In this document: piece after piece, positions 1-64,000 of the stretch | Layout of the letters: the number at the start of each line of letters is the position of its first letter | Position numbering within the stretch: the first letter of the stretch is position 1 | Assembly (NCBI GenBank): GCA_947258755.1 | Contig: CAMYJO010000005.1 | Span: forward strand, 1 to 64,000 | Direction of reading: 5' to 3' | Length of the DNA stretch: 64,000 nucleotides | Source of the DNA: an uncultured Gammaproteobacteria bacterium | GTDB taxonomy: Bacteria > Pseudomonadota > Gammaproteobacteria > JAADHQ01 | The notes under the pieces: generated by a model | Seen by the model: the letters and a program-made list of their open reading frames with translations, nothing else | Databases searched by the model: none | What the model was told of the DNA's origin: nothing | Position numbers and translations under genes: made by a program

Positions 1-278
1 ATTCCCATCAGCCTGCGCGCAGGTGATATCGAATCGGTATAAGCAAGACTGGTCAGTAAGCCAACAGAAAATAGCAGCAAAGTCCCCAACAAAATCAATC
101 CTGATGTCTTGTCCGCTACGTCAGCATAGAAAACCTCTTGAAGAGCAAGATAAATTGCCAGGAGGACACTAATGATAATACGCACAATAACCTGCTCATG
201 CTCACTGTCAGGGCGCGTCTCATAATGTTTTCCAAGTCGAGTGATCAAACTTCGATTTTTTACAGAATCTACTGTCAC
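1..278 (-). CDS. RpfC-like hybrid sensor histidine kinase, N-terminal part (cut by window edge)
   Basis: An open frame runs from a GTG at 278 to the left window edge (92 codons). It reads a short cytoplasmic start, then a motif HYETRPDSEHEQVIVRIII, then two hydrophobic segments at about residues 31-47 and 59-78. The 'RPDSEHEQ..VR' signature before the first membrane helix is typical of the input domain of RpfC-type hybrid histidine kinases, which in Xanthomonas relatives sense the DSF fatty-acid signal. The catalytic and receiver domains would lie outside the window, so the class is inferred from the N terminus only. A TGA lies ten codons upstream and there is no ATG in between, so GTG is the likely start, although a TTG eleven codons further in is possible. 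Confidence 0.7.
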   Translation of the reverse strand, partial: MTVDSVKNRSLITRLGKHYETRPDSEHEQVIVRIIISVLLAIYLALQEVFYADVADKTSGLILLGTLLLFSVGLLTSLAYTDSISPARRLMG

Positions 279-770
279 TTTATATTTATACCTAATGCTA
301 CAGTTCACATGTAGCTTTAATAAAAAAGGAACGACACTGGGTAATAGCTATTTAAGCTATAGAGGCGTACTAGCTACTCAGTAAACTAAAACTAACCTTA
401 TAGAAACTTTAACGACTCACTGTAAACATTCTTTAATGAGGCTTTGCACTTGAGCGGCTAATGTCTATGCCAAGTAATGCAAATCATGTGAGATAAGTAT
501 AGTAAGTGCTGCCAAAATAACCCCTTAGTTAAGCTTTCTACCAGAATAAAAGCCGATAAGACTGACATTAGCTCAAAACTTGTCGATTCTACCTCATTTA
601 AAAAAACGATAAAAAGGCAAAAAATATTATGCTGCACTACCATTAATATCAGTATCAATAATATGGATTTTTGCTCCAGAGTTCAAGTCTTGCCTATGTC
701 GGAATTGGACTGGCAATACACTCGTAGTGTGTCAATTAACTGCGAGCCTATATCCTTCGTTGAACAAAAA
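279..770. other. Intergenic region, no supported gene
   Basis: This 490-base AT-rich stretch separates two leftward genes. Short open frames on both strands (for example 458-658 minus) have no recognisable protein features or ribosome-binding site. It should contain the promoter of the RpfC-like gene, but I cannot point to a convincing -35/-10 pair. Confidence 0.4.
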
Positions 771-1454
771 TTATTCTTTTTCAGCTTTAATGTTAAAAAC
801 GACTTCGACTTGATCCCTGACAGCGAGCAAGCCGCCGAACAGGCTCATCGGTTGTATACCGAAATCCGTTTGCATGATAGAAAAACGTCCGCTGGCCGTA
901 AGCACTTTATCTGTGATTAGCAAGCTTAATGGCACGCTAATTTTTTTTTGCCTGCCCTTTAAACTAATGACGATATTAGTCAATGCCCGGTTATTACTAC
1001 TTATCTTGCCGCTTACCAGAATGTCCGGGTATTGTTGCGCATCGAGCTGCTGCTGGGACAACATATTACGCCTGGTTGATAGCGCTATCTCATCATCTAT
1101 CTTATTGTGAAACGCCGGGCCTGAACGCTGACGATCTAGAAAACGATCAACAACAAATTGACGTACTGAGAAACGCAGTCTGAAATGGCTTTTCTCCCAC
1201 TCTTCGGTGTTGTGTATTATTTTCCCGCCAATCGCGGAGCTGCTGATAACGTGATTGTGTCCCAGCCATTTCATGACGCCCTGCTTATAAACTAATAGGC
1301 GCATATCACTGCCTTTGCCGTCGATCGTGTAGTGCGTTTCCTGTGCACTGACAGTGGCTGGGAAGACAACTATTAACAATATGAACAAACGAGTTAATCT
1401 GAGCCACGATACATACCAACGCGACGGACACGTCCAGTAGTCTTGATTGCCCAC
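771..1454 (-). CDS. YceI-like secreted protein
   Basis: A 227-residue protein with an N-terminal hydrophobic stretch (FILLIVVFPATVSA, ending near residue 37) that looks like a signal peptide, followed by a beta-rich domain. The segment containing YTIDGKGSDMRLLVY and GHNHVIS resembles the start of YceI-family lipocalin-like barrels, which bind isoprenoid or other amphiphilic ligands in the periplasm. I chose the GTG at 1454 because an AAGGAGC ribosome-binding site sits seven to eight bases upstream. An ATG at 1562 would add 36 residues ahead of the signal peptide and has no such site. Family assignment is from pattern only. It stands alone between the sensor kinase and the tusA operon. Confidence 0.6.
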   Translation of the reverse strand: MGNQDYWTCPSRWYVSWLRLTRLFILLIVVFPATVSAQETHYTIDGKGSDMRLLVYKQGVMKWLGHNHVISSSAIGGKIIHNTEEWEKSHFRLRFSVRQFVVDRFLDRQRSGPAFHNKIDDEIALSTRRNMLSQQQLDAQQYPDILVSGKISSNNRALTNIVISLKGRQKKISVPLSLLITDKVLTASGRFSIMQTDFGIQPMSLFGGLLAVRDQVEVVFNIKAEKE

Positions 1455-1648
1455 TTTATGGCTCCTTATATAGTACGTCTGCGACTGTAGTGATTTAGCG
1501 CCAACAGCCAGTATTAAATCATCTCCGCTCACAATCCAGTTCAAAAACCTTTTATTTAGCATTTATTTATAATGCTAATAATAACAACAAGTTATAATTC
1601 GTATAACTCTATTTTTTTTATTGAATATTGACTCACAGCGTTATTTCC

Positions 1649-1674
1649 ACTAAGTTAATAAACGTTCACTTAGT
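1649..1674. promoter_or_regulatory. Inverted repeat upstream of tusA-tetR, possible TetR operator
   Basis: ACTAAGT (1649-1655) and ACTTAGT (1668-1674) form a perfect 7-bp inverted repeat with a 12-base spacer, 18 bases before the tusA start. The size and symmetry suit a TetR-family dimer, and a TetR gene is the second cistron. Binding is inferred. Confidence 0.45.
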
Positions 1675-1691
1675 AATTAGGAGCAAGTAAC

Positions 1692-1940
1692 ATGACAACC
1701 AATGTTGATAGTATAGATATGGAGCTGGATGCTCGAGGGCTCAATTGTCCCCTGCCTATCTTGCGTGCTAAAAAATCCATGAATGAATTGGGTAGTGGTC
1801 AGCGCATCAAGATTACGGCGACCGATCCCGGTTCGATAAAGGACTTTGAGGCCTTTTGTAAACAGACGGGTAATGAATTACAGGAAACTACGGAGGTTAA
1901 CGGTGAATTTGTGTTTGTCATCAGGAAAGCAGGCGCTTGA
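1692..1940 (+). CDS. tusA: TusA-family sulfurtransferase
   Basis: An 82-residue protein with the TusA fold signature LDARGLNCPLPILRAKK; the Cys in the CPLP motif (about residue 20) is the persulfide-carrying residue. TusA relays sulfane sulfur in the cytoplasm, either to tRNA thiolation and cofactor synthesis or, in sulfur oxidisers, between rhodanese, DsrE/DsrC and sHdr systems. An AGGAG ribosome-binding site precedes the ATG. The stop codon overlaps the TTG start of the next gene, a TetR regulator, so the two are probably translated together. This pairing makes a role in a regulated sulfur response possible, but the partner enzymes are not adjacent. A YedF-like role cannot be excluded. Confidence 0.88.
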   Translation: MTTNVDSIDMELDARGLNCPLPILRAKKSMNELGSGQRIKITATDPGSIKDFEAFCKQTGNELQETTEVNGEFVFVIRKAGA

Positions 1941-2542
1941 ATAAACGCATGAAAGCGGCTGAACGCCGCGCATCGATACTCGCAGTCGCAAAGATACTGT
2001 TTGCAGATTGTGGCTACCATGGGGTATCGGTGGATGAAATTGCAAAACGGTTGGGTGTTAGCCCAGCCGTTTTGTATCAGCATTTCACTTCAAAAGAAGC
2101 ACTGTATGAAGCGGTATTAAATGAAATTGCCTGCCACCGGGAAAGTTATGTGGAGGCAGCACTAACAGGTCCGGATGATTTTTCGAGTGTACTGACGCGC
2201 ATGACAAGAGTATATGTAGACAGCGTTGTCAATGACCCCGACTACCTGAAAATGGAAATGCAGGCCCTGCTTGAGGATGCACGACTGGCAAGACAGTTTT
2301 TTGATTCACGCTGGAAAAGTTTCACTGACTTTATCGAGGTCAACATGCAGGAACTTACGGCAAGCGGAAAATTCTCTCAAGTCAATCCGCGTATTGCCAG
2401 CCTTATGTTTCAGGGTATGGTACGTGAAGCCCTGTATGCCAAATGCATCTACGATGCAGAGCGTTACCAGGATTATTCGCCACAAGAATTAGCAGAGCAA
2501 TTAATTGAATTGTTTCTACATGCGATAGGGTATCGGCCATAA
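1937..2542 (+). CDS. TetR-family transcriptional regulator
   Basis: A 201-residue protein with an N-terminal helix-turn-helix at about residues 12-58, including VDEIAKRLGVSPAVLYQHF and then SKEALYEAVL, the usual TetR/AcrR DNA-binding arrangement. The C-terminal helical domain would bind an unknown ligand. A TTG at 1937 overlaps the tusA stop by four bases; an ATG at 1949 is an alternative start that would shorten it by four residues. The operator-like inverted repeat at 1649-1674 upstream of tusA suggests autoregulation of the pair. The inducer is unknown; the sulfur-carrier neighbour hints at a sulfur species, which is speculation. Confidence 0.85.
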   Translation: MNKRMKAAERRASILAVAKILFADCGYHGVSVDEIAKRLGVSPAVLYQHFTSKEALYEAVLNEIACHRESYVEAALTGPDDFSSVLTRMTRVYVDSVVNDPDYLKMEMQALLEDARLARQFFDSRWKSFTDFIEVNMQELTASGKFSQVNPRIASLMFQGMVREALYAKCIYDAERYQDYSPQELAEQLIELFLHAIGYRP

Positions 2543-2630
2543 CTGGCTAACTCACCCCCTCCGATTGAAATACACACTTTTTCCGGCTTTTAGAGTAGAA
2601 TAGCAGTATTGAAATTATCAGTACTAAGCT

Positions 2631-4019
2631 ATGTCAAAAGAAAACTATGATTTACTTGTTGTTGGCTCGGGTCCGGGTGGGCAATCCGCAGCCATTACTG
2701 CTGCTAAACTGGGTAAGCGTGTCGGCATAATCGAACGTAAACCCAGCCTTGGCGGAGTCAGCCTGCAAACCGGTACTATTCCCAGTAAGGCCTTACGTGA
2801 AGCAGCCTTTCTTGCCTCTCGTTTCTCTGCACGTGGCATGCGTGAAGATCATTCTCGACAGAACATGGGCAGAAATTTTCTTGCTGAAGCCATCGATAAG
2901 AAAGATCGTGTAGTAAAACAAAAAGAAGTCTCATTACTCAAACAATTATTAAAATGTGGCGTATCCATTATTCCTGGGGAAGCATCGTTTCACGATGCGC
3001 ACACCCTTGCTATCTGTACTCCTGGCGGTCAAACAGAATTGTTACAGGCAGAAAATATCGTACTGGCAGCAGGTTCACGACCCAGGCGGCCAGAGAACAT
3101 CCCTTTTGACAAGGAACGCGTCCTTGATTCAACCGCTATCTTAAATCTTAAGCAATTGCCATCAAGCCTGTTGGTGGTAGGTGGCGGTGTTATTGCCTGT
3201 GAATTCGCCACGATTTTTGCGCCTCTTGGTGTAGCCGTGACCATCATCGATTCACACCAACAGTTACTCGCTTACCTGGACAAGGATATAGCAGATAACC
3301 TCAGCGGTCATATGCATGATATGGGTATCCAGCTGCATATGAGCACAAAAGTGACCGCTATCAAGCGTCACCAAGACCAGGTTGAAGTAACTACTGATAG
3401 CGGCCAGCAATTTTCAGTAGACACCGTATTATATGCTTTAGGAAGACAACCCAATTACGATGGACTCGAAATCGAACGCGCCGGTTTGACAAATGACGAT
3501 AATGGCTGGATCCGCATTAACGAAAACCATCAGACCGGTGCAGAACATATATATATTATCGGTGATCTAGCAGGTAACCCTGCCCTGGCTTCCACTGCCA
3601 TGCAACAAGGAAAGATGGTTGCCAAGCATGCATTTGCACAGCAACAAAATGTAAGCAGCACGGCATTGCCAATGGCAATCTACACCATACCAGAACTGTC
3701 CTATATCGGTGAAACAGAGCGGCAACTACAACAGCGACAGGCAGACTATGTTACCGGCATCGCAAGCTATGCAGACAGTGCCCGCGGGCAAATTATTGGC
3801 GAATATCAAGGTATGTTGAAGCTACTGGTTGATCGATCCAGTCAGAAAATACTGGGAGTCCATATCATCGGTGAAGCGGCCAGCGAACTGATCCACATAG
3901 CCCAACTAACGATGTCGTGTAATTGTAGCGTGGATACACTCGCTGAAAATGTTTTTAATTACCCAACATTAGCAGAGTGTTACAAAATTGCAGCGATTGC
4001 TTGTCTGGATCAATTGTAA
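2631..4019 (+). CDS. sthA: Soluble pyridine nucleotide transhydrogenase
   Basis: A 462-residue flavoprotein of the disulfide-reductase fold. Residues 9-18 carry the FAD-binding VVGSGPGGQS motif, a second Rossmann motif VVGGGVIACEFA lies near 182-193, and the C-terminal dimerisation domain is complete. In lipoamide dehydrogenases the active site reads GTCLNVGCIPSKA; here it is GVSLQTGTIPSKAL, so both redox cysteines are absent. This is the hallmark of SthA, which transfers hydride between NADPH and NAD+ through FAD alone. Length matches the E. coli enzyme. With the NADP-dependent isocitrate dehydrogenase elsewhere in this window, it would help balance NADPH. It follows the TetR gene by about 90 bases and may have its own promoter. 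Confidence 0.93.
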   Translation: MSKENYDLLVVGSGPGGQSAAITAAKLGKRVGIIERKPSLGGVSLQTGTIPSKALREAAFLASRFSARGMREDHSRQNMGRNFLAEAIDKKDRVVKQKEVSLLKQLLKCGVSIIPGEASFHDAHTLAICTPGGQTELLQAENIVLAAGSRPRRPENIPFDKERVLDSTAILNLKQLPSSLLVVGGGVIACEFATIFAPLGVAVTIIDSHQQLLAYLDKDIADNLSGHMHDMGIQLHMSTKVTAIKRHQDQVEVTTDSGQQFSVDTVLYALGRQPNYDGLEIERAGLTNDDNGWIRINENHQTGAEHIYIIGDLAGNPALASTAMQQGKMVAKHAFAQQQNVSSTALPMAIYTIPELSYIGETERQLQQRQADYVTGIASYADSARGQIIGEYQGMLKLLVDRSSQKILGVHIIGEAASELIHIAQLTMSCNCSVDTLAENVFNYPTLAECYKIAAIACLDQL

Positions 4020-4031
4020 GCACTCAGTAGA

Positions 4032-4820
4032 TCAAACTTTTCTGAGCCAGCTTGACCAGGCATCAAAAAGATTTTTATCTACGGCTGCAACCGCAGACCG
4101 TGGCTCAAGTCTGTCAACGAATACCGGCTCACCATCCAGTGAGCTGGAAAATCCCCCGGCTGCTGAAAAGATATACTGCCCAGCTGCATAGTCCCAAATA
4201 TTAGAGCGCCCATGTAGATATAAATGACAACGGCCCATTGCCAGCCAGCACCAGTCTAAGGCAACTGAACCAAAACTGCGTTGCGACGCATATGGCACTT
4301 CAGTAACGAGCCGCGTAGCAAGTGATCCAGTAAGGCGTTTAAAATCAATAATAGCGGTCGCCTGTCTGCATTGCATACCAGTATCCATGAGCTTTATAGC
4401 CTGCCCGTTTAATTGACTACCCTGCGCTTCATCAGCCGAAAAACATTCATCACGCGCTGGATCATAGACAATACCAAGCTGTACCTTGCCCTCAAATATC
4501 AACGCCAGTGAAACCGAAAAATAGGGTATACCGTTGCTAAAATTGTTAGTCCCATCAAGCGGATCAAGACACCATACCGGCTTGCCGGATGTTAGTATTT
4601 TCGCCTGCTCAGTCGTCGGCATTTCCTCACCGAGCAGCACGGTCTCTGGGTATAAGGCCAATAATTGTGCTTGTAAATGATGCTGCAAGGCATGATCGGC
4701 CTCTGTGATCACGCTTCCATCTGCCTTATAGTTGCGCTCCACCTTGGCATAATAAGGCATCAATACAGTCTTTGCCGAATCAATGACAACGCTTCTAATT
4801 GTATTTAGATCGTATTTCAT
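4032..4820 (-). CDS. Inositol monophosphatase-family protein (SuhB/CysQ-like)
   Basis: A 262-residue Mg2+/Li+-dependent phosphatase. The metal-binding motifs are visible: GEE near residue 64, the LDPLDGTNNF motif around 84-93 and the late motif NIWDYAAG, with WDYAAG being the usual C-terminal signature. Family members hydrolyse inositol-1-phosphate, PAP or fructose-1,6-bisphosphate; the sequence alone does not settle which. The ATG at 4820 gives typical family length; an in-frame ATG at 4862 would add 14 residues, and neither has a strong ribosome-binding site. It converges on sthA with a gap of only 12 bases. Confidence 0.82.
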   Translation of the reverse strand: MKYDLNTIRSVVIDSAKTVLMPYYAKVERNYKADGSVITEADHALQHHLQAQLLALYPETVLLGEEMPTTEQAKILTSGKPVWCLDPLDGTNNFSNGIPYFSVSLALIFEGKVQLGIVYDPARDECFSADEAQGSQLNGQAIKLMDTGMQCRQATAIIDFKRLTGSLATRLVTEVPYASQRSFGSVALDWCWLAMGRCHLYLHGRSNIWDYAAGQYIFSAAGGFSSSLDGEPVFVDRLEPRSAVAAVDKNLFDAWSSWLRKV

Positions 4821-5109
4821 GGATTTTATTTGAGTTAAAGAATAATAAATCTGTCTTGTCATTTCCAGAAAAGCTCATGACTGTTAGCCCCTTGCCAAAA
4901 TGAAGCCGCAAATGGCTATTCTACTCTGATTGCAAAGGCATTAAAAACCCTAATTAGATGAAGTTCAAGCACTTGTGTAGTCTGCATAGACAAAAGCAGG
5001 TACTCTGTATATATTTCAGCACATAGCACTATGAGAACCAGTCCTCAGTATCGTCATTCATGATCAGATATTTTTTAATGATTCATCAATAAGGAATGTG
5101 TAGCCAGCC

Positions 5110-7287
5110 ATGATCAGAAACGGATTTGTACTTTTCATTCTAATCTCTACTTTGACCCCGCTCATCAATGGTTGTGGTGGCGGTGGCGGCACGCCCGGTA
5201 GTAGCAACACTGATATCAGTGGTTTGGATACGCGCCCACAAAACAGTACCTGTATAGCACCTGAACGACCTACATCCAACTCCAATTTCACCACTACTCG
5301 GGTCTTTAACAACTTGCAATTCACTTCACCTGTCGCAATGTTACAGGCACCGGGCGATAATAGCCGCTGGTTTATCGTCGAACTGAATGGCACGGTTAGA
5401 GTTTTTGATAATGATGAAAATACTCTAACATCCAGCTTGTTTCTGGATATAAGCACTCAGGTCACCAGCGGTGGCGAACGTGGCTTACTCAATATGGCCC
5501 TGCACCCGGACTTTGCCAACAATGGCCAGGCTTTTCTCGCCTATACGGCAACGATCAACAACCAGCTGGTTTCGCGTATCTCACGTTTTTCAAGTAGCGA
5601 TGGTGGCCAGACCCTGAACAGTAGTAGCGAGGAAATTTTATTAGTAGTCAACCAGCCATACAATAACCATAACGGTGGCTTTTTGGCATTCGGACCTGAT
5701 AATTACCTTTATATTGGTTTTGGTGATGGCGGTTCAGCCGGGGACCCGCTTGGTCATGGACAAGACACCACTACCCTATTGGGTAATGTGTTAAGGATAG
5801 ATGTCGACAATGGCACACCCTATGCGATTCCTGCCGATAATCCATTTGTTAGCGATCCACCGAACCGCGCAGAGATTTATGCCTGGGGTTTACGCAACCC
5901 CTGGCGTGGTAGTTTCGATATCGCCAATGGAAGCCTATGGCTGGGGGATGTTGGTCAGAACCAATGGGAAGAGATCAACCTGATCGAGGCGAATGGCAAC
6001 TATGGCTGGAACATCAGGGAGGCAGCCCATTGCTATAACGATCCTAGCGAAAGCTGTAGCACAGCCGGTCTAATTGACCCGGTCCTTGAGTATGATCATG
6101 CTAACGGCGGACGATCGGTTACCGGTGGCGTTGTATACAGGGGCACAACTATTAATGAACTACAGGGTGCCTATATTTTTGGGGATTTTACCAATGGAAA
6201 AATATGGTATCTGGCAGATACGAACAGCAACACGCCGTCAGCGCAATTACTGCAAGACAGTGGCCTGAATATCAGTTCTTTCGGGCAAGACCAGGAGGGC
6301 GAAGTTTATGTTGTCAATTATGGCGGCAATATACATAAAATCGTTTATCAGACGAACAGTAATAACGATACCATCCCTGCGCTCTTATCCATGACAGGCT
6401 GCGTTGATATCAATAATCCTCAACAGGCGACCAGCGGCCTGATCCCATATCAAGTTAACGCCTCATTTTGGTCAGACGGCGCCATTAAGGAACGCTGGCT
6501 GGCTATTCCAGATAATACCACGATCAGCATTAATGCAAGCCATGACTGGGCTTTACCACCCGGCTCTGTCTTGATGAAGCACTTCCGCATCAATAATAAA
6601 CTCATTGAGACACGCCTGTTCATGCACCATAGTAATGGCGGCTGGGGTGGCTACACGTATGAATGGAATGACCAGGAAACCGATGCAACACTTGTCAAAG
6701 GTGGAAAAACAAGAACCCTCGCAAACCAAAACTGGTATTATCCAAGAAGTGCGGATTGTATGCAGTGCCATACCCAAGCAGCAGGTTTCAGCCTCGGACT
6801 GGAGACTGCACAATTCAATCGGGAGATCAACTATACCAGTAGCGGCCGAAACGCTAATCAATTGACGACACTAGATCATATTGGCCTATTCAGTAGCCCT
6901 TTATCGACGACTGCATCCAATCTACCGAAGCTACCGGAACCTTTTGGCAATGCAGCTATTGATGACCGTGCGCGTGCGTGGCTACACACTAATTGCGCTC
7001 AATGCCACCGCAGCAATGGTCCGACACCAGTAACATTGGACCTTGACTACAACACGGCAATGTCACAAACGGGGCTATGCAACCAGGTCCCTCAGAGCGG
7101 GAATTTAGGGATTTCAGATGCACGTATCATTGCACCAGGACAAGCTTCCAGATCGGTGCTTTTCGCACGAGTGAATACACGCGATGCCAACGGCATGCCA
7201 CCCCTGGCAAGCCAGGAGATAGATACTGCTGGAGTTAATCTCTTGCAGACATGGATTGCGGGCATGAACAATTCTTGTGAATACTAA
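5110..7287 (+). CDS. PQQ-type sugar dehydrogenase lipoprotein fused to a diheme cytochrome c domain
   Basis: A 725-residue protein beginning with a lipoprotein signal (LINGCGGGGG, lipid Cys at about 22). Residues 60-420 match the soluble aldose sugar dehydrogenase (GSDH/YliI) beta-propeller, with GFGDGGSAGDP, LGNVLRIDVD and WGLRNPWR motifs. The C-terminal third carries two CxxCH heme c motifs, CMQCH near residue 550 and CAQCH near 630, in the arrangement of the SO2930-type diheme domain. This suggests a periplasm-facing, membrane-anchored quinoprotein dehydrogenase that passes electrons internally to hemes. Substrate unknown. The ribosome-binding site is weak (AAGGAA far upstream). The fusion architecture is known in related bacteria. 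Downstream lies a CRP-like palindrome. Confidence 0.8.
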   Translation: MIRNGFVLFILISTLTPLINGCGGGGGTPGSSNTDISGLDTRPQNSTCIAPERPTSNSNFTTTRVFNNLQFTSPVAMLQAPGDNSRWFIVELNGTVRVFDNDENTLTSSLFLDISTQVTSGGERGLLNMALHPDFANNGQAFLAYTATINNQLVSRISRFSSSDGGQTLNSSSEEILLVVNQPYNNHNGGFLAFGPDNYLYIGFGDGGSAGDPLGHGQDTTTLLGNVLRIDVDNGTPYAIPADNPFVSDPPNRAEIYAWGLRNPWRGSFDIANGSLWLGDVGQNQWEEINLIEANGNYGWNIREAAHCYNDPSESCSTAGLIDPVLEYDHANGGRSVTGGVVYRGTTINELQGAYIFGDFTNGKIWYLADTNSNTPSAQLLQDSGLNISSFGQDQEGEVYVVNYGGNIHKIVYQTNSNNDTIPALLSMTGCVDINNPQQATSGLIPYQVNASFWSDGAIKERWLAIPDNTTISINASHDWALPPGSVLMKHFRINNKLIETRLFMHHSNGGWGGYTYEWNDQETDATLVKGGKTRTLANQNWYYPRSADCMQCHTQAAGFSLGLETAQFNREINYTSSGRNANQLTTLDHIGLFSSPLSTTASNLPKLPEPFGNAAIDDRARAWLHTNCAQCHRSNGPTPVTLDLDYNTAMSQTGLCNQVPQSGNLGISDARIIAPGQASRSVLFARVNTRDANGMPPLASQEIDTAGVNLLQTWIAGMNNSCEY

Positions 7288-7683
7288 AAATATCACGCAT
7301 CGATATATTTGGACATTACTCGGTTACTACAGTTCTTTGTGACTCCTGTCACAAAAGGGCTGATTTTTACTACAGCAACAGCATACCGATAAAAGCCTCA
7401 TAATTACCTCTATTATCGATAGTATTAACATAATCCGGCATGTCGACGTCGACTCTACGAGAAGCGGTTCACACTTCTGAAGACTATTCCTCGAAACATT
7501 GCCGAGTCAACTTTTATAGTACCTATAAGCCACACATAATCTTATCTTTTTGCGAACTGGTTCACCTTCACTTTTTAGCAGTATAGTCGATGCTATATAT
7601 ACAGACCGCAGTAAAACATTTTCTGGTTAGCAAACAGATCACTGGGTCATTATGTCAACAGCAGAAACTAACAGGCTAACAAC
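7288..7683. other. Intergenic region with CRP-like palindrome
   Basis: About 400 bases between two rightward genes. Apart from the palindrome at 7336-7355 I see no gene. The leader just before the next gene is AT-rich and is presumably its promoter region. Confidence 0.4.
7336..7355. promoter_or_regulatory. CRP/Vfr-like binding site
   Basis: TTTGTGAC-TCCT-GTCACAAA is a perfect 8-bp inverted repeat. Its core, TGTGA at 7338-7342, six bases, then TCACA at 7349-7353, equals the CRP consensus TGTGA-N6-TCACA. It lies about 50 bases after the dehydrogenase stop and 330 before the DUF1631 start. It could alternatively act as a weak terminator hairpin, but no T-run follows directly. Confidence 0.45.
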
Positions 7684-10023
7684 ATGGCAAATAACACACA
7701 CAAACTAAATATTAGCGACTTGTCTGAATACAAGTCCCGAAGCGGTGTGCCATTAAAAAAGAAATTACATGAACATGCCAGCACACTATTGACTCGCCTG
7801 TTACGTAGTATGCTCGATGAGGCGGATGATACCCTGTTTGAATTTTCCAGTAATGCCGATTCCAATTTAGCTCAACAGGGCTATTTTGATGCCATGCGTG
7901 AAGTACGGCTGAAACGCAATGATATCGAGCGTGGATTTTTAGCGGCACTGAATGATGCTTTTGATGTATTTAATATAAAAAGATCCTTGTCCAGCAATTT
8001 TCTCGATAACGCCAGGACTGAAACCGATAGTCTTGAACTAATAGATGATGAATCTACTGAAGAAAATATGGCCGTTTATAATATGGCCGAAAAACAGGAA
8101 CGCCTGTATCCTCGAGAAATCTTCGAAATCAAAACAAGGATTGAGTCGCTATATGCGTGCAGGGAAACCGCGAGTCACCCGCTCAGTCCAATTACCATTT
8201 CGGGTGCCTTCGGCAATGCACTGCAGCCATTAGATATCGACTTCCGTGTCAAGCTAATCATCTTCAAATTGTTCGACAAATTTGTCATGAGCAACATGGG
8301 CGGATTTTATAAAGAAGTTAACGAATTATTGATCAACGGCAACGTCCTTCCTGAGCTAGGCTATCGCTACAAACGCTCCAAATCTACAAATCGGCCTTAT
8401 ACGAACAGGAATGCTAATTACCCAGGACAGGATCAAGGCCCACTTGAAGGTCATAACTGGGATACGGTAGCGGGTCATGATAGTGCCCACGCAGGCATTC
8501 CCGGTCAGAGCCACCCATCATCACACCAATCCCTGCTATCCACTGATTTTGGCTTGCGTGGATTTACGCCAACACCTTCACAGACCAGCGGCATCATCGG
8601 CACGCTGAGCTCCATGCAAAATTATATCAGGCAAGAAGGCTATCCCGAGGACATTTCACCTGCAGAGTTTGGCAACCAGATCATCAGCGGCATACATAAA
8701 CTCGGATTTAATAGTGTCCAGGGAAAACGTGCTCTGGACGAAAAAGTCATCAATATGGTTTCAATGATATTTGACTTTATACTTGATGATCAAACCATTG
8801 CCGCAAAGATTAAAGGTCAACTGGCGAGGCTACAGATACCCTACCTTAAAATCGCCTTATTGGATCAAGCTTTTCTGAAACAAAAAGACCATCCAGCTAG
8901 ACAGTTATTAAATGACATGGCACGTGCATCCATAGGCTGGGATCCCAGTCGTAGCAAGCGTGATCTATTTAATAAAATTGAATCCATTGTTGATAGCGTA
9001 TTACATGATTATGAGCGTGATTCACAATTATTTGAACAATTGCAGCAGGAATTCAGTGAATATTGCACAAAAGAACAACACGTCAACAAAACTTATGAGG
9101 AACGTACCTGGAAAACCACCGAGGGCAAGGAACGTGTCCAGTATGCCAAGGGACGCGTCGATGCATGGGTCCATATGTGGTGCAGCCGAGATGAGACACG
9201 TAAGCAGATATCAATGTTCCTGAAGCATTTCTGGAAAAATACCATGCTATATTGCATGCATAAATATGGCGAGGATAGCCCTGAATGGCGTTATTATATA
9301 AAAATAATTAATGCCTTAATTTGGAGTACAACCCCAAATAAAAATAATGAAGACGTCAAGCAATTGATTAATATTACCCCACTATTGATACGCGGCCTGA
9401 ATCGAGGACTATTGGCCGTTGGCACACACCCGAATACAATCTCAAAGATTTTCAGTGAATTCTCGAAATGTCATCTGGACATTATTGAAAAAGGTCTGGC
9501 CAAACAAGCGCCAGACCAGCAAACAGCGATGCATGATCAGGTAGACAGCAGCGCCGAGGAATTACCTGAAACTGAAGACGTTGAAATAACACTACAGACA
9601 TTATATCAAACAGACTCTGAGAGTGCCCAGGATAAGCCTGAGCTTGAAGTCGATGAAGCCCTGGCATCATTGATTGAAGACGTCGAAGTCGAAGTGGCAG
9701 AGCCTGACAACGAAGACAACAGTGATCTCATTAAGGACGAATTTTACCAACAGGCAGACAAACTCAATTATGGCGATTGGCTTGAATTCACAATTGATGA
9801 CAAGCTGGTAGCCGCCAAACTTTCATGGAAGTCCAGCATTACCAGCAACCATTTATTTGTTGGGCGCGATGGTATTCGTGTGACGGAAAAAACATTAGCG
9901 GAAATTGCACAGGATATACGTGCCGGGCAGGCTCACATAATAGACCAGGCCCCTGTCTTTGATCGCGCGCTGGAATCCGTCAGCAGTGCTAGCTCAGATC
10001 TCAGTGAGACTGAATCTGTTTAA
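7684..10023 (+). CDS. DUF1631 family protein
   Basis: A 779-residue cytoplasmic protein of the DUF1631 family, which is widespread in gammaproteobacteria and has no settled function. It has no signal peptide or membrane segment. The N-terminal 180 residues and the middle region (about 290-590) are helical. Residues 620-690 are an acidic low-complexity linker. The last 90 residues form a compact domain with GDWLEFTIDDKLVAAKLSW, consistent with a small beta-barrel that could bind a ligand or nucleotide; a PilZ-like role is possible but I see no RxxxR motif. The next gene, convergent, is an HDOD protein; a hairpin at 10030-10044 separates them. The long upstream region carries a CRP-like site. 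Confidence 0.8.
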   Translation: MANNTHKLNISDLSEYKSRSGVPLKKKLHEHASTLLTRLLRSMLDEADDTLFEFSSNADSNLAQQGYFDAMREVRLKRNDIERGFLAALNDAFDVFNIKRSLSSNFLDNARTETDSLELIDDESTEENMAVYNMAEKQERLYPREIFEIKTRIESLYACRETASHPLSPITISGAFGNALQPLDIDFRVKLIIFKLFDKFVMSNMGGFYKEVNELLINGNVLPELGYRYKRSKSTNRPYTNRNANYPGQDQGPLEGHNWDTVAGHDSAHAGIPGQSHPSSHQSLLSTDFGLRGFTPTPSQTSGIIGTLSSMQNYIRQEGYPEDISPAEFGNQIISGIHKLGFNSVQGKRALDEKVINMVSMIFDFILDDQTIAAKIKGQLARLQIPYLKIALLDQAFLKQKDHPARQLLNDMARASIGWDPSRSKRDLFNKIESIVDSVLHDYERDSQLFEQLQQEFSEYCTKEQHVNKTYEERTWKTTEGKERVQYAKGRVDAWVHMWCSRDETRKQISMFLKHFWKNTMLYCMHKYGEDSPEWRYYIKIINALIWSTTPNKNNEDVKQLINITPLLIRGLNRGLLAVGTHPNTISKIFSEFSKCHLDIIEKGLAKQAPDQQTAMHDQVDSSAEELPETEDVEITLQTLYQTDSESAQDKPELEVDEALASLIEDVEVEVAEPDNEDNSDLIKDEFYQQADKLNYGDWLEFTIDDKLVAAKLSWKSSITSNHLFVGRDGIRVTEKTLAEIAQDIRAGQAHIIDQAPVFDRALESVSSASSDLSETESV

Positions 10024-10029
10024 ATATTA

Positions 10030-10044
10030 GCCAACATCGTTGGC
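10030..10044. terminator. Small hairpin between convergent genes
   Basis: GCCAAC-ATC-GTTGGC is a perfect 6-bp stem in the 27-base gap between the DUF1631 and HDOD stop codons. It could terminate either transcript. No long T-run follows on the plus strand, so efficiency is doubtful. Confidence 0.4.
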
Positions 10045-10050
10045 AGAAAA

Positions 10051-10929
10051 TCACTTGCTCTCTTTACGTAGCCCTGCAGGAAGCATCACGGACAAGGCCA
10101 ATTCAAGGTCCTGTTCGTGATCTATCATAAGCTCATCGACCACCTGCTCATTCAGGCCTGTTAACTCCCATATACGAGGGTCGAGCCCAAGTAAATCTTC
10201 TGCGGGTTCATCGACAAACGCACTATAATGATGATGATTGACCGCATGACTGGCTATACAGATGATCGCCGCATCAAGGGCACTTGCACCTGCATTGAGT
10301 GGCTCATGGTGATATCGGATTGCGGCTACCAGACTTTCTGGCAAATTCCACGTAGATAACAGCTCTGCACCTGCCGATGCATGGTTGAAGCCTATACTGT
10401 CTGTTTCCGCCTGATATAGAACCTCTTCATCTCCAGCAGACATCATTAATACCTCGCTGGACAACTCCGGCATACCGCTATATAGCAACAGACTACCCAC
10501 GTCATGTAATAAACCCGCGACATAGAGCCGCTCGCTGTCTATCACCGAGCAGTGGCTGGCTAATTTTCTAGCCAGTATTGCGGTCGCTATGCTATGCCGC
10601 CAGAAAGTATTTGGCGATGTCAAATGGCAAGGTATTTGTGAAAATACCCTGGCCGCTGTCAGCGCGGTGGCTAAACTGTACAAATCATTTACGCCAATAA
10701 TGGTGATAGCGCGTGAGACCGTCGAAATTGGGCTCGCAAAATTATAAAAGGCACTATTCACCACCCGCAGCAAATTGGCTGTCAACCCAGGATCGAGTTC
10801 AATTACCAGTGCAAAATCCTGTGCAGATGCCGTCTCGTCATGGACGAGCTCATTCATTTTTACCCACACCTCCGGCGGAGAGACCAGCTGACTGTATTCT
10901 TCAATCAGATCAGATAATTTTTCATTCAT
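10051..10929 (-). CDS. HDOD domain protein
   Basis: A 292-residue protein dominated by an HDOD domain (about residues 15-210), a degenerate relative of the HD phosphohydrolases. Visible motifs include VIELDPGLTANLLRVVNSAF, ARKLASHC and YVAGLLHDVGSLLL. HDOD proteins usually lack full metal-dependent hydrolase activity and act in signalling, often with c-di-GMP or chemotaxis proteins. There is no attached GGDEF, EAL or receiver domain. The start is taken at the ATG at 10929, with AGGTAA upstream; a TTG two codons earlier is possible. It is monocistronic and convergent with the DUF1631 gene. Confidence 0.85.
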   Translation of the reverse strand: MNEKLSDLIEEYSQLVSPPEVWVKMNELVHDETASAQDFALVIELDPGLTANLLRVVNSAFYNFASPISTVSRAITIIGVNDLYSLATALTAARVFSQIPCHLTSPNTFWRHSIATAILARKLASHCSVIDSERLYVAGLLHDVGSLLLYSGMPELSSEVLMMSAGDEEVLYQAETDSIGFNHASAGAELLSTWNLPESLVAAIRYHHEPLNAGASALDAAIICIASHAVNHHHYSAFVDEPAEDLLGLDPRIWELTGLNEQVVDELMIDHEQDLELALSVMLPAGLRKESK

Positions 10930-11271
10930 CGACAATCATTACCTATTTGCTTTATCTATAATCATAGCTGAAAGATCATCTGTTTTTATAATCATTATTC
11001 ATTTTACCCATTAGGCTGTGTCTCAGCTCACATTTCCCGGCCGAGGGCTATCAGTTTTATCCATCGAGCAATATGACTGCTCTGCCCGGGACACTATAAA
11101 TGCTTACGCACAAAGCAATGAGTGATAGGCCGGCAATCTTTCCTCGAAACCAGCACTTAAAAACTCGTTTTTTCTGTGAAATTCTGTTGATAGCGACTGC
11201 TAACATCCTATACTATAGACAAAAGACCCTTGCACGATTAAGAGCACCAATAATAACACCGGGGAAAAAAC
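10930..11271. other. Divergent intergenic region with a sigma70-type promoter
   Basis: This region separates the leftward HDOD gene from the rightward DUF6394/channel operon. A candidate promoter is at 11187-11214. A 60-codon open frame at 11100-11282 overlaps the downstream start, has no ribosome-binding site, and is not supported. Confidence 0.4.
11187..11214 (+). promoter_or_regulatory. Sigma70-type promoter for the K+ channel operon
   Basis: TTGATA (11187-11192) and TATACT (11209-11214) are separated by 16 bases, close to the sigma70 consensus. Transcription would start near 11221, leaving a leader of about 50 bases before the DUF6394 gene. Confidence 0.5.
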
Positions 11272-11655
11272 ATGAATCTTGAAAAAGTAATTTTCGCCTT
11301 TTTTATCGTCCTGGCCCTGACATTGAATTTCGGGTTTTTCATCGGTGATATAGCTAACCCTGTTCATCACAATGTCTATGAGCTATTTGCAGCAATTGTC
11401 GTCAGCCTGATAGCAACCATCCTGAAATTCGGTGACCGCACCCATATTGGTGCAGTTTTACTCGCCACGAGCCTGGTTGCGGATCTGCAGCTAATTATTG
11501 CAGCCATTGTCTGGGGGTATATTGAACAGGTCAGTGATACCGGTATGACACCTCATGCCATGGCCGCGATCGTCTCCCTATCTGGTGGCGCAGTACTCGC
11601 CAACATTACATCTGTTATTCTATTGGTTACCGAGACAATAATGGTACGCCGCTAG
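11272..11655 (+). CDS. DUF6394 family small membrane protein
   Basis: A 127-residue integral membrane protein with about four hydrophobic helices (residues 5-25, 35-55, 62-82 and 97-123). GGGGA lies upstream of the ATG. It matches my recollection of the DUF6394 family, whose genes commonly sit just before a TrkA-N-type potassium channel, as here, with only 10 bases between them. The context suggests an accessory subunit or partner of the channel, which has not been shown. No catalytic residues are apparent. Confidence 0.72.
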   Translation: MNLEKVIFAFFIVLALTLNFGFFIGDIANPVHHNVYELFAAIVVSLIATILKFGDRTHIGAVLLATSLVADLQLIIAAIVWGYIEQVSDTGMTPHAMAAIVSLSGGAVLANITSVILLVTETIMVRR

Positions 11656-11665
11656 GCAAACCTGC

Positions 11666-13384
11666 ATGGTCAGACATAACATAGTCTTTGTTTTATTACG
11701 GCGCCTGCACTCGCCATTGATTGCACTGGTCTGTGTCTATGCAGTCTGCATACTCGGTTTCGTGCTCATTCCCGGACTCGATGACAAGGGACAGGTTTGG
11801 CATATGGACTTCTTCCATGCCTTCTACTTTGTCAGCTTTATGGGTACGACGATCGGTTTTGGTGAAATCCCTTATGCCTTTACCGAAGCCCAACGCATGT
11901 GGGCGACAGTATCCATCTATGCCACAGTAGTTGTATGGCTGTATGGAATCGGTTTCCTGCTGACTATTTTGCAGGAGCCCGGTTTTGTTCAGCTCATGCA
12001 ACAGACCTCTTTTCAACGTAAGATTAGACGTATACGCGATCCCTTTTACCTCGTATGTGGATACGGTGATACCGGCAGTAAACTGGTCAGAGCCCTGACT
12101 GAATCGTCAATCACCGCCATTGTTATCGAAATAGACCCTGAAAGAGTCAACATACTCGAACTCGAGGACCACCGTATCTTTGTACCCGGCTTGTGTGCGG
12201 ATGCCTCGACGCCGGATTCCTTGATTATGGCAGGCGTAAAAAGTAAAAACTGTATTGGCGTCGTAGCACTAACCAATGATGATGCCGTAAACCTCAGAGT
12301 TGCTATAACCTCTACCCTGCTCAACCCCGGTGTACGCGTCATCGCCCGTGCAGAAACGCACGATGCCGAAAATAATATCTGCTCTTTCGGCAACTCAGAG
12401 GTGATTAATCCGTATGTAACATTTGCCGGACGTCTGGCCATGGCCATTCATTCACCCGGTGCTTTCCTGTTACATGAATGGCTCACCAGTGTTCCGCATG
12501 AAAACCTGACTGAACCCTTGTTCCCGCCACATGGGAAATGGATTCTGTGCGGCTATGGACGCTTTGGCAAGGCGGTACACGAGCGTATCGTAGCAGAGGG
12601 CCTGGAAGTCACTATCGTTGAGGCCAAACCTGAAAAAACCAATGCCCCGGGCAACGTGATTGTCGGCCGCGGCACAGAGGCCGTGACACTTGAGCAGGCC
12701 GGCATCAAGGATGCGGTCGGTATTGTTGCAGGCACCGATGATGATGCTAATAACCTCTCCATATTAATGACGGCCAGAGAGCTCAAACCAGATTTATTCA
12801 TGGTCGTCCGTCAAAATTCACGTAGTAATGACGCCATATTCAAGGCCGCTGATATTGATCTGATTATGCGTCGCGGCAGTATTATTGCACACAAATTGTT
12901 CGCCATGATGCGTACGCCGCTATTGACCAAATTCCTACGTCTTGCCCGCGAGCAGGAGGAAAGTTGGGCCAATCAACTGATCAGCAGAATCGGAGGAATT
13001 ATTGCAGACCAACCACCAATCACCTGGGAAATAGATATCACCAAGGCGAGCGCGCCTGCAGTTTTTGACCGTTTACTGGCCGGGGCAGACATTCAGCTAC
13101 ATAGCCTGCTCAAAGACCCGCAAAATCGCGAGCAGATATTACCATGCATCCCTATCTTGATAAGCCGCGAAAACCGACAACACATGTTACTGCCAGACCT
13201 GGATATGAAGATCGAAATCGGTGATGAAATATTATTCTGTGGTAATATAAAAGCACGCAGGATGACCGATTGGCTGACAATGAATCCGTATGTTTTCAAC
13301 TACATCGTTACCGGCGAAGAGCATCCGAGTGGCTACCTTTGGAACCTGTTGACCCGAAATAAGAAACAGGCCTCACCTTCATAG
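11666..13384 (+). CDS. Potassium channel protein with two TrkA-N (RCK) domains
   Basis: A 572-residue protein. Two membrane helices (about residues 15-36 and 75-98) flank a pore loop with the selectivity-filter-like sequence TTIGFGE. Two cytoplasmic RCK units follow, each with a Rossmann motif: CGYGDTGSKLV near 130 and CGYGRFGKAVH near 292, and a TrkA-C-like part near the C terminus. This is the architecture of Kch/MthK-type ligand-gated K+ channels, with tandem RCK domains binding nucleotides or ions. The filter reads IGFGE instead of the common VGYGD, a variant seen in several bacterial channels. It forms an operon with the DUF6394 gene. Confidence 0.85.
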   Translation: MVRHNIVFVLLRRLHSPLIALVCVYAVCILGFVLIPGLDDKGQVWHMDFFHAFYFVSFMGTTIGFGEIPYAFTEAQRMWATVSIYATVVVWLYGIGFLLTILQEPGFVQLMQQTSFQRKIRRIRDPFYLVCGYGDTGSKLVRALTESSITAIVIEIDPERVNILELEDHRIFVPGLCADASTPDSLIMAGVKSKNCIGVVALTNDDAVNLRVAITSTLLNPGVRVIARAETHDAENNICSFGNSEVINPYVTFAGRLAMAIHSPGAFLLHEWLTSVPHENLTEPLFPPHGKWILCGYGRFGKAVHERIVAEGLEVTIVEAKPEKTNAPGNVIVGRGTEAVTLEQAGIKDAVGIVAGTDDDANNLSILMTARELKPDLFMVVRQNSRSNDAIFKAADIDLIMRRGSIIAHKLFAMMRTPLLTKFLRLAREQEESWANQLISRIGGIIADQPPITWEIDITKASAPAVFDRLLAGADIQLHSLLKDPQNREQILPCIPILISRENRQHMLLPDLDMKIEIGDEILFCGNIKARRMTDWLTMNPYVFNYIVTGEEHPSGYLWNLLTRNKKQASPS

Positions 13385-13789
13385 AATACAAGTAAACGGC
13401 GAGTATTTTAGGGTCAAACGTATCTGCTTACAACACTACTCGGTGCACATTAACACATAAAATCGAAAACTATTCCTGTATCAAAAACAACGAGACGGCC
13501 TTACCAGAAATTTACTCCCAATTTTAATAGCACGTTCTACACATCAGTAGAGATGCCATGAGCATGCGAATAAGCATCTGTATTTAACATCAATAAACTT
13601 ATTAAACTTTTGTGATATTTGCGTGACTTCTTCTGTTCATGCTCATTCCTTTACATTATTTCAGTTTAATCAATATTGTATTATATCCACCCTGGATGAA
13701 CATTCAGCTAGCAAGCAGCAAGACTGCTGAATATAAGTTAACTCACTGGATATACTCAATATCATTTAACCAATCTAGGAGTCATCATT
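13385..13789. other. Intergenic region upstream of the bufferin operon
   Basis: About 400 AT-rich bases with no supported gene. It must contain the bufA promoter. I looked for an ECF-sigma-type pair, because bufferin operons in other bacteria can be under ECF sigma control, and did not find a convincing one; a vegetative-type TTTACA around 13650 with AT-rich sequence downstream is possible. Confidence 0.35.
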
Positions 13790-14044
13790 ATGAAAAGTGC
13801 TAAAATAACAGGCGCCGCAATGGCTATAGCCGCCGCTGGAATGTTTGCAACAGTACCAGTATCAGCAATGTCTGGAGGTACCGACAGCAAGGTCCATTGC
13901 TATGGAGTCAATAAATGCAAAGGCCATAACGATTGTAAAACCGACAAAAATGCCTGCAAGGGTCACGCAAGTTGCAAAGGACAAGGTTTTGTCAGCATGT
14001 CTAATCATGCATGCGATGAAATAGGCGGCAAGGTCGGTAAATAA
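13790..14044 (+). CDS. bufA: BufA2-type bufferin metallophore precursor
   Basis: An 84-residue peptide with a Sec signal (cleavage after VPVSA, about residue 26) and a mature part containing six cysteines spaced C-x5-C-x5-C-x6-C-x5-C-x12-C, most of them in CKG or CKT contexts. This Cys pattern is that of bufferins, ribosomally made periplasmic copper-binding peptides whose cysteines are modified by the MNIO enzyme encoded next door. Modification of the middle cysteines in CKT/CKG contexts is inferred from family knowledge. A strong AGGAG site precedes the ATG. The gene is followed by a hairpin at 14056-14088 and then bufB, so precursor and enzyme can be made in different amounts. Confidence 0.85.
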
Positions 14045-14055
14045 ACCCGATTAAC

Positions 14056-14088
14056 ATGAATAGGCAGGCAGCTTGCCTGTCTATTCAT
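14056..14088 (+). promoter_or_regulatory. Intercistronic hairpin between bufA and bufB
   Basis: ATGAATAGGCAGGCA (14056-14070), loop GCT, and TGCCTGTCTATTCAT (14074-14088) form a 15-bp stem with one G-T wobble. No T-run follows, so it looks more like an attenuator or 3' mRNA stabiliser for bufA than a full terminator. The bufB start, 48 bases on, has no close ribosome-binding site. Confidence 0.7.
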
Positions 14089-14136
14089 ATAATATGTCAT
14101 CCATGAATAAGGAAAGATAAATCAACACATACTGAT

Positions 14137-14991
14137 ATGATTAAAAAACATCCACCCTACCCTAACCTGGGTTATGGCCTGGGATTGCGTAGCGAGTACT
14201 ATGACACAATCCTTGAAAAGTCTCCCGAGGTTGACTGGTTTGAAGTCATTACAGAAAACTATATGGTTGATGGTGGCAAACCATTGCACTACCTGGACAA
14301 AATACGAGAGCGCTACCCGGTCGTTATGCATGGTGTCAGCCTTTCGATCGGCAGCACCGATTCGATAAATCTTGAATACCTGAAAAACTTAAAACAGCTT
14401 GCTGATCGAATACAGCCGGTCTGGATCTCCGACCACTTATGCTGGACCATCCATAATGGTCATAATGCACATGACCTGTTGCCTTTACCTTACAACAAAG
14501 CAACGATAAATCACCTGGCTGAGCGCATAGATCAGGTTCAGAATTATCTTGGCCGACAAATACTAATGGAAAATGTATCCAGCTACGTCACTTACACCGA
14601 TTCCGAGATGAGCGAATGGGAATTTTATTCAAACATCGTAGAAAAAGCCGATTGCCTTATGCTTCTGGATATCAATAATATTTATGTCAGTGCAATCAAC
14701 CACAATTTCGACCCGCACGAATACCTAGATAACGTCCCGAGCAACCGCGTACAACAGATTCATCTGGCGGGGCATACAAATTATGGCAATTTCATTATAG
14801 ACACTCATGACCAGCCCATCGTTGATTCAGTCTGGGAATTATATCAATACAGCCTGCAACGCCTCGGGTCCGTTACAACAATGATAGAACGCGATGATAA
14901 TTTTCCGCCATTCCATGAATTAATGGCGGAACTTGAACAGGCCAGAAAAATAGGCAACGAATGGCAGGATAAGAAAACATGTACAGTCTGA
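14137..14991 (+). CDS. bufB: MNIO-family bufferin-modifying enzyme (DUF692)
   Basis: A 284-residue TIM-barrel protein of the DUF692/MNIO (multinuclear non-heme iron oxidase) family. Family motifs are all present: WFEVITENY (about 30-38), HGVSLSIGSTD (about 67-77), SDHLCW (about 105-110), ENVSSYV, LDINNIYVSA with the downstream DPHEYL, and IHLAGH. The His, Glu, Asp and Asn residues in these motifs are the iron ligands. The enzyme would oxidise cysteines of the BufA precursor, together with BufC. It overlaps bufC by 13 bases, indicating translational coupling. The ribosome-binding site is weak: AAGGAAAG lies more than 20 bases upstream of this ATG. Confidence 0.92.
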   Translation: MIKKHPPYPNLGYGLGLRSEYYDTILEKSPEVDWFEVITENYMVDGGKPLHYLDKIRERYPVVMHGVSLSIGSTDSINLEYLKNLKQLADRIQPVWISDHLCWTIHNGHNAHDLLPLPYNKATINHLAERIDQVQNYLGRQILMENVSSYVTYTDSEMSEWEFYSNIVEKADCLMLLDINNIYVSAINHNFDPHEYLDNVPSNRVQQIHLAGHTNYGNFIIDTHDQPIVDSVWELYQYSLQRLGSVTTMIERDDNFPPFHELMAELEQARKIGNEWQDKKTCTV

Positions 14992-15782
14992 AGGAATTAC
15001 AGACTAGTTTTCAACGACATTTGCTCCATGGGGACAATGATATAATCGAACATATTGTCAGCAGCCAACACGCCAGCGATAAAGAGCGCCTGGCTACCTA
15101 CAAAAATGCCTACTATGGACGACTTGCCGAAGCCCTGGCTACTGATTTCCCAGCTGTAAAAATGAGCATCGGCAGCGATCAATTCTCCAAACTGTGCTCG
15201 GACTACATCGATAAACATCCATCTACTGATACTTCACTGCGCTGGTTCGGTATTCACTTCAGTGAGTTCATACAGCAACATACTGTCATTGAGGACTATA
15301 AATTTCTGACGGAGCTGGCCACACTAGAATGGATGTTTATCAATGCTTTCGATGCTAGCAATGCAGATCCTGTTCCAGCATCACTGGTTACCACAATTCC
15401 GAATGAATCCTGGCCAAATATTACAATCGACCTACATCCCTCAGTCTACACGCTCAACAGCCATTGGAATGTAGTGGAAATCTGGCAAGCCATGCAACAA
15501 CATCAGACAGCCCCGCAGGCGATGTACCTAGCAGAGGCGTCCACCTGCGTCATCTGGAGACAAGGACTCAGTACGCGTTACCGCATTCTGGACAAGTTCG
15601 AAGCCATCGCCCTACATAGTGCCGCTCAGGGCGCTACATATGCTCAGATATGCGAACGTCTTGCACAGAGTATTGATGAACAAGTCCCTGATTTTACAGA
15701 ATTAGCGATGCTATGCGCCCGCCTACTAAAAACCTGGTTGACCGAAGGGATGATCGCGCGACTATCCACTGATACGCAATAG
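14979..15782 (+). CDS. bufC: BufC partner protein (DUF2063 N-terminal domain)
   Basis: A 267-residue protein whose first 90 residues match the DUF2063 'putative DNA-binding' domain that always accompanies MNIO enzymes: LKELQTSFQRHLL, RLATYKNAYYGRLAEAL and DFPAVKMSIG. Despite the old family name, these proteins bind the precursor peptide and deliver it to the MNIO enzyme. The C-terminal half (about 110-260) is the partner-specific part. The start lies inside the end of bufB. The end is about 50 bases before msrA, which may extend the operon. Confidence 0.88.
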   Translation: MYSLKELQTSFQRHLLHGDNDIIEHIVSSQHASDKERLATYKNAYYGRLAEALATDFPAVKMSIGSDQFSKLCSDYIDKHPSTDTSLRWFGIHFSEFIQQHTVIEDYKFLTELATLEWMFINAFDASNADPVPASLVTTIPNESWPNITIDLHPSVYTLNSHWNVVEIWQAMQQHQTAPQAMYLAEASTCVIWRQGLSTRYRILDKFEAIALHSAAQGATYAQICERLAQSIDEQVPDFTELAMLCARLLKTWLTEGMIARLSTDTQ

Positions 15783-15833
15783 AACTTTCTATCCTTACAC
15801 CGGTCTATTAATCAAACATCAACGGGTACACTC

Positions 15834-16454
15834 ATGCGCATTTTCGTCAAAATCGGATTATTACTACTATCATCAATGCTGTTACAAAGCGTGGCCATGG
15901 CCATGAAACCAGCAAGTACAAACACTAATGCAGTTGCCATACTCGCCGGTGGCTGCTTCTGGTGTATAGAAGCTGACTTTGAAAAACTGAAGGGAATCAG
16001 CAGCGCCGTTTCAGGCTATATTGGTGGCCACATCAAGAACCCCACCTATAAACAGGTTTCCAGAGGAAATAGCGGACATATAGAAGCCGTCAGTATTCAA
16101 TATGACCCTCGCGTAATTAGTTATAAGCAGATACTCGATTTTTTCTGGCGCCATATTGATCCCACACGTGATGATGGCCAATTTTGCGACCGCGGCAGAC
16201 AATACCGCCCAGCAATATTTTATCTGGACGAACAACAACATAAAATCGCCATTGCGTCAAAGCAGAATATTGAAAAAATAAAACCATTCAAACAAGCGAT
16301 TAAAGTAGAATTAATCAAGGCAACAGAATTTTATCCCGCTGAAACCTACCATCAAGACTATTACAAGAAAAACCCGTTGCGTTACAAATATTATCGCTTC
16401 TCCTGTAGGCGGGATGCACGTGTAGAAGAATTATGGCAAAATAGCAGTCCATAA
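15834..16454 (+). CDS. msrA: Periplasmic peptide methionine sulfoxide reductase A
   Basis: A 206-residue MsrA with an N-terminal signal peptide (hydrophobic residues 6-22). The catalytic motif GGCFWC is at about residues 39-44, followed by GYIGGH, SGHIEAV and DPTRDDGQFCDRGRQYR. It reduces Met-S-sulfoxide in proteins. MsrA is usually cytoplasmic; export here suggests repair of periplasmic proteins. The commonly seen GHAE motif is GHIE here. Cysteines near the C terminus (FSCRRD) could resolve the catalytic sulfenate. Its place 51 bases after bufC and before a TlpA-like protein groups it with thiol and copper-stress functions. Confidence 0.9.
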   Translation: MRIFVKIGLLLLSSMLLQSVAMAMKPASTNTNAVAILAGGCFWCIEADFEKLKGISSAVSGYIGGHIKNPTYKQVSRGNSGHIEAVSIQYDPRVISYKQILDFFWRHIDPTRDDGQFCDRGRQYRPAIFYLDEQQHKIAIASKQNIEKIKPFKQAIKVELIKATEFYPAETYHQDYYKKNPLRYKYYRFSCRRDARVEELWQNSSP

Positions 16455-16512
16455 AGCCGTATACACACTAGGTGAGTGCTGCAGCTGGCTCAGCCAGCTT
16501 GGTAATATATAC

Positions 16513-16992
16513 ATGAATAGAGTACAGAGCATCGTCCTACTGATAGGTCTTCTATCAGCCAGTTTACTGACACAAGCAGGATTAAAGCCCGGGCATACAG
16601 CCCCGCCATTCACCCTGAAGAGTCTTGATGGTCCAAACATTTCACTAGCAGAGCTGACAGCAAAGGGACATGTGATGCTGATATTCTGGGAGACAGAATG
16701 TGTTTACTGTTTCATGCATATCAAGGAGTTCAATGCATTACATGAACAATACAAGGACAAGGGCCTGACTATAACTGCTATCAATTTTCTCGGCGAACAT
16801 GAAGCCGCAGTCAGAGAATATGTCAGTAATCACCAGCTAAAATATCTGATGCTTAGCGAACGCGTGAAAAATATCGATGTCGCCAATAAATACAAGGTGA
16901 TAGGTTCTCCAACTATTGTTGTCGTGTCACCGCAGCGGAAAATCCTGTTTTACGGTCATAAGATCCCTGATATCGGCAACTGGATTAAATAA
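16513..16992 (+). CDS. TlpA-like periplasmic thiol-disulfide protein
   Basis: A 159-residue secreted thioredoxin-fold protein: signal peptide (about 1-22, ending TQA), then PPFTLKSLDG, the active site ETECVYCFMH (CxxC at about residues 56-59), and the cis-proline motif GSPTIVVV near 132-139. It belongs to the redoxin/TlpA/ResA group, which reduces or exchanges disulfides in the periplasm. It follows msrA by 58 bases; one attractive role is to recycle oxidised MsrA, but this is inference. The protein ends soon after the last strand, so it is short for the family. Confidence 0.82.
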   Translation: MNRVQSIVLLIGLLSASLLTQAGLKPGHTAPPFTLKSLDGPNISLAELTAKGHVMLIFWETECVYCFMHIKEFNALHEQYKDKGLTITAINFLGEHEAAVREYVSNHQLKYLMLSERVKNIDVANKYKVIGSPTIVVVSPQRKILFYGHKIPDIGNWIK

Positions 16993-17007
16993 ACCCCCGT
17001 TTACTGA

Positions 17008-18975
17008 TCAGATATCGACGCCATCATCCACGCTAGATTGCGGAATCGGTGGCATCCGCTCACGGATCCTTCTGACCGGTAGACCCAAACGTTTTTCATA
17101 GACTACTGAGTAGGCCAGAATATTACGCAAATAATTACGTGTTTCCTTGAACGGTATATTCTCAATCCAAACATCGACCGGCAAACTATTGGTCTTAGTT
17201 AGCCAGGACCTGACCCGCGACTTACCTGCATTATAAGCGGCGATCGCTAACACCGGGTGTTTCATTAATTCATGTTTGATATCGTTAAGATAATAGACGC
17301 CGAATTTAATATTGACTGATGGTTGATTTAGTTCTTTCAGATTAGATATCTTGACCTGTAACTGTCGCGCCACCTGTTTGGCAGTAGACGGCAATAGCTG
17401 CATCAAACCGCGCGCATTACTGGAAGACCTGGCGTTTTCCTGAAAAGCACTCTCTTGGCGTATGACAGCCAACGCCAGTGCGGTATCAATAATGGTACTG
17501 CGGGTATGCTCGTGGATCTCTGAAATATGTTTGAGTGGAAAACGCAACTGCAGATCATCCCATTCGGACAGCCCGGCCAATGTGACGATGGTTTGATTGT
17601 TCCAGCCCCACTGATAGGCTAACCAAGCCGCACTAGCCTTCTGTTTCGCCGTCAACTTAGAGGCTACTCTGTTCCACTCACGACGCGCCTCTGTAAAGCG
17701 TTTTAGTAACATTAATTCCCTGGCCCGGGCCATACCAGGATTATTGATTAGTGAGCTGACGAATTGTCTATCAAAATCCAGGTCCCTGTGCTTATAAGTA
17801 TAATCGACACCGACAACATCGGCCGCCAGAAAACCCTCATAACTTCTGTTGGCAGAAATACCCGTAAATATCTCCTTGGCTTTGTCAGCCTGCCTGAGTT
17901 CTGAATAGGCTCGTGCCAGCCAATATTGCCAGCGATCTTGTGCCTGAGTTCCCTGGCCGAGCTTATTGATATGAGTAAGCACCTGCTGCCAATCCTGGTG
18001 CCGCATTGCAGTCCTGATTTTCCACTTAAGGACACGTTCACTCAGGTACTTCTCTGGTACGCGCTGTAGCCATAAATCCGCTTGCGGATGAAATCTACGC
18101 GCCAGGCTAATCGCCAGTATTTGCTTGATTTTCCCGTCCAGCTTTTTCAGTCGCATATACCGCGGCAACCTCTCTGCGAACTCTATCGCCTGATCGGGGT
18201 AATACCAGGCCAACGCCGAAAACTTGAAATCTACCAGGTCTACGGCATCCGCATGCGCCAGTAAGGATTCCTGCAATAATAAGCGCGAGTCTTTATACAC
18301 ACGCAACCATACTTTCATTTGTTCACGTGATACAGCTGGAAGCTGGCTGAGTAATTGTCGTGCCAACTTGAGATTATTTTTTTTCAGGGAAAGCCAAATG
18401 CGCTTTCTAAGCATTTGCTCGGTGACCGGGTACTTCTTTTGCCAATCGTCGATCAATGTCTTGCATTCATTCGGCAATGAATAGCCTGTCATCCAGATTG
18501 ATTTTATTTTTTTAGATCGGTCGTAATTTTTCTTTGTTGCAATAAAGGCACGTTCTCGTAGACAGATCAGAGATTTTCTATTGGTTGCTTTATAATGGTT
18601 AAGAAAGTCCTGCCACTGCCCTTTCTCTGCCAAGGTTTTTAACCAGATGCTTCGTAGTCTAAATGACACCGGGGAATCATCGAATGCCTGTAAAAAACTC
18701 ACAATCTCCACTGCTCTGGCATCTTTGATACGCGCCTGTAAATCCATAAAACGCAGATACGGATACAGCGGGTAATCTCGTAACGCATTCAAGCTATCCC
18801 AGTATTGCATCCGGTCGCCGTCAGCTAATGCCTGCTCAGCCTGCTGGAATTGCTGTCTTTGTTGAATATAGATATCCGTCGTCGGAGAAGCGAATGACGA
18901 TGTGGTCATCAGAGAAAGTATCAATGTGGCGAAGATGCCGAGGTATTTCATGTTAGTAAATTCGAATTTTTTCAT
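17008..18975 (-). CDS. slt: Soluble lytic murein transglycosylase
   Basis: A 655-residue Slt70-type enzyme. A signal peptide (ends FASP near residue 29) is followed by a long helical superhelix (about 35-480) and a C-terminal lysozyme-like domain. The catalytic Glu lies in AVIRQESAFQ (about residue 508), followed by ARGLMQLLPSTAKQ and AYNAGKSRVRSWL. It cleaves peptidoglycan between MurNAc and GlcNAc to give 1,6-anhydro ends. Length matches the E. coli protein. An in-frame ATG at 18951 is an alternative start that also gives a good signal peptide; neither has a strong ribosome-binding site. It converges on the TlpA-like gene. Confidence 0.92.
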   Translation of the reverse strand: MKKFEFTNMKYLGIFATLILSLMTTSSFASPTTDIYIQQRQQFQQAEQALADGDRMQYWDSLNALRDYPLYPYLRFMDLQARIKDARAVEIVSFLQAFDDSPVSFRLRSIWLKTLAEKGQWQDFLNHYKATNRKSLICLRERAFIATKKNYDRSKKIKSIWMTGYSLPNECKTLIDDWQKKYPVTEQMLRKRIWLSLKKNNLKLARQLLSQLPAVSREQMKVWLRVYKDSRLLLQESLLAHADAVDLVDFKFSALAWYYPDQAIEFAERLPRYMRLKKLDGKIKQILAISLARRFHPQADLWLQRVPEKYLSERVLKWKIRTAMRHQDWQQVLTHINKLGQGTQAQDRWQYWLARAYSELRQADKAKEIFTGISANRSYEGFLAADVVGVDYTYKHRDLDFDRQFVSSLINNPGMARARELMLLKRFTEARREWNRVASKLTAKQKASAAWLAYQWGWNNQTIVTLAGLSEWDDLQLRFPLKHISEIHEHTRSTIIDTALALAVIRQESAFQENARSSSNARGLMQLLPSTAKQVARQLQVKISNLKELNQPSVNIKFGVYYLNDIKHELMKHPVLAIAAYNAGKSRVRSWLTKTNSLPVDVWIENIPFKETRNYLRNILAYSVVYEKRLGLPVRRIRERMPPIPQSSVDDGVDI

Positions 18976-19191
18976 GCTGACAAAACAATATTAAACATTG
19001 CGTAACACCTGCTAAACTGCCCACCCCTATTATAGACGCAAAGAGTGATAACAACCATCGCCATATCGGTTTATTTTATGGGTAAAATCAGGGATATAAA
19101 AACTGCCTGTGGACCTGTCTTAGATGAAGCCTATGGACCTGCGCAAGCAATACATTTATCTATCCGGCTCCATCAGGCTCATAGCGGCCGA

Positions 19192-19740
19192 TTATCGTGT
19201 GATCAGCTGCAGGAATTCCATCCTGGTACGATCATTATCACGAAATGAGCCCAACATCATCGATGATGTTGTCCATGAGTTTTGTTTTTGCACGCCTCGC
19301 ATCATCATACAAAAATGCTGCGCCTCGATCACGACACCGACTCCTGCTGCCCCGGTCACCTGCATAACGGCATCGGCGATCTGCTTAGTCAGCTGCTCCT
19401 GAATCTGTAATCTTCTAGAATACATGTCTGTAATTCTGGCTATTTTAGACAAGCCGATAACCTTGCCCTTAGGCAAATAGGCGACATGTGCCTTACCAAC
19501 AAAGGGAAGTAAATGATGCTCACACATGGAATAAAGCTCGATATCCTTAACGATGACCATTTCATCGTTATCAGATTCAAAGATAGCGCCGTTAACCACC
19601 TCGTCTAATGACTGGCTGTAGCCCTGCGTCAAAAACTCAAATGCCTTGGATGCACGTTGCGGGGTTTTTTTCAGGCCGTCTCGACTAATGTCTTCTCCAG
19701 CACTGGTAATCAGCGCCTCGTATAACTTGGCAGGATCCAT
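19192..19740 (-). CDS. folE: GTP cyclohydrolase I
   Basis: A 182-residue enzyme that converts GTP to dihydroneopterin triphosphate, the first step of folate and pterin synthesis. The zinc-binding motif MCEHHLLPF (about 71-79) and the second Cys in [11 protein letters not shown] (about 140-150) are intact, as are [13 protein letters not shown] and the C-terminal SFRDN. Family length is normal. It lies on the minus strand ahead of a glutaredoxin gene and is not obviously clustered with other folate genes. Confidence 0.96.
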
Positions 19741-19874
19741 TCTTCAAAGCCTTAATTCATTATAAAAAGGACTTATAACTGTGTCATAGCACTGCCATAT
19801 CGTCAAGTCCAACTCGATTAATTAAGTAGATATTTGCTGATTATACAATGTTTTACATTTATCTAGCGCAGGCT

Positions 19875-20129
19875 TTATTCAACCAGATCATCCAGCTCAC
19901 CATCCATGTGCATTTCCGTCAACTCTGAAAAACCGCCAATCCATTGACCTCTGACTAATATCTGTGGAACGGTGCGTGCATGCTCAGTCTTTTCGAGCAT
20001 TTCTTTCAACTCTTCGCGAGACAAGTCGACTCTGACTTCTTCATAGGGTATGTGCCATTTATTCAAAAGTGTCTTGGTTTTATCACAGATCGGACAAGTA
20101 CCAGTACTGTAAATTTTAACTTGCGACAT
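19875..20129 (-). CDS. grxC: Glutaredoxin (GrxC-like)
   Basis: An 84-residue dithiol glutaredoxin. The active site is CPICDKTK (residues 12-19), and the glutathione-binding TVPQI and GGFSEL segments are present. A CPIC active site in place of CPYC is a mild variant. It reduces protein disulfides and glutathione adducts in the cytoplasm. It stands between folE and a thioredoxin-HEAT gene, all on the minus strand with gaps of 70-135 bases. Confidence 0.92.
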   Translation of the reverse strand: MSQVKIYSTGTCPICDKTKTLLNKWHIPYEEVRVDLSREELKEMLEKTEHARTVPQILVRGQWIGGFSELTEMHMDGELDDLVE

Positions 20130-20200
20130 AGCTATTCACCCTTCATATGATTCGCGTATTATAGCACGTAACGCACAAATATTATCCACCCCCAGCAGCT

Positions 20201-20854
20201 TCACTGCAGATCATTTCCTAGCTCCAGCAAGCATTCTTGCGCGATCTCCCTGACCTGAGTGTCGCTGTCCTTCAACATGCCCTCGATCATAACCGCGCTT
20301 TCCTGTGCATGGGTCAACAGCAGGTAATGACACACATCGGCGCGTACCATCGCGTCCTGATGTTTACTCATTGCACTCAATTGCGGCAATACTTCTCTGA
20401 GTATAGGGCTGCCCTCAAAATGTTCAATGATAGCCCCAATACCAACGCGCACATTGATTTTTACACCCTCTTTAACGATCAAGGGCAGTAAGTCGCTCAG
20501 AGTGGACTCCCCCTCTTCCAAGCGCGTAATGGCATTGGATAATTTGCCATTCAATAACAGGTATTCGAGATAACTGCTTTGCGCTGTCTCTTGTGTTGCT
20601 ATCTCGATCCATCGATCCATCTCTGCCGGAGTTAACGCACTGTCAAATACCATGCCGTTGAGCTGCAACCAGGGAACAGAGCGCACATTATACGCCTGCG
20701 CCGTTTCCGGTGACTCCTCAATATTAATAACATCAAGCACAGCTAAACGTCCGTCCTGCAATCCTTTGTTGAGCAAGCCCTGCATGACATGACAATGCGG
20801 GCATTGAGAGGATATCAATAACAAGGCTTGTGGTCCGTTATTATGCTTCATCAA
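20201..20854 (-). CDS. Thioredoxin-fold protein with C-terminal HEAT-like repeats
   Basis: A 217-residue protein. The N-terminal 80 residues form a glutaredoxin/thioredoxin-like fold with an active site SSQCPHCHVMQ (CPHC at about 18-21) and the cis-proline segment RSVPWLQLNG. Residues 90-215 are helical with HEAT-like repeats (for example MVRADVCHYLLL and TQVREIAQECLLELG). Such chimeras occur in gammaproteobacteria but have no assigned substrate; the repeats would bind a partner protein. It is cytoplasmic, lacking a signal. An ATG one codon later is an equivalent start. Confidence 0.75.
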   Translation of the reverse strand: MMKHNNGPQALLLISSQCPHCHVMQGLLNKGLQDGRLAVLDVINIEESPETAQAYNVRSVPWLQLNGMVFDSALTPAEMDRWIEIATQETAQSSYLEYLLLNGKLSNAITRLEEGESTLSDLLPLIVKEGVKINVRVGIGAIIEHFEGSPILREVLPQLSAMSKHQDAMVRADVCHYLLLTHAQESAVMIEGMLKDSDTQVREIAQECLLELGNDLQ

Positions 20855-20940
20855 ATAACCTTTGATCTGTATATATAATGGCCGTGCGCACAGCTGTGGA
20901 TGCGCATTTGCTTACTGCAGCTTATTTTGCATTTACATAG

Positions 20941-21582
20941 TCATGTTTGCAACGGGCCCTCAGCAGAGAATATCCCCCAGTTCCATGTCTTCACTGCTTG
21001 CTTTCCAGATAGGGCATAAGTCTGCAAGCGTTGCTCAGGCAAATCAAGAATCATACAGGTATGATTGAATAATGTACTACCCGGATTGACCACAAAAACA
21101 TTGCCAATATATTCCGCAAAGACCTGATGAGTATGACCGACTATCAATATGTCATAATCAAAATATTCAAGTTGCTGCTGCCACCGGGCTTTTCGATCGG
21201 GATAAACCTGTCCTTGTGGATCCAGTAGTTTAATACCACCGCGCATTGCATCCGGGGGATGGGCATGGACGACATAGATACGCTTGCCCGCGATGCTTAA
21301 TTCCAGATGGTTTGGCAGGCTTGAAAAAAAAGACCTGATTTTTTCTTCGTCAACACCATAGTCGGTGTCCTCCAGGATAACATCATGATTACCTGCCACC
21401 ATCAGACAATCATGCTCTACCAACAAGTCAATAGTCTGGACCAGTTCGTCTTCGCCATAACCGCCAATATCACCCGCGCAGATGATATGTCCTACCTGCT
21501 CACGTTTAAAAATAGACAAGGCTTCCAGCAGCGGGGCGGTGGAGGAATGGGTGTCACTGATCAAGCCAATTCTTTCAGACAT
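20941..21582 (-). CDS. Metallophosphoesterase family protein
   Basis: A 213-residue calcineurin-like phosphoesterase with all metal motifs: ISDTHSS (D-x-H near 8-10), GDIGGYGED (near 38), GNHDV (near 65), VVHAHPP (near 104) and VGHTHQ (near 150). It resembles the YfcE/MJ0936 group of small cytoplasmic phosphodiesterases. The natural substrate is unknown. Confidence 0.85.
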   Translation of the reverse strand: MSERIGLISDTHSSTAPLLEALSIFKREQVGHIICAGDIGGYGEDELVQTIDLLVEHDCLMVAGNHDVILEDTDYGVDEEKIRSFFSSLPNHLELSIAGKRIYVVHAHPPDAMRGGIKLLDPQGQVYPDRKARWQQQLEYFDYDILIVGHTHQVFAEYIGNVFVVNPGSTLFNHTCMILDLPEQRLQTYALSGKQAVKTWNWGIFSAEGPLQT

Positions 21583-21976
21583 GACTGAACTCTATCGGTT
21601 GCAAAAAACTTGCGCTCATAATCCAAGCATACACGCTGAGCATGCCGGAGCACCAGATACCAACGCGCCGAAATTATTACTGAATTGACATCCAACAAGG
21701 ACAAACGCCCAGTCTTTAGAGGCCGGCTAATAACGACCTCATCCCTGCTTGATACTGTAAAGCCGAGTGATAAGCCTGATATCATGCTGCAGTCCACTGC
21801 CGGCCTCGGCCAGATAGGTGCTTTTACCGACCTAATCAAATAAATTGGCCATCAAATCCCCTCTAAGGGTATGATTTTAATAGCGACAACGACCTGACCA
21901 AGATGCAGCTCATGGGCTGCCAGTGTATAATCAAGGTGTGGACCAGTAACACGCAACAGAGCAATGAGATAATTTA
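21583..21976. other. Intergenic region, possible gene remnants
   Basis: About 390 bases between divergent genes. A minus-strand open frame (21561-21839) overlaps the start of the phosphoesterase and resembles nothing I know. A plus-strand frame ending at about 21843 is open for some 65 codons but lacks an ATG. I cannot support either as a gene; decayed coding sequence is possible. Confidence 0.3.
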
Positions 21977-22288
21977 ATGAAAAAACCTGAAACGTATGTA
22001 GGTATCAATAATGACCTTAATGGCGGCATGACAGCGATCGGCAAGATCATTCGTGATGCGTGGGTATTTGGCCTAATACCGGAAACCGAAACCTGTGAAG
22101 GCTGGAATCTGTCACGTTTCGATGCGCTACTGCACGAAGTGGACACTGAATGGGACAAGTATAGCTGCATGGTTAGTCATTTACCCGAAGAGTTAAGAGA
22201 ACGGCACCAGAGAATCCACGATGAAGGCATCGCCAGAGCCAAGGCAGCGGGCTGGGCCGGTGAATCTGAAACTAACAATGAGAGCTAA
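21977..22288 (+). CDS. Conserved hypothetical protein
   Basis: A 103-residue soluble protein without signal or membrane segments. The N-terminal half (GINNDLNGGMTAIGKIIRDA, then WVFGLIPETETCEGW) looks strongly constrained and reminds me of conserved proteins in sulfur-oxidising gammaproteobacteria with no function assigned. The C-terminal third is a charged helix. There is a single Cys near residue 40. Its TAA stop overlaps the ATG of a 38-codon frame (TAATG), suggesting a two-gene unit. Confidence 0.7.
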   Translation: MKKPETYVGINNDLNGGMTAIGKIIRDAWVFGLIPETETCEGWNLSRFDALLHEVDTEWDKYSCMVSHLPEELRERHQRIHDEGIARAKAAGWAGESETNNES

Positions 22289-22404
22289 TGTTGGCAGCAG
22301 CCTGGGATCACAAAGAAACCGATAAGGAGCTAGTATTGGGTGAGAAAATATCCGAACTTGAGCCTGACGAGGAATCTGACGTCATACCATTTCAGAAAAA
22401 ATAG
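22288..22404 (+). CDS. Small acidic protein, 38 residues, coupled to the preceding gene
   Basis: An ATG at 22288 overlaps the preceding stop by one base (TAATG), and the frame runs 38 codons to TAG at 22402-22404. The product (MLAAAWDHKETDKELVLGE to the end SDVIPFQKK) is charged and hydrophilic and has codon use like its neighbours. TAATG overlap is a common sign of translational re-initiation. I know no family for it. It could be an accessory peptide of the 103-residue protein, or a chance frame. Confidence 0.5.
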   Translation: MLAAAWDHKETDKELVLGEKISELEPDEESDVIPFQKK

Positions 22405-22440
22405 CCCCAGGTGCAATTCAACGACTGGCTACCGGTACAC

Positions 22441-23394
22441 TCATTCCGGCTCCTGATAAACACCATTTAGAAAATTACAGGGCTTACTACCCGCGGGATA
22501 CAACTGATTACGTTTAAGCCACGACACGCCAGTCATGGTTTGTACCTTAACAACCTTGCTTTTAACTTCTATCACCAGCCCACAATGAGAATCATCTCCT
22601 TCAGCAAGCTTGTCACGAAACTCTGCTGTACGTTGCATTAATAGTAAAGCTGCCGCCTCATCATGACTCTGTCGCTTTTGAGTCTGGGCGCGACTTTCTG
22701 ACTTAGCCTGGGCCTCTGCCTTTAGTTGCTGAAAACTCTTGCTAGACTGCCGCTTTTCTGTTGGGATATTTTTATAATTTCTGACGATCTCTTCATATAA
22801 CTGCCTGCCGCGCGACCGATCATAAGCAAACTCAACGATATTTGTAAGATCGGCATCGAGCCATTGAACCTGTTTGCTGGCATTAATTACTTTAAGATGT
22901 AAGGTAGGCCATGCATACCGGAAATCCTTATCAGAAAGATTTGCGCAGACACCCCCTGCTCTATCGTCTTTAATAGCAGCCATTCCAGACCATTTTCTAA
23001 CCGGATATGCCTTGTTACCGACATAGACATTCAGTCCAAAATCACTACTTGATGCTGACTTCAAAGAGCGGATAGCGGTTACATCCTTGAAATAGACTCG
23101 TTCTGACATTTGACTACCGCGGGTGATATCCTGACGCGGATTCTTCAGAAAGAATTCACAGCGCCCACCAACATCGACATACAATACCGGATATTTTTCC
23201 AGGCGAGTTTGTAGACTTGGACTTCCCTCTGTGTCAGTAATGACATTGACCTTGAGGTGTACATAGGCAACGATATCTTTACGACTGCCTGTAAATGACT
23301 CACCCGCCGCCGTGCTCACATCTAGCCAGGTGATCAAGCCTGTCGTTAACAATAACATGGCGATGGTGCCGGTTCGTCTCACGATCTCAATCAT
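22441..23394 (-). CDS. Hypothetical secreted protein
   Basis: A 317-residue protein with an N-terminal hydrophobic segment (about 10-29, ending STAAG), probably a signal peptide. Residues 35-180 are a beta-rich region with paired cysteines (GGRCEFFL, GGVCANL). A charged coiled-coil-like stretch rich in Gln, Ala, Lys and Ser spans about 205-265. A short C-terminal domain contains two more cysteines (HCGLVIEVKSK, KPCNFLNG). I do not recognise the family. It lies 51 bases downstream of glucokinase on the same strand, so they may be co-transcribed. Confidence 0.6.
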   Translation of the reverse strand: MIEIVRRTGTIAMLLLTTGLITWLDVSTAAGESFTGSRKDIVAYVHLKVNVITDTEGSPSLQTRLEKYPVLYVDVGGRCEFFLKNPRQDITRGSQMSERVYFKDVTAIRSLKSASSSDFGLNVYVGNKAYPVRKWSGMAAIKDDRAGGVCANLSDKDFRYAWPTLHLKVINASKQVQWLDADLTNIVEFAYDRSRGRQLYEEIVRNYKNIPTEKRQSSKSFQQLKAEAQAKSESRAQTQKRQSHDEAAALLLMQRTAEFRDKLAEGDDSHCGLVIEVKSKVVKVQTMTGVSWLKRNQLYPAGSKPCNFLNGVYQEPE

Positions 23395-23445
23395 CTTTAT
23401 CTATCCTTGTTATCCGTAATAACGGAATATCTGTTTGGCCTACTT

Positions 23446-24471
23446 TCATGCATTAATATGATGACGCCAAACCAGGTCCGGCTTATGCCTCAACATTGCA
23501 CACACAGCAGAGCCATATAATGCTGTTCTATCATTCAGGATAACCTTAACCGGAATATTTTCCAGCAAAGATTGCATACGGCCCTTGGCGCAAAAAGCAG
23601 TCATGAAGGCGCCACCTTTCAAGGCACCAAGAATCTTGGGGGCAATACCACCACCAATATATAGACCAGCGGTCGCCATGGTCTTCAATGCCAGATTGCC
23701 GGCCTCAACGCCGTATAAATGGACAAATAGCTCGAGTGCCTCGCGGCTGATTTCGTCCTGCCCCGTAAAAGCGGCCTGTGAAATTGCCGCAGCTGGATCA
23801 CCAGCACGCATAGCATCCTGTAATTCCATAGAAATATTCTGATGACGGTATTGACTCAGAAACTGATGCAAGGTAACCAGCCCCGGACCCGAAAGGACCC
23901 GCTCCCAGCTGGCATGCTGGTATCGTTCTAACAGGAAGTGCAATAAGGCCACCTCAAGTTCACTGCTGGGACTGAAACTCGCATGACCTCCTTCTGAGGC
24001 AAACGGATGATAATCCTCACCATCATAATACATGCCCGCCTCACCAAGTCCTGTACCTGCTGCGATAATGGCCGAGTTCCCCGTTTTGTCAGGTACGCCC
24101 TCATTGAGACTATAAAAATCATGCTCCTGCAAACTGCGTATACCCCAGGCATTGGCCTCAAGATCGTTGATCAACACGACTTGCCGCAGCTTAAATTGCT
24201 CAGCGATATTAGTGGCACTGACGAACCATGGCAGATTAGTTGCATCCACAGCGTTATTCCTAACTGGTCCGGCAATGCCAAAGCCTGCCACATCCAGCAG
24301 AAAATCATGGGTCGACAGAAAATCATCAATAATGGTATTGAGAGATGCATACTGCTGACTTGGGTATTCAGCTTCTGCCAGGGTCTGCAGTAATGTGCCT
24401 GATACTGCATACACTGCCAGCCTGGTTTTAGTACCGCCGATATCACCTGAAAGCACATGTGTTGTTGTCAT
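23446..24471 (-). CDS. glk: Glucokinase
   Basis: A 341-residue ATP-dependent glucokinase of the Glk (not ROK) type. The phosphate-binding motif GDIGGTKTRLAVY is at residues 6-18; LPWF, INDLEANAWG, AAGTGLGEA and the SEGGHASFSP sugar-binding segment follow; YIGGGIAPK is near 268. It phosphorylates glucose to glucose-6-phosphate. The ATG at 24471 is preferred because GGATGAGA lies just upstream; an ATG four codons earlier is possible. Confidence 0.9.
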   Translation of the reverse strand: MTTTHVLSGDIGGTKTRLAVYAVSGTLLQTLAEAEYPSQQYASLNTIIDDFLSTHDFLLDVAGFGIAGPVRNNAVDATNLPWFVSATNIAEQFKLRQVVLINDLEANAWGIRSLQEHDFYSLNEGVPDKTGNSAIIAAGTGLGEAGMYYDGEDYHPFASEGGHASFSPSSELEVALLHFLLERYQHASWERVLSGPGLVTLHQFLSQYRHQNISMELQDAMRAGDPAAAISQAAFTGQDEISREALELFVHLYGVEAGNLALKTMATAGLYIGGGIAPKILGALKGGAFMTAFCAKGRMQSLLENIPVKVILNDRTALYGSAVCAMLRHKPDLVWRHHINA

Positions 24472-24676
24472 TATCTCATCCATTACTCGACATGCCCTGA
24501 ATCCATACTCATTTAAAGTAGCTTTTTATCATGCGCATTACCAGCGCGCTCATCGCCAGCGGCATCGACACAAGCGATTAACACATCGTAGCAGGACAGT
24601 AGCAGAACACTCATTTCACCAACCACTACCCTTTTTTTATCAAGGTCTTATCTTAATTTTATAATATTGAAATTAC

Positions 24677-24701
24677 AAAAGAAAAGAAAAGAAAAGAAAA
24701 G
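24677..24701. repeat. AAAAG pentanucleotide repeat, five copies
   Basis: Five uninterrupted AAAAG units followed by AAAC, about 45 bases upstream of the -10 element of the diguanylate cyclase gene. Five-base units change length by slipped-strand pairing and would shift upstream element spacing by half a helical turn per unit. Confidence 0.85.
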
Positions 24702-24735
24702 AAACAAATGTTTACTTTTTCAGCACTTTTTATCC

Positions 24736-24753
24736 GTGTATATACACTATAAT
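24736..24753 (+). promoter_or_regulatory. Palindrome and -10 element upstream of diguanylate cyclase gene
   Basis: GTGTATATACAC (24736-24747) is a perfect 12-bp palindrome directly abutting TATAAT (24748-24753). A protein bound there would cover the promoter spacer. No good -35 box is seen 16-18 bases upstream (T-rich only), which suggests an activator or an extended spacer contact. Confidence 0.5.
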
Positions 24754-24787
24754 TCCTACTAAATCGCTCAACATTATATGGATTTAT

Positions 24788-26116
24788 ATGACAACAACCC
24801 GCATATTGGTCGTTGAAGACGACCCCTTTATTTCAGACAAGCTTGAAATCCAGTTGGCAGATTGGGGCTATGATATTGTCAGCATTATCTCTTCTGGCGA
24901 AGAGGCCGTAGATATGGCCGCCCAGCTCCTGCCCGATCTGATCATAATGGATATCATGTTGTCTGGCGATATGGATGGTATAGAAGCAGCGAGAATCATT
25001 CATGAAAACCACAAAATCCCAGTCATCTATGCAACATCGCAAACCGATGAAACTTTCTTCAAACGCTCGAAAACAACCGAACCCTTTGGCTACTTAATCA
25101 AGCCTATAGAAGAAAAAGAGCTTGAAATAACCATCCGCATTGCCCTTTATCACAGTCAGCTTGAATCCAGACTCATTAAGAATGAGCGCCATCTTTCCGA
25201 TGCTCAGCGCATAGGCCTATTAGGTAGTTGGGAATGGGACATTAAGAATAACACCCTGAACTGGTCAGATCAGATGTTCCGTATATTTGGTCAAGAACCA
25301 CAATCTTTCGGTGCAGATTACAATGCATTCATGATGCGAGTGCACGCAGATGACCGCTCCCATGTACAAATGGCAGTCGATAGCGCACTGGCTGGTGAAA
25401 AACATTTCTGTACTTCCTACCGTGTCGTTACCACGGACGGCACTATCAACCGCATACAGGCTGATGGCGAAGTTACATTCGATGCAGATGGATCACCCAC
25501 TCGCATGATAGGCACGGCACAGGATATATCTGCAATTATGCAAACCCAGGATGACCTGTGGCATTTGGCCCATCACGACCCACTCACCGGCCTCGCCAAT
25601 AGAAACCTGCTGTCTGACCGTATCGGCCAGGCCTTAAGCCATGCGAACAGAGAGAAAAAACAAATAGCCATCATGATGATCGATTTAGATTATTTCAAAA
25701 ATATCAATGATGAATTTGGCCATGATTCGGGCGATGATTACCTTCGCAAAACATCGGCACGCATAAGTCAGACGCTGAGAGATGATGACACATTAGCGCG
25801 TCTAGGTGGTGACGAATTCGTTGTTGTGGCCAGCATTTTTTGCCTAGAAGACGCTGCAAAGGTTTCCCGTAAAATACTGGATGCGATCAATATGCCACTG
25901 CCCCTAAAAGGGACCAGTGTAACCCCGTCTGCCAGTATCGGAATCGCACTTTATCCTGAACACGGGCACGATATAGAATCATTATTAAAAGCAGCTGATG
26001 AGGCCATGTACGAAGCGAAACATCAAGGTAAAAATACCTATAGTATTCACCAGTCAGAGAAGACAAAAGCGCACAATAAGCCCGATGGAATAATAATCGA
26101 CAGTAAAATATCATAA
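24788..26116 (+). CDS. Response regulator with PAS and GGDEF (diguanylate cyclase)
   Basis: A 442-residue signalling protein. Residues 5-120 are a receiver domain (VVEDDPFIS at the acid pocket, phospho-Asp in LIIMDIMLSGDMDG). A PAS domain spans about 140-255 (WEWDIKNNTLNWSDQMFRIFG, then the PAC-like ending MIGTAQDISA). The GGDEF domain (about 265-430) has the intact active-site GGDEF at about 340-344, and RDDD five residues before it is a complete inhibitory I-site. It should make c-di-GMP from GTP in response to phosphorylation, with product feedback. No cognate kinase is adjacent. No EAL domain is attached. Confidence 0.93.
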   Translation: MTTTRILVVEDDPFISDKLEIQLADWGYDIVSIISSGEEAVDMAAQLLPDLIIMDIMLSGDMDGIEAARIIHENHKIPVIYATSQTDETFFKRSKTTEPFGYLIKPIEEKELEITIRIALYHSQLESRLIKNERHLSDAQRIGLLGSWEWDIKNNTLNWSDQMFRIFGQEPQSFGADYNAFMMRVHADDRSHVQMAVDSALAGEKHFCTSYRVVTTDGTINRIQADGEVTFDADGSPTRMIGTAQDISAIMQTQDDLWHLAHHDPLTGLANRNLLSDRIGQALSHANREKKQIAIMMIDLDYFKNINDEFGHDSGDDYLRKTSARISQTLRDDDTLARLGGDEFVVVASIFCLEDAAKVSRKILDAINMPLPLKGTSVTPSASIGIALYPEHGHDIESLLKAADEAMYEAKHQGKNTYSIHQSEKTKAHNKPDGIIIDSKIS

Positions 26117-26242
26117 GCCTAACCACCTTAGCCAGACTAATTAAATCTCGGCCAATCCTTCTTCAGTACACATATACTGTGCTCATTCATCAAATGTGGT
26201 ATATCCTTAAGTTCCATCTAATTAGATTAACAACATACAGTC

Positions 26243-26779
26243 ATGCATAAACTATTACTGAATCGAGATATCTACACTGAACTCGTACAATCATATATTC
26301 CACAAGCACGCAAATTCCTGTGGATAGTTACTGCTGATATCAAGGACCTACATGTCGAAATAGACGGGAAGTTCGCACCCTTTCTGCAATTACTCGCGGA
26401 ACTGGTTGAGAAGGGAGTAGCCATTCGCCTGATTCATGCTAAAGAACCGGGGCCACGCTTTCGCGAGGATTTTGACCGCTTCAATGCTCTGGTAGAGAAT
26501 GAACTGTTTGAAAGAATCCTGTGTCCACGCGTACATACTAAAGCCGTTGTTATTGATAATGCGATGGCCTTTGTCGGATCAGCAAACCTGACCGGCGCTG
26601 GGCTCGGCAGCAAACATGAGGATAAACGCAACTTCGAGGCGGGCTTCTTATTCGATGATCCTCAACATATTCATGAACTCGTCAAATGGATTGATGAGCT
26701 GTATCTTGGCCAGCATTGCCAAACCTGCAAAAGAAGGGAATATTGTCCAGATCCAATAGATGACAGCATTCAAATTTAA
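26243..26779 (+). CDS. PLD-like domain protein with C-terminal cysteine cluster
   Basis: A 178-residue protein with one phospholipase D-type HKD motif: VHTKAVVID (H-x-K-x4-D near residue 97) followed by GSANLTG. Single-motif PLD proteins act as dimers and include nucleases and phosphodiesterases. The C terminus carries HCQTCKRREYC, a C-x2-C-x5-C cluster, that could bind zinc or an iron-sulfur centre. No signal peptide or membrane helix is present, so it is probably cytoplasmic. The gene stands alone, 126 bases after the diguanylate cyclase gene. Substrate unknown. Confidence 0.72.
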   Translation: MHKLLLNRDIYTELVQSYIPQARKFLWIVTADIKDLHVEIDGKFAPFLQLLAELVEKGVAIRLIHAKEPGPRFREDFDRFNALVENELFERILCPRVHTKAVVIDNAMAFVGSANLTGAGLGSKHEDKRNFEAGFLFDDPQHIHELVKWIDELYLGQHCQTCKRREYCPDPIDDSIQI

Positions 26780-26792
26780 CGGACTCTACTTG

Positions 26793-26810
26793 CGCCTGAC
26801 GCATCAGGCG
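26793..26810. terminator. Hairpin after the PLD-like gene
   Basis: CGCCTGA-CGCA-TCAGGCG is a perfect 7-bp stem 14 bases after the PLD-like stop codon. It lacks a T-run, so it is a weak candidate for a terminator or mRNA end. Confidence 0.4.
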
Positions 26811-27058
26811 ATGCCTATCGCTGCCGGCTTCTGCTGCCAGGCAATCGACAAATAATCATAAGCTACTGTTTTATATTGATTATATTTCACCTCCTTAGCA
26901 TGCTGTAACTGAATATAGCCGTATTTTTACTAAAGCATATATCCCCCCACCAGCGGCAAAAATGTTAAAGGTTTTTAAGCATAATACCGATATATACTCA
27001 AGGGTTCTCGGCCTTCCAGAGAACATTCATTTTTGTAATGCTGGGAGCATCGTCGTCA

Positions 27059-29293
27059 ATGAAAAGTAATCTTATCCGCCTGGTTATCATTAGCCTATTT
27101 GCCCCTGCCGCCCTATTGATATACGCCCTTTATTTCCTGCCTGCACCGTCCATCAACAAAGTATCGGCAGCTCCTCATTCTGATCAAATCGACAGTATTA
27201 GTAAATCTATCCATGTGGCTACAGTAAATGCATTAAACAACAGCAACAGTAGCGGTAACTCACAACACGCATCCATTAATGAACCGCTGCAATCGATTGA
27301 CATAGCGCTCAAGACTTATGCAAAAAAGTTCACCAGCACTCAACACCAGGCTGCACTCGAAACAGTTCATGACAAATTGCAGCAATACCGCCAACAATTA
27401 GACAAGCTACGCTCAAAACCAGTACAGCAGAAAGAATCTGTTCAAGAGCCGAATACCGTCATTGAAAAATATCAGGTGTTACAGTCAGGAATTAGTCAAT
27501 TAACAACAAAACTACAGCTCGACCTGAATGATGACTTGAGTGACAATAATATTTCAGCTCAACTGTACACACAAATTTCATCCAATCTACCTGATATCAC
27601 TATACCTGAACCGGTCATTTTTAGACGAGCTTCGAAAAAGGCAGCCAAAGAACAAGCACCTAAGATTGATAATAATGAAGATAGTGCATCGACCGAAACA
27701 CCCTCTACAATACTTTCTGTAGAGGCCAGCTCCGATATTGGTACGGGCGTCGACGAAGAAGACAAAGCGGCCAACACAGATGTAGCGCCTGAATCAAATG
27801 TTGAAAATGACAATAATAAAATCGAAAGTAGTACCGAGACTACTTCAGCCGAAGACGCCGACATCACTACAAATGACGCAGAGCCCGCATCCGAAGACAC
27901 GGCAGGATCTGCAGATACGGATTTAATCGTTGTTCAGAAAAAAATGCCTGATATCAAGGCGGAATTATTGGCATCTTTGCAAGACACGATAAAAGAACCA
28001 GTATTCCTGAATACTATACGCTCTCGCCTGCATATTCTAAAGGAACTGAATCATCTACAACGCCAACTCGGTGATTTTCACGAGCGTTATTTGGATAAAA
28101 ACAGAGACCAACAAGCTGTCAACAATGAACTGAAAAACATGACATCCATGTTCGCTGCCTCACTCAATAAATTACTTGAGAACAACAATTCTGTAACAAA
28201 ACAATACGCAGCCACACTGACTACTATCAAGGACAACCTGGCGCTATATAATGAATCTATCACCACTGCACTTGATAGCAAGCCTGTTATAAAAACGGAC
28301 AATAATCAGGCTGATCTAGCCCAGAAACTGGCAGTAACAAGCCATGTCCTATTAGCTACAGTACAGCGTCTTGCACGTATTGACACAACTGCAGAAACAT
28401 CCGCGAAACCCCCAGCTACACCGTATGGATTTTATGCAGCCTGCATACTGACATTAATGATAATTATATGGCTTGCGCGAAAAACCATCCAACAAGACCG
28501 CGGCAAGGACAAGGCCTGGGTCGCCGCATTGGAACATCTGAGCAATGGTGATCTTGATTATCGGCTTGATGCCGTTAAGCATAATCCCATACTCATAGAT
28601 CTTTATAATAAGGCTATTTCTAATATACAGGATACAATGACGGCACTTCATCAAGAACTGGCCTCAATGGAATCCGAAGCGATGATTGATAACGAACATA
28701 TTGATGACAGTCAATTACAGGCAACATTACACGATCTCGATGAATTACAAATAAAACACGATCAGTATGTACAGCACGTAAGCTCAGAATCCTTACAAGT
28801 TGATGACATGCTTCAGGTCATGTTAAAGGATACTCAAAATGGCCAGCAGGAATTAAATAGCACCGTTACATCGATACAGCGCCTGGAAAGTGATATCGAT
28901 AGTACTAACGAGGTCATAGCTAAACTAAAACTCAATGGTGAAGAAATAGGCAAGGTCGTCGATGTCATACGAGGTATTGCTGATCAAACTAACCTCCTGG
29001 CATTGAATGCTGCAATCGAAGCAGCACGTGCAGGCGAGCAGGGCCGCGGCTTTGCCGTGGTGGCCGATGAAGTACGTACACTGGCCAGTCGCACACAACA
29101 ATCGACAGAAGAAATTGAACGTATGATCGACAATGTGCAGTCAGTAACCGACAACGCAGTTTCATCAATGTCACAGGGCCGTAACCAGGTAGAGATCAGT
29201 CTGAGTAAGGCCAATCAGGCAGCTTCCACTCTGGTCAATATCGACGAATCGATCGAGACAATCATCAAGACACATCAGGCACTGAAGAATTAA
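27059..29293 (+). CDS. Methyl-accepting chemotaxis-type receptor, C-terminally short
   Basis: A 744-residue membrane receptor: one N-terminal helix (about 5-26), a long periplasmic helical region with a Ser/Thr/Asp/Glu-rich low-complexity stretch (about 190-285), a second helix near 460-480, and a cytoplasmic coiled coil with the conserved signalling tip ([20 protein letters not shown], then [17 protein letters not shown]). Only about 87 residues follow the tip, fewer than the returning helix of typical receptors, and there is no C-terminal methylation segment or CheR pentapeptide. The start is taken at 27059, with GGGAG upstream; an ATG 21 bases earlier is possible. No che genes are nearby. 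Ligand unknown. Confidence 0.82.
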
Positions 29294-29349
29294 TATATCA
29301 GCCCTATCTCTTCTACCAGGCTAATCCTCAATCTTGGCCCTTTACTCCA

Positions 29350-30219
29350 TTAAAGCGTGAAATCCAGTGTAGTTGTCTGCGCCGATATTACTTTCACTGT
29401 AATAGTGCGTATAAAATCAATACTGTCATTAGTGCCTGGGTCGTCAATTGTGGCCTCGCAAGTCAGTGACAATGTATAATCACCCTCTTCCAGGAAGGCA
29501 GCGGTATAACTCAAGTCTTGTTTTAAACGAGCACTACTGAGCGGCTCGATACTATTACCATCAATATCATCAGCCGTAATATTTTTGCCGCTAAATATAT
29601 AGACCACCGCTGCGACAGCACCACTATTATCATAACATTCGGTATTTAAACCAAGTAAACTCGCATCCACATTACCCTGGATAGTCCCCGCGATAGTATC
29701 ATCTACGAGACGTAAATTCGGTCGTAAGATATAGTTATCAGAACCGCTTTCCGGGTCAAATAAAGACTTCCTGACATCAAAATCTATCGTAAACAGGCTA
29801 TCAGAGCCTGCCTTTACTTTAAACTCTCTATCAATCTGTAGGCCATCCAACGCATCTGTCGGGATGGTAAATGAAAAATCAGCACCATTAACCGTGATAA
29901 AAGATTCATCAAGGTCTAATTTCAATTTGATTTGATTATATTTGTCTTTGGGAAAAGCTCGCTCGCTCAATAGTACGGCGCTTTTTCCATCTGTCAAACT
30001 CAGTAGATCTATAAGCTTGCTCGGATTAAAATCGATCTTGACCGCGTCACCTGAAACAGGCTGGAGTTCAACACCACTAATGGCCAACTGCAATGATTCT
30101 GCGTTATCTATCGGCGCATCGGTAATCGACAGACTAACACGCCCGCAGCCAAAAAACGTCACGCAAAGTGTCATGACCAACAAGTTTTTAGCTATCAAAC
30201 TTAACCGAAGTCCATTCAT
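29350..30219 (-). CDS. DUF4382 domain lipoprotein
   Basis: A 289-residue lipoprotein: signal with VTFFGCGRVS (lipid Cys near residue 25), followed by a DUF4382 domain (LSITDAPIDNAESLQLAISG, then a beta-sandwich through about 180) and a C-terminal beta domain (about 190-289). DUF4382 proteins are secreted or surface-exposed with no known activity. The ATG at 30219 has AGGTGA upstream; an earlier in-frame start at 30312 would add 31 residues ahead of the signal and is unlikely. Convergent with the chemoreceptor gene. Confidence 0.8.
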   Translation of the reverse strand: MNGLRLSLIAKNLLVMTLCVTFFGCGRVSLSITDAPIDNAESLQLAISGVELQPVSGDAVKIDFNPSKLIDLLSLTDGKSAVLLSERAFPKDKYNQIKLKLDLDESFITVNGADFSFTIPTDALDGLQIDREFKVKAGSDSLFTIDFDVRKSLFDPESGSDNYILRPNLRLVDDTIAGTIQGNVDASLLGLNTECYDNSGAVAAVVYIFSGKNITADDIDGNSIEPLSSARLKQDLSYTAAFLEEGDYTLSLTCEATIDDPGTNDSIDFIRTITVKVISAQTTTLDFTL

Positions 30220-30363
30220 CTGATCACCTGAAAAAAAACATAAACTTGATATCCACTGTATTGTACAAGTATAAACCAAACCAGCTACATCCACATAATC
30301 GACAAAAACCAAACATCCATCAAATGGACTGTAAACTACGGATATATTTACTAATATTTATTA

Positions 30364-30642
30364 TTATAAGCGCTTACCTGCCAAGGTCGGCTCCTTGTCT
30401 GTACGAGTCTCCAGCTTCAGATAACTAACCAGTCTCACACAGCCCTGCTCATGTAAGCTTGTATGGATATCTGCAACAGTATCGAGTATCTCATTTAATT
30501 CACCTTCTATATTTGTACCAGAGGCATGCGTCTCTATAATAAAGTCATGCTCCTTCAGTATTTTTATAACACGGGTGATTTCCTGCCTGACGGAAACGCC
30601 CTCACCTATTGGGACCATCTGCAATTCTGCAGTTGCCTTCAT
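30364..30642 (-). CDS. Thiamine-binding (MTH1187/YkoF-type) family protein
   Basis: A 92-residue protein of the DUF77/MTH1187 family: ATAELQMVPIGEGVSV at the start, HASGTNIEG in the middle and SYLKLETRTD at the end. Family members form ferredoxin-like tetramers and some bind thiamine or hydroxymethylpyrimidine. The ATG at 30642 has GGAGAAG upstream; a start 14 codons earlier is less likely. It is a single gene on the minus strand. Confidence 0.82.
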   Translation of the reverse strand: MKATAELQMVPIGEGVSVRQEITRVIKILKEHDFIIETHASGTNIEGELNEILDTVADIHTSLHEQGCVRLVSYLKLETRTDKEPTLAGKRL

Positions 30643-30886
30643 ATGTCTTCTCCGTGATATTGTAATGAATCTCGAATATACCACTTGCGATCATTGAGCA
30701 AAAATCTTCATTTGAAACGCTTCGAAATTGAATTCATATTGCCATAATATCAATAATCAAGAAATAAATAATCTATACTCGCCATTCATCCTCTACATCT
30801 TTACTTTTGATATCACATAGGCTCCAGTGATATTATCAAAACTGATTATAACTATTTAGATATACCAGGCACTTGAAGGAAAGTTT

Positions 30887-31543
30887 ATGAAACTGGAACT
30901 TATCAGCTTTAAAATATGCCCCTTTGTACAGGGATCAATGATTACCCTGCTGGTAAAAGATATCTCTTTTGAAATTACCTATATTGATATCAACGATCCG
31001 CCTGCCTGGTTCATGGAAATTTCACCGTTCGGAAAAGTTCCTGTATTGAAAACGAACGATTCCATACTGTTTGAATCGTCTGTTATCAATGAATACCTTG
31101 ACGAAATCACCCCACCATCAATGCATCCGCAAGATCCGCTACAGAAAGCGAAAAATCGTGCCTGGATCGAGTATGGAGCCAGTCTTAATTTTGCCCAACA
31201 CAACTTGTACTGGAGTAAGGACAAAGATGAATTCCAGAAACATTTTCAACAAATCAGGCGGCACCTGGAAAAACTTGAACAACAGATAACACAGGCCCAT
31301 TACTTTAATGGTCCAGAGCTATCTCTGGTCGATGTCGCCTACGCACCTTTGCTAATGAGATTCAAGCTTGTAGAAGGCCTACATGCAAGCGGAATACTTA
31401 AAGACTTGCCACATCTACAGACCTGGTCTGATCAACTCACAACACTGGAGCCCGTGCAAAAATCAGTAGTGCCGGAATTTAATGAATTGTATATTGGCAC
31501 TATTAAAAAAGCCGGTGGTTATATGTCACAGTTTCTTGCATAA
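30887..31543 (+). CDS. Glutathione S-transferase family protein
   Basis: A 218-residue protein with an N-terminal thioredoxin-like domain (residues 1-78) and an all-helical C-terminal domain. The possible catalytic Cys/Ser region is FKICPFVQGS (about 8-17); FGKVPVL (about 49-55) holds the cis-proline, and ESSVINEYLDE (about 65-75) the glutathione gamma-glutamyl contact. It could act in detoxification or as a stringent-starvation-like regulator. An AGGAAAG site precedes the ATG. The MOSC-domain gene follows. Confidence 0.88.
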   Translation: MKLELISFKICPFVQGSMITLLVKDISFEITYIDINDPPAWFMEISPFGKVPVLKTNDSILFESSVINEYLDEITPPSMHPQDPLQKAKNRAWIEYGASLNFAQHNLYWSKDKDEFQKHFQQIRRHLEKLEQQITQAHYFNGPELSLVDVAYAPLLMRFKLVEGLHASGILKDLPHLQTWSDQLTTLEPVQKSVVPEFNELYIGTIKKAGGYMSQFLA

Positions 31544-31616
31544 CTCGTTTTGGTGAAAATTGCTGATCAATATTTACCCATCCCTTAAGCTCAACTATTA
31601 TACTTCATCTGATCAC

Positions 31617-32129
31617 ATGATATTTAAATGGCCTTTTTTTCATCGTAAACCTAGTCTACTACCCAAACTGACTGAGATATATGTCGCCACATCTGCAGGA
31701 AAGGCCATGCACGCGGTCAATTCGATAAATGCCATTAAAGGTAAAGGGCTAGAGGGTGATCGTTATTACCTGCAAACCGGCTTCTGGAAATCCATTGAAG
31801 CCTGTCAGGTGACATTGATTAGCGAGGATGAGATTAGCAAGGCACAACATAAAAACCCGGATCTGTACGAGCAACTGGAGCATGGTGGTCACCGGCGTAA
31901 CCTTGTTATTCAGGGTCTGAAAACCAAGTCACTTGAAGGCACGCGTTTTCGCATAGGCACGGCTGTGTTCAGCTATCAAAAGCCACGCCCACCCTGTGGC
32001 TACCTGGACAAGATTGAAGGTAAAGGCATGAGCTCTAGCCTGGCGCGTAATAGTGGCGCCTGCATCCTTGTTATTGAATCTGGCCTGCTGTCAATTGGAG
32101 ATTTCGTGGAAATAATTGATAAACACTAA
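31617..32129 (+). CDS. MOSC domain protein
   Basis: A 170-residue MOSC-domain protein: the N-terminal strand EIYVATSAGKAMHAV, KGLEGDRYY, LISEDEI, GGHRRNLVIQG, and the conserved Cys in RPPCGYLDK (about residue 126). MOSC domains occur in molybdenum cofactor sulfurases and handle sulfur or reduced N-hydroxylated substrates with Moco. The stand-alone form may bind Moco, but no partner is adjacent. The ATG at 31617 is chosen for length; a TTG at 31560 would add 19 residues. Confidence 0.82.
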   Translation: MIFKWPFFHRKPSLLPKLTEIYVATSAGKAMHAVNSINAIKGKGLEGDRYYLQTGFWKSIEACQVTLISEDEISKAQHKNPDLYEQLEHGGHRRNLVIQGLKTKSLEGTRFRIGTAVFSYQKPRPPCGYLDKIEGKGMSSSLARNSGACILVIESGLLSIGDFVEIIDKH

Positions 32130-32199
32130 AAACTGGGGATTCAATTTATTTATCAAATCCACGCTACTCGTTACTGTTTTAACTCAGTGCTGAAAATCA

Positions 32200-32466
32200 C
32201 TAACCATTACGAATGGTATCTTCGATCATTTCTACAAATTGCTTCCAAGCATCGTCCTGAATATGTCCGCTTGCCATCAACTCCATCAGCTGATAGGCCA
32301 ACTGACGAGTCTCTGCAGTCATTTCCTTCAGCTTTACTAACAGATACATATGCCCACCTTTTTCAATATCCAGGGTTTTTATCAGGCCAAACAATAACAA
32401 GGCTTGCGATGAATGTGGTTCAGATTTGATAATCTCTGCGACTTTATCCAGGGTTTGCTCTGACAT
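32200..32466 (-). CDS. Small conserved hypothetical protein
   Basis: An 88-residue acidic helical protein without signal or membrane segment. It contains ALLLFGLIKTLDIEKGGHMY and ends in IEDTIRNG. I do not recognise the family. It converges with the MOSC gene and is monocistronic. Confidence 0.6.
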   Translation of the reverse strand: MSEQTLDKVAEIIKSEPHSSQALLLFGLIKTLDIEKGGHMYLLVKLKEMTAETRQLAYQLMELMASGHIQDDAWKQFVEMIEDTIRNG

Positions 32467-32835
32467 TTAGATCATACTCAAATTTATAGTGAACATATTC
32501 AATATTATAGTGAAGAACACCTGATCAATACAGTAATGACGAGAATATAATTACTGAGCTCTTGATCGAACAACTGATGATTCGGCTACCGAAAAATAAT
32601 TACTCGGCCGCAGCACAAGATTCATCCATCCCAATATTTTCGACAAACAATCATTCAAATGATAACTATTCTTGATGCATGTCAATATATTTTACGCTGT
32701 ACTTGATTACACTAAACATAGATCTTAGGCTAGGCCTATAAATTACTAGCAGGATCATAATATAGATATATAACTTATCTTTTTATTTCTGACAGGCACC
32801 TTTACCTGTCTGGCTAATGCAGTGGAGATTTGGAC
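32467..32835. other. Intergenic region with a small hairpin
   Basis: About 370 AT-rich bases, presumably the promoter and leader of the next gene. GACAGG (32791-32796) and CCTGTC (32805-32810) form a small hairpin ahead of the GGAG ribosome-binding site at 32823. Nothing else is seen. Confidence 0.4.
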
Positions 32836-33531
32836 ATGTCTATTCCTACCCTATGTAAACGTTTCATTAAGCCTGCAAATACCTTGATCGCACTTTCGTT
32901 AAGCATGATGGTGTTGTCTGGCTGTTCACAAATAACCACAAAGGCCTATGCAACCGCTGGCCTTGGATCGACACAATACAATCCTAAACTGGGCAAAACG
33001 CAGTTTGTTGGAAATGTCGATACCAGAGGCAATTTGGTATTTATATCCGTGGGTCTGGCGCTTCCTGCCGCTGCCATCATTAGTCAGATGATGCGCTCAC
33101 GTCCTCGAGGTGCAGCTGCTGGCCAGAATCCCGCCAATGAAGGCAAGGTTTTATTAGAACTGGGATACACAGACTTTGGTGACTTTGATTTCAATGGCAC
33201 CTGGAATACGGTTCCGGATGTTGGCACCGATGAAGCCAACGCTATCAGTGCATCTATTGGCTATTCCCATCCGATTAATAACAAGGTATCGGTCATTGGC
33301 AAGCTCGGCGTCAGCCACTGGAAGGCCGAGGTCAACGAAGTTTTCGGTGGCACGCCTGAATCGTCTTCCGCTTCAGGCAATGACTTGATGTTGGGGTTAG
33401 GGCTCAACTACAAGCTCAATAATACCTGGGGTTTGCGCCTGGAATGGGAACGGCATCAGGATGTTTGGGATACTGATGATGCTGATGCAATCGCTTTGAA
33501 AGTGATCTACAATTTCGGCACCGATCTATAG
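32836..33531 (+). CDS. Outer-membrane beta-barrel-like protein
   Basis: A 231-residue protein with an N-terminal signal (about 17-33) ending LSGCS, so possibly a lipoprotein. The rest is beta-rich with alternating patterns typical of small barrels: GKVLLELGYTDFGDFDF, NAISASIGYSHPINNKVSV, LMLGLGLNYKLNNTWGLRLEW, and the final strand IALKVIYNF. A middle hydrophobic stretch (about 64-82) interrupts the pattern. It resembles OmpA/OmpW-like small barrels in general but has no diagnostic motif. The ATG at 32836 has GGAG upstream. Confidence 0.65.
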   Translation: MSIPTLCKRFIKPANTLIALSLSMMVLSGCSQITTKAYATAGLGSTQYNPKLGKTQFVGNVDTRGNLVFISVGLALPAAAIISQMMRSRPRGAAAGQNPANEGKVLLELGYTDFGDFDFNGTWNTVPDVGTDEANAISASIGYSHPINNKVSVIGKLGVSHWKAEVNEVFGGTPESSSASGNDLMLGLGLNYKLNNTWGLRLEWERHQDVWDTDDADAIALKVIYNFGTDL

Positions 33532-33540
33532 GCCGATTTT

Positions 33541-33605
33541 AGCCATGCAAAGAAAGTCGTGGCCCCATCCATATATAACATGTTCCTGGGCGCCACGGCT
33601 TGGCT
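33541..33605. other. Compound hairpin after the barrel gene
   Basis: AGTCGTGGC (33555-33563) pairs with GCCACGGCT (33592-33600) with one wobble, and the flanking AGCCA (33541-33545) pairs with TGGCT (33601-33605). It begins nine bases after the stop codon, so it is probably a 3' end structure or terminator without a clear T-run. Confidence 0.4.
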
Positions 33606-33799
33606 ATTATGTTTATGTAGATAGCATAATTTATATTAAAACAATAGTTTATAAACCCTCCTGAGCTTTTACTAGCGCTATTCCTACTATCACCAAAATC
33701 ATATACTTGTATCCCTTTTGGATAATTGTCCGTCACCATGACATACATTATGATGACACGCTCTTATTGACAAAACCGTATTTGAGCGTGGGACACAGA

Positions 33800-34141
33800 A
33801 TGCCAATTGAAATAGATGGACGCAGCATAGACACAGATAACGAGGGCTTTTTACTAGAACCTGATGATTGGGACCATGCTGTAGCCAAGGTTTTGGCAGA
33901 ACAGGAAAACATCGCTATGTCAGATGACCACTGGCAGGTCGTGAGTCTGATACGTGAACATCTTGATTATAGCCAATGTGTACCCGAGGCGCGCATATTG
34001 CTGAGGGAACTGGCAAAAATTATAGGCAAAGACAACGCCACCCGCCGCTACCTATACCAACTGTTTCCATACGGCTATGGCCAGCAGGCCTGCAAGATTG
34101 CCGGTACACGCAAGCCATTAAAGCTAATGCTAGATGTTTAA
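33800..34141 (+). CDS. DsrC/TusE-family protein with atypical C-terminal arm
   Basis: A 113-residue protein of the DsrC/TusE family: MPIEIDGRSIDTDNEGFLLE at the start, DDWDHAVAKVLAEQE, and YQLFPYGYGQQACKIAG near the end. In DsrC the C-terminal arm has CysB in ACKIAG and CysA as the penultimate residue; TusE keeps only CysA. Here CysB is present (Cys98), but the terminal PTGCV is replaced by PLKLMLDV, so CysA is absent. Another Cys is at residue 60. It cannot form the normal CysA-CysB trisulfide, so it is neither a standard DsrC nor a TusE. No dsrAB or tusBCD genes are adjacent. The start matches family N termini. Confidence 0.85.
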   Translation: MPIEIDGRSIDTDNEGFLLEPDDWDHAVAKVLAEQENIAMSDDHWQVVSLIREHLDYSQCVPEARILLRELAKIIGKDNATRRYLYQLFPYGYGQQACKIAGTRKPLKLMLDV

Positions 34142-34263
34142 GTCATACCACTGACTTGTTAAAGGTTGCGTTGAAAGCCGTCGAAACGACTGCAAGTACT
34201 ACGGCAGGTCGCTAACATCCTTGATGACAACCTATAGAACCGCCCATATTACCCTTCCGCATA

Positions 34264-35310
34264 TTACGGTGCCGGATTCGGGTATTCACGGTGTATCGCT
34301 TCGATCCCTTCCAGCACTTCATCCGTCAGACTGATGTCGATACTATCGATATTACTTTTAAGTTGCGCCATCGTCGTAGCGCCAATAATGGTACTAGTTA
34401 AGAAAGGACGTGTATTGACATAGGCCAGCGCCATCTGTGCAGGATCAAGCTGATGCTGCCTGGCCAGGTCGACATATTTCGCGGTCGCGGCGACCGCTAC
34501 CGGATTGCTGTATCGATCATAATCCGGATACAGGGTCAGGCGTGCGCCATCCGGTCTGGCATGTTGAAGGTATTTACCGGTAAGCATACCGAAGCCCAAA
34601 GGCGAATAGGCCAGCAAGCCGACATTTTCCCGATAGGAAACCTCCGCCATGCCCACTTCATAGCTGCGATTCAATAGCGCGTAGGGATTTTGTATGCTGA
34701 CAAAACGCGACAACTGATGCTGCTCGGCCAGCTGCAGGAAACGCATCACACCCCAGGGGGTTTCGTTGGAGAGACCGATATGCCGTACTTTACCAGCCTG
34801 CATCTGCTCTTCTAATACCTGCAAGGTTTCCAGCATTGGCGTTAACTCGCCATCGTCCTCAGGAGTGTAGCCCAGCTTGCCAAAGAAATTGGTCTTACGC
34901 TCCGGCCAGTGCAGCTGATACAAATCCAGATAGTCCGTTTGCAGGCGTTGCAAACTGGCATCCAGCGCCGCAACAATATCGTCGCGATTAAAACGTGTCT
35001 TGCCTTCACGGATATGCGGCAGCCAGTCACCTGGGCCAGTCACCTTACTGGCGAGCACAAAATCATCGCGCTTGCCGCGCGCCTTAATCCACTGACCAAT
35101 AATTGTTTCGGTGCTGCCACAGGTCTCAGCTTTGGTAGGGACTGCATATAATTCTGCGGTATCGATAAAGTTGACGCCATGCGCAAGTGCATAATCCAAC
35201 TGCTCAAAGGCCTGTTCAGCTGTATTCTGCTCACCCCATGTCATCGTACCCAAGCAAATAACACTGACCTTGATTTCAGAATGACCCAGAGTACGATATT
35301 CCATTCCCAT
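34264..35310 (-). CDS. Aldo/keto reductase (Tas-like)
   Basis: A 348-residue NADP(H)-dependent aldo/keto reductase. Motifs: YRTLGHSEIKVSVICLGTM (about 5-23), the active-site Asp/Tyr segment NFIDTAELYA (about 51-60), DYLDLYQLHWP with the catalytic His, and the cofactor-binding STIIGATTMAQL near the C terminus. It resembles E. coli Tas in length and order. GGGAG sits eight bases upstream of the ATG at 35310; ATG 35304 and TTG 35325 are other options. Substrate unknown. Confidence 0.9.
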   Translation of the reverse strand: MGMEYRTLGHSEIKVSVICLGTMTWGEQNTAEQAFEQLDYALAHGVNFIDTAELYAVPTKAETCGSTETIIGQWIKARGKRDDFVLASKVTGPGDWLPHIREGKTRFNRDDIVAALDASLQRLQTDYLDLYQLHWPERKTNFFGKLGYTPEDDGELTPMLETLQVLEEQMQAGKVRHIGLSNETPWGVMRFLQLAEQHQLSRFVSIQNPYALLNRSYEVGMAEVSYRENVGLLAYSPLGFGMLTGKYLQHARPDGARLTLYPDYDRYSNPVAVAATAKYVDLARQHQLDPAQMALAYVNTRPFLTSTIIGATTMAQLKSNIDSIDISLTDEVLEGIEAIHREYPNPAP

Positions 35311-35753
35311 TTCTGCTGCTCCCAAAAATTAACTGGCATTGACAAGTCATATTATTGCAATAGATATGTCATATCAACTCGCCATTATTCCTCACACATT
35401 CATTTCTAACGGTCAGGAGGAAACCTGATGAATAAAAAATTGTTGACCTTAACTATCTCAAGAACTTTTCGGATATAAGGATGGCTTATTCGATTGCGAA
35501 ATCGCCCAGGCTAATATGTTGGGCTCTTTCATCAGCTTATCAAAGTAGGTCGCCTGCTTTTTCATAATGCACGATAATTAGAATATTTTTAACAGAAAAA
35601 TCCACAAAGGTCTGTGGAAAAAGCGACAATTGTGTACATTGCGGGCATACAATATCAGTAGGGGCAGCGTTTGCATGGATTGATATGCTGACAGATACCG
35701 ATGCAGAGCGGCAGAAAGCATGCCAGGGAAATTTTAAATAACCTTAACGATAC
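35311..35753. other. Intergenic region with short open frames, probably decayed coding sequence
   Basis: About 440 bases. A perfect AGGAGG site precedes an ATG at 35428 whose frame closes after 16 codons. A shift there would open into a further coding-like stretch to 35547. Another frame, 35568-35741, has protein-like sequence but no start codon. I read this as a broken gene or leader, not a functional one. Confidence 0.35.
35568..35741 (+). pseudogene. Possible C-terminal gene fragment with Cys-rich motif
   Basis: An open frame from a stop at 35565 to TAA at 35739 has no usable start codon. It encodes a Cys motif (VCGKSDNCVHCGHT) and a helical ending (GAAFAWIDMLTDTDAERQ) that read like real protein. 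It may be the 3' end of a gene whose start, with a good ribosome-binding site at 35415-35430, has been separated by frameshifts. No family recognised. Confidence 0.3.
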
Positions 35754-37208
35754 CTAGAATACATCCTTTCCTGTAAAACCTTTAAAGATAGTCAGGAAGA
35801 CAATCTTCAAATCAAACCATAACGACCAGTTACGGATATAATCAAGATCAAACTGTACGCGTTGCTCCATTTTGTCCAGTGTATCCGTTTCGCCACGCAG
35901 ACCGTTGATTTGTGCCCAACCGGTAATACCTGGCTTTACCTTATGCCTTAACATATAGCCCAGGATCTGCGACCTGTATTCTTCGTTATGAGCTACCGCA
36001 TGTGGCCGTGGGCCGACAATAGACATCTTGCCTTGCAAGACATTAAAAAACTGCGGCAACTCATCCAGCGATGTGCGTCGCAAAAAGGCACCAAATGCCG
36101 TGATACGATCATCATTACGTTTGGCTTGAACCACTTTATCGCCGTCTTCACAGACCTTCATGGTTCTGAACTTACATACCTTGATTTGCTCACCGTGCAT
36201 GCCATAACGTTTTTGCCGGAAAAAAACCGGGCCGGCAGAAGTTATTTTCACCCCCATTGCGATAATCAACATCGGTATTGAGATCAGTATCAAGATTAGA
36301 CTAGACAAGGCGATGTCCTCCACCCGCTTCGCCAGGCCGTCGATACCATAAAAAGGCGATTCATAGACACTCACGGCAGGGATACCCTGCAAGGTAGTCC
36401 AGCGCGCATGTAATAGACCAAACATAAAGAAATCCGGCACAACATAAACCGACACCGTACTATCGGCGAGTTTATTCACTAATTCATTGATTCGCTTTTC
36501 AGCACTCATCGGTAACACCACATAGACCACATCGATCCTGCCGCTACGCGCACTATCAATCAGATCAGTAAACCCGCCCAGAATATTGATGTCTTCCCCA
36601 GCTAGGCGTCTGCCTTCTCCAGCGGCACGGTCATCATAATAACCTTCAAAACGATAGCCCTTCCAGGGCATACTATTAATCGCCTTTTCAACGTCCTTAC
36701 CAAGTGAGCGGACTCCCAGAACAGCGACCTTTCTTACATTCTTATTCCGATTACGGAAATAGTTCAATGACAAGCGCCTAACAACATGCAGCAGCACTAT
36801 TACAACGGGCGTAAGGACGTACCACCATGCGATGACTAGCAAAGGTAAATCCAACATCCATCCGGAAAAATACACAAATAGGGAAACTAGAATCGCAGTC
36901 AGCAGCCATAAGCCCAGAATTCGACTGGCTTCACGTGCGATTGGAAAACCTCGCCATATCTCATAGACCTCAAAATGCTCGGTCAGGTACTGAAAAATAA
37001 ACAGGCCGACTAAGCCGATCCAGGTTAGGGGATTCTGCCAGGCAATGCCATTCAGGTAACAAGCAAGCCATAGGCAAGCGAGAATAGCGATACTATCCAT
37101 GATCCGTGAGATCGCCATAATCTTGGAATGAAACGGGCGAATCGGCTTATTAGGATACTTGGAAGCCTTATTCGACTTATTAATATCATCAGAAATCCAT
37201 TTATTCAT
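35754..37208 (-). CDS. Undecaprenyl-phosphate sugar phosphotransferase (WcaJ-type)
   Basis: A 484-residue membrane enzyme that starts exopolysaccharide synthesis by moving a sugar-1-phosphate from UDP-sugar to undecaprenyl phosphate. Four to five hydrophobic helices (about 30-145) are followed by a Rossmann-like region (KVAVLGVRSLGKDV, about 160-265), another helix near 295-318, and the bacterial sugar transferase domain with KVCKFRTM, RRTSLDELPQFFNVLQG, GPRPHAVAHN and KPGITGWAQINGLRG. The C-terminal WFDLKIVFLTIFKGF is typical of the WcaJ/PssY group. It stands alone, without other polysaccharide genes in the window. Confidence 0.92.
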   Translation of the reverse strand: MNKWISDDINKSNKASKYPNKPIRPFHSKIMAISRIMDSIAILACLWLACYLNGIAWQNPLTWIGLVGLFIFQYLTEHFEVYEIWRGFPIAREASRILGLWLLTAILVSLFVYFSGWMLDLPLLVIAWWYVLTPVVIVLLHVVRRLSLNYFRNRNKNVRKVAVLGVRSLGKDVEKAINSMPWKGYRFEGYYDDRAAGEGRRLAGEDINILGGFTDLIDSARSGRIDVVYVVLPMSAEKRINELVNKLADSTVSVYVVPDFFMFGLLHARWTTLQGIPAVSVYESPFYGIDGLAKRVEDIALSSLILILISIPMLIIAMGVKITSAGPVFFRQKRYGMHGEQIKVCKFRTMKVCEDGDKVVQAKRNDDRITAFGAFLRRTSLDELPQFFNVLQGKMSIVGPRPHAVAHNEEYRSQILGYMLRHKVKPGITGWAQINGLRGETDTLDKMEQRVQFDLDYIRNWSLWFDLKIVFLTIFKGFTGKDVF

Positions 37209-37925
37209 ACCACTACTTTTCCTTCGAGCTATACAATATCGTCCGATAAACTACCCACTGACTGATACATATGAAGGGGTAGAAATGCGCAACCTTCAAA
37301 ACTCTAGATTACAATGTTAATCTATATCTAATTTTAGGTAAAGATATAATAATATACTGAATTATCTACTTAAATCAGCGAGGCCTACATTACATCCGCA
37401 CTTATGGCTTTGCAGGCCAAGACCTAAGGATATAAATTTAATATTCATATGTTACAGGGTATTTTCCATTATTTGGTAATAATTTACCATATCTATGGGC
37501 GCGATATTAACAAACCGGTCACATTTCATCAGATTGATTGGCCCCGCCACCATCATCAACACCTGTTCGTATAAACACAAATACTGCTTAACAATGAACC
37601 GTCATTTGACGTGAGCAGAACGACGTCAGCTGCTCTGTATGCGTGATGAAAAGCAACATATTCTGCTCGCATTTGCTGGGTAAACACGACTTGTTAATTA
37701 GCGAAGCACGATGCAACAAATAGGAAAAATGACAAGTAATCATCTAAATCATTAACGATCCTGATAACTGCTCACATACGAAAAACTATGCCGGTCTCAT
37801 CGACATGACAATATGATTTAGGTCATGCCTTTGTCATCAGCTTTATAGTATTCTAATTATGATAGAAGTAACCTGGGATCTTTATTTATGCTATTGGCAA
37901 TGAAGGACACATTAAGCTCAATCCT
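37209..37925. other. Long divergent intergenic region
   Basis: More than 700 bases between the EPS transferase and ppsA, unusually long for this window. I see a palindrome TGGTAA-TAAT-TTACCA at 37474-37489 and a possible -35 TTGTCA at 37831, with no clear -10. No open frame of useful length. Regulatory sequence or a small RNA is possible; I cannot support either. Confidence 0.4.
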
Positions 37926-40337
37926 ATGACAAGCCCGAAACAATATATCCGTTGGTTTGAACAGCTGGACATCGATGACATCCCACTGGTAGGCGGCAAG
38001 AATGCCTCACTCGGTGAAATGTATCGTCAATTGACACCGCAGGGCATCAAAATACCCAATGGCTTCGCCATTACTGCAGATGCCTACCGATATATGCTCG
38101 ACCAGGCCGATGCCTGGGAGCCATTACACGAAGCCCTCGACAAACTGGATGCAGATGATATTGATGATCTGGCCAAACGCGGCACACAGGCACGCGAGAT
38201 TGTCTATGCTGCGACCTTGCCAGATGATCTAAGCTCACAAATCCTGGAAGCCTTCCATCAACTACAACAACACTATGATGATGACATCAGTGTGGCCGTA
38301 CGCAGCTCAGCCACTGCCGAAGACCTGCCCAATGCCAGCTTTGCCGGACAACAGGACACCTATCTGAATATCAGCACTGACGCCCAATTGCTCGACGCTT
38401 GTCGGCGTTGTTTCGCCAGTCTATTCACCGACCGCGCAATACATTACCGTATAGACAAGGGCTTTGACCACTTCAAGGTAGCCTTATCGATATCTATAAT
38501 GAAAATGGTACGATCCGACCTGGCATCCAGCGGCGTTATGTTCTCACTGGATACTGAAACAGGCTTCCGTGATGTCGTCTTTATTACCGCCGCCTATGGA
38601 CTCGGTGAAACCGTCGTCCAGGGCAGCGTCGATCCCGATGAGTTTTATGTGCATAAACCGACCTATGAACAAGGCCAGCGCACGGTCTTGCGTCGCACAC
38701 TCGGCGCCAAGAAAATCAAGATGCTGTATGCCGGTGGCCGCACCCGCGAAGCGACCAAGAATGTACCGACAGCAAAAGAAGATCGCCATCGTTTTTGCAT
38801 TAGCGATGAGGATGTCCTGACCCTGGCAGGCTATGCTATCAAGGTCGAGAAACATTACAGTCAACGTGCCGGTCAGGCCAGGCCTATGGATATGGAATGG
38901 GCCAAGGATGGTATTGATGGTGAATTGTATTTGGTACAAGCCAGACCGGAGACCGTTGAATCACAAATTTCAGGCACTAGTCTGGAGTTATATCATTTAC
39001 AGGAAACGGGCGAAATACTCACTAGCGGCAACGCGGTAGGTGCTCGCATTGCCAGCGGTCGTGCCCGCCTGATTCGCAATCTTGACCTACTAAATGAGTT
39101 TCGTCCAGGCGAGGTACTGGTGGCAGATACCACCACACCCGATTGGGAACCGGTCATGAAAATTGCTGCCGCCATCGTCACTAACCGTGGCGGCAGGACT
39201 TGCCACGCCGCTATTATCGCGCGCGAGCTCGGCATCCCCGCTATCATTGGCTGTGATAATGCCACTGAGGTTATCACGGACCAAGCACCCGTTACTGTCG
39301 ATTGTTCCGAGGGTGATCAAGGTAACATCTACGCCGGTGAACTGGCATTTGAGAAATCACTCATGGATATTGGTAGCCTGGATCGACCAAAGACAAAAAT
39401 CATGCTCAATATAGGCAACCCGAATATTGCCTTCAAAACCTCTTTTCTACCCAATGACGGTGTCGGTCTGGCGCGAATGGAGTTTATTATTAATGAATCC
39501 ATCAAGGCACACCCGATGGCGCTACTCTACCCAGACAAAGTGCGCGACCCGTCACAGCGGAAAAAGCTGGATGAATTATGCCATGGTTATGCCAGTCCGA
39601 CAGATTTCTTTATCAAACGTCTGTCCGAAGGCGTTGGTACTATTGCTGCTGCATTCTGGCCAAAACCGGTGGTCGTTCGAATGTCTGATTTAAAGACCAA
39701 TGAATATGCCGCCCTACTGGGCGGAAAATACTTCGAACCCGCCGAGGCCAATCCAATGCTCGGATTTCGCGGCGCCTTTCGCTATACCCATCCGGACTAC
39801 GCCGAGGCTTTCGCCCTTGAATGTGCGGCCTTGAAACGTGTGCGCGAAGACATGGGATTGAACAATGTCATCCTCATGATCCCCTTCTGCCGTCGTATCG
39901 ATGAGGCTGAACGCGTATTACAAACACTACAGGACAACGGCCTTAAACGTGGTGATAATGGCCTGCAAATCTATGTCATGTGCGAAGTCCCGAATAATGT
40001 GATTCTAATCGATGCCTTCTCACAATTGTTCGACGGATTTTCGATTGGCTCAAATGACCTCACCCAACTGACACTGGGCGTCGATCGCGACTCGGATATT
40101 GTTGCCGCTGACTTTGATGAGCGTGATGACGGTGTCAAAGAGTTGATTCGCATGGCCACAGAAGGCGCTAAACGTAATCAACGTCATTCAGGCCTTTGCG
40201 GACAAGCGCCATCCGATTATCCTGAAATGGCTGAATATCTGGTAAAAATAGGCATTGATTCTATCAGTCTAAACCCAGACACCGTCATCAGTACAACCCA
40301 GCAAATCCTTGAATTTGAAAAACGCCTGCGGCAATAA
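37926..40337 (+). CDS. ppsA: Phosphoenolpyruvate synthase
   Basis: An 803-residue PEP synthase (pyruvate, water dikinase). The N-terminal ATP-grasp domain (about 10-350) has VGGKNASLGEMY and VAVRSSATAEDLPNASFAGQ. The phosphohistidine domain has TNRGGRTCHAAIIARELG (catalytic His about 426). The C-terminal barrel (about 480-800) binds pyruvate, with GSNDLTQLTLGVDRD and SGLCGQAPSDYPE. It makes PEP from pyruvate and ATP for gluconeogenesis. The class I aldolase gene lies 1.6 kb downstream in the same direction. There is no obvious ribosome-binding site at the ATG. Confidence 0.96.
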   Translation: MTSPKQYIRWFEQLDIDDIPLVGGKNASLGEMYRQLTPQGIKIPNGFAITADAYRYMLDQADAWEPLHEALDKLDADDIDDLAKRGTQAREIVYAATLPDDLSSQILEAFHQLQQHYDDDISVAVRSSATAEDLPNASFAGQQDTYLNISTDAQLLDACRRCFASLFTDRAIHYRIDKGFDHFKVALSISIMKMVRSDLASSGVMFSLDTETGFRDVVFITAAYGLGETVVQGSVDPDEFYVHKPTYEQGQRTVLRRTLGAKKIKMLYAGGRTREATKNVPTAKEDRHRFCISDEDVLTLAGYAIKVEKHYSQRAGQARPMDMEWAKDGIDGELYLVQARPETVESQISGTSLELYHLQETGEILTSGNAVGARIASGRARLIRNLDLLNEFRPGEVLVADTTTPDWEPVMKIAAAIVTNRGGRTCHAAIIARELGIPAIIGCDNATEVITDQAPVTVDCSEGDQGNIYAGELAFEKSLMDIGSLDRPKTKIMLNIGNPNIAFKTSFLPNDGVGLARMEFIINESIKAHPMALLYPDKVRDPSQRKKLDELCHGYASPTDFFIKRLSEGVGTIAAAFWPKPVVVRMSDLKTNEYAALLGGKYFEPAEANPMLGFRGAFRYTHPDYAEAFALECAALKRVREDMGLNNVILMIPFCRRIDEAERVLQTLQDNGLKRGDNGLQIYVMCEVPNNVILIDAFSQLFDGFSIGSNDLTQLTLGVDRDSDIVAADFDERDDGVKELIRMATEGAKRNQRHSGLCGQAPSDYPEMAEYLVKIGIDSISLNPDTVISTTQQILEFEKRLRQ

Positions 40338-40537
40338 TGCAGGCTGCTGAAATCCCAAGCGTTATAATCAATATGCAAACAAATATCAGGAGTACTATAA
40401 TTATTAATAGGTGGTGAATAATTAACTTGAGACAAATATCTGCACCCAACAGATTCAAAGCGGTGTATAGTTCGACAACAACGACATAACATTATTACAA
40501 ATTTTTATAATATTTTTTCTATGATCAGGAGTTTCTT

Positions 40538-41062
40538 ATGAAAGACCCACATCAGCATGACCCTATTGACGTCCTCGGTGAGGTCTATGAAAAAATGTAT
40601 GAGAGTGTCGCCAAAAACTTTCATAAGGCCGAGGAAAAGAGCGGGCCCATTCTGCATAAATTAGTTGACGAGGCCAAGGAAGATGCGGTCAAGTTAAAAG
40701 ATATCTCAGAGGAAGGTGGCGAGAAGTTAGCCGAATGGCTAAAACGCGACCTCGATGATGCAGTCCACTACATGGCCGAAACCGGTGATGAATTAAAAGA
40801 CTGGCTCGGTTTCGAGACAGCACTACTGGAAAGCAGCTTTATTGACCTGTTACTGAAAGCAGCCGATAAAACGACGCTGAAATTGATACAGATGAAAGAA
40901 GACGCGGAAAAGAGTGTCACCTACCACACGGGTGAAATAACCGGTCCAGGCACCCTGAACTGTACTGAATGTAGCGAGAAACTGCATTTTTACAAATCGG
41001 GAAAAGTACCGCCCTGCCCGAAATGCCATGGCACCGTGTTTCATCGAAAAATATTAAGCTAA
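40538..41062 (+). CDS. Zinc ribbon-containing protein (DUF1451)
   Basis: A 174-residue protein. Residues 1-125 are charged helices resembling an amphipathic coiled coil, and the C-terminal part has a zinc ribbon: NCTECSEKLHF and PPCPKCHGTVFHR (two CxxC pairs). This matches the DUF1451/YbeL-type family of small gammaproteobacterial proteins with unknown function. ATCAGGAG precedes the ATG. It lies 50 bases before mtfA in the same direction. Confidence 0.78.
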   Translation: MKDPHQHDPIDVLGEVYEKMYESVAKNFHKAEEKSGPILHKLVDEAKEDAVKLKDISEEGGEKLAEWLKRDLDDAVHYMAETGDELKDWLGFETALLESSFIDLLLKAADKTTLKLIQMKEDAEKSVTYHTGEITGPGTLNCTECSEKLHFYKSGKVPPCPKCHGTVFHRKILS

Positions 41063-41111
41063 TACCGTAGCCCAAAATGCATGCATATTAGCGACACGGC
41101 GAGACAGTGAT

Positions 41112-41900
41112 ATGATACTGAGACGCATTCAACGCTTCTGGCAACAGCACATCCTGTTTCGTTCGCGCATACCGTATTCCTTATGGCATAAGACCATCAT
41201 GACATCAACCCTTCTGTCGTGCCTGGATCGAAAAGAACGTCATCGACTGCGTAAACTAGCCAGCCTGTTTCTGCATGAAAAAGCCATCACCGGTGCTGGT
41301 GGTCTTGACGTTAATGACACCATGCGAGTCTATATCGCTGCGACCGCCTGCTTACTCATCCTCAATCTTGACCTGGATTACTATGATGGCTGGAGCGAGA
41401 TTATCGTTTACCCCGACACCTTCGTCATCAAACGCGAAGAATATGATGAAAACGGCCTTGTTCATAATACCCAGCGAGCGCTGGCCGGTGAATCCTGGCA
41501 GCGTGGGCCCGTTATTCTTTCCTGGTCGGATGCCAGGCCGGAAGACCAGCCCGACAGGCATGCATCCAATGTCGTCCTGCATGAGTTTGCCCATAAGCTG
41601 GATATGCTGAATGGTGCAGCGAATGGTATGCCACCCTTGCATGCCAGCATGACACGTGAAGACTGGACCAAATCACTGTCACTGGCGTACAAAAAACTGC
41701 ATCAAAAAATAGATCATCATAAGCAGACAAGTATCGATCCCTATGGTGCGGAGAACCCGGCCGAATTCTTTGCGGTGCTGACAGAAACATTCTTTGAACA
41801 CCCGGCCCGTTTACAGAAAGCGTACCGGCAGGTATATCAACAATTTTGCCTGTTCTATCGACAGGACCCAATACAACGCCACTGTAATCATATGGCTTGA
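41112..41900 (+). CDS. mtfA: MtfA-type zinc peptidase (M90 family)
   Basis: A 262-residue cytosolic metallopeptidase with the zinc motif HEFAHKLD (His about 157, catalytic Glu 158) and a downstream Glu in AEFFAVLTETFFEHP. N-terminal WQQHILFRSRIPYSLW and ATACLLILNLDLDYYDGWSE fit MtfA, which in E. coli binds the Mlc repressor and thereby influences glucose PTS expression. No PTS gene is in this window, so another role is possible. It precedes the aldolase gene closely. Confidence 0.9.
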   Translation: MILRRIQRFWQQHILFRSRIPYSLWHKTIMTSTLLSCLDRKERHRLRKLASLFLHEKAITGAGGLDVNDTMRVYIAATACLLILNLDLDYYDGWSEIIVYPDTFVIKREEYDENGLVHNTQRALAGESWQRGPVILSWSDARPEDQPDRHASNVVLHEFAHKLDMLNGAANGMPPLHASMTREDWTKSLSLAYKKLHQKIDHHKQTSIDPYGAENPAEFFAVLTETFFEHPARLQKAYRQVYQQFCLFYRQDPIQRHCNHMA

Positions 41901-41935
41901 CACGACTTTCTGCATTTAACAAAAGGAGTATCACT

Positions 41936-42961
41936 ATGCAATATTCCTCTGAACTGGAAGCAACTATCAACGATATGGCGCAAAAAGGTCGTGGCATTCT
42001 GGCCGCTGATGAAAGCGCCCCCACCATTGCCAAACGATTCAAGGCAATCAACGTCGAATCGACCGAGGAAAACCGACGCATCTGGCGCAGCCTGCTGGTG
42101 ACGACTGAGGGTTTGGGCCAATATATCAATGGCATAATTTTGTTCGAGGAAACCCTGGAGCAAAAGACGGATGATGGTAACAGCATACCTCAGGCAGCCT
42201 GGGCACAAACCATAGTCCCCGGGATAAAAGTCGATAAGGGCAAGATCCCGCTGGCCCTGTCTCCTGGGGATCTCATCACCCAGGGCCTGGATGGCTTGGC
42301 CGAACGTTTACGCAGTTACAAGCAGCAAGGCGCCCGTTTCGCCAAGTGGCGTGAGGTCTATGCCATTGATAAACATGTCCCAAGTCAACACGGCATAGAG
42401 GCCAATGCGGAAATGCTGGCGCGTTATGCGGCCGTCTGTCAGGACGAAGGACTGGTGCCTATCGTCGAGCCGGAAGTTTTGATGGATGGTGATCATGATA
42501 TTGATCGCCATGCTAACGTGACCGAGGCCGTACAACATGCCGTTTTTCATGCGCTGCATCGTCATCATGTGCAACTGGAACTGATGATCCTGAAACCGAA
42601 CATGGTATTGCCGGGAAAAGACTGCCGACGTGCGTCAGCAGACGAAGTGGCAACGGCCACATTAAAGGTATTGCATCGCTGTGTACCATCTGCCGTCCCC
42701 AGTATTAATTTTTTATCCGGTGGGCAAGGTCCTGAAGAAGCGACCATCAATCTCAATGCCCTGAACCAACAGTCAACAGACGCCCCCTGGAAATTAAGCA
42801 TATCGTACGGGCGCGCATTACAACAGACAGCATTACAGGCATGGCAGGGAAAAGAGGACAATTACCTACTCGCTCAACAGGCCTTATTGGAACGTGCCAG
42901 ACTAAACAGCCTCGCACAACTAGGCCAATACAATCCTGATATGGAACAGGCTGACACATAA
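41936..42961 (+). CDS. Class I fructose-bisphosphate aldolase
   Basis: A 341-residue Schiff-base aldolase of the animal/plant-like class I family. N-terminal KGRGILAADES, TEENRRIWRSLL, and the Schiff-base Lys in ELMILKPNMVLPG (about residue 220) are visible; INFLSGGQGPEEAT and WKLSISYGRALQQTAL follow. It cleaves fructose-1,6-bisphosphate reversibly without metal. AAAGGAG precedes the ATG at 41936. The upstream in-frame extension overlaps mtfA and is not needed. Many gammaproteobacteria use the class II enzyme; a class I enzyme next to ppsA suggests a gluconeogenic role. Confidence 0.95.
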   Translation: MQYSSELEATINDMAQKGRGILAADESAPTIAKRFKAINVESTEENRRIWRSLLVTTEGLGQYINGIILFEETLEQKTDDGNSIPQAAWAQTIVPGIKVDKGKIPLALSPGDLITQGLDGLAERLRSYKQQGARFAKWREVYAIDKHVPSQHGIEANAEMLARYAAVCQDEGLVPIVEPEVLMDGDHDIDRHANVTEAVQHAVFHALHRHHVQLELMILKPNMVLPGKDCRRASADEVATATLKVLHRCVPSAVPSINFLSGGQGPEEATINLNALNQQSTDAPWKLSISYGRALQQTALQAWQGKEDNYLLAQQALLERARLNSLAQLGQYNPDMEQADT

Positions 42962-43103
42962 TTGCGCATGAGCATGATAGAAAAAACCTACATATCCTGC
43001 GTAATACCCTTTTCGTAATATTCTGGCACACAAGCTAAGGGTATAACTATCTGCGCAATTTCATTCTACTAATTATGATTGCGATGAATGCATCACTACT
43101 GGT

Positions 43104-44723
43104 ATGCTTGTTCTTGATCCACAACAAGTATCACGTATGACAAATGTAACACTCTGGATATCACTGGCATTCGCGCTCGGCCTCATCGTTAGACAAATTG
43201 GCTTACCACCACTGGTAGGCTACCTGCTGGCAGGCTTCGGTCTTAGCGCTCTTGGTTATAAGAGCGGTATTTTTATTGAGGAACTGGCCCATGCTGGCGT
43301 CTTACTACTCCTATTCGGCGTAGGACTCAAGCTACGTCTGTCGAGTCTGTTTCGCGCCGAGGTCCTGGTAGGCTCGATGATACATATGTTGTTCAGTGTC
43401 GGCATCGCCGTACTGGCTATGTATATGGTTTCCGGGCTGGATTTCAAGACCATGCTACTGATTGCACTGGCATTATCCTTTTCCAGCACCGTCATTGCAG
43501 CCAAAGTTCTTGAGACCAAAAAAGAATTACGTGCCTTTCATGGACGCGTTGCCATCGGCATACTCATTATGCAGGACATCATCGCCGTCGTTTTTCTGAG
43601 CGCCAGCGGCGAACAAACACCCTCGCCCTGGGCACTGTTGCTTTTCGCATTGCCATTACTACGCCCACTCATTCACAAAGTATTAGATCTGAGTGGACAT
43701 GATGAACTGGTCATCCTGTTTGGGCTATTGCTAGCACTTGTTATCGGCGGCGGTACATTTGGTTATCTCGGTCTCAGCTCTGAACTCGGCGCGCTGATTT
43801 TGGGCGTGTTATTAAGCAATCATTCAAGATCGCCTGAGGTCTCCAACGCCTTATGGGGGCTGAAAGAAGTATTCCTGGTTGGCTTCTTCCTGCAAATCGG
43901 CATGTACGGCTACCCTGACATGGATACAGTATTGATAGCCCTTGCGCTATGCCTGTTGTTACCATTGAAGGCGATACTTTTTTTCTCCATCCTGTTGCTT
44001 TTCCGTTTACGCGCTCGCAGCAGCTTCCTTGCCAGCCTGACATTGGCTACCTATAGTGAATTTGGCCTGATCCTGGCCAATGTTGCGACCAAGAATGGGT
44101 TAATCTCAAACGAAACATTGATCTTGCTTGCGGTTACAGTCGCTTTCTCCTTTGTATTGGCAGCGCCTGTTAATCGTTATTCACACAGCCTGTATGTCCG
44201 CTATGAACATATTTTGACTCGATTCGAATCACACAAACAACATCCGGATGATGGTCCAATCCATTTGGGAAATTCACATATCATGATCATGGGCATGGGC
44301 CGTGTTGGCACCGGTGCCTATGACTTTTTTACCGAACGCAAGCAACGCGTGATAGGCATGGACTCTGATCCTGGTAAGGCACAAGGGCATGTTGCTCAAG
44401 GGCGTCGTGTTTTGTATGCGGATGCTGAAGACCCCGGTTTCTGGTTTAATCTTAAGCTGGAAGGAATACAGGCAATATTACTTGCTCTACCGGACCAGGA
44501 GGCCAAGACCATTGCTGCCAAACAACTGAGAAAGAAAGGTTTTAAAGGCATCATTTCTGCGACCGCTCTATTCAATGATCAAATTAATCCAATCAAGAAG
44601 GCCGGTGCTGATATGGTCTACAATTACTACGATGAAGTCGGTTTTGGTTTTGCCGAGCATGTGTGGGAAGAACTTCATTCAGCTCGCGAAGGCGACACGG
44701 AAGAAACATCCACCCCTGTTTAA
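43104..44723 (+). CDS. Kef/YbaL-type cation:proton antiporter with TrkA-N domain
   Basis: A 539-residue CPA2-family transporter. The membrane part (about 10-370) has 12 or so hydrophobic helices, including GLPPLVGYLLAGFGLS and SFSSTVIAAKVLE. A cytoplasmic Rossmann domain follows (MIMGMGRVGTGAYDFF at about 393-408), similar to the RCK domain of YbaL/KefB. It probably exchanges K+ or Na+ for protons. No KefF/KefG-type activator gene is adjacent. A second ATG at 43137 is a possible start; neither has a strong ribosome-binding site. Confidence 0.88.
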   Translation: MLVLDPQQVSRMTNVTLWISLAFALGLIVRQIGLPPLVGYLLAGFGLSALGYKSGIFIEELAHAGVLLLLFGVGLKLRLSSLFRAEVLVGSMIHMLFSVGIAVLAMYMVSGLDFKTMLLIALALSFSSTVIAAKVLETKKELRAFHGRVAIGILIMQDIIAVVFLSASGEQTPSPWALLLFALPLLRPLIHKVLDLSGHDELVILFGLLLALVIGGGTFGYLGLSSELGALILGVLLSNHSRSPEVSNALWGLKEVFLVGFFLQIGMYGYPDMDTVLIALALCLLLPLKAILFFSILLLFRLRARSSFLASLTLATYSEFGLILANVATKNGLISNETLILLAVTVAFSFVLAAPVNRYSHSLYVRYEHILTRFESHKQHPDDGPIHLGNSHIMIMGMGRVGTGAYDFFTERKQRVIGMDSDPGKAQGHVAQGRRVLYADAEDPGFWFNLKLEGIQAILLALPDQEAKTIAAKQLRKKGFKGIISATALFNDQINPIKKAGADMVYNYYDEVGFGFAEHVWEELHSAREGDTEETSTPV

Positions 44724-44832
44724 TATCAGAATGCAGGGGAAAATTGATATATTAACAACCCGGATAATTCGACAAGGCGATTAACGTTATTCTTAAGTTC
44801 GAATGTGACGGCTTATTTATAATTGATCAAAA

Positions 44833-45039
44833 CTACAGCTTCGCCAGTAGTTCTTCTATGCGCGCCAGTTCTTCACTGGTTGCCTTGGCAATACCATCGA
44901 GCACTTCTACATTCTCCAGTTCGATCGCCTGCTCTTCCGAATCAGCATTCAGGCCCCGACGGTAATCCGCCTTGATAGCATCAAGCCGCGCCCTTAACTC
45001 ATCTCGTTTTTCAATCAAACTCTGCTTTTCATTTGTCAT
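44833..45039 (-). CDS. Small coiled-coil protein
   Basis: A 68-residue, highly charged helical protein: KQSLIEKRDELRARLDAIKA, then DSEEQAIELENVEVLDGI and ARIEELLAKL. The pattern resembles the helical hairpin of DksA/TraR-type proteins but has no zinc-finger Cys, so that similarity may be only compositional. GGAGTAAT precedes the ATG. It starts 20 bases after the rhodanese stop, on the same strand, so it is probably co-transcribed. Confidence 0.65.
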   Translation of the reverse strand: MTNEKQSLIEKRDELRARLDAIKADYRRGLNADSEEQAIELENVEVLDGIAKATSEELARIEELLAKL

Positions 45040-45059
45040 AACCGTATTACTCCAATCGA

Positions 45060-45539
45060 TTAATTATCACTTATTGTAGGATAGCCCGCCTTGACCCACG
45101 CACTAAATTTTATATCTGCTGCCCTGACATTACTGAAACCTAAATCTTGAAGCGACTTCGCTGCCAATGCACAGCGCCCACCCGTTTTGCAATAAAGTAT
45201 AATTTTTTTACTAGTATTGGTCTTTTCTGGAAAACCGACATATGGCCAGATTTTGAATTCTATTACTCCGCGTGGAATATTAACTGCACCTGGAATATAT
45301 CCTGACCGAAATTCTCCGGGTTCGCGGACATCCACAATGATATCATAATCTCGCGCATCATATGCGGCCTTAAATGCTGCCAAACTGATCGGCTTAATAG
45401 ATTTCTTGGCTTGTGAAACCAGCTGACTCACGCTGCCAGGATATGCCTTTGCAGCTTCCGCTATTGCAGGCCCTGAATATATAAAACACATCAATGTTAG
45501 CAATGTTAGCAATGTTATATTACGAATAGCATTTTTCAT
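45060..45539 (-). CDS. Periplasmic rhodanese-like protein
   Basis: A 159-residue protein with a signal peptide (about 1-28) and a single rhodanese domain (about 47-155). The catalytic loop is YCKTGGRCA, with Cys near residue 116. Rhodaneses carry persulfide sulfur or transfer it from thiosulfate to acceptors such as cyanide. A second Cys in the loop (GGRC) is a variant. The signal peptide contains a 9-bp tandem repeat (45492-45518) coding LLT. Export suggests periplasmic sulfur handling, consistent with other sulfur genes here. Confidence 0.85.
   Translation of the reverse strand: MKNAIRNITLLTLLTLMCFIYSGPAIAEAAKAYPGSVSQLVSQAKKSIKPISLAAFKAAYDARDYDIIVDVREPGEFRSGYIPGAVNIPRGVIEFKIWPYVGFPEKTNTSKKIILYCKTGGRCALAAKSLQDLGFSNVRAADIKFSAWVKAGYPTISDN
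45492..45518. repeat. Three 9-bp tandem repeats inside the rhodanese signal peptide
   Basis: Unit CAATGTTAG occurs at 45492-45500 and 45501-45509, with CAATGTTAT at 45510-45518. It is in frame and encodes repeated Leu-Leu-Thr on the minus strand. Copy-number change would alter the hydrophobic core by three residues per unit without shifting frame. Confidence 0.8.
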
Positions 45540-45876
45540 TACTCACTCCTATTTGCCACACCCTATGCCAGCAATTCAAAAACAGTCAAGATGTAATATA
45601 ATCACGCGCATATTGACTGTAAAAATACATAAACGCTAACACTGTTACGCTATGGACTCGGTGAATTAGCGGTAATATTATCAGACATAAATATCCTTGT
45701 TATGGTTTGATAGCATAGTCCATTAACTATACTAAAAAGGACATTTAAATTCATCAATGAAATAGTACAAATAAACCAACGCCTTAAGTGGGCGTGAGCA
45801 CGCATCACCCGTGGACTAGCAAATGGCGCTAAATTATTACACTTAGGAATCTTTTAGGATTGCATGCATTAGAGTA
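45540..45876. other. Intergenic region, no supported gene
   Basis: About 340 bases between two leftward genes. It holds the rhodanese promoter region and the 3' end of the long transglutaminase gene. I see no gene or clear terminator. Confidence 0.4.
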
Positions 45877-48800
45877 TTAACTTATTTTATTTATGAACCA
45901 ATGCTGCTTTAAGATAATATAGAAGTTGAGCTCCTTAGTATTTTTAGCATATAAGTGAAATTGACTACCATTCTTCCTCTTAATGACTATCGTACCCGCT
46001 GCATCGTCATTTGGGATATATTTAATGTCTGCAATATCCTTGAATTTTGCAGTTTCCATGTTTACATCACCTGTCTCTTCATCCTTCCAGTAGGAAAATA
46101 CGCCACGCCGACTCAAACCATTGCCATCTTCCTTAAAGCTGAAAAGAGCGTCAGAGTAAAAAAGTAAAAGCTCATCATCAGGAGTCAAGACACCAATACG
46201 GCGCATGTATTTCAAATCTTTATTCCAGAGAGACTTGCCCTCGACTACAGTGTTACTCGGAAAATAATTTATCTCAGTGGATACATCGAAAAACGTCAAT
46301 GGCAAAAACATTAAGCCGACAGCAAAGTGTCGCGGACGCCATTTAGAATTGAATTTATAGTACGCATCCGTTTCAGGCGTTAATTGGTTAATACTCTCAA
46401 CCAATGGCAGCATACAAGCCACATATATAATCAGTGCTATATATGAATACACATGATCAATATTTGCTATAAATGCTAGAATGAAAAACAAAAGTGCTAG
46501 GGTGGCATACCTAGCTTTACGTAAACTCGTGAATTCCTGTTGTTTAAAAGCCTCATCACGGCGGAAACTATCAAACAAGGGGTAATACCAGAATGTGAAG
46601 AAAAATGCCCTACCCCAAGGTATAATTTTAGATTGATCCCTACGCTTAACATATAGCCAGTTTTTATAGAACCAATATACCAGGTACAGCCCATACGAAA
46701 TAATCGATAATATAAATACCTTTGATGTTGCAACTGGATAGTAATTATAATCCCGCTCTGATGGTGACTTCTTATGGTTAATTCTAAACTCAATAAAAAT
46801 ATATAGCGTTAAAATTAGGAATAATACTGCGATCATCGACAATATCTCAGTTGTCGTCAGCCAAGGCAAAGGAGCAGCGATTACCTTAGATGATCCACTC
46901 TTATCTGTAGAAACATTATTTGCATAAGTTGAATAAATACTATAATCAGTAAAATCATCCAATGCGGAAACAGACTTAATATATTCGTCAAGCTGATCGA
47001 TTGCTATATATTTTTTTTGCGTATCTAGTTTGTACTTCAGCTTTAATATATATTTATCGTCATCATACTCAACCTTACGATTAAACTTAAAGAATGGCGT
47101 CTCAACTTTTTTCTCTTTGCCTTTAATCGTCCACGCCTCAGGCAATAGAATACTTATATTCTGCTCAATACTAACCGGGTATTTATATTTATACGGAGAA
47201 CTCCTATTAATAATTTTTGGTGTTTTAATATAAGGGTAAATTGAATAGGCATAAAAATGCGCATAATTCCTCTTCTCATTCTTATCGTCATACCAAAATT
47301 CTGGTATATTGTATTTTGTCTGTACAGTAACCTGGTTCTCCTTCTTGTCATCTGCAATAATGACATCACCCAAAGATTCTATAGAAGTGTAATATTTAGC
47401 ATAAAAGTCTAGATAATCTTTAAGTAGTTTTTTCTTCCCTTTGGCATTTAGTTTACGGCGAAAACTCTCGGCATCTCTACCAGTAAAAGTAGTAGTAATG
47501 GATAAAGTTGCGCGCTTATCTATGCCTTCAGTGAGATCGAATACCTTATCATAAACAATACCATGTGCTATTTCAGCATGACTCATAGTGCTTATGCTTG
47601 CATTCCCTTGTTTCAATACTAGCGCTTGACCATAATCGGGTTGAAATATTTTATCTAATGTACTCGCCTGGTTATTGGTTGTAGTCTCCAACCAATAGGA
47701 CTTACCTCCCAACAGAACCTTGACTAGCACATGATTAAAGGCAGTTAGCCTGGGGCCGTCCTCAGCAAGGGACTCACCATATTCGGTGTTAGCCAGAACT
47801 GGATATGCCTCGATGTTCAAAGACTTTAATATAGTTAACAGTAAAAATGTCTTATCTTTGCAGTCACCATATCGCCGTTTCATAGTTGTGTTCGCCGCTG
47901 TAGGTATATAACCACCCACGCCTACTTCAATGCCTACATACCGCACTTCATCCTGAACATATCGCAATGCGGCAGAGGCTTGCTCTAACTTTGACGGGTA
48001 AGTTTTACGCAATTTACTGACAAGAGTTTTTATTTCCGCGCTTAATTTCGTATCGACTTGGTAGAACGGCACACCCCAATCAACAACATCTCGCCAGCTA
48101 CCGACACTACTAAAAATTACTCTTTCCCACGGGTCGTACCAGCTCGGCGTCTCGCTCGCAACTTGCAAGGTCGGGTAATCTGAGACATCAATATTATATT
48201 CCTTATACCTGTCATACTCAGTTGTCCTAACAATATTTTTAGCATTTAGCGGTATAGTGATATTTATAGGAATATCATTTGGCCAAAGCAAACGATATGT
48301 CCTGCGAGCGACCGGAACCTCCCATTGTATATAAGCCAATTCATTGGCATGCCTCTTAAATGCCTGGTTTTGTCCCTTTATGGTATATTTATATTCCAGG
48401 ACATCCCCTTTTCTTACATCCTCAAGTAGCAATGTAGCTGTCCAACGTCCATCATATATCAGGTTTTCCAGCTCCTTTTCTCTTTGCAGTAGCTTAATTT
48501 TATTCCTAACAGGTTGGTCAATTGCCCTTCCATTACGCCAAAGCGTAACTTTATGAATGATTAATGACTGGTAATTTGGCGAAAAATTGATGTTAATCCT
48601 GGAATTTTCTTCAACGGCATTTTCATTGAATAACTTAACAGCGTAATGATTGAATCTTTCGACTCTCGATAGCGCATTGGTTTGAGTGTCTACCAATAAA
48701 TAGTACTCACCTCCCCTGGCGTCGGATTTGTCTTTTAATTCAGTTTTGCTAAATGGTATCGATTTAACCCACTTCGGAGGTGCTGATACCTGAACTTCGG

Positions 48801-48885
48801 GCCTTTCACTGCCATGTGCGGTACTGAGTACCAACATATTAATAATCGATAATATTATGCTAATATTTCTTTTAAATCTGACCAT
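45877..48885 (-). CDS. DUF3857/transglutaminase-like protein with C-terminal membrane and PH-like regions
   Basis: A 1002-residue protein with several parts. A signal peptide (about 8-25) is followed by a DUF3857 domain (about 60-250) and a transglutaminase-like domain (about 280-400) whose catalytic Cys is in RYGDCKDKTFLLLT (about 339) and whose His lies in AFNHVLVKV. A further beta region extends to about 670. Several membrane helices follow (one at about 680-705, then FILSIISYGLYLVYWFYKNW and two or three more to about 860). The C-terminal 130 residues form a beta-rich region (DELLLFYSDALFSFKED) that looks PH-like. DUF3857-transglutaminase proteins are normally 600-650 residues and periplasmic. 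The fused membrane part is unusual. Codon use is more AT-rich than neighbours, perhaps by transfer. Confidence 0.72.
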   Translation of the reverse strand: MVRFKRNISIILSIINMLVLSTAHGSERPEVQVSAPPKWVKSIPFSKTELKDKSDARGGEYYLLVDTQTNALSRVERFNHYAVKLFNENAVEENSRININFSPNYQSLIIHKVTLWRNGRAIDQPVRNKIKLLQREKELENLIYDGRWTATLLLEDVRKGDVLEYKYTIKGQNQAFKRHANELAYIQWEVPVARRTYRLLWPNDIPINITIPLNAKNIVRTTEYDRYKEYNIDVSDYPTLQVASETPSWYDPWERVIFSSVGSWRDVVDWGVPFYQVDTKLSAEIKTLVSKLRKTYPSKLEQASAALRYVQDEVRYVGIEVGVGGYIPTAANTTMKRRYGDCKDKTFLLLTILKSLNIEAYPVLANTEYGESLAEDGPRLTAFNHVLVKVLLGGKSYWLETTTNNQASTLDKIFQPDYGQALVLKQGNASISTMSHAEIAHGIVYDKVFDLTEGIDKRATLSITTTFTGRDAESFRRKLNAKGKKKLLKDYLDFYAKYYTSIESLGDVIIADDKKENQVTVQTKYNIPEFWYDDKNEKRNYAHFYAYSIYPYIKTPKIINRSSPYKYKYPVSIEQNISILLPEAWTIKGKEKKVETPFFKFNRKVEYDDDKYILKLKYKLDTQKKYIAIDQLDEYIKSVSALDDFTDYSIYSTYANNVSTDKSGSSKVIAAPLPWLTTTEILSMIAVLFLILTLYIFIEFRINHKKSPSERDYNYYPVATSKVFILSIISYGLYLVYWFYKNWLYVKRRDQSKIIPWGRAFFFTFWYYPLFDSFRRDEAFKQQEFTSLRKARYATLALLFFILAFIANIDHVYSYIALIIYVACMLPLVESINQLTPETDAYYKFNSKWRPRHFAVGLMFLPLTFFDVSTEINYFPSNTVVEGKSLWNKDLKYMRRIGVLTPDDELLLFYSDALFSFKEDGNGLSRRGVFSYWKDEETGDVNMETAKFKDIADIKYIPNDDAAGTIVIKRKNGSQFHLYAKNTKELNFYIILKQHWFINKIS

Positions 48886-49105
48886 AAAAGTGTCTTTTTT
48901 CTAAGCAGGAATTTTCCAGCGTGCAATATGCATTGCCGCCAAATTCATTATTATATTTATTATCAATAAGATAAGTTAGTCTCTAGCAGAAAATAACTCA
49001 CGTCCTTGATGTCCATAGAAGCTTATCGGCAAGCTATAAATAATCTTTCGCCGGCCTCTTATGGCACAAAATGGTCAGGAGAGAAGAAAATATCTTTAAA
49101 AATGA

Positions 49106-49675
49106 CTATCGCCTCACAAGCGCCTCGACAAGCAAGCGTCTGCATTTATTTTTATCTTCCTGTTGTGTTATTAATTCAGGTATTCCATTCGCAAACGAAT
49201 AGGCCATATAACGCTGTTCTTTCTGGAATCTTTTATTCAGTAGATGCTCGCTTTGATAACTCACGTTAAAGACGAACCCTACCGGCAGTTTTTTTTCATT
49301 CAAGACCCACTCAATATTATCATTAGTACCAACGTTCGGAAAATGACCTGCTGTCTTGCCATATACAATTTCACTCTCCAGGGTATATAGTTTGCCATTA
49401 TGCTCGAGTACAAACCAGGAACGCGTACCGTCATCAACAAGGAATAGCACATACTGACCCGGGGCTGGACATCGATACACTACCTGCCCCAAACGCAACA
49501 ATGGACTCTGTCGAATTGCATGTGCTTTTAACTGACGGCATTGCTCTACTGCGACAGATGTGTATGTGCTACTGTAAGTATCGACCTGGTCATCATTTTT
49601 CGACGTACAAGCCACCAAGGTATGGGCCGCTATTAAGGCCAAGCTTAAGAAGAGTTTTGGTGATTGGTATAACAC
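49106..49675 (-). CDS. Hypothetical lipoprotein
   Basis: A 189-residue protein starting at a GTG, with a lipobox-like signal (AAHTLVACTSK, Cys near 23). The rest is a beta-rich domain with GQYVLFLVDDGTRSWFVLEH and LYTLESEIVYGK. No family recognised. It follows the M15-like peptidase gene by 20 bases on the same strand, so it may be co-transcribed. The start is uncertain because no ATG lies near the signal. Confidence 0.55.
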   Translation of the reverse strand: MLYQSPKLFLSLALIAAHTLVACTSKNDDQVDTYSSTYTSVAVEQCRQLKAHAIRQSPLLRLGQVVYRCPAPGQYVLFLVDDGTRSWFVLEHNGKLYTLESEIVYGKTAGHFPNVGTNDNIEWVLNEKKLPVGFVFNVSYQSEHLLNKRFQKEQRYMAYSFANGIPELITQQEDKNKCRRLLVEALVRR

Positions 49676-49694
49676 TGCCTGTAATGGCTCTTCG

Positions 49695-50471
49695 TTATTC
49701 TGTCAGCCGCAGCAGGACTCGCATGGTGCGTTTACCAACAATACCATCCGGCTCCAGACTATTTCGACCTTGGAAATCGATGACAGCAGCCAATGTGGCA
49801 ATGCCAAACTCACCATCAACAAGCAGATTTTCCCCCAATTCATTAAGCATTATTTGTAGATTGGCAACGTCCGTGCCGCGACTCCCTAATCTAAGAACCG
49901 GCTTTGAAGGCGCGATGCGATCTTTAAATAATTTTCCGGCTTGATGCCACTCAAGTATTTTTTCCTTACTGATTTCGAAATGCATACCATCTTCAATCGT
50001 AAAGCCGGCGCCCCAATACCAGCCATGCCGATTAAATATTGGCGCAATCTCAGATAAACCAATTTGCACTTTATCATTACCACGTCTATCCAACACGCCA
50101 TCGATCTTTATATCAATGGCTGTACCCCATGAGTGATTACTGATAATTGACTGAGACCCTCGAACCATTCTGCAACATAACATGCCTTCGGTCCCCATGA
50201 TGCGATAGACTCCTGCGTTCTCCTTCCTGATGTCAGCACATACCTCTTTCAATGATGATACCGCCAGGTCAAAACCACTGACCTTAAAAGGCCCGACACT
50301 CTTGCCCCATGAGACGCGAGTTAAAAAGTCATCGTTGCTGGGCCCTTCACAGACACGGCTATATGAACTGCGTGGATTTCCTAACAAGGCCAGCATCAAA
50401 TCATTCTTAACATTACTTAGCCCTTTATTAATACCGGATGGTACTGGCATTAGCGTTGTATAACGTGGCAT
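49695..50471 (-). CDS. M15-type peptidoglycan peptidase with C-terminal peptidoglycan-binding domain
   Basis: A 258-residue protein. The central domain has SNHSWGTAIDIKIDG (His and Asp zinc ligands) and EDGMHFEIS (third ligand), the D-Ala-D-Ala/L-Ala-D-Glu carboxypeptidase M15 pattern. Residues about 190-255 are a PG_binding_1 domain (LRLGSRGTDVANLQIMLNEL, then FGIATLAAVIDFQ). No signal peptide is visible, so it may be cytosolic, released by lysis, or exported otherwise; phage-type endolysins look alike. The ATG at 50471 has AAAGGAC upstream; the longer frame to 50678 overlaps the next gene and is not used. Confidence 0.82.
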   Translation of the reverse strand: MPRYTTLMPVPSGINKGLSNVKNDLMLALLGNPRSSYSRVCEGPSNDDFLTRVSWGKSVGPFKVSGFDLAVSSLKEVCADIRKENAGVYRIMGTEGMLCCRMVRGSQSIISNHSWGTAIDIKIDGVLDRRGNDKVQIGLSEIAPIFNRHGWYWGAGFTIEDGMHFEISKEKILEWHQAGKLFKDRIAPSKPVLRLGSRGTDVANLQIMLNELGENLLVDGEFGIATLAAVIDFQGRNSLEPDGIVGKRTMRVLLRLTE

Positions 50472-50511
50472 AAAATGTCCTTTTAAAGCGCCTGCTATTA
50501 CGAAGGTAAAT

Positions 50512-51315
50512 TTAATCGCGTGCCTTGTCAATTCTGAATGAAGCAACAAACGGCAAATGATCAGAAACGCTTTCTCTAAAGCGCTCACGACCAATATCCA
50601 TACTCCAATGCATTGGAAATATACGCAGGCTTCCCCGGATGTATTCGGTACAGAATGTACGACTGATGGCAAAACCATCCAGAAGATTGGCCCTGCCCGC
50701 CTCGAGAATGTGGGAATAGCGTGCCTGCAGATCCCAGGATGAAACGAAATTCATTAAATCATCACCACCAAGATGATGGAAATTACTGACATCTTGCCCA
50801 GGGATCATATTAAAGTCACCAAGCAACAATATATCCTCACGGCTTTGTTCTCGGAGGTCCTTTATAAACTTCCCAATCACCTTTGCCTGATCATCGCGAA
50901 TTTTTTGTTCATTTGCCCCACGGCCCGATTTAAGATGAACCACAATCAGAATAAAATCGAATTTACCGACCTTCATATCAACAACCAGAGCCTTTCTCCT
51001 TCTCGAATCACCGAGATCAGAACCATCGATGAAGCGTGGGTTTGTTGCAGTCACCCCCTGCTTATGCAGTACGCCAATATTCAGGTCATTTTCCTGTGCA
51101 AGAATGGTCGATTCGTAGTTAAGCCCCTTACTCTGCAGACCCTGTTTCAAAGTCTCAATAGCGGAAATCGGATTAATCTCAACCAGCGCAACGACTTCTG
51201 CATCAAGCAGTGCAAGTCCTTCTACCTGACGCGCTAACCTATCCCCTGGAATCGGGTCAAAACCGGAAAGATTCCATGCTGCGACATTTGCAGTTGATCG
51301 ACAGAATTCGCTCAT
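50512..51315 (-). CDS. Endonuclease/exonuclease/phosphatase-family protein
   Basis: A 267-residue EEP-fold protein. Motifs: VAAWNLSGFD (about 9-18), EVVALVEINPI (metal Glu), ILIVVHLKSGRG, ILLLGDFNMIPG and SVSDHLPFVASF, with the final Asp/His pair. The family includes DNases and phosphodiesterases. No signal peptide is visible, suggesting cytoplasmic action. AAGGAGAG precedes the ATG at 51315; a longer frame to 51357 is less likely. It is 40 bases upstream of the M15-like gene in the same operon. Confidence 0.85.
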   Translation of the reverse strand: MSEFCRSTANVAAWNLSGFDPIPGDRLARQVEGLALLDAEVVALVEINPISAIETLKQGLQSKGLNYESTILAQENDLNIGVLHKQGVTATNPRFIDGSDLGDSRRRKALVVDMKVGKFDFILIVVHLKSGRGANEQKIRDDQAKVIGKFIKDLREQSREDILLLGDFNMIPGQDVSNFHHLGGDDLMNFVSSWDLQARYSHILEAGRANLLDGFAISRTFCTEYIRGSLRIFPMHWSMDIGRERFRESVSDHLPFVASFRIDKARD

Positions 51316-51717
51316 AGCGACTCTCCTTGTAACTAATATAAAAAACGATATAGACAATACTATAGTATATTTATGACATTTTAACCCTATGTTTCATTAT
51401 TACGTCTAACTTGATAACTCTTCAGGTATCTATAAACGATTCGATAAGACCCTAATTCATATTTTTTTTGACTAACTTTAAGGTACACTATGCAGTACTA
51501 ATACTGACAGCGACACCAGGGCGGCGATTATTTAAATATTAGTATTGAGCTGCCCTACAGAATCGATACCTCTATTTATAGGACGAGCACAAGGAATTGA
51601 GTTCGACCTGATTAAAATTATAAAATACATTATCAATTTATAACAAAAACGAATATATACATAGGCCAGACTTCCGTCTACACGTATATAAAAACTAATC
51701 AAGGAGGTATTATTACA
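51316..51717. other. Divergent intergenic region
   Basis: About 400 AT-rich bases containing the promoters for the EEP operon (left) and the PhoX-like gene (right). No gene is seen. The latter gene has a strong AAGGAGG site just before its start. Confidence 0.4.
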
Positions 51718-53529
51718 ATGCGTGCAAATCCAAATATTTTACTGATAAGCCTACTTCTCGGTATCATTGGCTGCTCTAAACCAGCGCAGAACCTAGAAAC
51801 CCAATCAGTTAAATTCACTCACACGCCTACCCCCCAAACCGACAAAGAACATACCTCTACTTATACAAAATCAAAAATAGTCCTCACCTATGTCGATGGG
51901 TCAAAAAAAGAGTTTCCGCTGAAGTACGAAAAATTATTCGGCGTCAAAGATAAAATTGGTAATAGTTCACATGCTGCTGGGCAACTCTATGCTAGTGATG
52001 GCTCTCCCATTCTCGACCCTTTCAAGAAACCGGTTATTGCAGAAACACCTGACGGCAATAGCCTGTTAAATATTTCCGGGCAACTGTACCTGATCACGCA
52101 TTATGAATATGACTGGCTCATTAGCGATGGTACGGAAGCTCGGCGCGCAAATAATTGGTACCGCAGAATGCCCATGAGCATGACCCTGACTACTATAAAA
52201 CAAAATAATGGCCTGCTACAGGCCACGTCTCAATGGCCAATAGATTTTTCAGCTGTAAACGGCCTATATACTCCGTGCTTTGCCTCACAAACGCCCTGGA
52301 ATACTCATCTTGGTAGTGAAGAGAACAATGATATAGATGCATATCGGGTCGAAACCAATAAAGACGAAGCCTTATCCGGAATGAATGCACTCTATTTTAA
52401 ATGGAAACAGATATCCAACCCCTATCATTATGGTTTAATACCAGAAGTCACTGTTACCAAAGAGGGGACAACTAAGGTCGCCAAACACTACGCTATGGGA
52501 CGTGCTACCTGGGAGATGGCAAAAGTCATGGGTGATGGACGCACAGCCTATCTAGGCAGTGATGGTATTAACCAGCCCCTTTTCATGTTCATTGCCACGA
52601 ATCAAAATGATCTTAGTGAAGGAAGCCTATATGCTGCCAAATGGACACAAACAGATGCGGCCAATGGTGGCGTAGCAGAACTGAGCTGGATTAAACTCGG
52701 TTCAGGTACTAACAAACAAATTAAAACATTGGCCGACAATCACAAGTTTAGCGATATTTTCGCACGCTCTGAAGAACCCGCGGAGGGATACACCCCAATT
52801 AGAGCAAATAGCAAAAAAACAGAGTATCTGAAACTAAATGATAATAAAGATCAGGCCGCCGCCTTTCTTGAATCAATACGCTATGCTGCCCTTCGCGGAG
52901 CAACGACTGAATTCAACAAAATGGAAGGTGTCACAGTTAATGAAAAAGACAAGAAAGTATACATTGCCATATCCCGAATACGTAAAGGCATGACGAAAAC
53001 ACCTGGAGCCCCTGCAGATGATATTCAACTTGATGAGATCAAAGCAGGCGCAGTATATGCACTAGATGTCAGCAGTGGGCAAAAAGACACCGATGGCAAT
53101 ATCATTAACAGCGATTACGTTGCCACCAAGATGCAGACACTAGTCGTCGGTAAAGATATCAGCACGGATACCAAAGGAAACAAAGCGGCCGTAGATAATA
53201 TTGCCAATCCCGATAACATTTTCTTCTCAGAGAGAATGCGGGTTCTTTTCATTGCCGAAGACAGTGGATACCATGTTAATAATAATCTATGGGCATATCA
53301 TATCGATAGTGGCGAATTATCACGTATCTTAAGTGTAGTCGCTGGCGCTGAGTCCAGCGGCCTGCAAGTGGTGGAAAATATTAATGGCTATAGCTACATA
53401 ATGAGTAACGCACAGCATCAGGGTGATTTCATCAAAACCATGGACCGATCACTTAAAGAAAGGTTTGCACCAATGATTGATAGGTTTGATGCGCCTGTAG
53501 GGTATATTTCAGGGATACCTGGCTTATAA
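51718..53529 (+). CDS. PhoX-like (DUF839) lipoprotein
   Basis: A 603-residue lipoprotein: signal with LGIIGCSKP (lipid Cys near 19). The body is related to the PhoX/DUF839 beta-propeller phosphatases: NPDNIFFSER, LFIAEDSGYHVNNNLWAYHI and GLQVVENINGYSYIMSNAQH are visible, as is a central region with GAVYALDVSSG. PhoX enzymes are Ca2+/Fe3+ alkaline phosphatases, commonly Tat-exported; this one has a lipoprotein signal instead. Whether it is active is unclear. AAGGAGG precedes the ATG. A hairpin at 53540-53586 follows. Confidence 0.75.
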   Translation: MRANPNILLISLLLGIIGCSKPAQNLETQSVKFTHTPTPQTDKEHTSTYTKSKIVLTYVDGSKKEFPLKYEKLFGVKDKIGNSSHAAGQLYASDGSPILDPFKKPVIAETPDGNSLLNISGQLYLITHYEYDWLISDGTEARRANNWYRRMPMSMTLTTIKQNNGLLQATSQWPIDFSAVNGLYTPCFASQTPWNTHLGSEENNDIDAYRVETNKDEALSGMNALYFKWKQISNPYHYGLIPEVTVTKEGTTKVAKHYAMGRATWEMAKVMGDGRTAYLGSDGINQPLFMFIATNQNDLSEGSLYAAKWTQTDAANGGVAELSWIKLGSGTNKQIKTLADNHKFSDIFARSEEPAEGYTPIRANSKKTEYLKLNDNKDQAAAFLESIRYAALRGATTEFNKMEGVTVNEKDKKVYIAISRIRKGMTKTPGAPADDIQLDEIKAGAVYALDVSSGQKDTDGNIINSDYVATKMQTLVVGKDISTDTKGNKAAVDNIANPDNIFFSERMRVLFIAEDSGYHVNNNLWAYHIDSGELSRILSVVAGAESSGLQVVENINGYSYIMSNAQHQGDFIKTMDRSLKERFAPMIDRFDAPVGYISGIPGL

Positions 53530-53539
53530 TGGATAAAGC

Positions 53540-53586
53540 ATCGGGGCCGGTAAACCTGTAAATTATGCAGGTTTACTGGCCCCGAT
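53540..53586. terminator. Strong hairpin between PhoX-like gene and yegP
   Basis: ATCGGGGCCGGTAAACCTG (53540-53558) pairs with CAGGTTTACTGGCCCCGAT (53568-53586) over 19 bases with one G-T wobble and a nine-base loop. It lies between convergent genes and is likely a bidirectional terminator, though the T-run after it is short (TCTAATTT). Confidence 0.8.
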
Positions 53587-53607
53587 TCTAATTTATTAAG
53601 ATATTAT

Positions 53608-53943
53608 CTAGACCGTCAGATCTTTAACAGAGGCGCCGGGTGCATTATCCATAATACATTTTATGCCGTTAGCGCAAGCCGATGTTGAACTATAGGACTG
53701 ACTCGTTCCTATAACTTGCTTATTGGCAGCACGTAAATTAAATCTTGCCTTGCCGGTCTTGGTTTCAGTTTGTTCAAAACTTGACTTACTTTTCGAATTC
53801 TTCTTGACTGACTCAATGCCGTTTTTACAACTCGATTTCGCTTTATAACCTTCGCTTGCCAGTACAATTTCACCATTGGATGCTTTTAAACGAAAACGGA
53901 ACTCGCCTGCTTTGTCTTTATATATCTCAAAAGAACCTGCCAT
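53608..53943 (-). CDS. YegP family (DUF1508) protein
   Basis: A 111-residue protein made of two DUF1508 repeats: FEIYKDKAGEFRFRLKASNG with SEGYKAKSSCKNGIESV, and FEQTETKTGKARFNLRAANK with SQSYSSTSACANGIKCI. Each repeat is an alpha/beta unit. The family is common in bacteria and archaea without a known function. It converges with the PhoX-like gene. Confidence 0.9.
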   Translation of the reverse strand: MAGSFEIYKDKAGEFRFRLKASNGEIVLASEGYKAKSSCKNGIESVKKNSKSKSSFEQTETKTGKARFNLRAANKQVIGTSQSYSSTSACANGIKCIMDNAPGASVKDLTV

Positions 53944-54341
53944 ATCACACTCCTGTCTTTTTATAATTAACTGATTATATTTGTTAGTTCAGGTTAAATC
54001 CTCTCACCGAATGCCATAAAATTCAATATTTTTATGCCAAGCTTGCTTACCAAACTGGGTTCTAGCTAGTACTCCATGATGCCGCCCGACCCAGACCAAT
54101 CAATCCGTCATTTATGCGCTCAAGTATGCATACGCTTGCCAGTTTTCCCCATAAGTCTCACTCGCAATGCAATACATGATAAGTCTATGTATTTGTTATA
54201 TTTTAATATTGAAAGCAAGCAATTAAACAGAGTATGATCTCAGTATGAATTCAAGCTTCTAAATCGATACCTCGCACTATTCAGCTTAGGTTCAGCTTGG
54301 CTCATGCCTAATATAGTTATAACATCAAACGAGGTTTAAGC
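53944..54341. other. Divergent intergenic region with direct repeat
   Basis: About 400 bases between yegP and the basic lipoprotein gene. A direct repeat (54280-54298) and a -10-like TATAGT (54312-54317) lie near the right end. A 52-codon frame at 54079-54237 lacks a ribosome-binding site and is not supported. Confidence 0.4.
54280..54317 (+). promoter_or_regulatory. 11-bp-spaced direct repeat and -10 element
   Basis: TTCAGCTT occurs at 54280-54287 and 54291-54298, exactly 11 bases apart (one helical turn), the arrangement bound by OmpR/PhoB-family response regulators. TATAGT (54312-54317) follows at a distance placing the second repeat over the -35 region. The response regulator is not identified. 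Confidence 0.45.
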
Positions 54342-55163
54342 ATGCGCAGTAAAGCACCTGGCCATATGCGCCCAATACGCCGACCGATTACCATGATTGG
54401 TCTGCTTTCTATTGCTATCTTCGGTATAAGTGGCTGCAGCAATTATACTACGCGTAATAATGACTATCGTGACCACCGTGCTTACTACACGCCTCCTGTA
54501 ACAGCTTATTACGAATACTACTATTATCCGGAACAACACGTTTATTACGACCTACACAGACGTGTGTACCACTATTACCACTACAATCGTGGCTGGGTAA
54601 GTGTGATTCACCTGCCAGCCCATATCCACCTGTCACGTCACTACTATAAACCACTACGGTACCGACACAATCGACCTTGGCATGAAGCCCATGCCCATAA
54701 ACGTCACCGAACACATCACGACAGACCACGCGCAGTGCCCGCACGCAATCCTGACCACCTGCGAAATCAGCGGCGACCGGCAGAAGTTATACCTTCGCCA
54801 CAGCGACCACACCAGCAACAGCGACGTCGTGATGGTATTCGCCTGCATGATCAAGCCCGACCGGCACGTATCAAACCGCCGCACGGCAGTCGACGCGCAC
54901 AGCAACCCGAGCGTGTTGAACATCGACGAAACCAACCACGCAATCAAAGGCGTGATGTGCAGCCCGTTCCACGTGGCCAGCAACCACGAGGAGCCACACA
55001 GCATCGTCGACAAGCTCAGCCTGTGCAAATCAAGCCGAAGCCCAGCAAGCAACAACGTAGGCTAAATCGCGGCGTCATTCCTAGGCAGCCAAGGCCTGCA
55101 CCCAAGGCACTACCCATCGAGACACAAGATCAGCCCACTATTAACAAAATACCAAAAAAGTGA
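54342..55163 (+). CDS. Tyr/His/Arg-rich lipoprotein, low complexity
   Basis: A 273-residue protein with a lipoprotein-like signal (FGISGCSNY, Cys near 32). Residues 45-110 are rich in Tyr and His (AYYEYYYYPEQHVYYDLH), and residues 110-260 are dominated by Arg, Gln, His and Pro with no predicted fold. The composition suggests an extended, basic, perhaps metal- or polysaccharide-binding surface protein. It has open frames on the same and opposite strand (54682-55065 plus, 54654-55055 minus), which come from this unusual composition. Upstream GAGG lies about 10 bases from the ATG. No family recognised. Confidence 0.65.
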   Translation: MRSKAPGHMRPIRRPITMIGLLSIAIFGISGCSNYTTRNNDYRDHRAYYTPPVTAYYEYYYYPEQHVYYDLHRRVYHYYHYNRGWVSVIHLPAHIHLSRHYYKPLRYRHNRPWHEAHAHKRHRTHHDRPRAVPARNPDHLRNQRRPAEVIPSPQRPHQQQRRRDGIRLHDQARPARIKPPHGSRRAQQPERVEHRRNQPRNQRRDVQPVPRGQQPRGATQHRRQAQPVQIKPKPSKQQRRLNRGVIPRQPRPAPKALPIETQDQPTINKIPKK

Positions 55164-55280
55164 CAAAAAATATCGACGACAAGTATGAGTAATTATATAT
55201 TCTAGCAATCAAAATTCAGCCCATATTAGATGGGCTAATTTACTATATAACTATAAATAAAAGATTAAGGAAATTAATTT

Positions 55281-55715
55281 ATGAAAACAACAATAATTTT
55301 AGCCCTACTTCTGGCATCTTTTTCGGCTTTCCCTAGTATTTATAAATGCAAGAATCTCAATGGAGAAATCGAGTTCTCTGATCAACCTTGTACGAGCAAT
55401 GACAAAGAACTCCTTGAGGTCAAGCCAGATTATCAACATAGCACATCACCCGGAACCGGACTTAGCCTAGAGGAAAGGCGAATGTTACGTCGAATTGAAA
55501 AACGCGAACAACAGCGGTATTACAACAGGAATCTTGAACAACACTATCCGGAGCAAGATACTACAAAAGTTTATAATTACCAATGCGATCATTACAAATC
55601 AAAAATAGCCTATTATGAGGATAGACTGAGAAAAGGATGCAGGTCCTACAGTTGCGAGCGATTTAGAGATCGCAAGCGATATTATGCCGAAAAACTATAC
55701 CAGGAATGTAGGTGA
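55281..55715 (+). CDS. DUF4124 domain protein
   Basis: A 144-residue secreted protein with a signal peptide (about 1-18) and a DUF4124 domain: IYKCKNLNGEIEFSDQPC (about 20-37), the short repeat-like beta unit common to gammaproteobacterial envelope proteins. The rest is a helical, Arg/Tyr/Glu-rich tail with three further cysteines near the end (CRSYSCERFRD). Function unknown. It lies 117 bases after the basic lipoprotein gene. Confidence 0.82.
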   Translation: MKTTIILALLLASFSAFPSIYKCKNLNGEIEFSDQPCTSNDKELLEVKPDYQHSTSPGTGLSLEERRMLRRIEKREQQRYYNRNLEQHYPEQDTTKVYNYQCDHYKSKIAYYEDRLRKGCRSYSCERFRDRKRYYAEKLYQECR

Positions 55716-55744
55716 CGTTACCTCAATTTAGATAACAGGGTCTA

Positions 55745-55783
55745 AATCGATCAACGGGTAAGGAAATTACCCTTCAATCGATT
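55745..55783. terminator. Nested hairpin between convergent genes
   Basis: AATCGAT (55745-55751) pairs with ATCGATT (55777-55783), and inside it GGGTAA (55756-55761) pairs with TTACCC (55767-55772) over a five-base loop. It sits in the gap between the DUF4124 and isocitrate dehydrogenase genes and could end both transcripts. Confidence 0.55.
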
Positions 55784-55804
55784 CAAACCGGTTAATCTTT
55801 ATGT

Positions 55805-58353
<2,549 letters not shown>

Positions 58354-59655
58354 TTAAGTAAACATATCGGATGTAATACTGTCATACCAACCTGCCCCGT
58401 AGACTGCCTCCTGCTGCCTAAAAATCGCATCCGCATCTTTTGGGCTGACACCCCCTGAACCCTCCACCTTGACGATAGTTTCATTGCTTACTTTATAGAC
58501 AGCAGCGACGGAAATACCATAATCCGGCGCCACTAGACTGTAACAGGTGTTGACATAGGAGGGATCCGGCATGTCATAACCACCGAGGCTCGCCGCAATA
58601 GCCGCAGCACAAACCTTACCCTGACTATTGGCAGCAAAACCTGATTTTGGCATCTTACCGGCAATGCAAGCATCACCGATGACATGTACATGCTGATGTA
58701 TCTTTGACTCAAAGGTTCTTTGATTGACCGGACACCAACCCGTCTTGTCGACCAATCCTGCAATATGGGCGAGAACACCCGCTTTTTGTGGAGGAATCAG
58801 GTTAATGACATCACCTTTAAAACGGTCACCCAATTCATTAACAAGCTCATTGGTTTTTACATCAATGCCACTGACAATTCCACCTGCAGTGCCCTTAACC
58901 CACTCAATCATACCTGGATAGAGAGCATCCCAGCCTTGCATAAACAAGGGCTGTTTAGAGAATTTATCCTTAGCATCCAGGATTAATATTTTAGACTTGG
59001 GTTTATTATGTGTTAAATAATGAGCCATCATACTAACACGTTCATACGGCCCCGGCGGACAACGAAAAGGGTTGGCTGGTGGAGCGACAATCACGGTACC
59101 ACCATCGTCCATTGCCATCAGTTGCTTACGTAGCAGTGCTGTCTGTGGTCCAGCCTTCCAGGCATGTGCAACACGCTGGCTGATCGTGGCATCATAGCCT
59201 TCGATCTGATCCCATCTGAAGCCGATTCCAGGGGAAACGACAAGACGATCATATTGGACACTACCACTGCCTGCGGTTGTGACCGTTTTAGCAACAGGAT
59301 CAATGGCCGTGACGGCATCATGCATAATATTAATGGCATAACTAGAGGCCAGCTTATTGTAACCATGAGTAATACTTGCCATATCACGAATTCCACCGAG
59401 CACCATATTGCTAAAAGGACAGGTAATATATTGTTTATCTCGTTCAATTAACGTGATGTCTACATCAGGTGCGAATCGATGTAGATATTTAGCACAGCTG
59501 GCCCCGCCAAAACCACCGCCGATAATGACAACGCGAGCCAGCTTTTTTTCCTTGCTTGCACAAGCAGACAACGATGAGACAAGACCAGCACAGGCAGAAT
59601 AAGCCCCGAGGGATCCTGAAAATTTAATAAAATCTCTACGTGTCAGTTTATTCAT
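58354..59655 (-). CDS. fccB: Flavocytochrome c sulfide dehydrogenase-like flavoprotein (FccB)
   Basis: A 433-residue FAD protein exported by the Tat pathway: RRDFIKFSGS is the twin-arginine motif and the signal ends near residue 32. The FAD motif VVIIGGGFGGASCAKYL follows. The two redox-site cysteines of the FccB/SQR class are seen in YITCPFSN (about residue 79) and TGWCPVNQ (about residue 307). It would oxidise sulfide or polysulfide in the periplasm, passing electrons to a c-type cytochrome. The adjacent monoheme cytochrome, 16 bases upstream in the same operon, is the likely partner. A SoxF-type role is an alternative. Confidence 0.88.
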   Translation of the reverse strand: MNKLTRRDFIKFSGSLGAYSACAGLVSSLSACASKEKKLARVVIIGGGFGGASCAKYLHRFAPDVDITLIERDKQYITCPFSNMVLGGIRDMASITHGYNKLASSYAINIMHDAVTAIDPVAKTVTTAGSGSVQYDRLVVSPGIGFRWDQIEGYDATISQRVAHAWKAGPQTALLRKQLMAMDDGGTVIVAPPANPFRCPPGPYERVSMMAHYLTHNKPKSKILILDAKDKFSKQPLFMQGWDALYPGMIEWVKGTAGGIVSGIDVKTNELVNELGDRFKGDVINLIPPQKAGVLAHIAGLVDKTGWCPVNQRTFESKIHQHVHVIGDACIAGKMPKSGFAANSQGKVCAAAIAASLGGYDMPDPSYVNTCYSLVAPDYGISVAAVYKVSNETIVKVEGSGGVSPKDADAIFRQQEAVYGAGWYDSITSDMFT

Positions 59656-59671
59656 CAGATCATCCTCCCCG

Positions 59672-59977
59672 CTATCTAGTAAAGAAATCTGCGATCAATT
59701 TAATTTCTTCGTCACTATAAGCTTTGGCATGACGACCCATGACCGTTGACGGACGTTTACCGTCACGAAAATCCATCAGCGCCTTAGCTAAATAGGAAGC
59801 CGGCTTACCATAGATGGCGGGTATTGAGCCGGGGCTTTTGCCGTCGGTCCCATGACAGGCCGCGCAAGAATTTGCCAACATGGCCCCGCGCGTGACCTCA
59901 GCAGCATTAAGCAATGAACTCGTTAGTGTACAAGCAAGTACTATGACGGTGAGAAAAAACTGCTGTATAGACTTCAT
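59672..59977 (-). CDS. Monoheme cytochrome c (FccA-like)
   Basis: A 101-residue secreted protein with signal (ends NAAEV near residue 28) and one heme c motif, CAACHGTDG (about 37-45). The distal Met ligand is likely in TVMGRHAK. It resembles the single-heme subunits that partner FccB flavoproteins; classical FccA is diheme in some bacteria and monoheme in others. It precedes fccB in the same operon with a 16-base gap. Confidence 0.87.
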
Positions 59978-60261
59978 GACAATCCCCTGTGACTATCTGA
60001 TTCACTAATGTAAATAAAATAAGATAAACAGGATACTGAATGACACATCAAAATTATTTATACAAATTCATCAGTATCGGACATCTGCTATTCGATGACG
60101 TTAAGTATAGCCAAAAAAAGACAAAACTGTAGCTCCAAATTTGCTAGATAGACCTGTGCATGACGCTCATTTTTAGTTAACTTTAAAGGGTATTGAAGAC
60201 AGGCTTACCTGACCGTGACTCTCAGGTATAATTTACATAGAGTCGTTTCGAGCCGATAAAT

Positions 60262-60801
60262 TCACGGTTTTGATGATGCCTTATCCACCGGCTCCAACTT
60301 GTTCAATTTTTCATCATACATGGCCGCCAGCAATAACTCGCCGCTGTCGTCTACGCGAAATTGGCCGTAACGTGCTGACTGATAGTATTTTCCATGGCCT
60401 TCCTGAAAAAAGAAGGCATTGGTAGCAAATTTTACTGCGCCATTGCGCACGCGGTATCGCATCAGTATTTCGTCCTTAGCCAAGGCCTGGTCTTGGTACA
60501 GCCCTTTAAATTCTGCAATGTTCTTTTCATCCAATCTAACAACAATATAACCGTCGGTTGCATCAACATTACGTCGCCAACGCTTGTATTCTTTTTTCTT
60601 GGGTAAGGCATTGTAAACTTCATTAGCCATGCGAAAACGCAGGGTCATATAATCACCCTGCATCAGTGAGCGCGGGTCGACAGGCGCGAGGTCAAGATAT
60701 ACAATCCTGCCAGCAGCCAGATGCTGCTCTTTGTTGGCGATAGACCAATTTACCAATACCAGGATAATAGCCAGGGAAATCAAGGCGATCTTATTAGCCA
60801 T
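60262..60801 (-). CDS. GDYXXLXY domain membrane protein
   Basis: A 179-residue protein with one N-terminal membrane helix (about 5-20) and a periplasmic domain containing the eponymous motif MQGDYMTLRFRM (about 50-61). The family occurs at the end of DUF2157/DUF4401 operons, as here; the start overlaps the DUF4401 stop by eight bases. Function unknown. A role in the cell envelope is plausible. Confidence 0.88.
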   Translation of the reverse strand: MANKIALISLAIILVLVNWSIANKEQHLAAGRIVYLDLAPVDPRSLMQGDYMTLRFRMANEVYNALPKKKEYKRWRRNVDATDGYIVVRLDEKNIAEFKGLYQDQALAKDEILMRYRVRNGAVKFATNAFFFQEGHGKYYQSARYGQFRVDDSGELLLAAMYDEKLNKLEPVDKASSKP

Positions 60802-61864
60802 GCTGCACCTCCTTATTGGCAGGAATGAATCGCAACATTAACCAGCGGCTAAATAGCAGTACAACACCGACGAGTAGTAAGGTCATTGCCTTGGTCAGCA
60901 AAGTAGCATCAAGTAGATAATAATAGGAAGAGATATAAAAAAGCAGGGAAGCAATACCCAAACCCAACAGTACGCGGTTACCCGCCGAAAAACCCAATAA
61001 CATAATCATCAGACCCGCAGTGATACCCTGGGCCTCCATCGATATAATACATAGCAAGACCGTACTCAATAGGGCCAGAATCGAAAGACGATCACTTATT
61101 GCATGACCATGCCGGCGTAATAACTGCCAAACCACATACAGCATAACAGCACCGGCAAGTGCTTCACTCATCCAGGGTTGAACCCACAACTCCGGTTGAT
61201 CTGGTCTGTATCGCCACCCCATAAACATACGTGAAAAAAGCATTGTCCCTTTAAACTGGATCAGCGCCAGTACAAGTCCATAACCGATGGCGTGAATCTT
61301 TCTCATGTGCTGCGGGTATTTGAACTCATTAAGCCAAAGCCAGGCAATAAAAAACATGAGCACTGCAGTAAATACATATGCGGCGCCGACGAAAGACAGG
61401 GCCATGAAAAAGGAAAATGCAGCAATAAATGAAGAAAAAACCCGGTGTACAAAGTTAGGCATAACGATAGCCAATAGAATCTGCAATATTGCTATCCATA
61501 CCCAGGCCATTGTATCGTTAACCTTGAGTAATCTGAATATTGCGAACGCAACCAGAGCCTGACCCGCCAGGCTAGCGGCTAATGCCAGATGCTCAACAAA
61601 CTCATTCTTTGGTAAACGTAAAACAGCGTAGGCGCCTGCGATCATCATCGCGCCGACAAACAACGCGGCGGTACTATTTCTTAGAATGGATTGGAACCCC
61701 ATACCGATAAAGCCAAGCAGGAGCAGTGCAGCTAACCAGCCGGAGAAAGCCAATAATACTTTCACATACCAGGGCGATTCCAACTCACCTGCTTCCGGGG
61801 CCGCACCCTGAACCAGGCCAGACTTGTGTAAAGTTGTCCACAACGATTCGCTTTGACTGCTCAT
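60794..61864 (-). CDS. DUF4401 family integral membrane protein
   Basis: A 356-residue protein with about ten hydrophobic helices (from about residue 33 on). A short hydrophilic N terminus (about 1-30) is followed by tandem helices and no recognisable enzyme motif. The DUF4401 family is only known next to DUF2157 and GDYXXLXY genes; the start overlaps the DUF2157 stop by four bases, so the three are probably one translational unit making a membrane complex. Function unknown. Confidence 0.86.
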   Translation of the reverse strand: MSSQSESLWTTLHKSGLVQGAAPEAGELESPWYVKVLLAFSGWLAALLLLGFIGMGFQSILRNSTAALFVGAMMIAGAYAVLRLPKNEFVEHLALAASLAGQALVAFAIFRLLKVNDTMAWVWIAILQILLAIVMPNFVHRVFSSFIAAFSFFMALSFVGAAYVFTAVLMFFIAWLWLNEFKYPQHMRKIHAIGYGLVLALIQFKGTMLFSRMFMGWRYRPDQPELWVQPWMSEALAGAVMLYVVWQLLRRHGHAISDRLSILALLSTVLLCIISMEAQGITAGLMIMLLGFSAGNRVLLGLGIASLLFYISSYYYLLDATLLTKAMTLLLVGVVLLFSRWLMLRFIPANKEVQHG

Positions 61865-62832
61865 GTGTGCAACTCCCGGTGAACGTTTCTAAGCCAGACG
61901 GCCGCACCCGCTCCCATCGCGATGACCAGCAAAGCCAGAAAAAGAAAACTGCCCGCATTCCAGTCGTCGAATAAGTGCCTGGCGATATAAGTGATGGTTA
62001 CCACAATCGCAGACATGCTGACGCCAGCCAGCATAAAGAGATCCGGCCATATCTTCCGATAGATAACTGCCAACGCCACCAACCAGGCTATCCACACCAG
62101 CCCGGTCCACGCGATAGAACCCGGATAATCAAATATCGCATACAAGGCCAGCCAGGTTATCGGTACACCGCTGCCTAATGCCAGCAAGCGCAGCGCCCAT
62201 CGCTCTGATAGCCACGACAATCTTTTCGCCAGAAATTCCCAGGCAAATAAAGCAACCGTATTTATAATGAATAGTAACCACAGTGCGCCGGTGTCGGAAC
62301 TGAATATAAACCAGAAGGCGCCTCTCAATGTCTGGTAATACAAAACAATAGAGAGATTGATAAGCATGATCCAGACAAGCCAGATCGCAGCAAAGCGAGC
62401 AACAAAGGCCCATGGAAGCATCAACATGGCCCAGGTAAAGAATAACTGCCAGGGATCCGCACCCGTTTGATAGGTCTGCCCATATAAGGCCAGCAATACA
62501 CCCAGCAGGATAGTCGCGACCAGTAGTGACACCTTGCCAGCGACAGATTGAGCACCGAGTTTCCAATAGGCGAGCACGGCAAGCACAATGGACATCTCGA
62601 CCAATCCAAATTTCGCGAAACGCCCGAAGTCATACCAATTGTACGCAATAAAGAACAAGGCCGAGAAGGCCATTGCCAGGCCACCAAGCCATAGCAAGAG
62701 ATGATCAATAAATGTCCGCCAGGCAATCGTATCAGGAGTAACCCTAGTTGTTTTTAGCGCTTCATTAATGTTCTCTGAGCGTATTAATCCCTGCTCAATA
62801 AGGCTGATAATCTGGCTACGAGTCGAAATCAT
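61861..62832 (-). CDS. DUF2157 family integral membrane protein
   Basis: A 323-residue protein with a short cytoplasmic N-terminal region (about 1-42, ITLLIEQGLI-like charged helix) and nine or so membrane helices. It matches the DUF2157 family. It is the first gene of the three-gene operon with DUF4401 and GDYXXLXY. Function unknown; the operon is widespread in bacteria and has no demonstrated role that I know of. Confidence 0.88.
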   Translation of the reverse strand: MISTRSQIISLIEQGLIRSENINEALKTTRVTPDTIAWRTFIDHLLLWLGGLAMAFSALFFIAYNWYDFGRFAKFGLVEMSIVLAVLAYWKLGAQSVAGKVSLLVATILLGVLLALYGQTYQTGADPWQLFFTWAMLMLPWAFVARFAAIWLVWIMLINLSIVLYYQTLRGAFWFIFSSDTGALWLLFIINTVALFAWEFLAKRLSWLSERWALRLLALGSGVPITWLALYAIFDYPGSIAWTGLVWIAWLVALAVIYRKIWPDLFMLAGVSMSAIVVTITYIARHLFDDWNAGSFLFLALLVIAMGAGAAVWLRNVHRELHT

Positions 62833-63461
62833 GCTTCAGCTCCGAGTACTATCGATATAGATTCAAACTTAGTATGACGAGCTCGGCTACAAATGAAATT
62901 CGGACCTAGCTAATACTAAATTGTTATTATTTTATGCGAAATTAGTAGCTAAATTTATCCCGCCACAATAATTATTTCAATCAGATAATCTATACCAAGC
63001 CCAAATGTGTAATTAAATCTGCCTTTAAACAGTCGAAATAGTTAAGAATCACCCCAAACCATTGTTTTATTAATTATTTCATTAATCATCATCCTGGGCA
63101 CCAAAGACTTGATAGAAATTGCTGCGAATATTAGTGGGGCTGCACCCAAATCGGATTTCCTCTGAAATCACAACCTAAAAAGGTCTCCGGTGCAATTCTT
63201 TCCTGCCACGGTAAACTATAATTAACCCATCAATCCACCTTAACCATTGACACAATTTGATAATTATTGATAAAAAATAATTTCATTATTTTAAGACATA
63301 AATCACACTTTATTGGCAAAATATAAATAGAATACTTGTCGGTACATTAATCTTATTTGAAAGACAGGTGGATTGTTATTCTACGCTTATCATTCTGATG
63401 GTGCTGCTTTTCAACAGGAAAAGTTATACAATAGCCTAGCAATATAAAAAGGAGCTCTATA
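62833..63461. other. Divergent intergenic region
   Basis: About 630 AT-rich bases between the DUF2157 operon and the barrel-like gene at the right edge. No gene is supported. Presumably it holds both promoters. I saw no riboswitch-like sequence. Confidence 0.4.
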
Positions 63462-64000
63462 ATGAAAAAACAGAAATTATTTTCCACCAGCACGGTGGGT
63501 TTATTGCTGTCTGCAGCAATGTTTATTTCCCCCGTGCAGGCAAGTGACGTTAAATATAACTATATTGAAGGCAGATACGTATTGGATGCCGAAGTTGGCA
63601 ATATCGATGGTGATGGGATACTGATCGGGGGCTCCTTCCGACTAAATACTGATTTCTACGCCTTTGGCAACTATGAAACACTGGATATGGATTTCAGCAA
63701 TGATATTGACACGTTCACCCTGGGCGCGGGCTACATCTATCCGCTGAATACCATGTGGGATGCGAATTTTTCATTCTCATTTGTGAACGCGGAAGTTAAT
63801 AGTAATGATGACAACGGCTTTGCTTTAACGGCGGGCGTACGCGGCATGATGATGCCAAAAATCGAAGGCCGGGCAACACTGACCTATATTGATGTTGATG
63901 ATGACGATACCTTCGTTACCCTGGCAGGTGATTATTTCGTTTCACCTAACCTGTCAGTTGGTTTGGAACTGGACTTAGGCGCTGACCTGGAAACTGTTTC
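63462..64000 (+). CDS. Outer-membrane barrel-type protein, 5' part (cut by window edge)
   Basis: A frame of 179 codons continues past the right edge. It starts with a signal peptide (MKKQKLFSTSTVGLLLSAAM, cleaved after PVQA near residue 27). The rest is a series of amphipathic beta strands (YNYIEGRYVLDAEVG, LIGGSFRLNTDFYAFGNY, TFTLGAGYIYPL, FALTAGVRGMM, SVGLELDLGADLETVS), a YfaZ/porin-like small barrel. AAAAGGAGC precedes the ATG. Function cannot be judged from the partial sequence. Confidence 0.8.
   Translation, partial: MKKQKLFSTSTVGLLLSAAMFISPVQASDVKYNYIEGRYVLDAEVGNIDGDGILIGGSFRLNTDFYAFGNYETLDMDFSNDIDTFTLGAGYIYPLNTMWDANFSFSFVNAEVNSNDDNGFALTAGVRGMMMPKIEGRATLTYIDVDDDDTFVTLAGDYFVSPNLSVGLELDLGADLETV

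Follow-up and report, generated by a model that had tools for sequence, protein, structure and literature searches.

The five genes that follow one another in the bufferin region of the window, which is the whole 64,000-nucleotide stretch of DNA analysed here from an uncultured gammaproteobacterium, are best explained as two adjacent, separately controlled envelope-defence units, bufABC and msrA-tlpA; we put the probability of this reading at about two in three. The first unit, bufA2-bufB-bufC, is an ordinary Buf2 bufferin cluster, while the second is, judging from its sequence, most likely a sigmaE-driven pair for periplasmic methionine sulfoxide repair, with possible read-through from bufABC. 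Their linkage is a feature of one genus and no conserved extension of bufferin systems.

Genes and products of the locus

An ORF check found the five reading frames at the coordinates and in the order and orientation given by the first-pass annotation, and family profiles, conserved cysteines and alignments bear out what was proposed there on the identity of the genes and on BufABC. bufA (13790..14044, + strand, as are all five genes) encodes a BufA2 six-cysteine bufferin precursor with an N-terminal Sec-type signal (NF050166, 90.4 bits, equivalog cut-off 60 bits); its cysteines C37, C43, C49, C56, C62 and C75 are all invariant in an alignment of 11 homologues. The product of bufB (14137..14991) is an MNIO bufferin maturase (MNIO_BufB NF050167, 393 bits, equivalog cut-off 310 bits; PF05114, 384 bits), and bufC (14979..15782), which starts inside bufB and overlaps it by 13 bp, encodes a DUF2063-type MNIO partner (PF09836, 73 bits) scoring below the HvfC cut-off. 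Behind these lies msrA (15834..16454), encoding an exported peptide-methionine (S)-sulfoxide reductase (PF01625, PMSR, 209 bits; TIGR00401, 188 bits) in which the catalytic GCFWC, CDRGxQYRPAIF and the C-terminal Cys191 are all retained. The fifth gene (16513..16992) encodes an exported ResA/TlpA-fold thioredoxin-like protein with a CVYC active site, by profile a member of the AhpC-TSA/Redoxin family (PF00578, 68 bits), which in alignment retains C63-x-x-C66 and the GSPT cis-Pro loop. The Sec-type N-termini of MsrA and of the TlpA-like protein were judged by eye. In a profile search against the PDB the kin of the TlpA-like protein are ResA, TlpA and Etrx2, and its AlphaFold model (pLDDT 90.7) matches the fold of ResA best, with Etrx2 (4hqz) lower.

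The gaps measure 92 bp between bufA and bufB, 51 bp between bufC and msrA and 58 bp between msrA and tlpA; the latter two are short, as the first-pass annotation said, but such gaps alone are no proof of an operon. The rightward run is closed by a convergent gene for an SLT lytic transglycosylase, the end of which lies at 17008. An Rfam scan of 13300-17100 gave no match.

The assignment of the first three genes to Buf2 follows from a BufA2 above its cut-off, six cysteines conserved in the mature part, and a BufB-type MNIO and DUF2063 partner adjoining the precursor. With Buf2 (BUF_6/12Cys, BufA2) clusters the locus shares the six-cysteine, Sec-exported precursor, the MNIO, the DUF2063 partner and the gene order; it differs from them in having no DoxX gene and in carrying msrA-tlpA behind bufC, which is otherwise seen in only one locus, of the same genus. 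As in other members of the family, BufB and BufC would modify cysteine residues of BufA, and the exported BufA would be expected to sequester copper in the periplasm.

A predicted sigmaE promoter before msrA

The gap between bufC and msrA contains GAACTT-N15-GTCTAT (15782..15808, + strand), the -35 element beginning at the final base of the bufC stop codon. With its GAACTT-type -35 and TCnA-type -10 at RpoE spacing it is akin to the sigmaE promoter of E. coli (-35 GGAACTT, -10 TCAAA; PMC2893595), and we regard it as a predicted sigmaE (RpoE) promoter of msrA. The motif search was prompted by an alignment of the window with G002, a genome of the same genus; between these two genomes all 12 motif bases are identical and the spacing is the same, the spacer agrees at 5 of 15 positions and the stretch between the -10 and the start codon at 13 of 25, and intergenic DNA is about 50-57% alike.

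The genome encodes RpoE (TIGR02939, 323 bits, above cut-off), with RseA-like and then RseB-like ORFs behind it, and has GAACTT-N15-GTCGAT upstream of rpoE; the same type of element, with one more mismatch, precedes rpoE in G002. In each of the two genomes the exact 12-base motif occurs only twice, once ahead of msrA and once ahead of a glutamate-synthase-like gene, and these form orthologous pairs. A related intergenic match precedes the gene for a BepA-like M48/TPR protease; in E. coli, bepA is an RpoE target. Genome-wide, counts of the sigmaE motif are similar to or below those of a reversed control, and since the motif is thus not enriched, the case for the msrA promoter rests on its orthologous conservation in two genomes and on its placement. 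A stricter pattern, GAACTT-N15-GTCNRA, was tried and discarded; it has zero matches in G000 and G002, the local -10 ending in T. Before other exported msrA genes, sigmaE-type sites amount to two-mismatch matches in three of them, which is why we confine the claim of RpoE control of msrA to the genus.

Before bufA no sigmaE-type site was found in the window, and scans for sigma70 promoters and for terminators gave no more matches than shuffled sequences did. A hairpin in the msrA-tlpA gap, AGCTGGCTCAGCCAGCT (16483-16499), was rejected as a terminator, for it has no T run and is unconserved in G002. Between bufC and msrA no terminator was found, so that read-through from the one unit into the other is possible, as is one transcript covering all five genes.

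Taken as two units, the locus would work as follows. The sigmaE-type promoter at the bufC/msrA junction would drive msrA-tlpA; the exported MsrA would repair oxidised methionine in envelope proteins, the TlpA-like protein may re-reduce MsrA, and a DsbD/CcdA-type protein may in turn recharge the TlpA-like protein. Transcripts of bufABC may read through into msrA, and copper could then raise repair capacity too. The role of MsrA reductant is suggested by the position of a CxxC thioredoxin-fold protein (CVYC, ResA/TlpA fold) beside msrA and by analogy with pneumococcus, in which Etrx thioredoxin-fold proteins reduce MsrAB2 (PMC3914529). The Etrx1-CcdA1-MsrAB2 system of Streptococcus pneumoniae likewise sets an exported thioredoxin-fold protein beside its Msr client, and Etrx2 is among the matches noted above; Etrx proteins, however, are lipoproteins of a Gram-positive organism, whereas the protein here has no lipobox, its neighbour is MsrA only, and there is no ccdA in the locus. 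PilB, the thioredoxin-MsrA-MsrB fusion of Neisseria, also brings together a thioredoxin-like module and MsrA in the periplasm; here, in contrast, the genes are separate and an MsrB domain is missing. The idea that the TlpA-like protein is most closely related to the PilB N-domain was rejected: ResA is closest by both profile and fold, and the PilB N-domain does not appear among the top structural matches listed.

Neisseria and Haemophilus offer precedents for an Msr controlled by an ECF sigma factor (PMC2893595, PMC7907618). Meningococcal sigmaE controls msrAB together with its own operon, which includes a DoxX-like gene (PMC2893595); the regulons of neisserial sigmaE (Ecf) and Haemophilus RpoE2 comprise msrAB and an operon that in Neisseria encodes DoxX-like and DUF2063 proteins. 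Common to these regulons and the present locus are an ECF sigma factor over periplasmic methionine sulfoxide repair (predicted here) and genes of the MNIO-partner type within one regulatory circle (PMC2893595, PMC7907618, PMC3511200). The locus differs from them in that both gene sets are adjacent, the bufferin genes show no sigmaE-type site, the predicted msrA promoter fits the E. coli RpoE type and not the neisserial -35, and MsrA is unfused to MsrB. In Caulobacter, SigF runs Buf1-type operons, and msrA expression is unchanged by SigF (PMC3511200).

Linkage in other loci and alternative readings

The linkage was surveyed among Buf2-type loci in sampled genomes belonging to the class and in named contigs, over about 5-8 kb on each side of the locus; some of the sampled loci may be near-duplicates. 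There are 53 other Buf2 loci with bufA, bufB and bufC together, and in 43 of them at least 3 kb follow bufC. In one of these 43, L100 of G002, msrA-tlpA stands after bufC; in the other 42 comparable loci, msrA beside bufABC is absent. L100 belongs to the same genus, and its whole neighbourhood is syntenic (DUF6394, TrkA, bufABC, msrA, tlpA, SLT, FolE), so that the adjacency in G002 is not independent evidence. Thus linkage in independent lineages, as a conserved bufABC-msrA-tlpA module would show it, was not seen among the 43 loci. Outside the genus the closest loci, L163 (BufA 77-81%, BufB 71%) and L101 (BufB 73%), carry no msrA. A linked msrA would have been found by the search, because the second MsrA of the genome itself, at 39% identity, was still detected at E = 2e-26.

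Exported MsrA homologues elsewhere often lie behind an exported MsrB, and the TlpA orthologues of G001, G047 and G004 (53-58% identity) stand alone, away from msrA and buf.

The first-pass annotation saw in the five genes a single copper-induced operon, in which copper would induce the chelator and, with it, the enzymes that mend methionines oxidised through copper. The common strand, the 51- and 58-bp gaps free of a terminator, the gene order kept in G002 and the convergent SLT gene at the end of the run all agree with this; we nevertheless consider it unlikely, given the conserved predicted promoter before msrA, the lack of the extension in 42 of 43 Buf2 loci and the finding that further conserved genes accompany an extremely low share of bufferin clusters (Antoine et al., PMC12452194). 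A separate promoter for msrA had been named in that annotation as evidence against its own view, and the sigmaE-type site, conserved in G002, largely supplies one by prediction; it had also named a lack of msrA beside bufABC in related genomes, and this largely agrees with the survey. What stands of the combined copper/oxidation module is thus the identity of its genes and of BufABC, while its unity, whether as a conserved or as a single-promoter unit, is not supported by the survey and the predicted promoter; periplasmic methionine repair with a CxxC redox protein stays plausible for the MsrA-TlpA pair, but not as a conserved extension of the bufferin system. A text search of the literature for bufferin together with methionine sulfoxide matched only "buffering".

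A role of the TlpA-like protein, alone or together with MsrA, in the bufferin pathway itself, whether in keeping BufA cysteines reduced, in repairing the peptide or in loading copper onto it, appears very improbable. ResA/TlpA folds do handle cysteines of exported metal-binding proteins, the genes are adjacent, and in L182 a TlpA-like gene (28% identity) lies directly upstream of a double-domain bufA; yet orthologues are kept in G001 and G004, neither of which gave a BufA2 match, and apart from G002 a TlpA-like gene is within reach in only 2 of the 53 other Buf2 loci, both times a distant homologue. Adjacency without function, two unrelated units having been inherited together in one small genus, is a possible though rather doubtful account. 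It would fit the synteny of the whole TrkA-bufABC-msrA-tlpA-SLT-FolE neighbourhood, the failure of the linkage to recur independently and the predicted promoter that msrA has to itself; against it, both units are stress functions acting in the envelope, and the upstream region of one exported msrA elsewhere shares a repeat with bufA genes, as described below.

A candidate operator upstream of bufA

A tandem 11-bp direct repeat, GTGATATTTGC and GTGACTTCTTC plus TGTTCATGCT, at 13612..13643 (+ strand) sits 178 bp upstream of bufA and is a candidate operator or promoter element of that gene. The block is conserved at 29 of 32 positions in G002, amid an intergenic region otherwise about 50% identical, and there the repeat reaches about four copies. 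Of 70 regions scanned upstream of bufA2 genes, 12 have GTGA-N7-GTGA on the coding strand, where Markov shuffles predict 0.25 and the background rate over all loci predicts about 0.36; in the same 70 regions none of the other GTGA spacings from 2 to 15 exceeds one occurrence. The consensus repeat, with at most two mismatches, is found in 13 of the 70 (0.5 expected), the pattern having been framed on four of these sequences, which are not independent. The bufA2 genes that bear it span several families.

By its sequence and distribution the repeat is a candidate operator of bufA2 genes, and it suits a response regulator of the OmpR/PhoB type; in L168 such a regulator (4731-5429) and its kinase are divergent from bufA, and this regulator is the leading candidate. 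A perfect copy precedes an ECF sigma gene in L062, and because of this an ECF reading of the repeat is also open. Among 21 exported msrA genes there is a single case, in G012 (L122), with the same 11-bp repeat type as the bufA genes. In the window, transcription of bufABC would start ahead of bufA, probably under the control of a regulator recognising the repeat at 13612. A wider scheme, conjectural and unlikely in our estimate, would place bufABC under a copper or metal regulator, perhaps two-component, that reads the tandem repeat, with transcription continuing into msrA-tlpA, which would also answer RpoE; metal stress and envelope damage would then feed one bufferin/methionine-repair locus, and the regulator in question, itself undescribed, would govern Buf2 bufferins in general and in some lineages exported msrA as well.

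Once compared with its relatives, an apparent five-gene defence module is better described as a standard bufferin cluster followed by a repair pair for which a separate promoter is predicted. As regards the switching of Buf2 genes, Antoine et al. (PMC12452194) found that Buf1 clusters include sigma factor and anti-sigma genes, whereas Buf2 clusters do not. Two leads come from this comparison: possible RpoE control, within this lineage, of periplasmic methionine sulfoxide repair, and a putative operator common to Buf2 bufferin genes.

A GTGA repeat as a candidate operator

An 11-bp tandem direct repeat, GTGA-N7-GTGA, is found 5′ of bufA2 genes in several families: in the window (13612-13643), in the bufABC-msrA-tlpA locus of the same-genus sister genome (L100:7456), and in the collected loci L101 (at 5840), L168 (at 5573) and L170 (at 5539); in a single case a perfect copy precedes an ECF sigma gene (L062:11159). 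Judged from sequence, the repeat is a candidate for a shared operator. A triple GTGA repeat with the same 11-bp period lies immediately 5′ of an exported msrA of G012 (L122:6266-6291), a genome in which a search for BufA2 gave no match; as one of 21 cases, this is only a lead.

The sigmaE-type motif at a second gene

The 12-base motif GAACTT-N15-GTCTAT, the predicted RpoE promoter of the window msrA, recurs in identical form 71 bp 5′ of a glutamate-synthase-domain gene, both in the window's own genome (C16:127396) and in the sister genome G002 (C6:21682), which makes this gene an unexpected candidate RpoE target.

Other MNIO and bufferin loci

The own genome holds a second MNIO cluster (C2:213-216 kb; L036:5377-8195) comprising a precursor with EGKCG repeats and an EF-hand-like stretch, an MNIO, a partner protein and a DoxX-like protein; it looks like an oxazolin/Hvf-type cluster. 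On C18 of the own genome (2009-2227; L037) only the C-terminal part of a BufB-like MNIO gene is left, adjoined by a bufA repeat copy with one mismatch (L037:1060) that lies 5′ of a gene for a 152-aa exported protein; this is a decayed bufferin locus.

Elsewhere, the sole further close TlpA-bufferin adjacency seen is in G141 (L182:4424-5512), where a gene for a distant TlpA-like protein (28% identity) stands immediately 5′ of a double-domain bufA, whose product has a lipobox-like N-terminus, with bufBC. The nearest bufABC outside the genus (L163, in G134) is followed, at 7308-9411, by genes for two small peptides, both carrying the motif CTACCSGWDIRF and without a match in Pfam, and for another protein with an MNIO domain (494 aa); these genes may form a second RiPP cluster.
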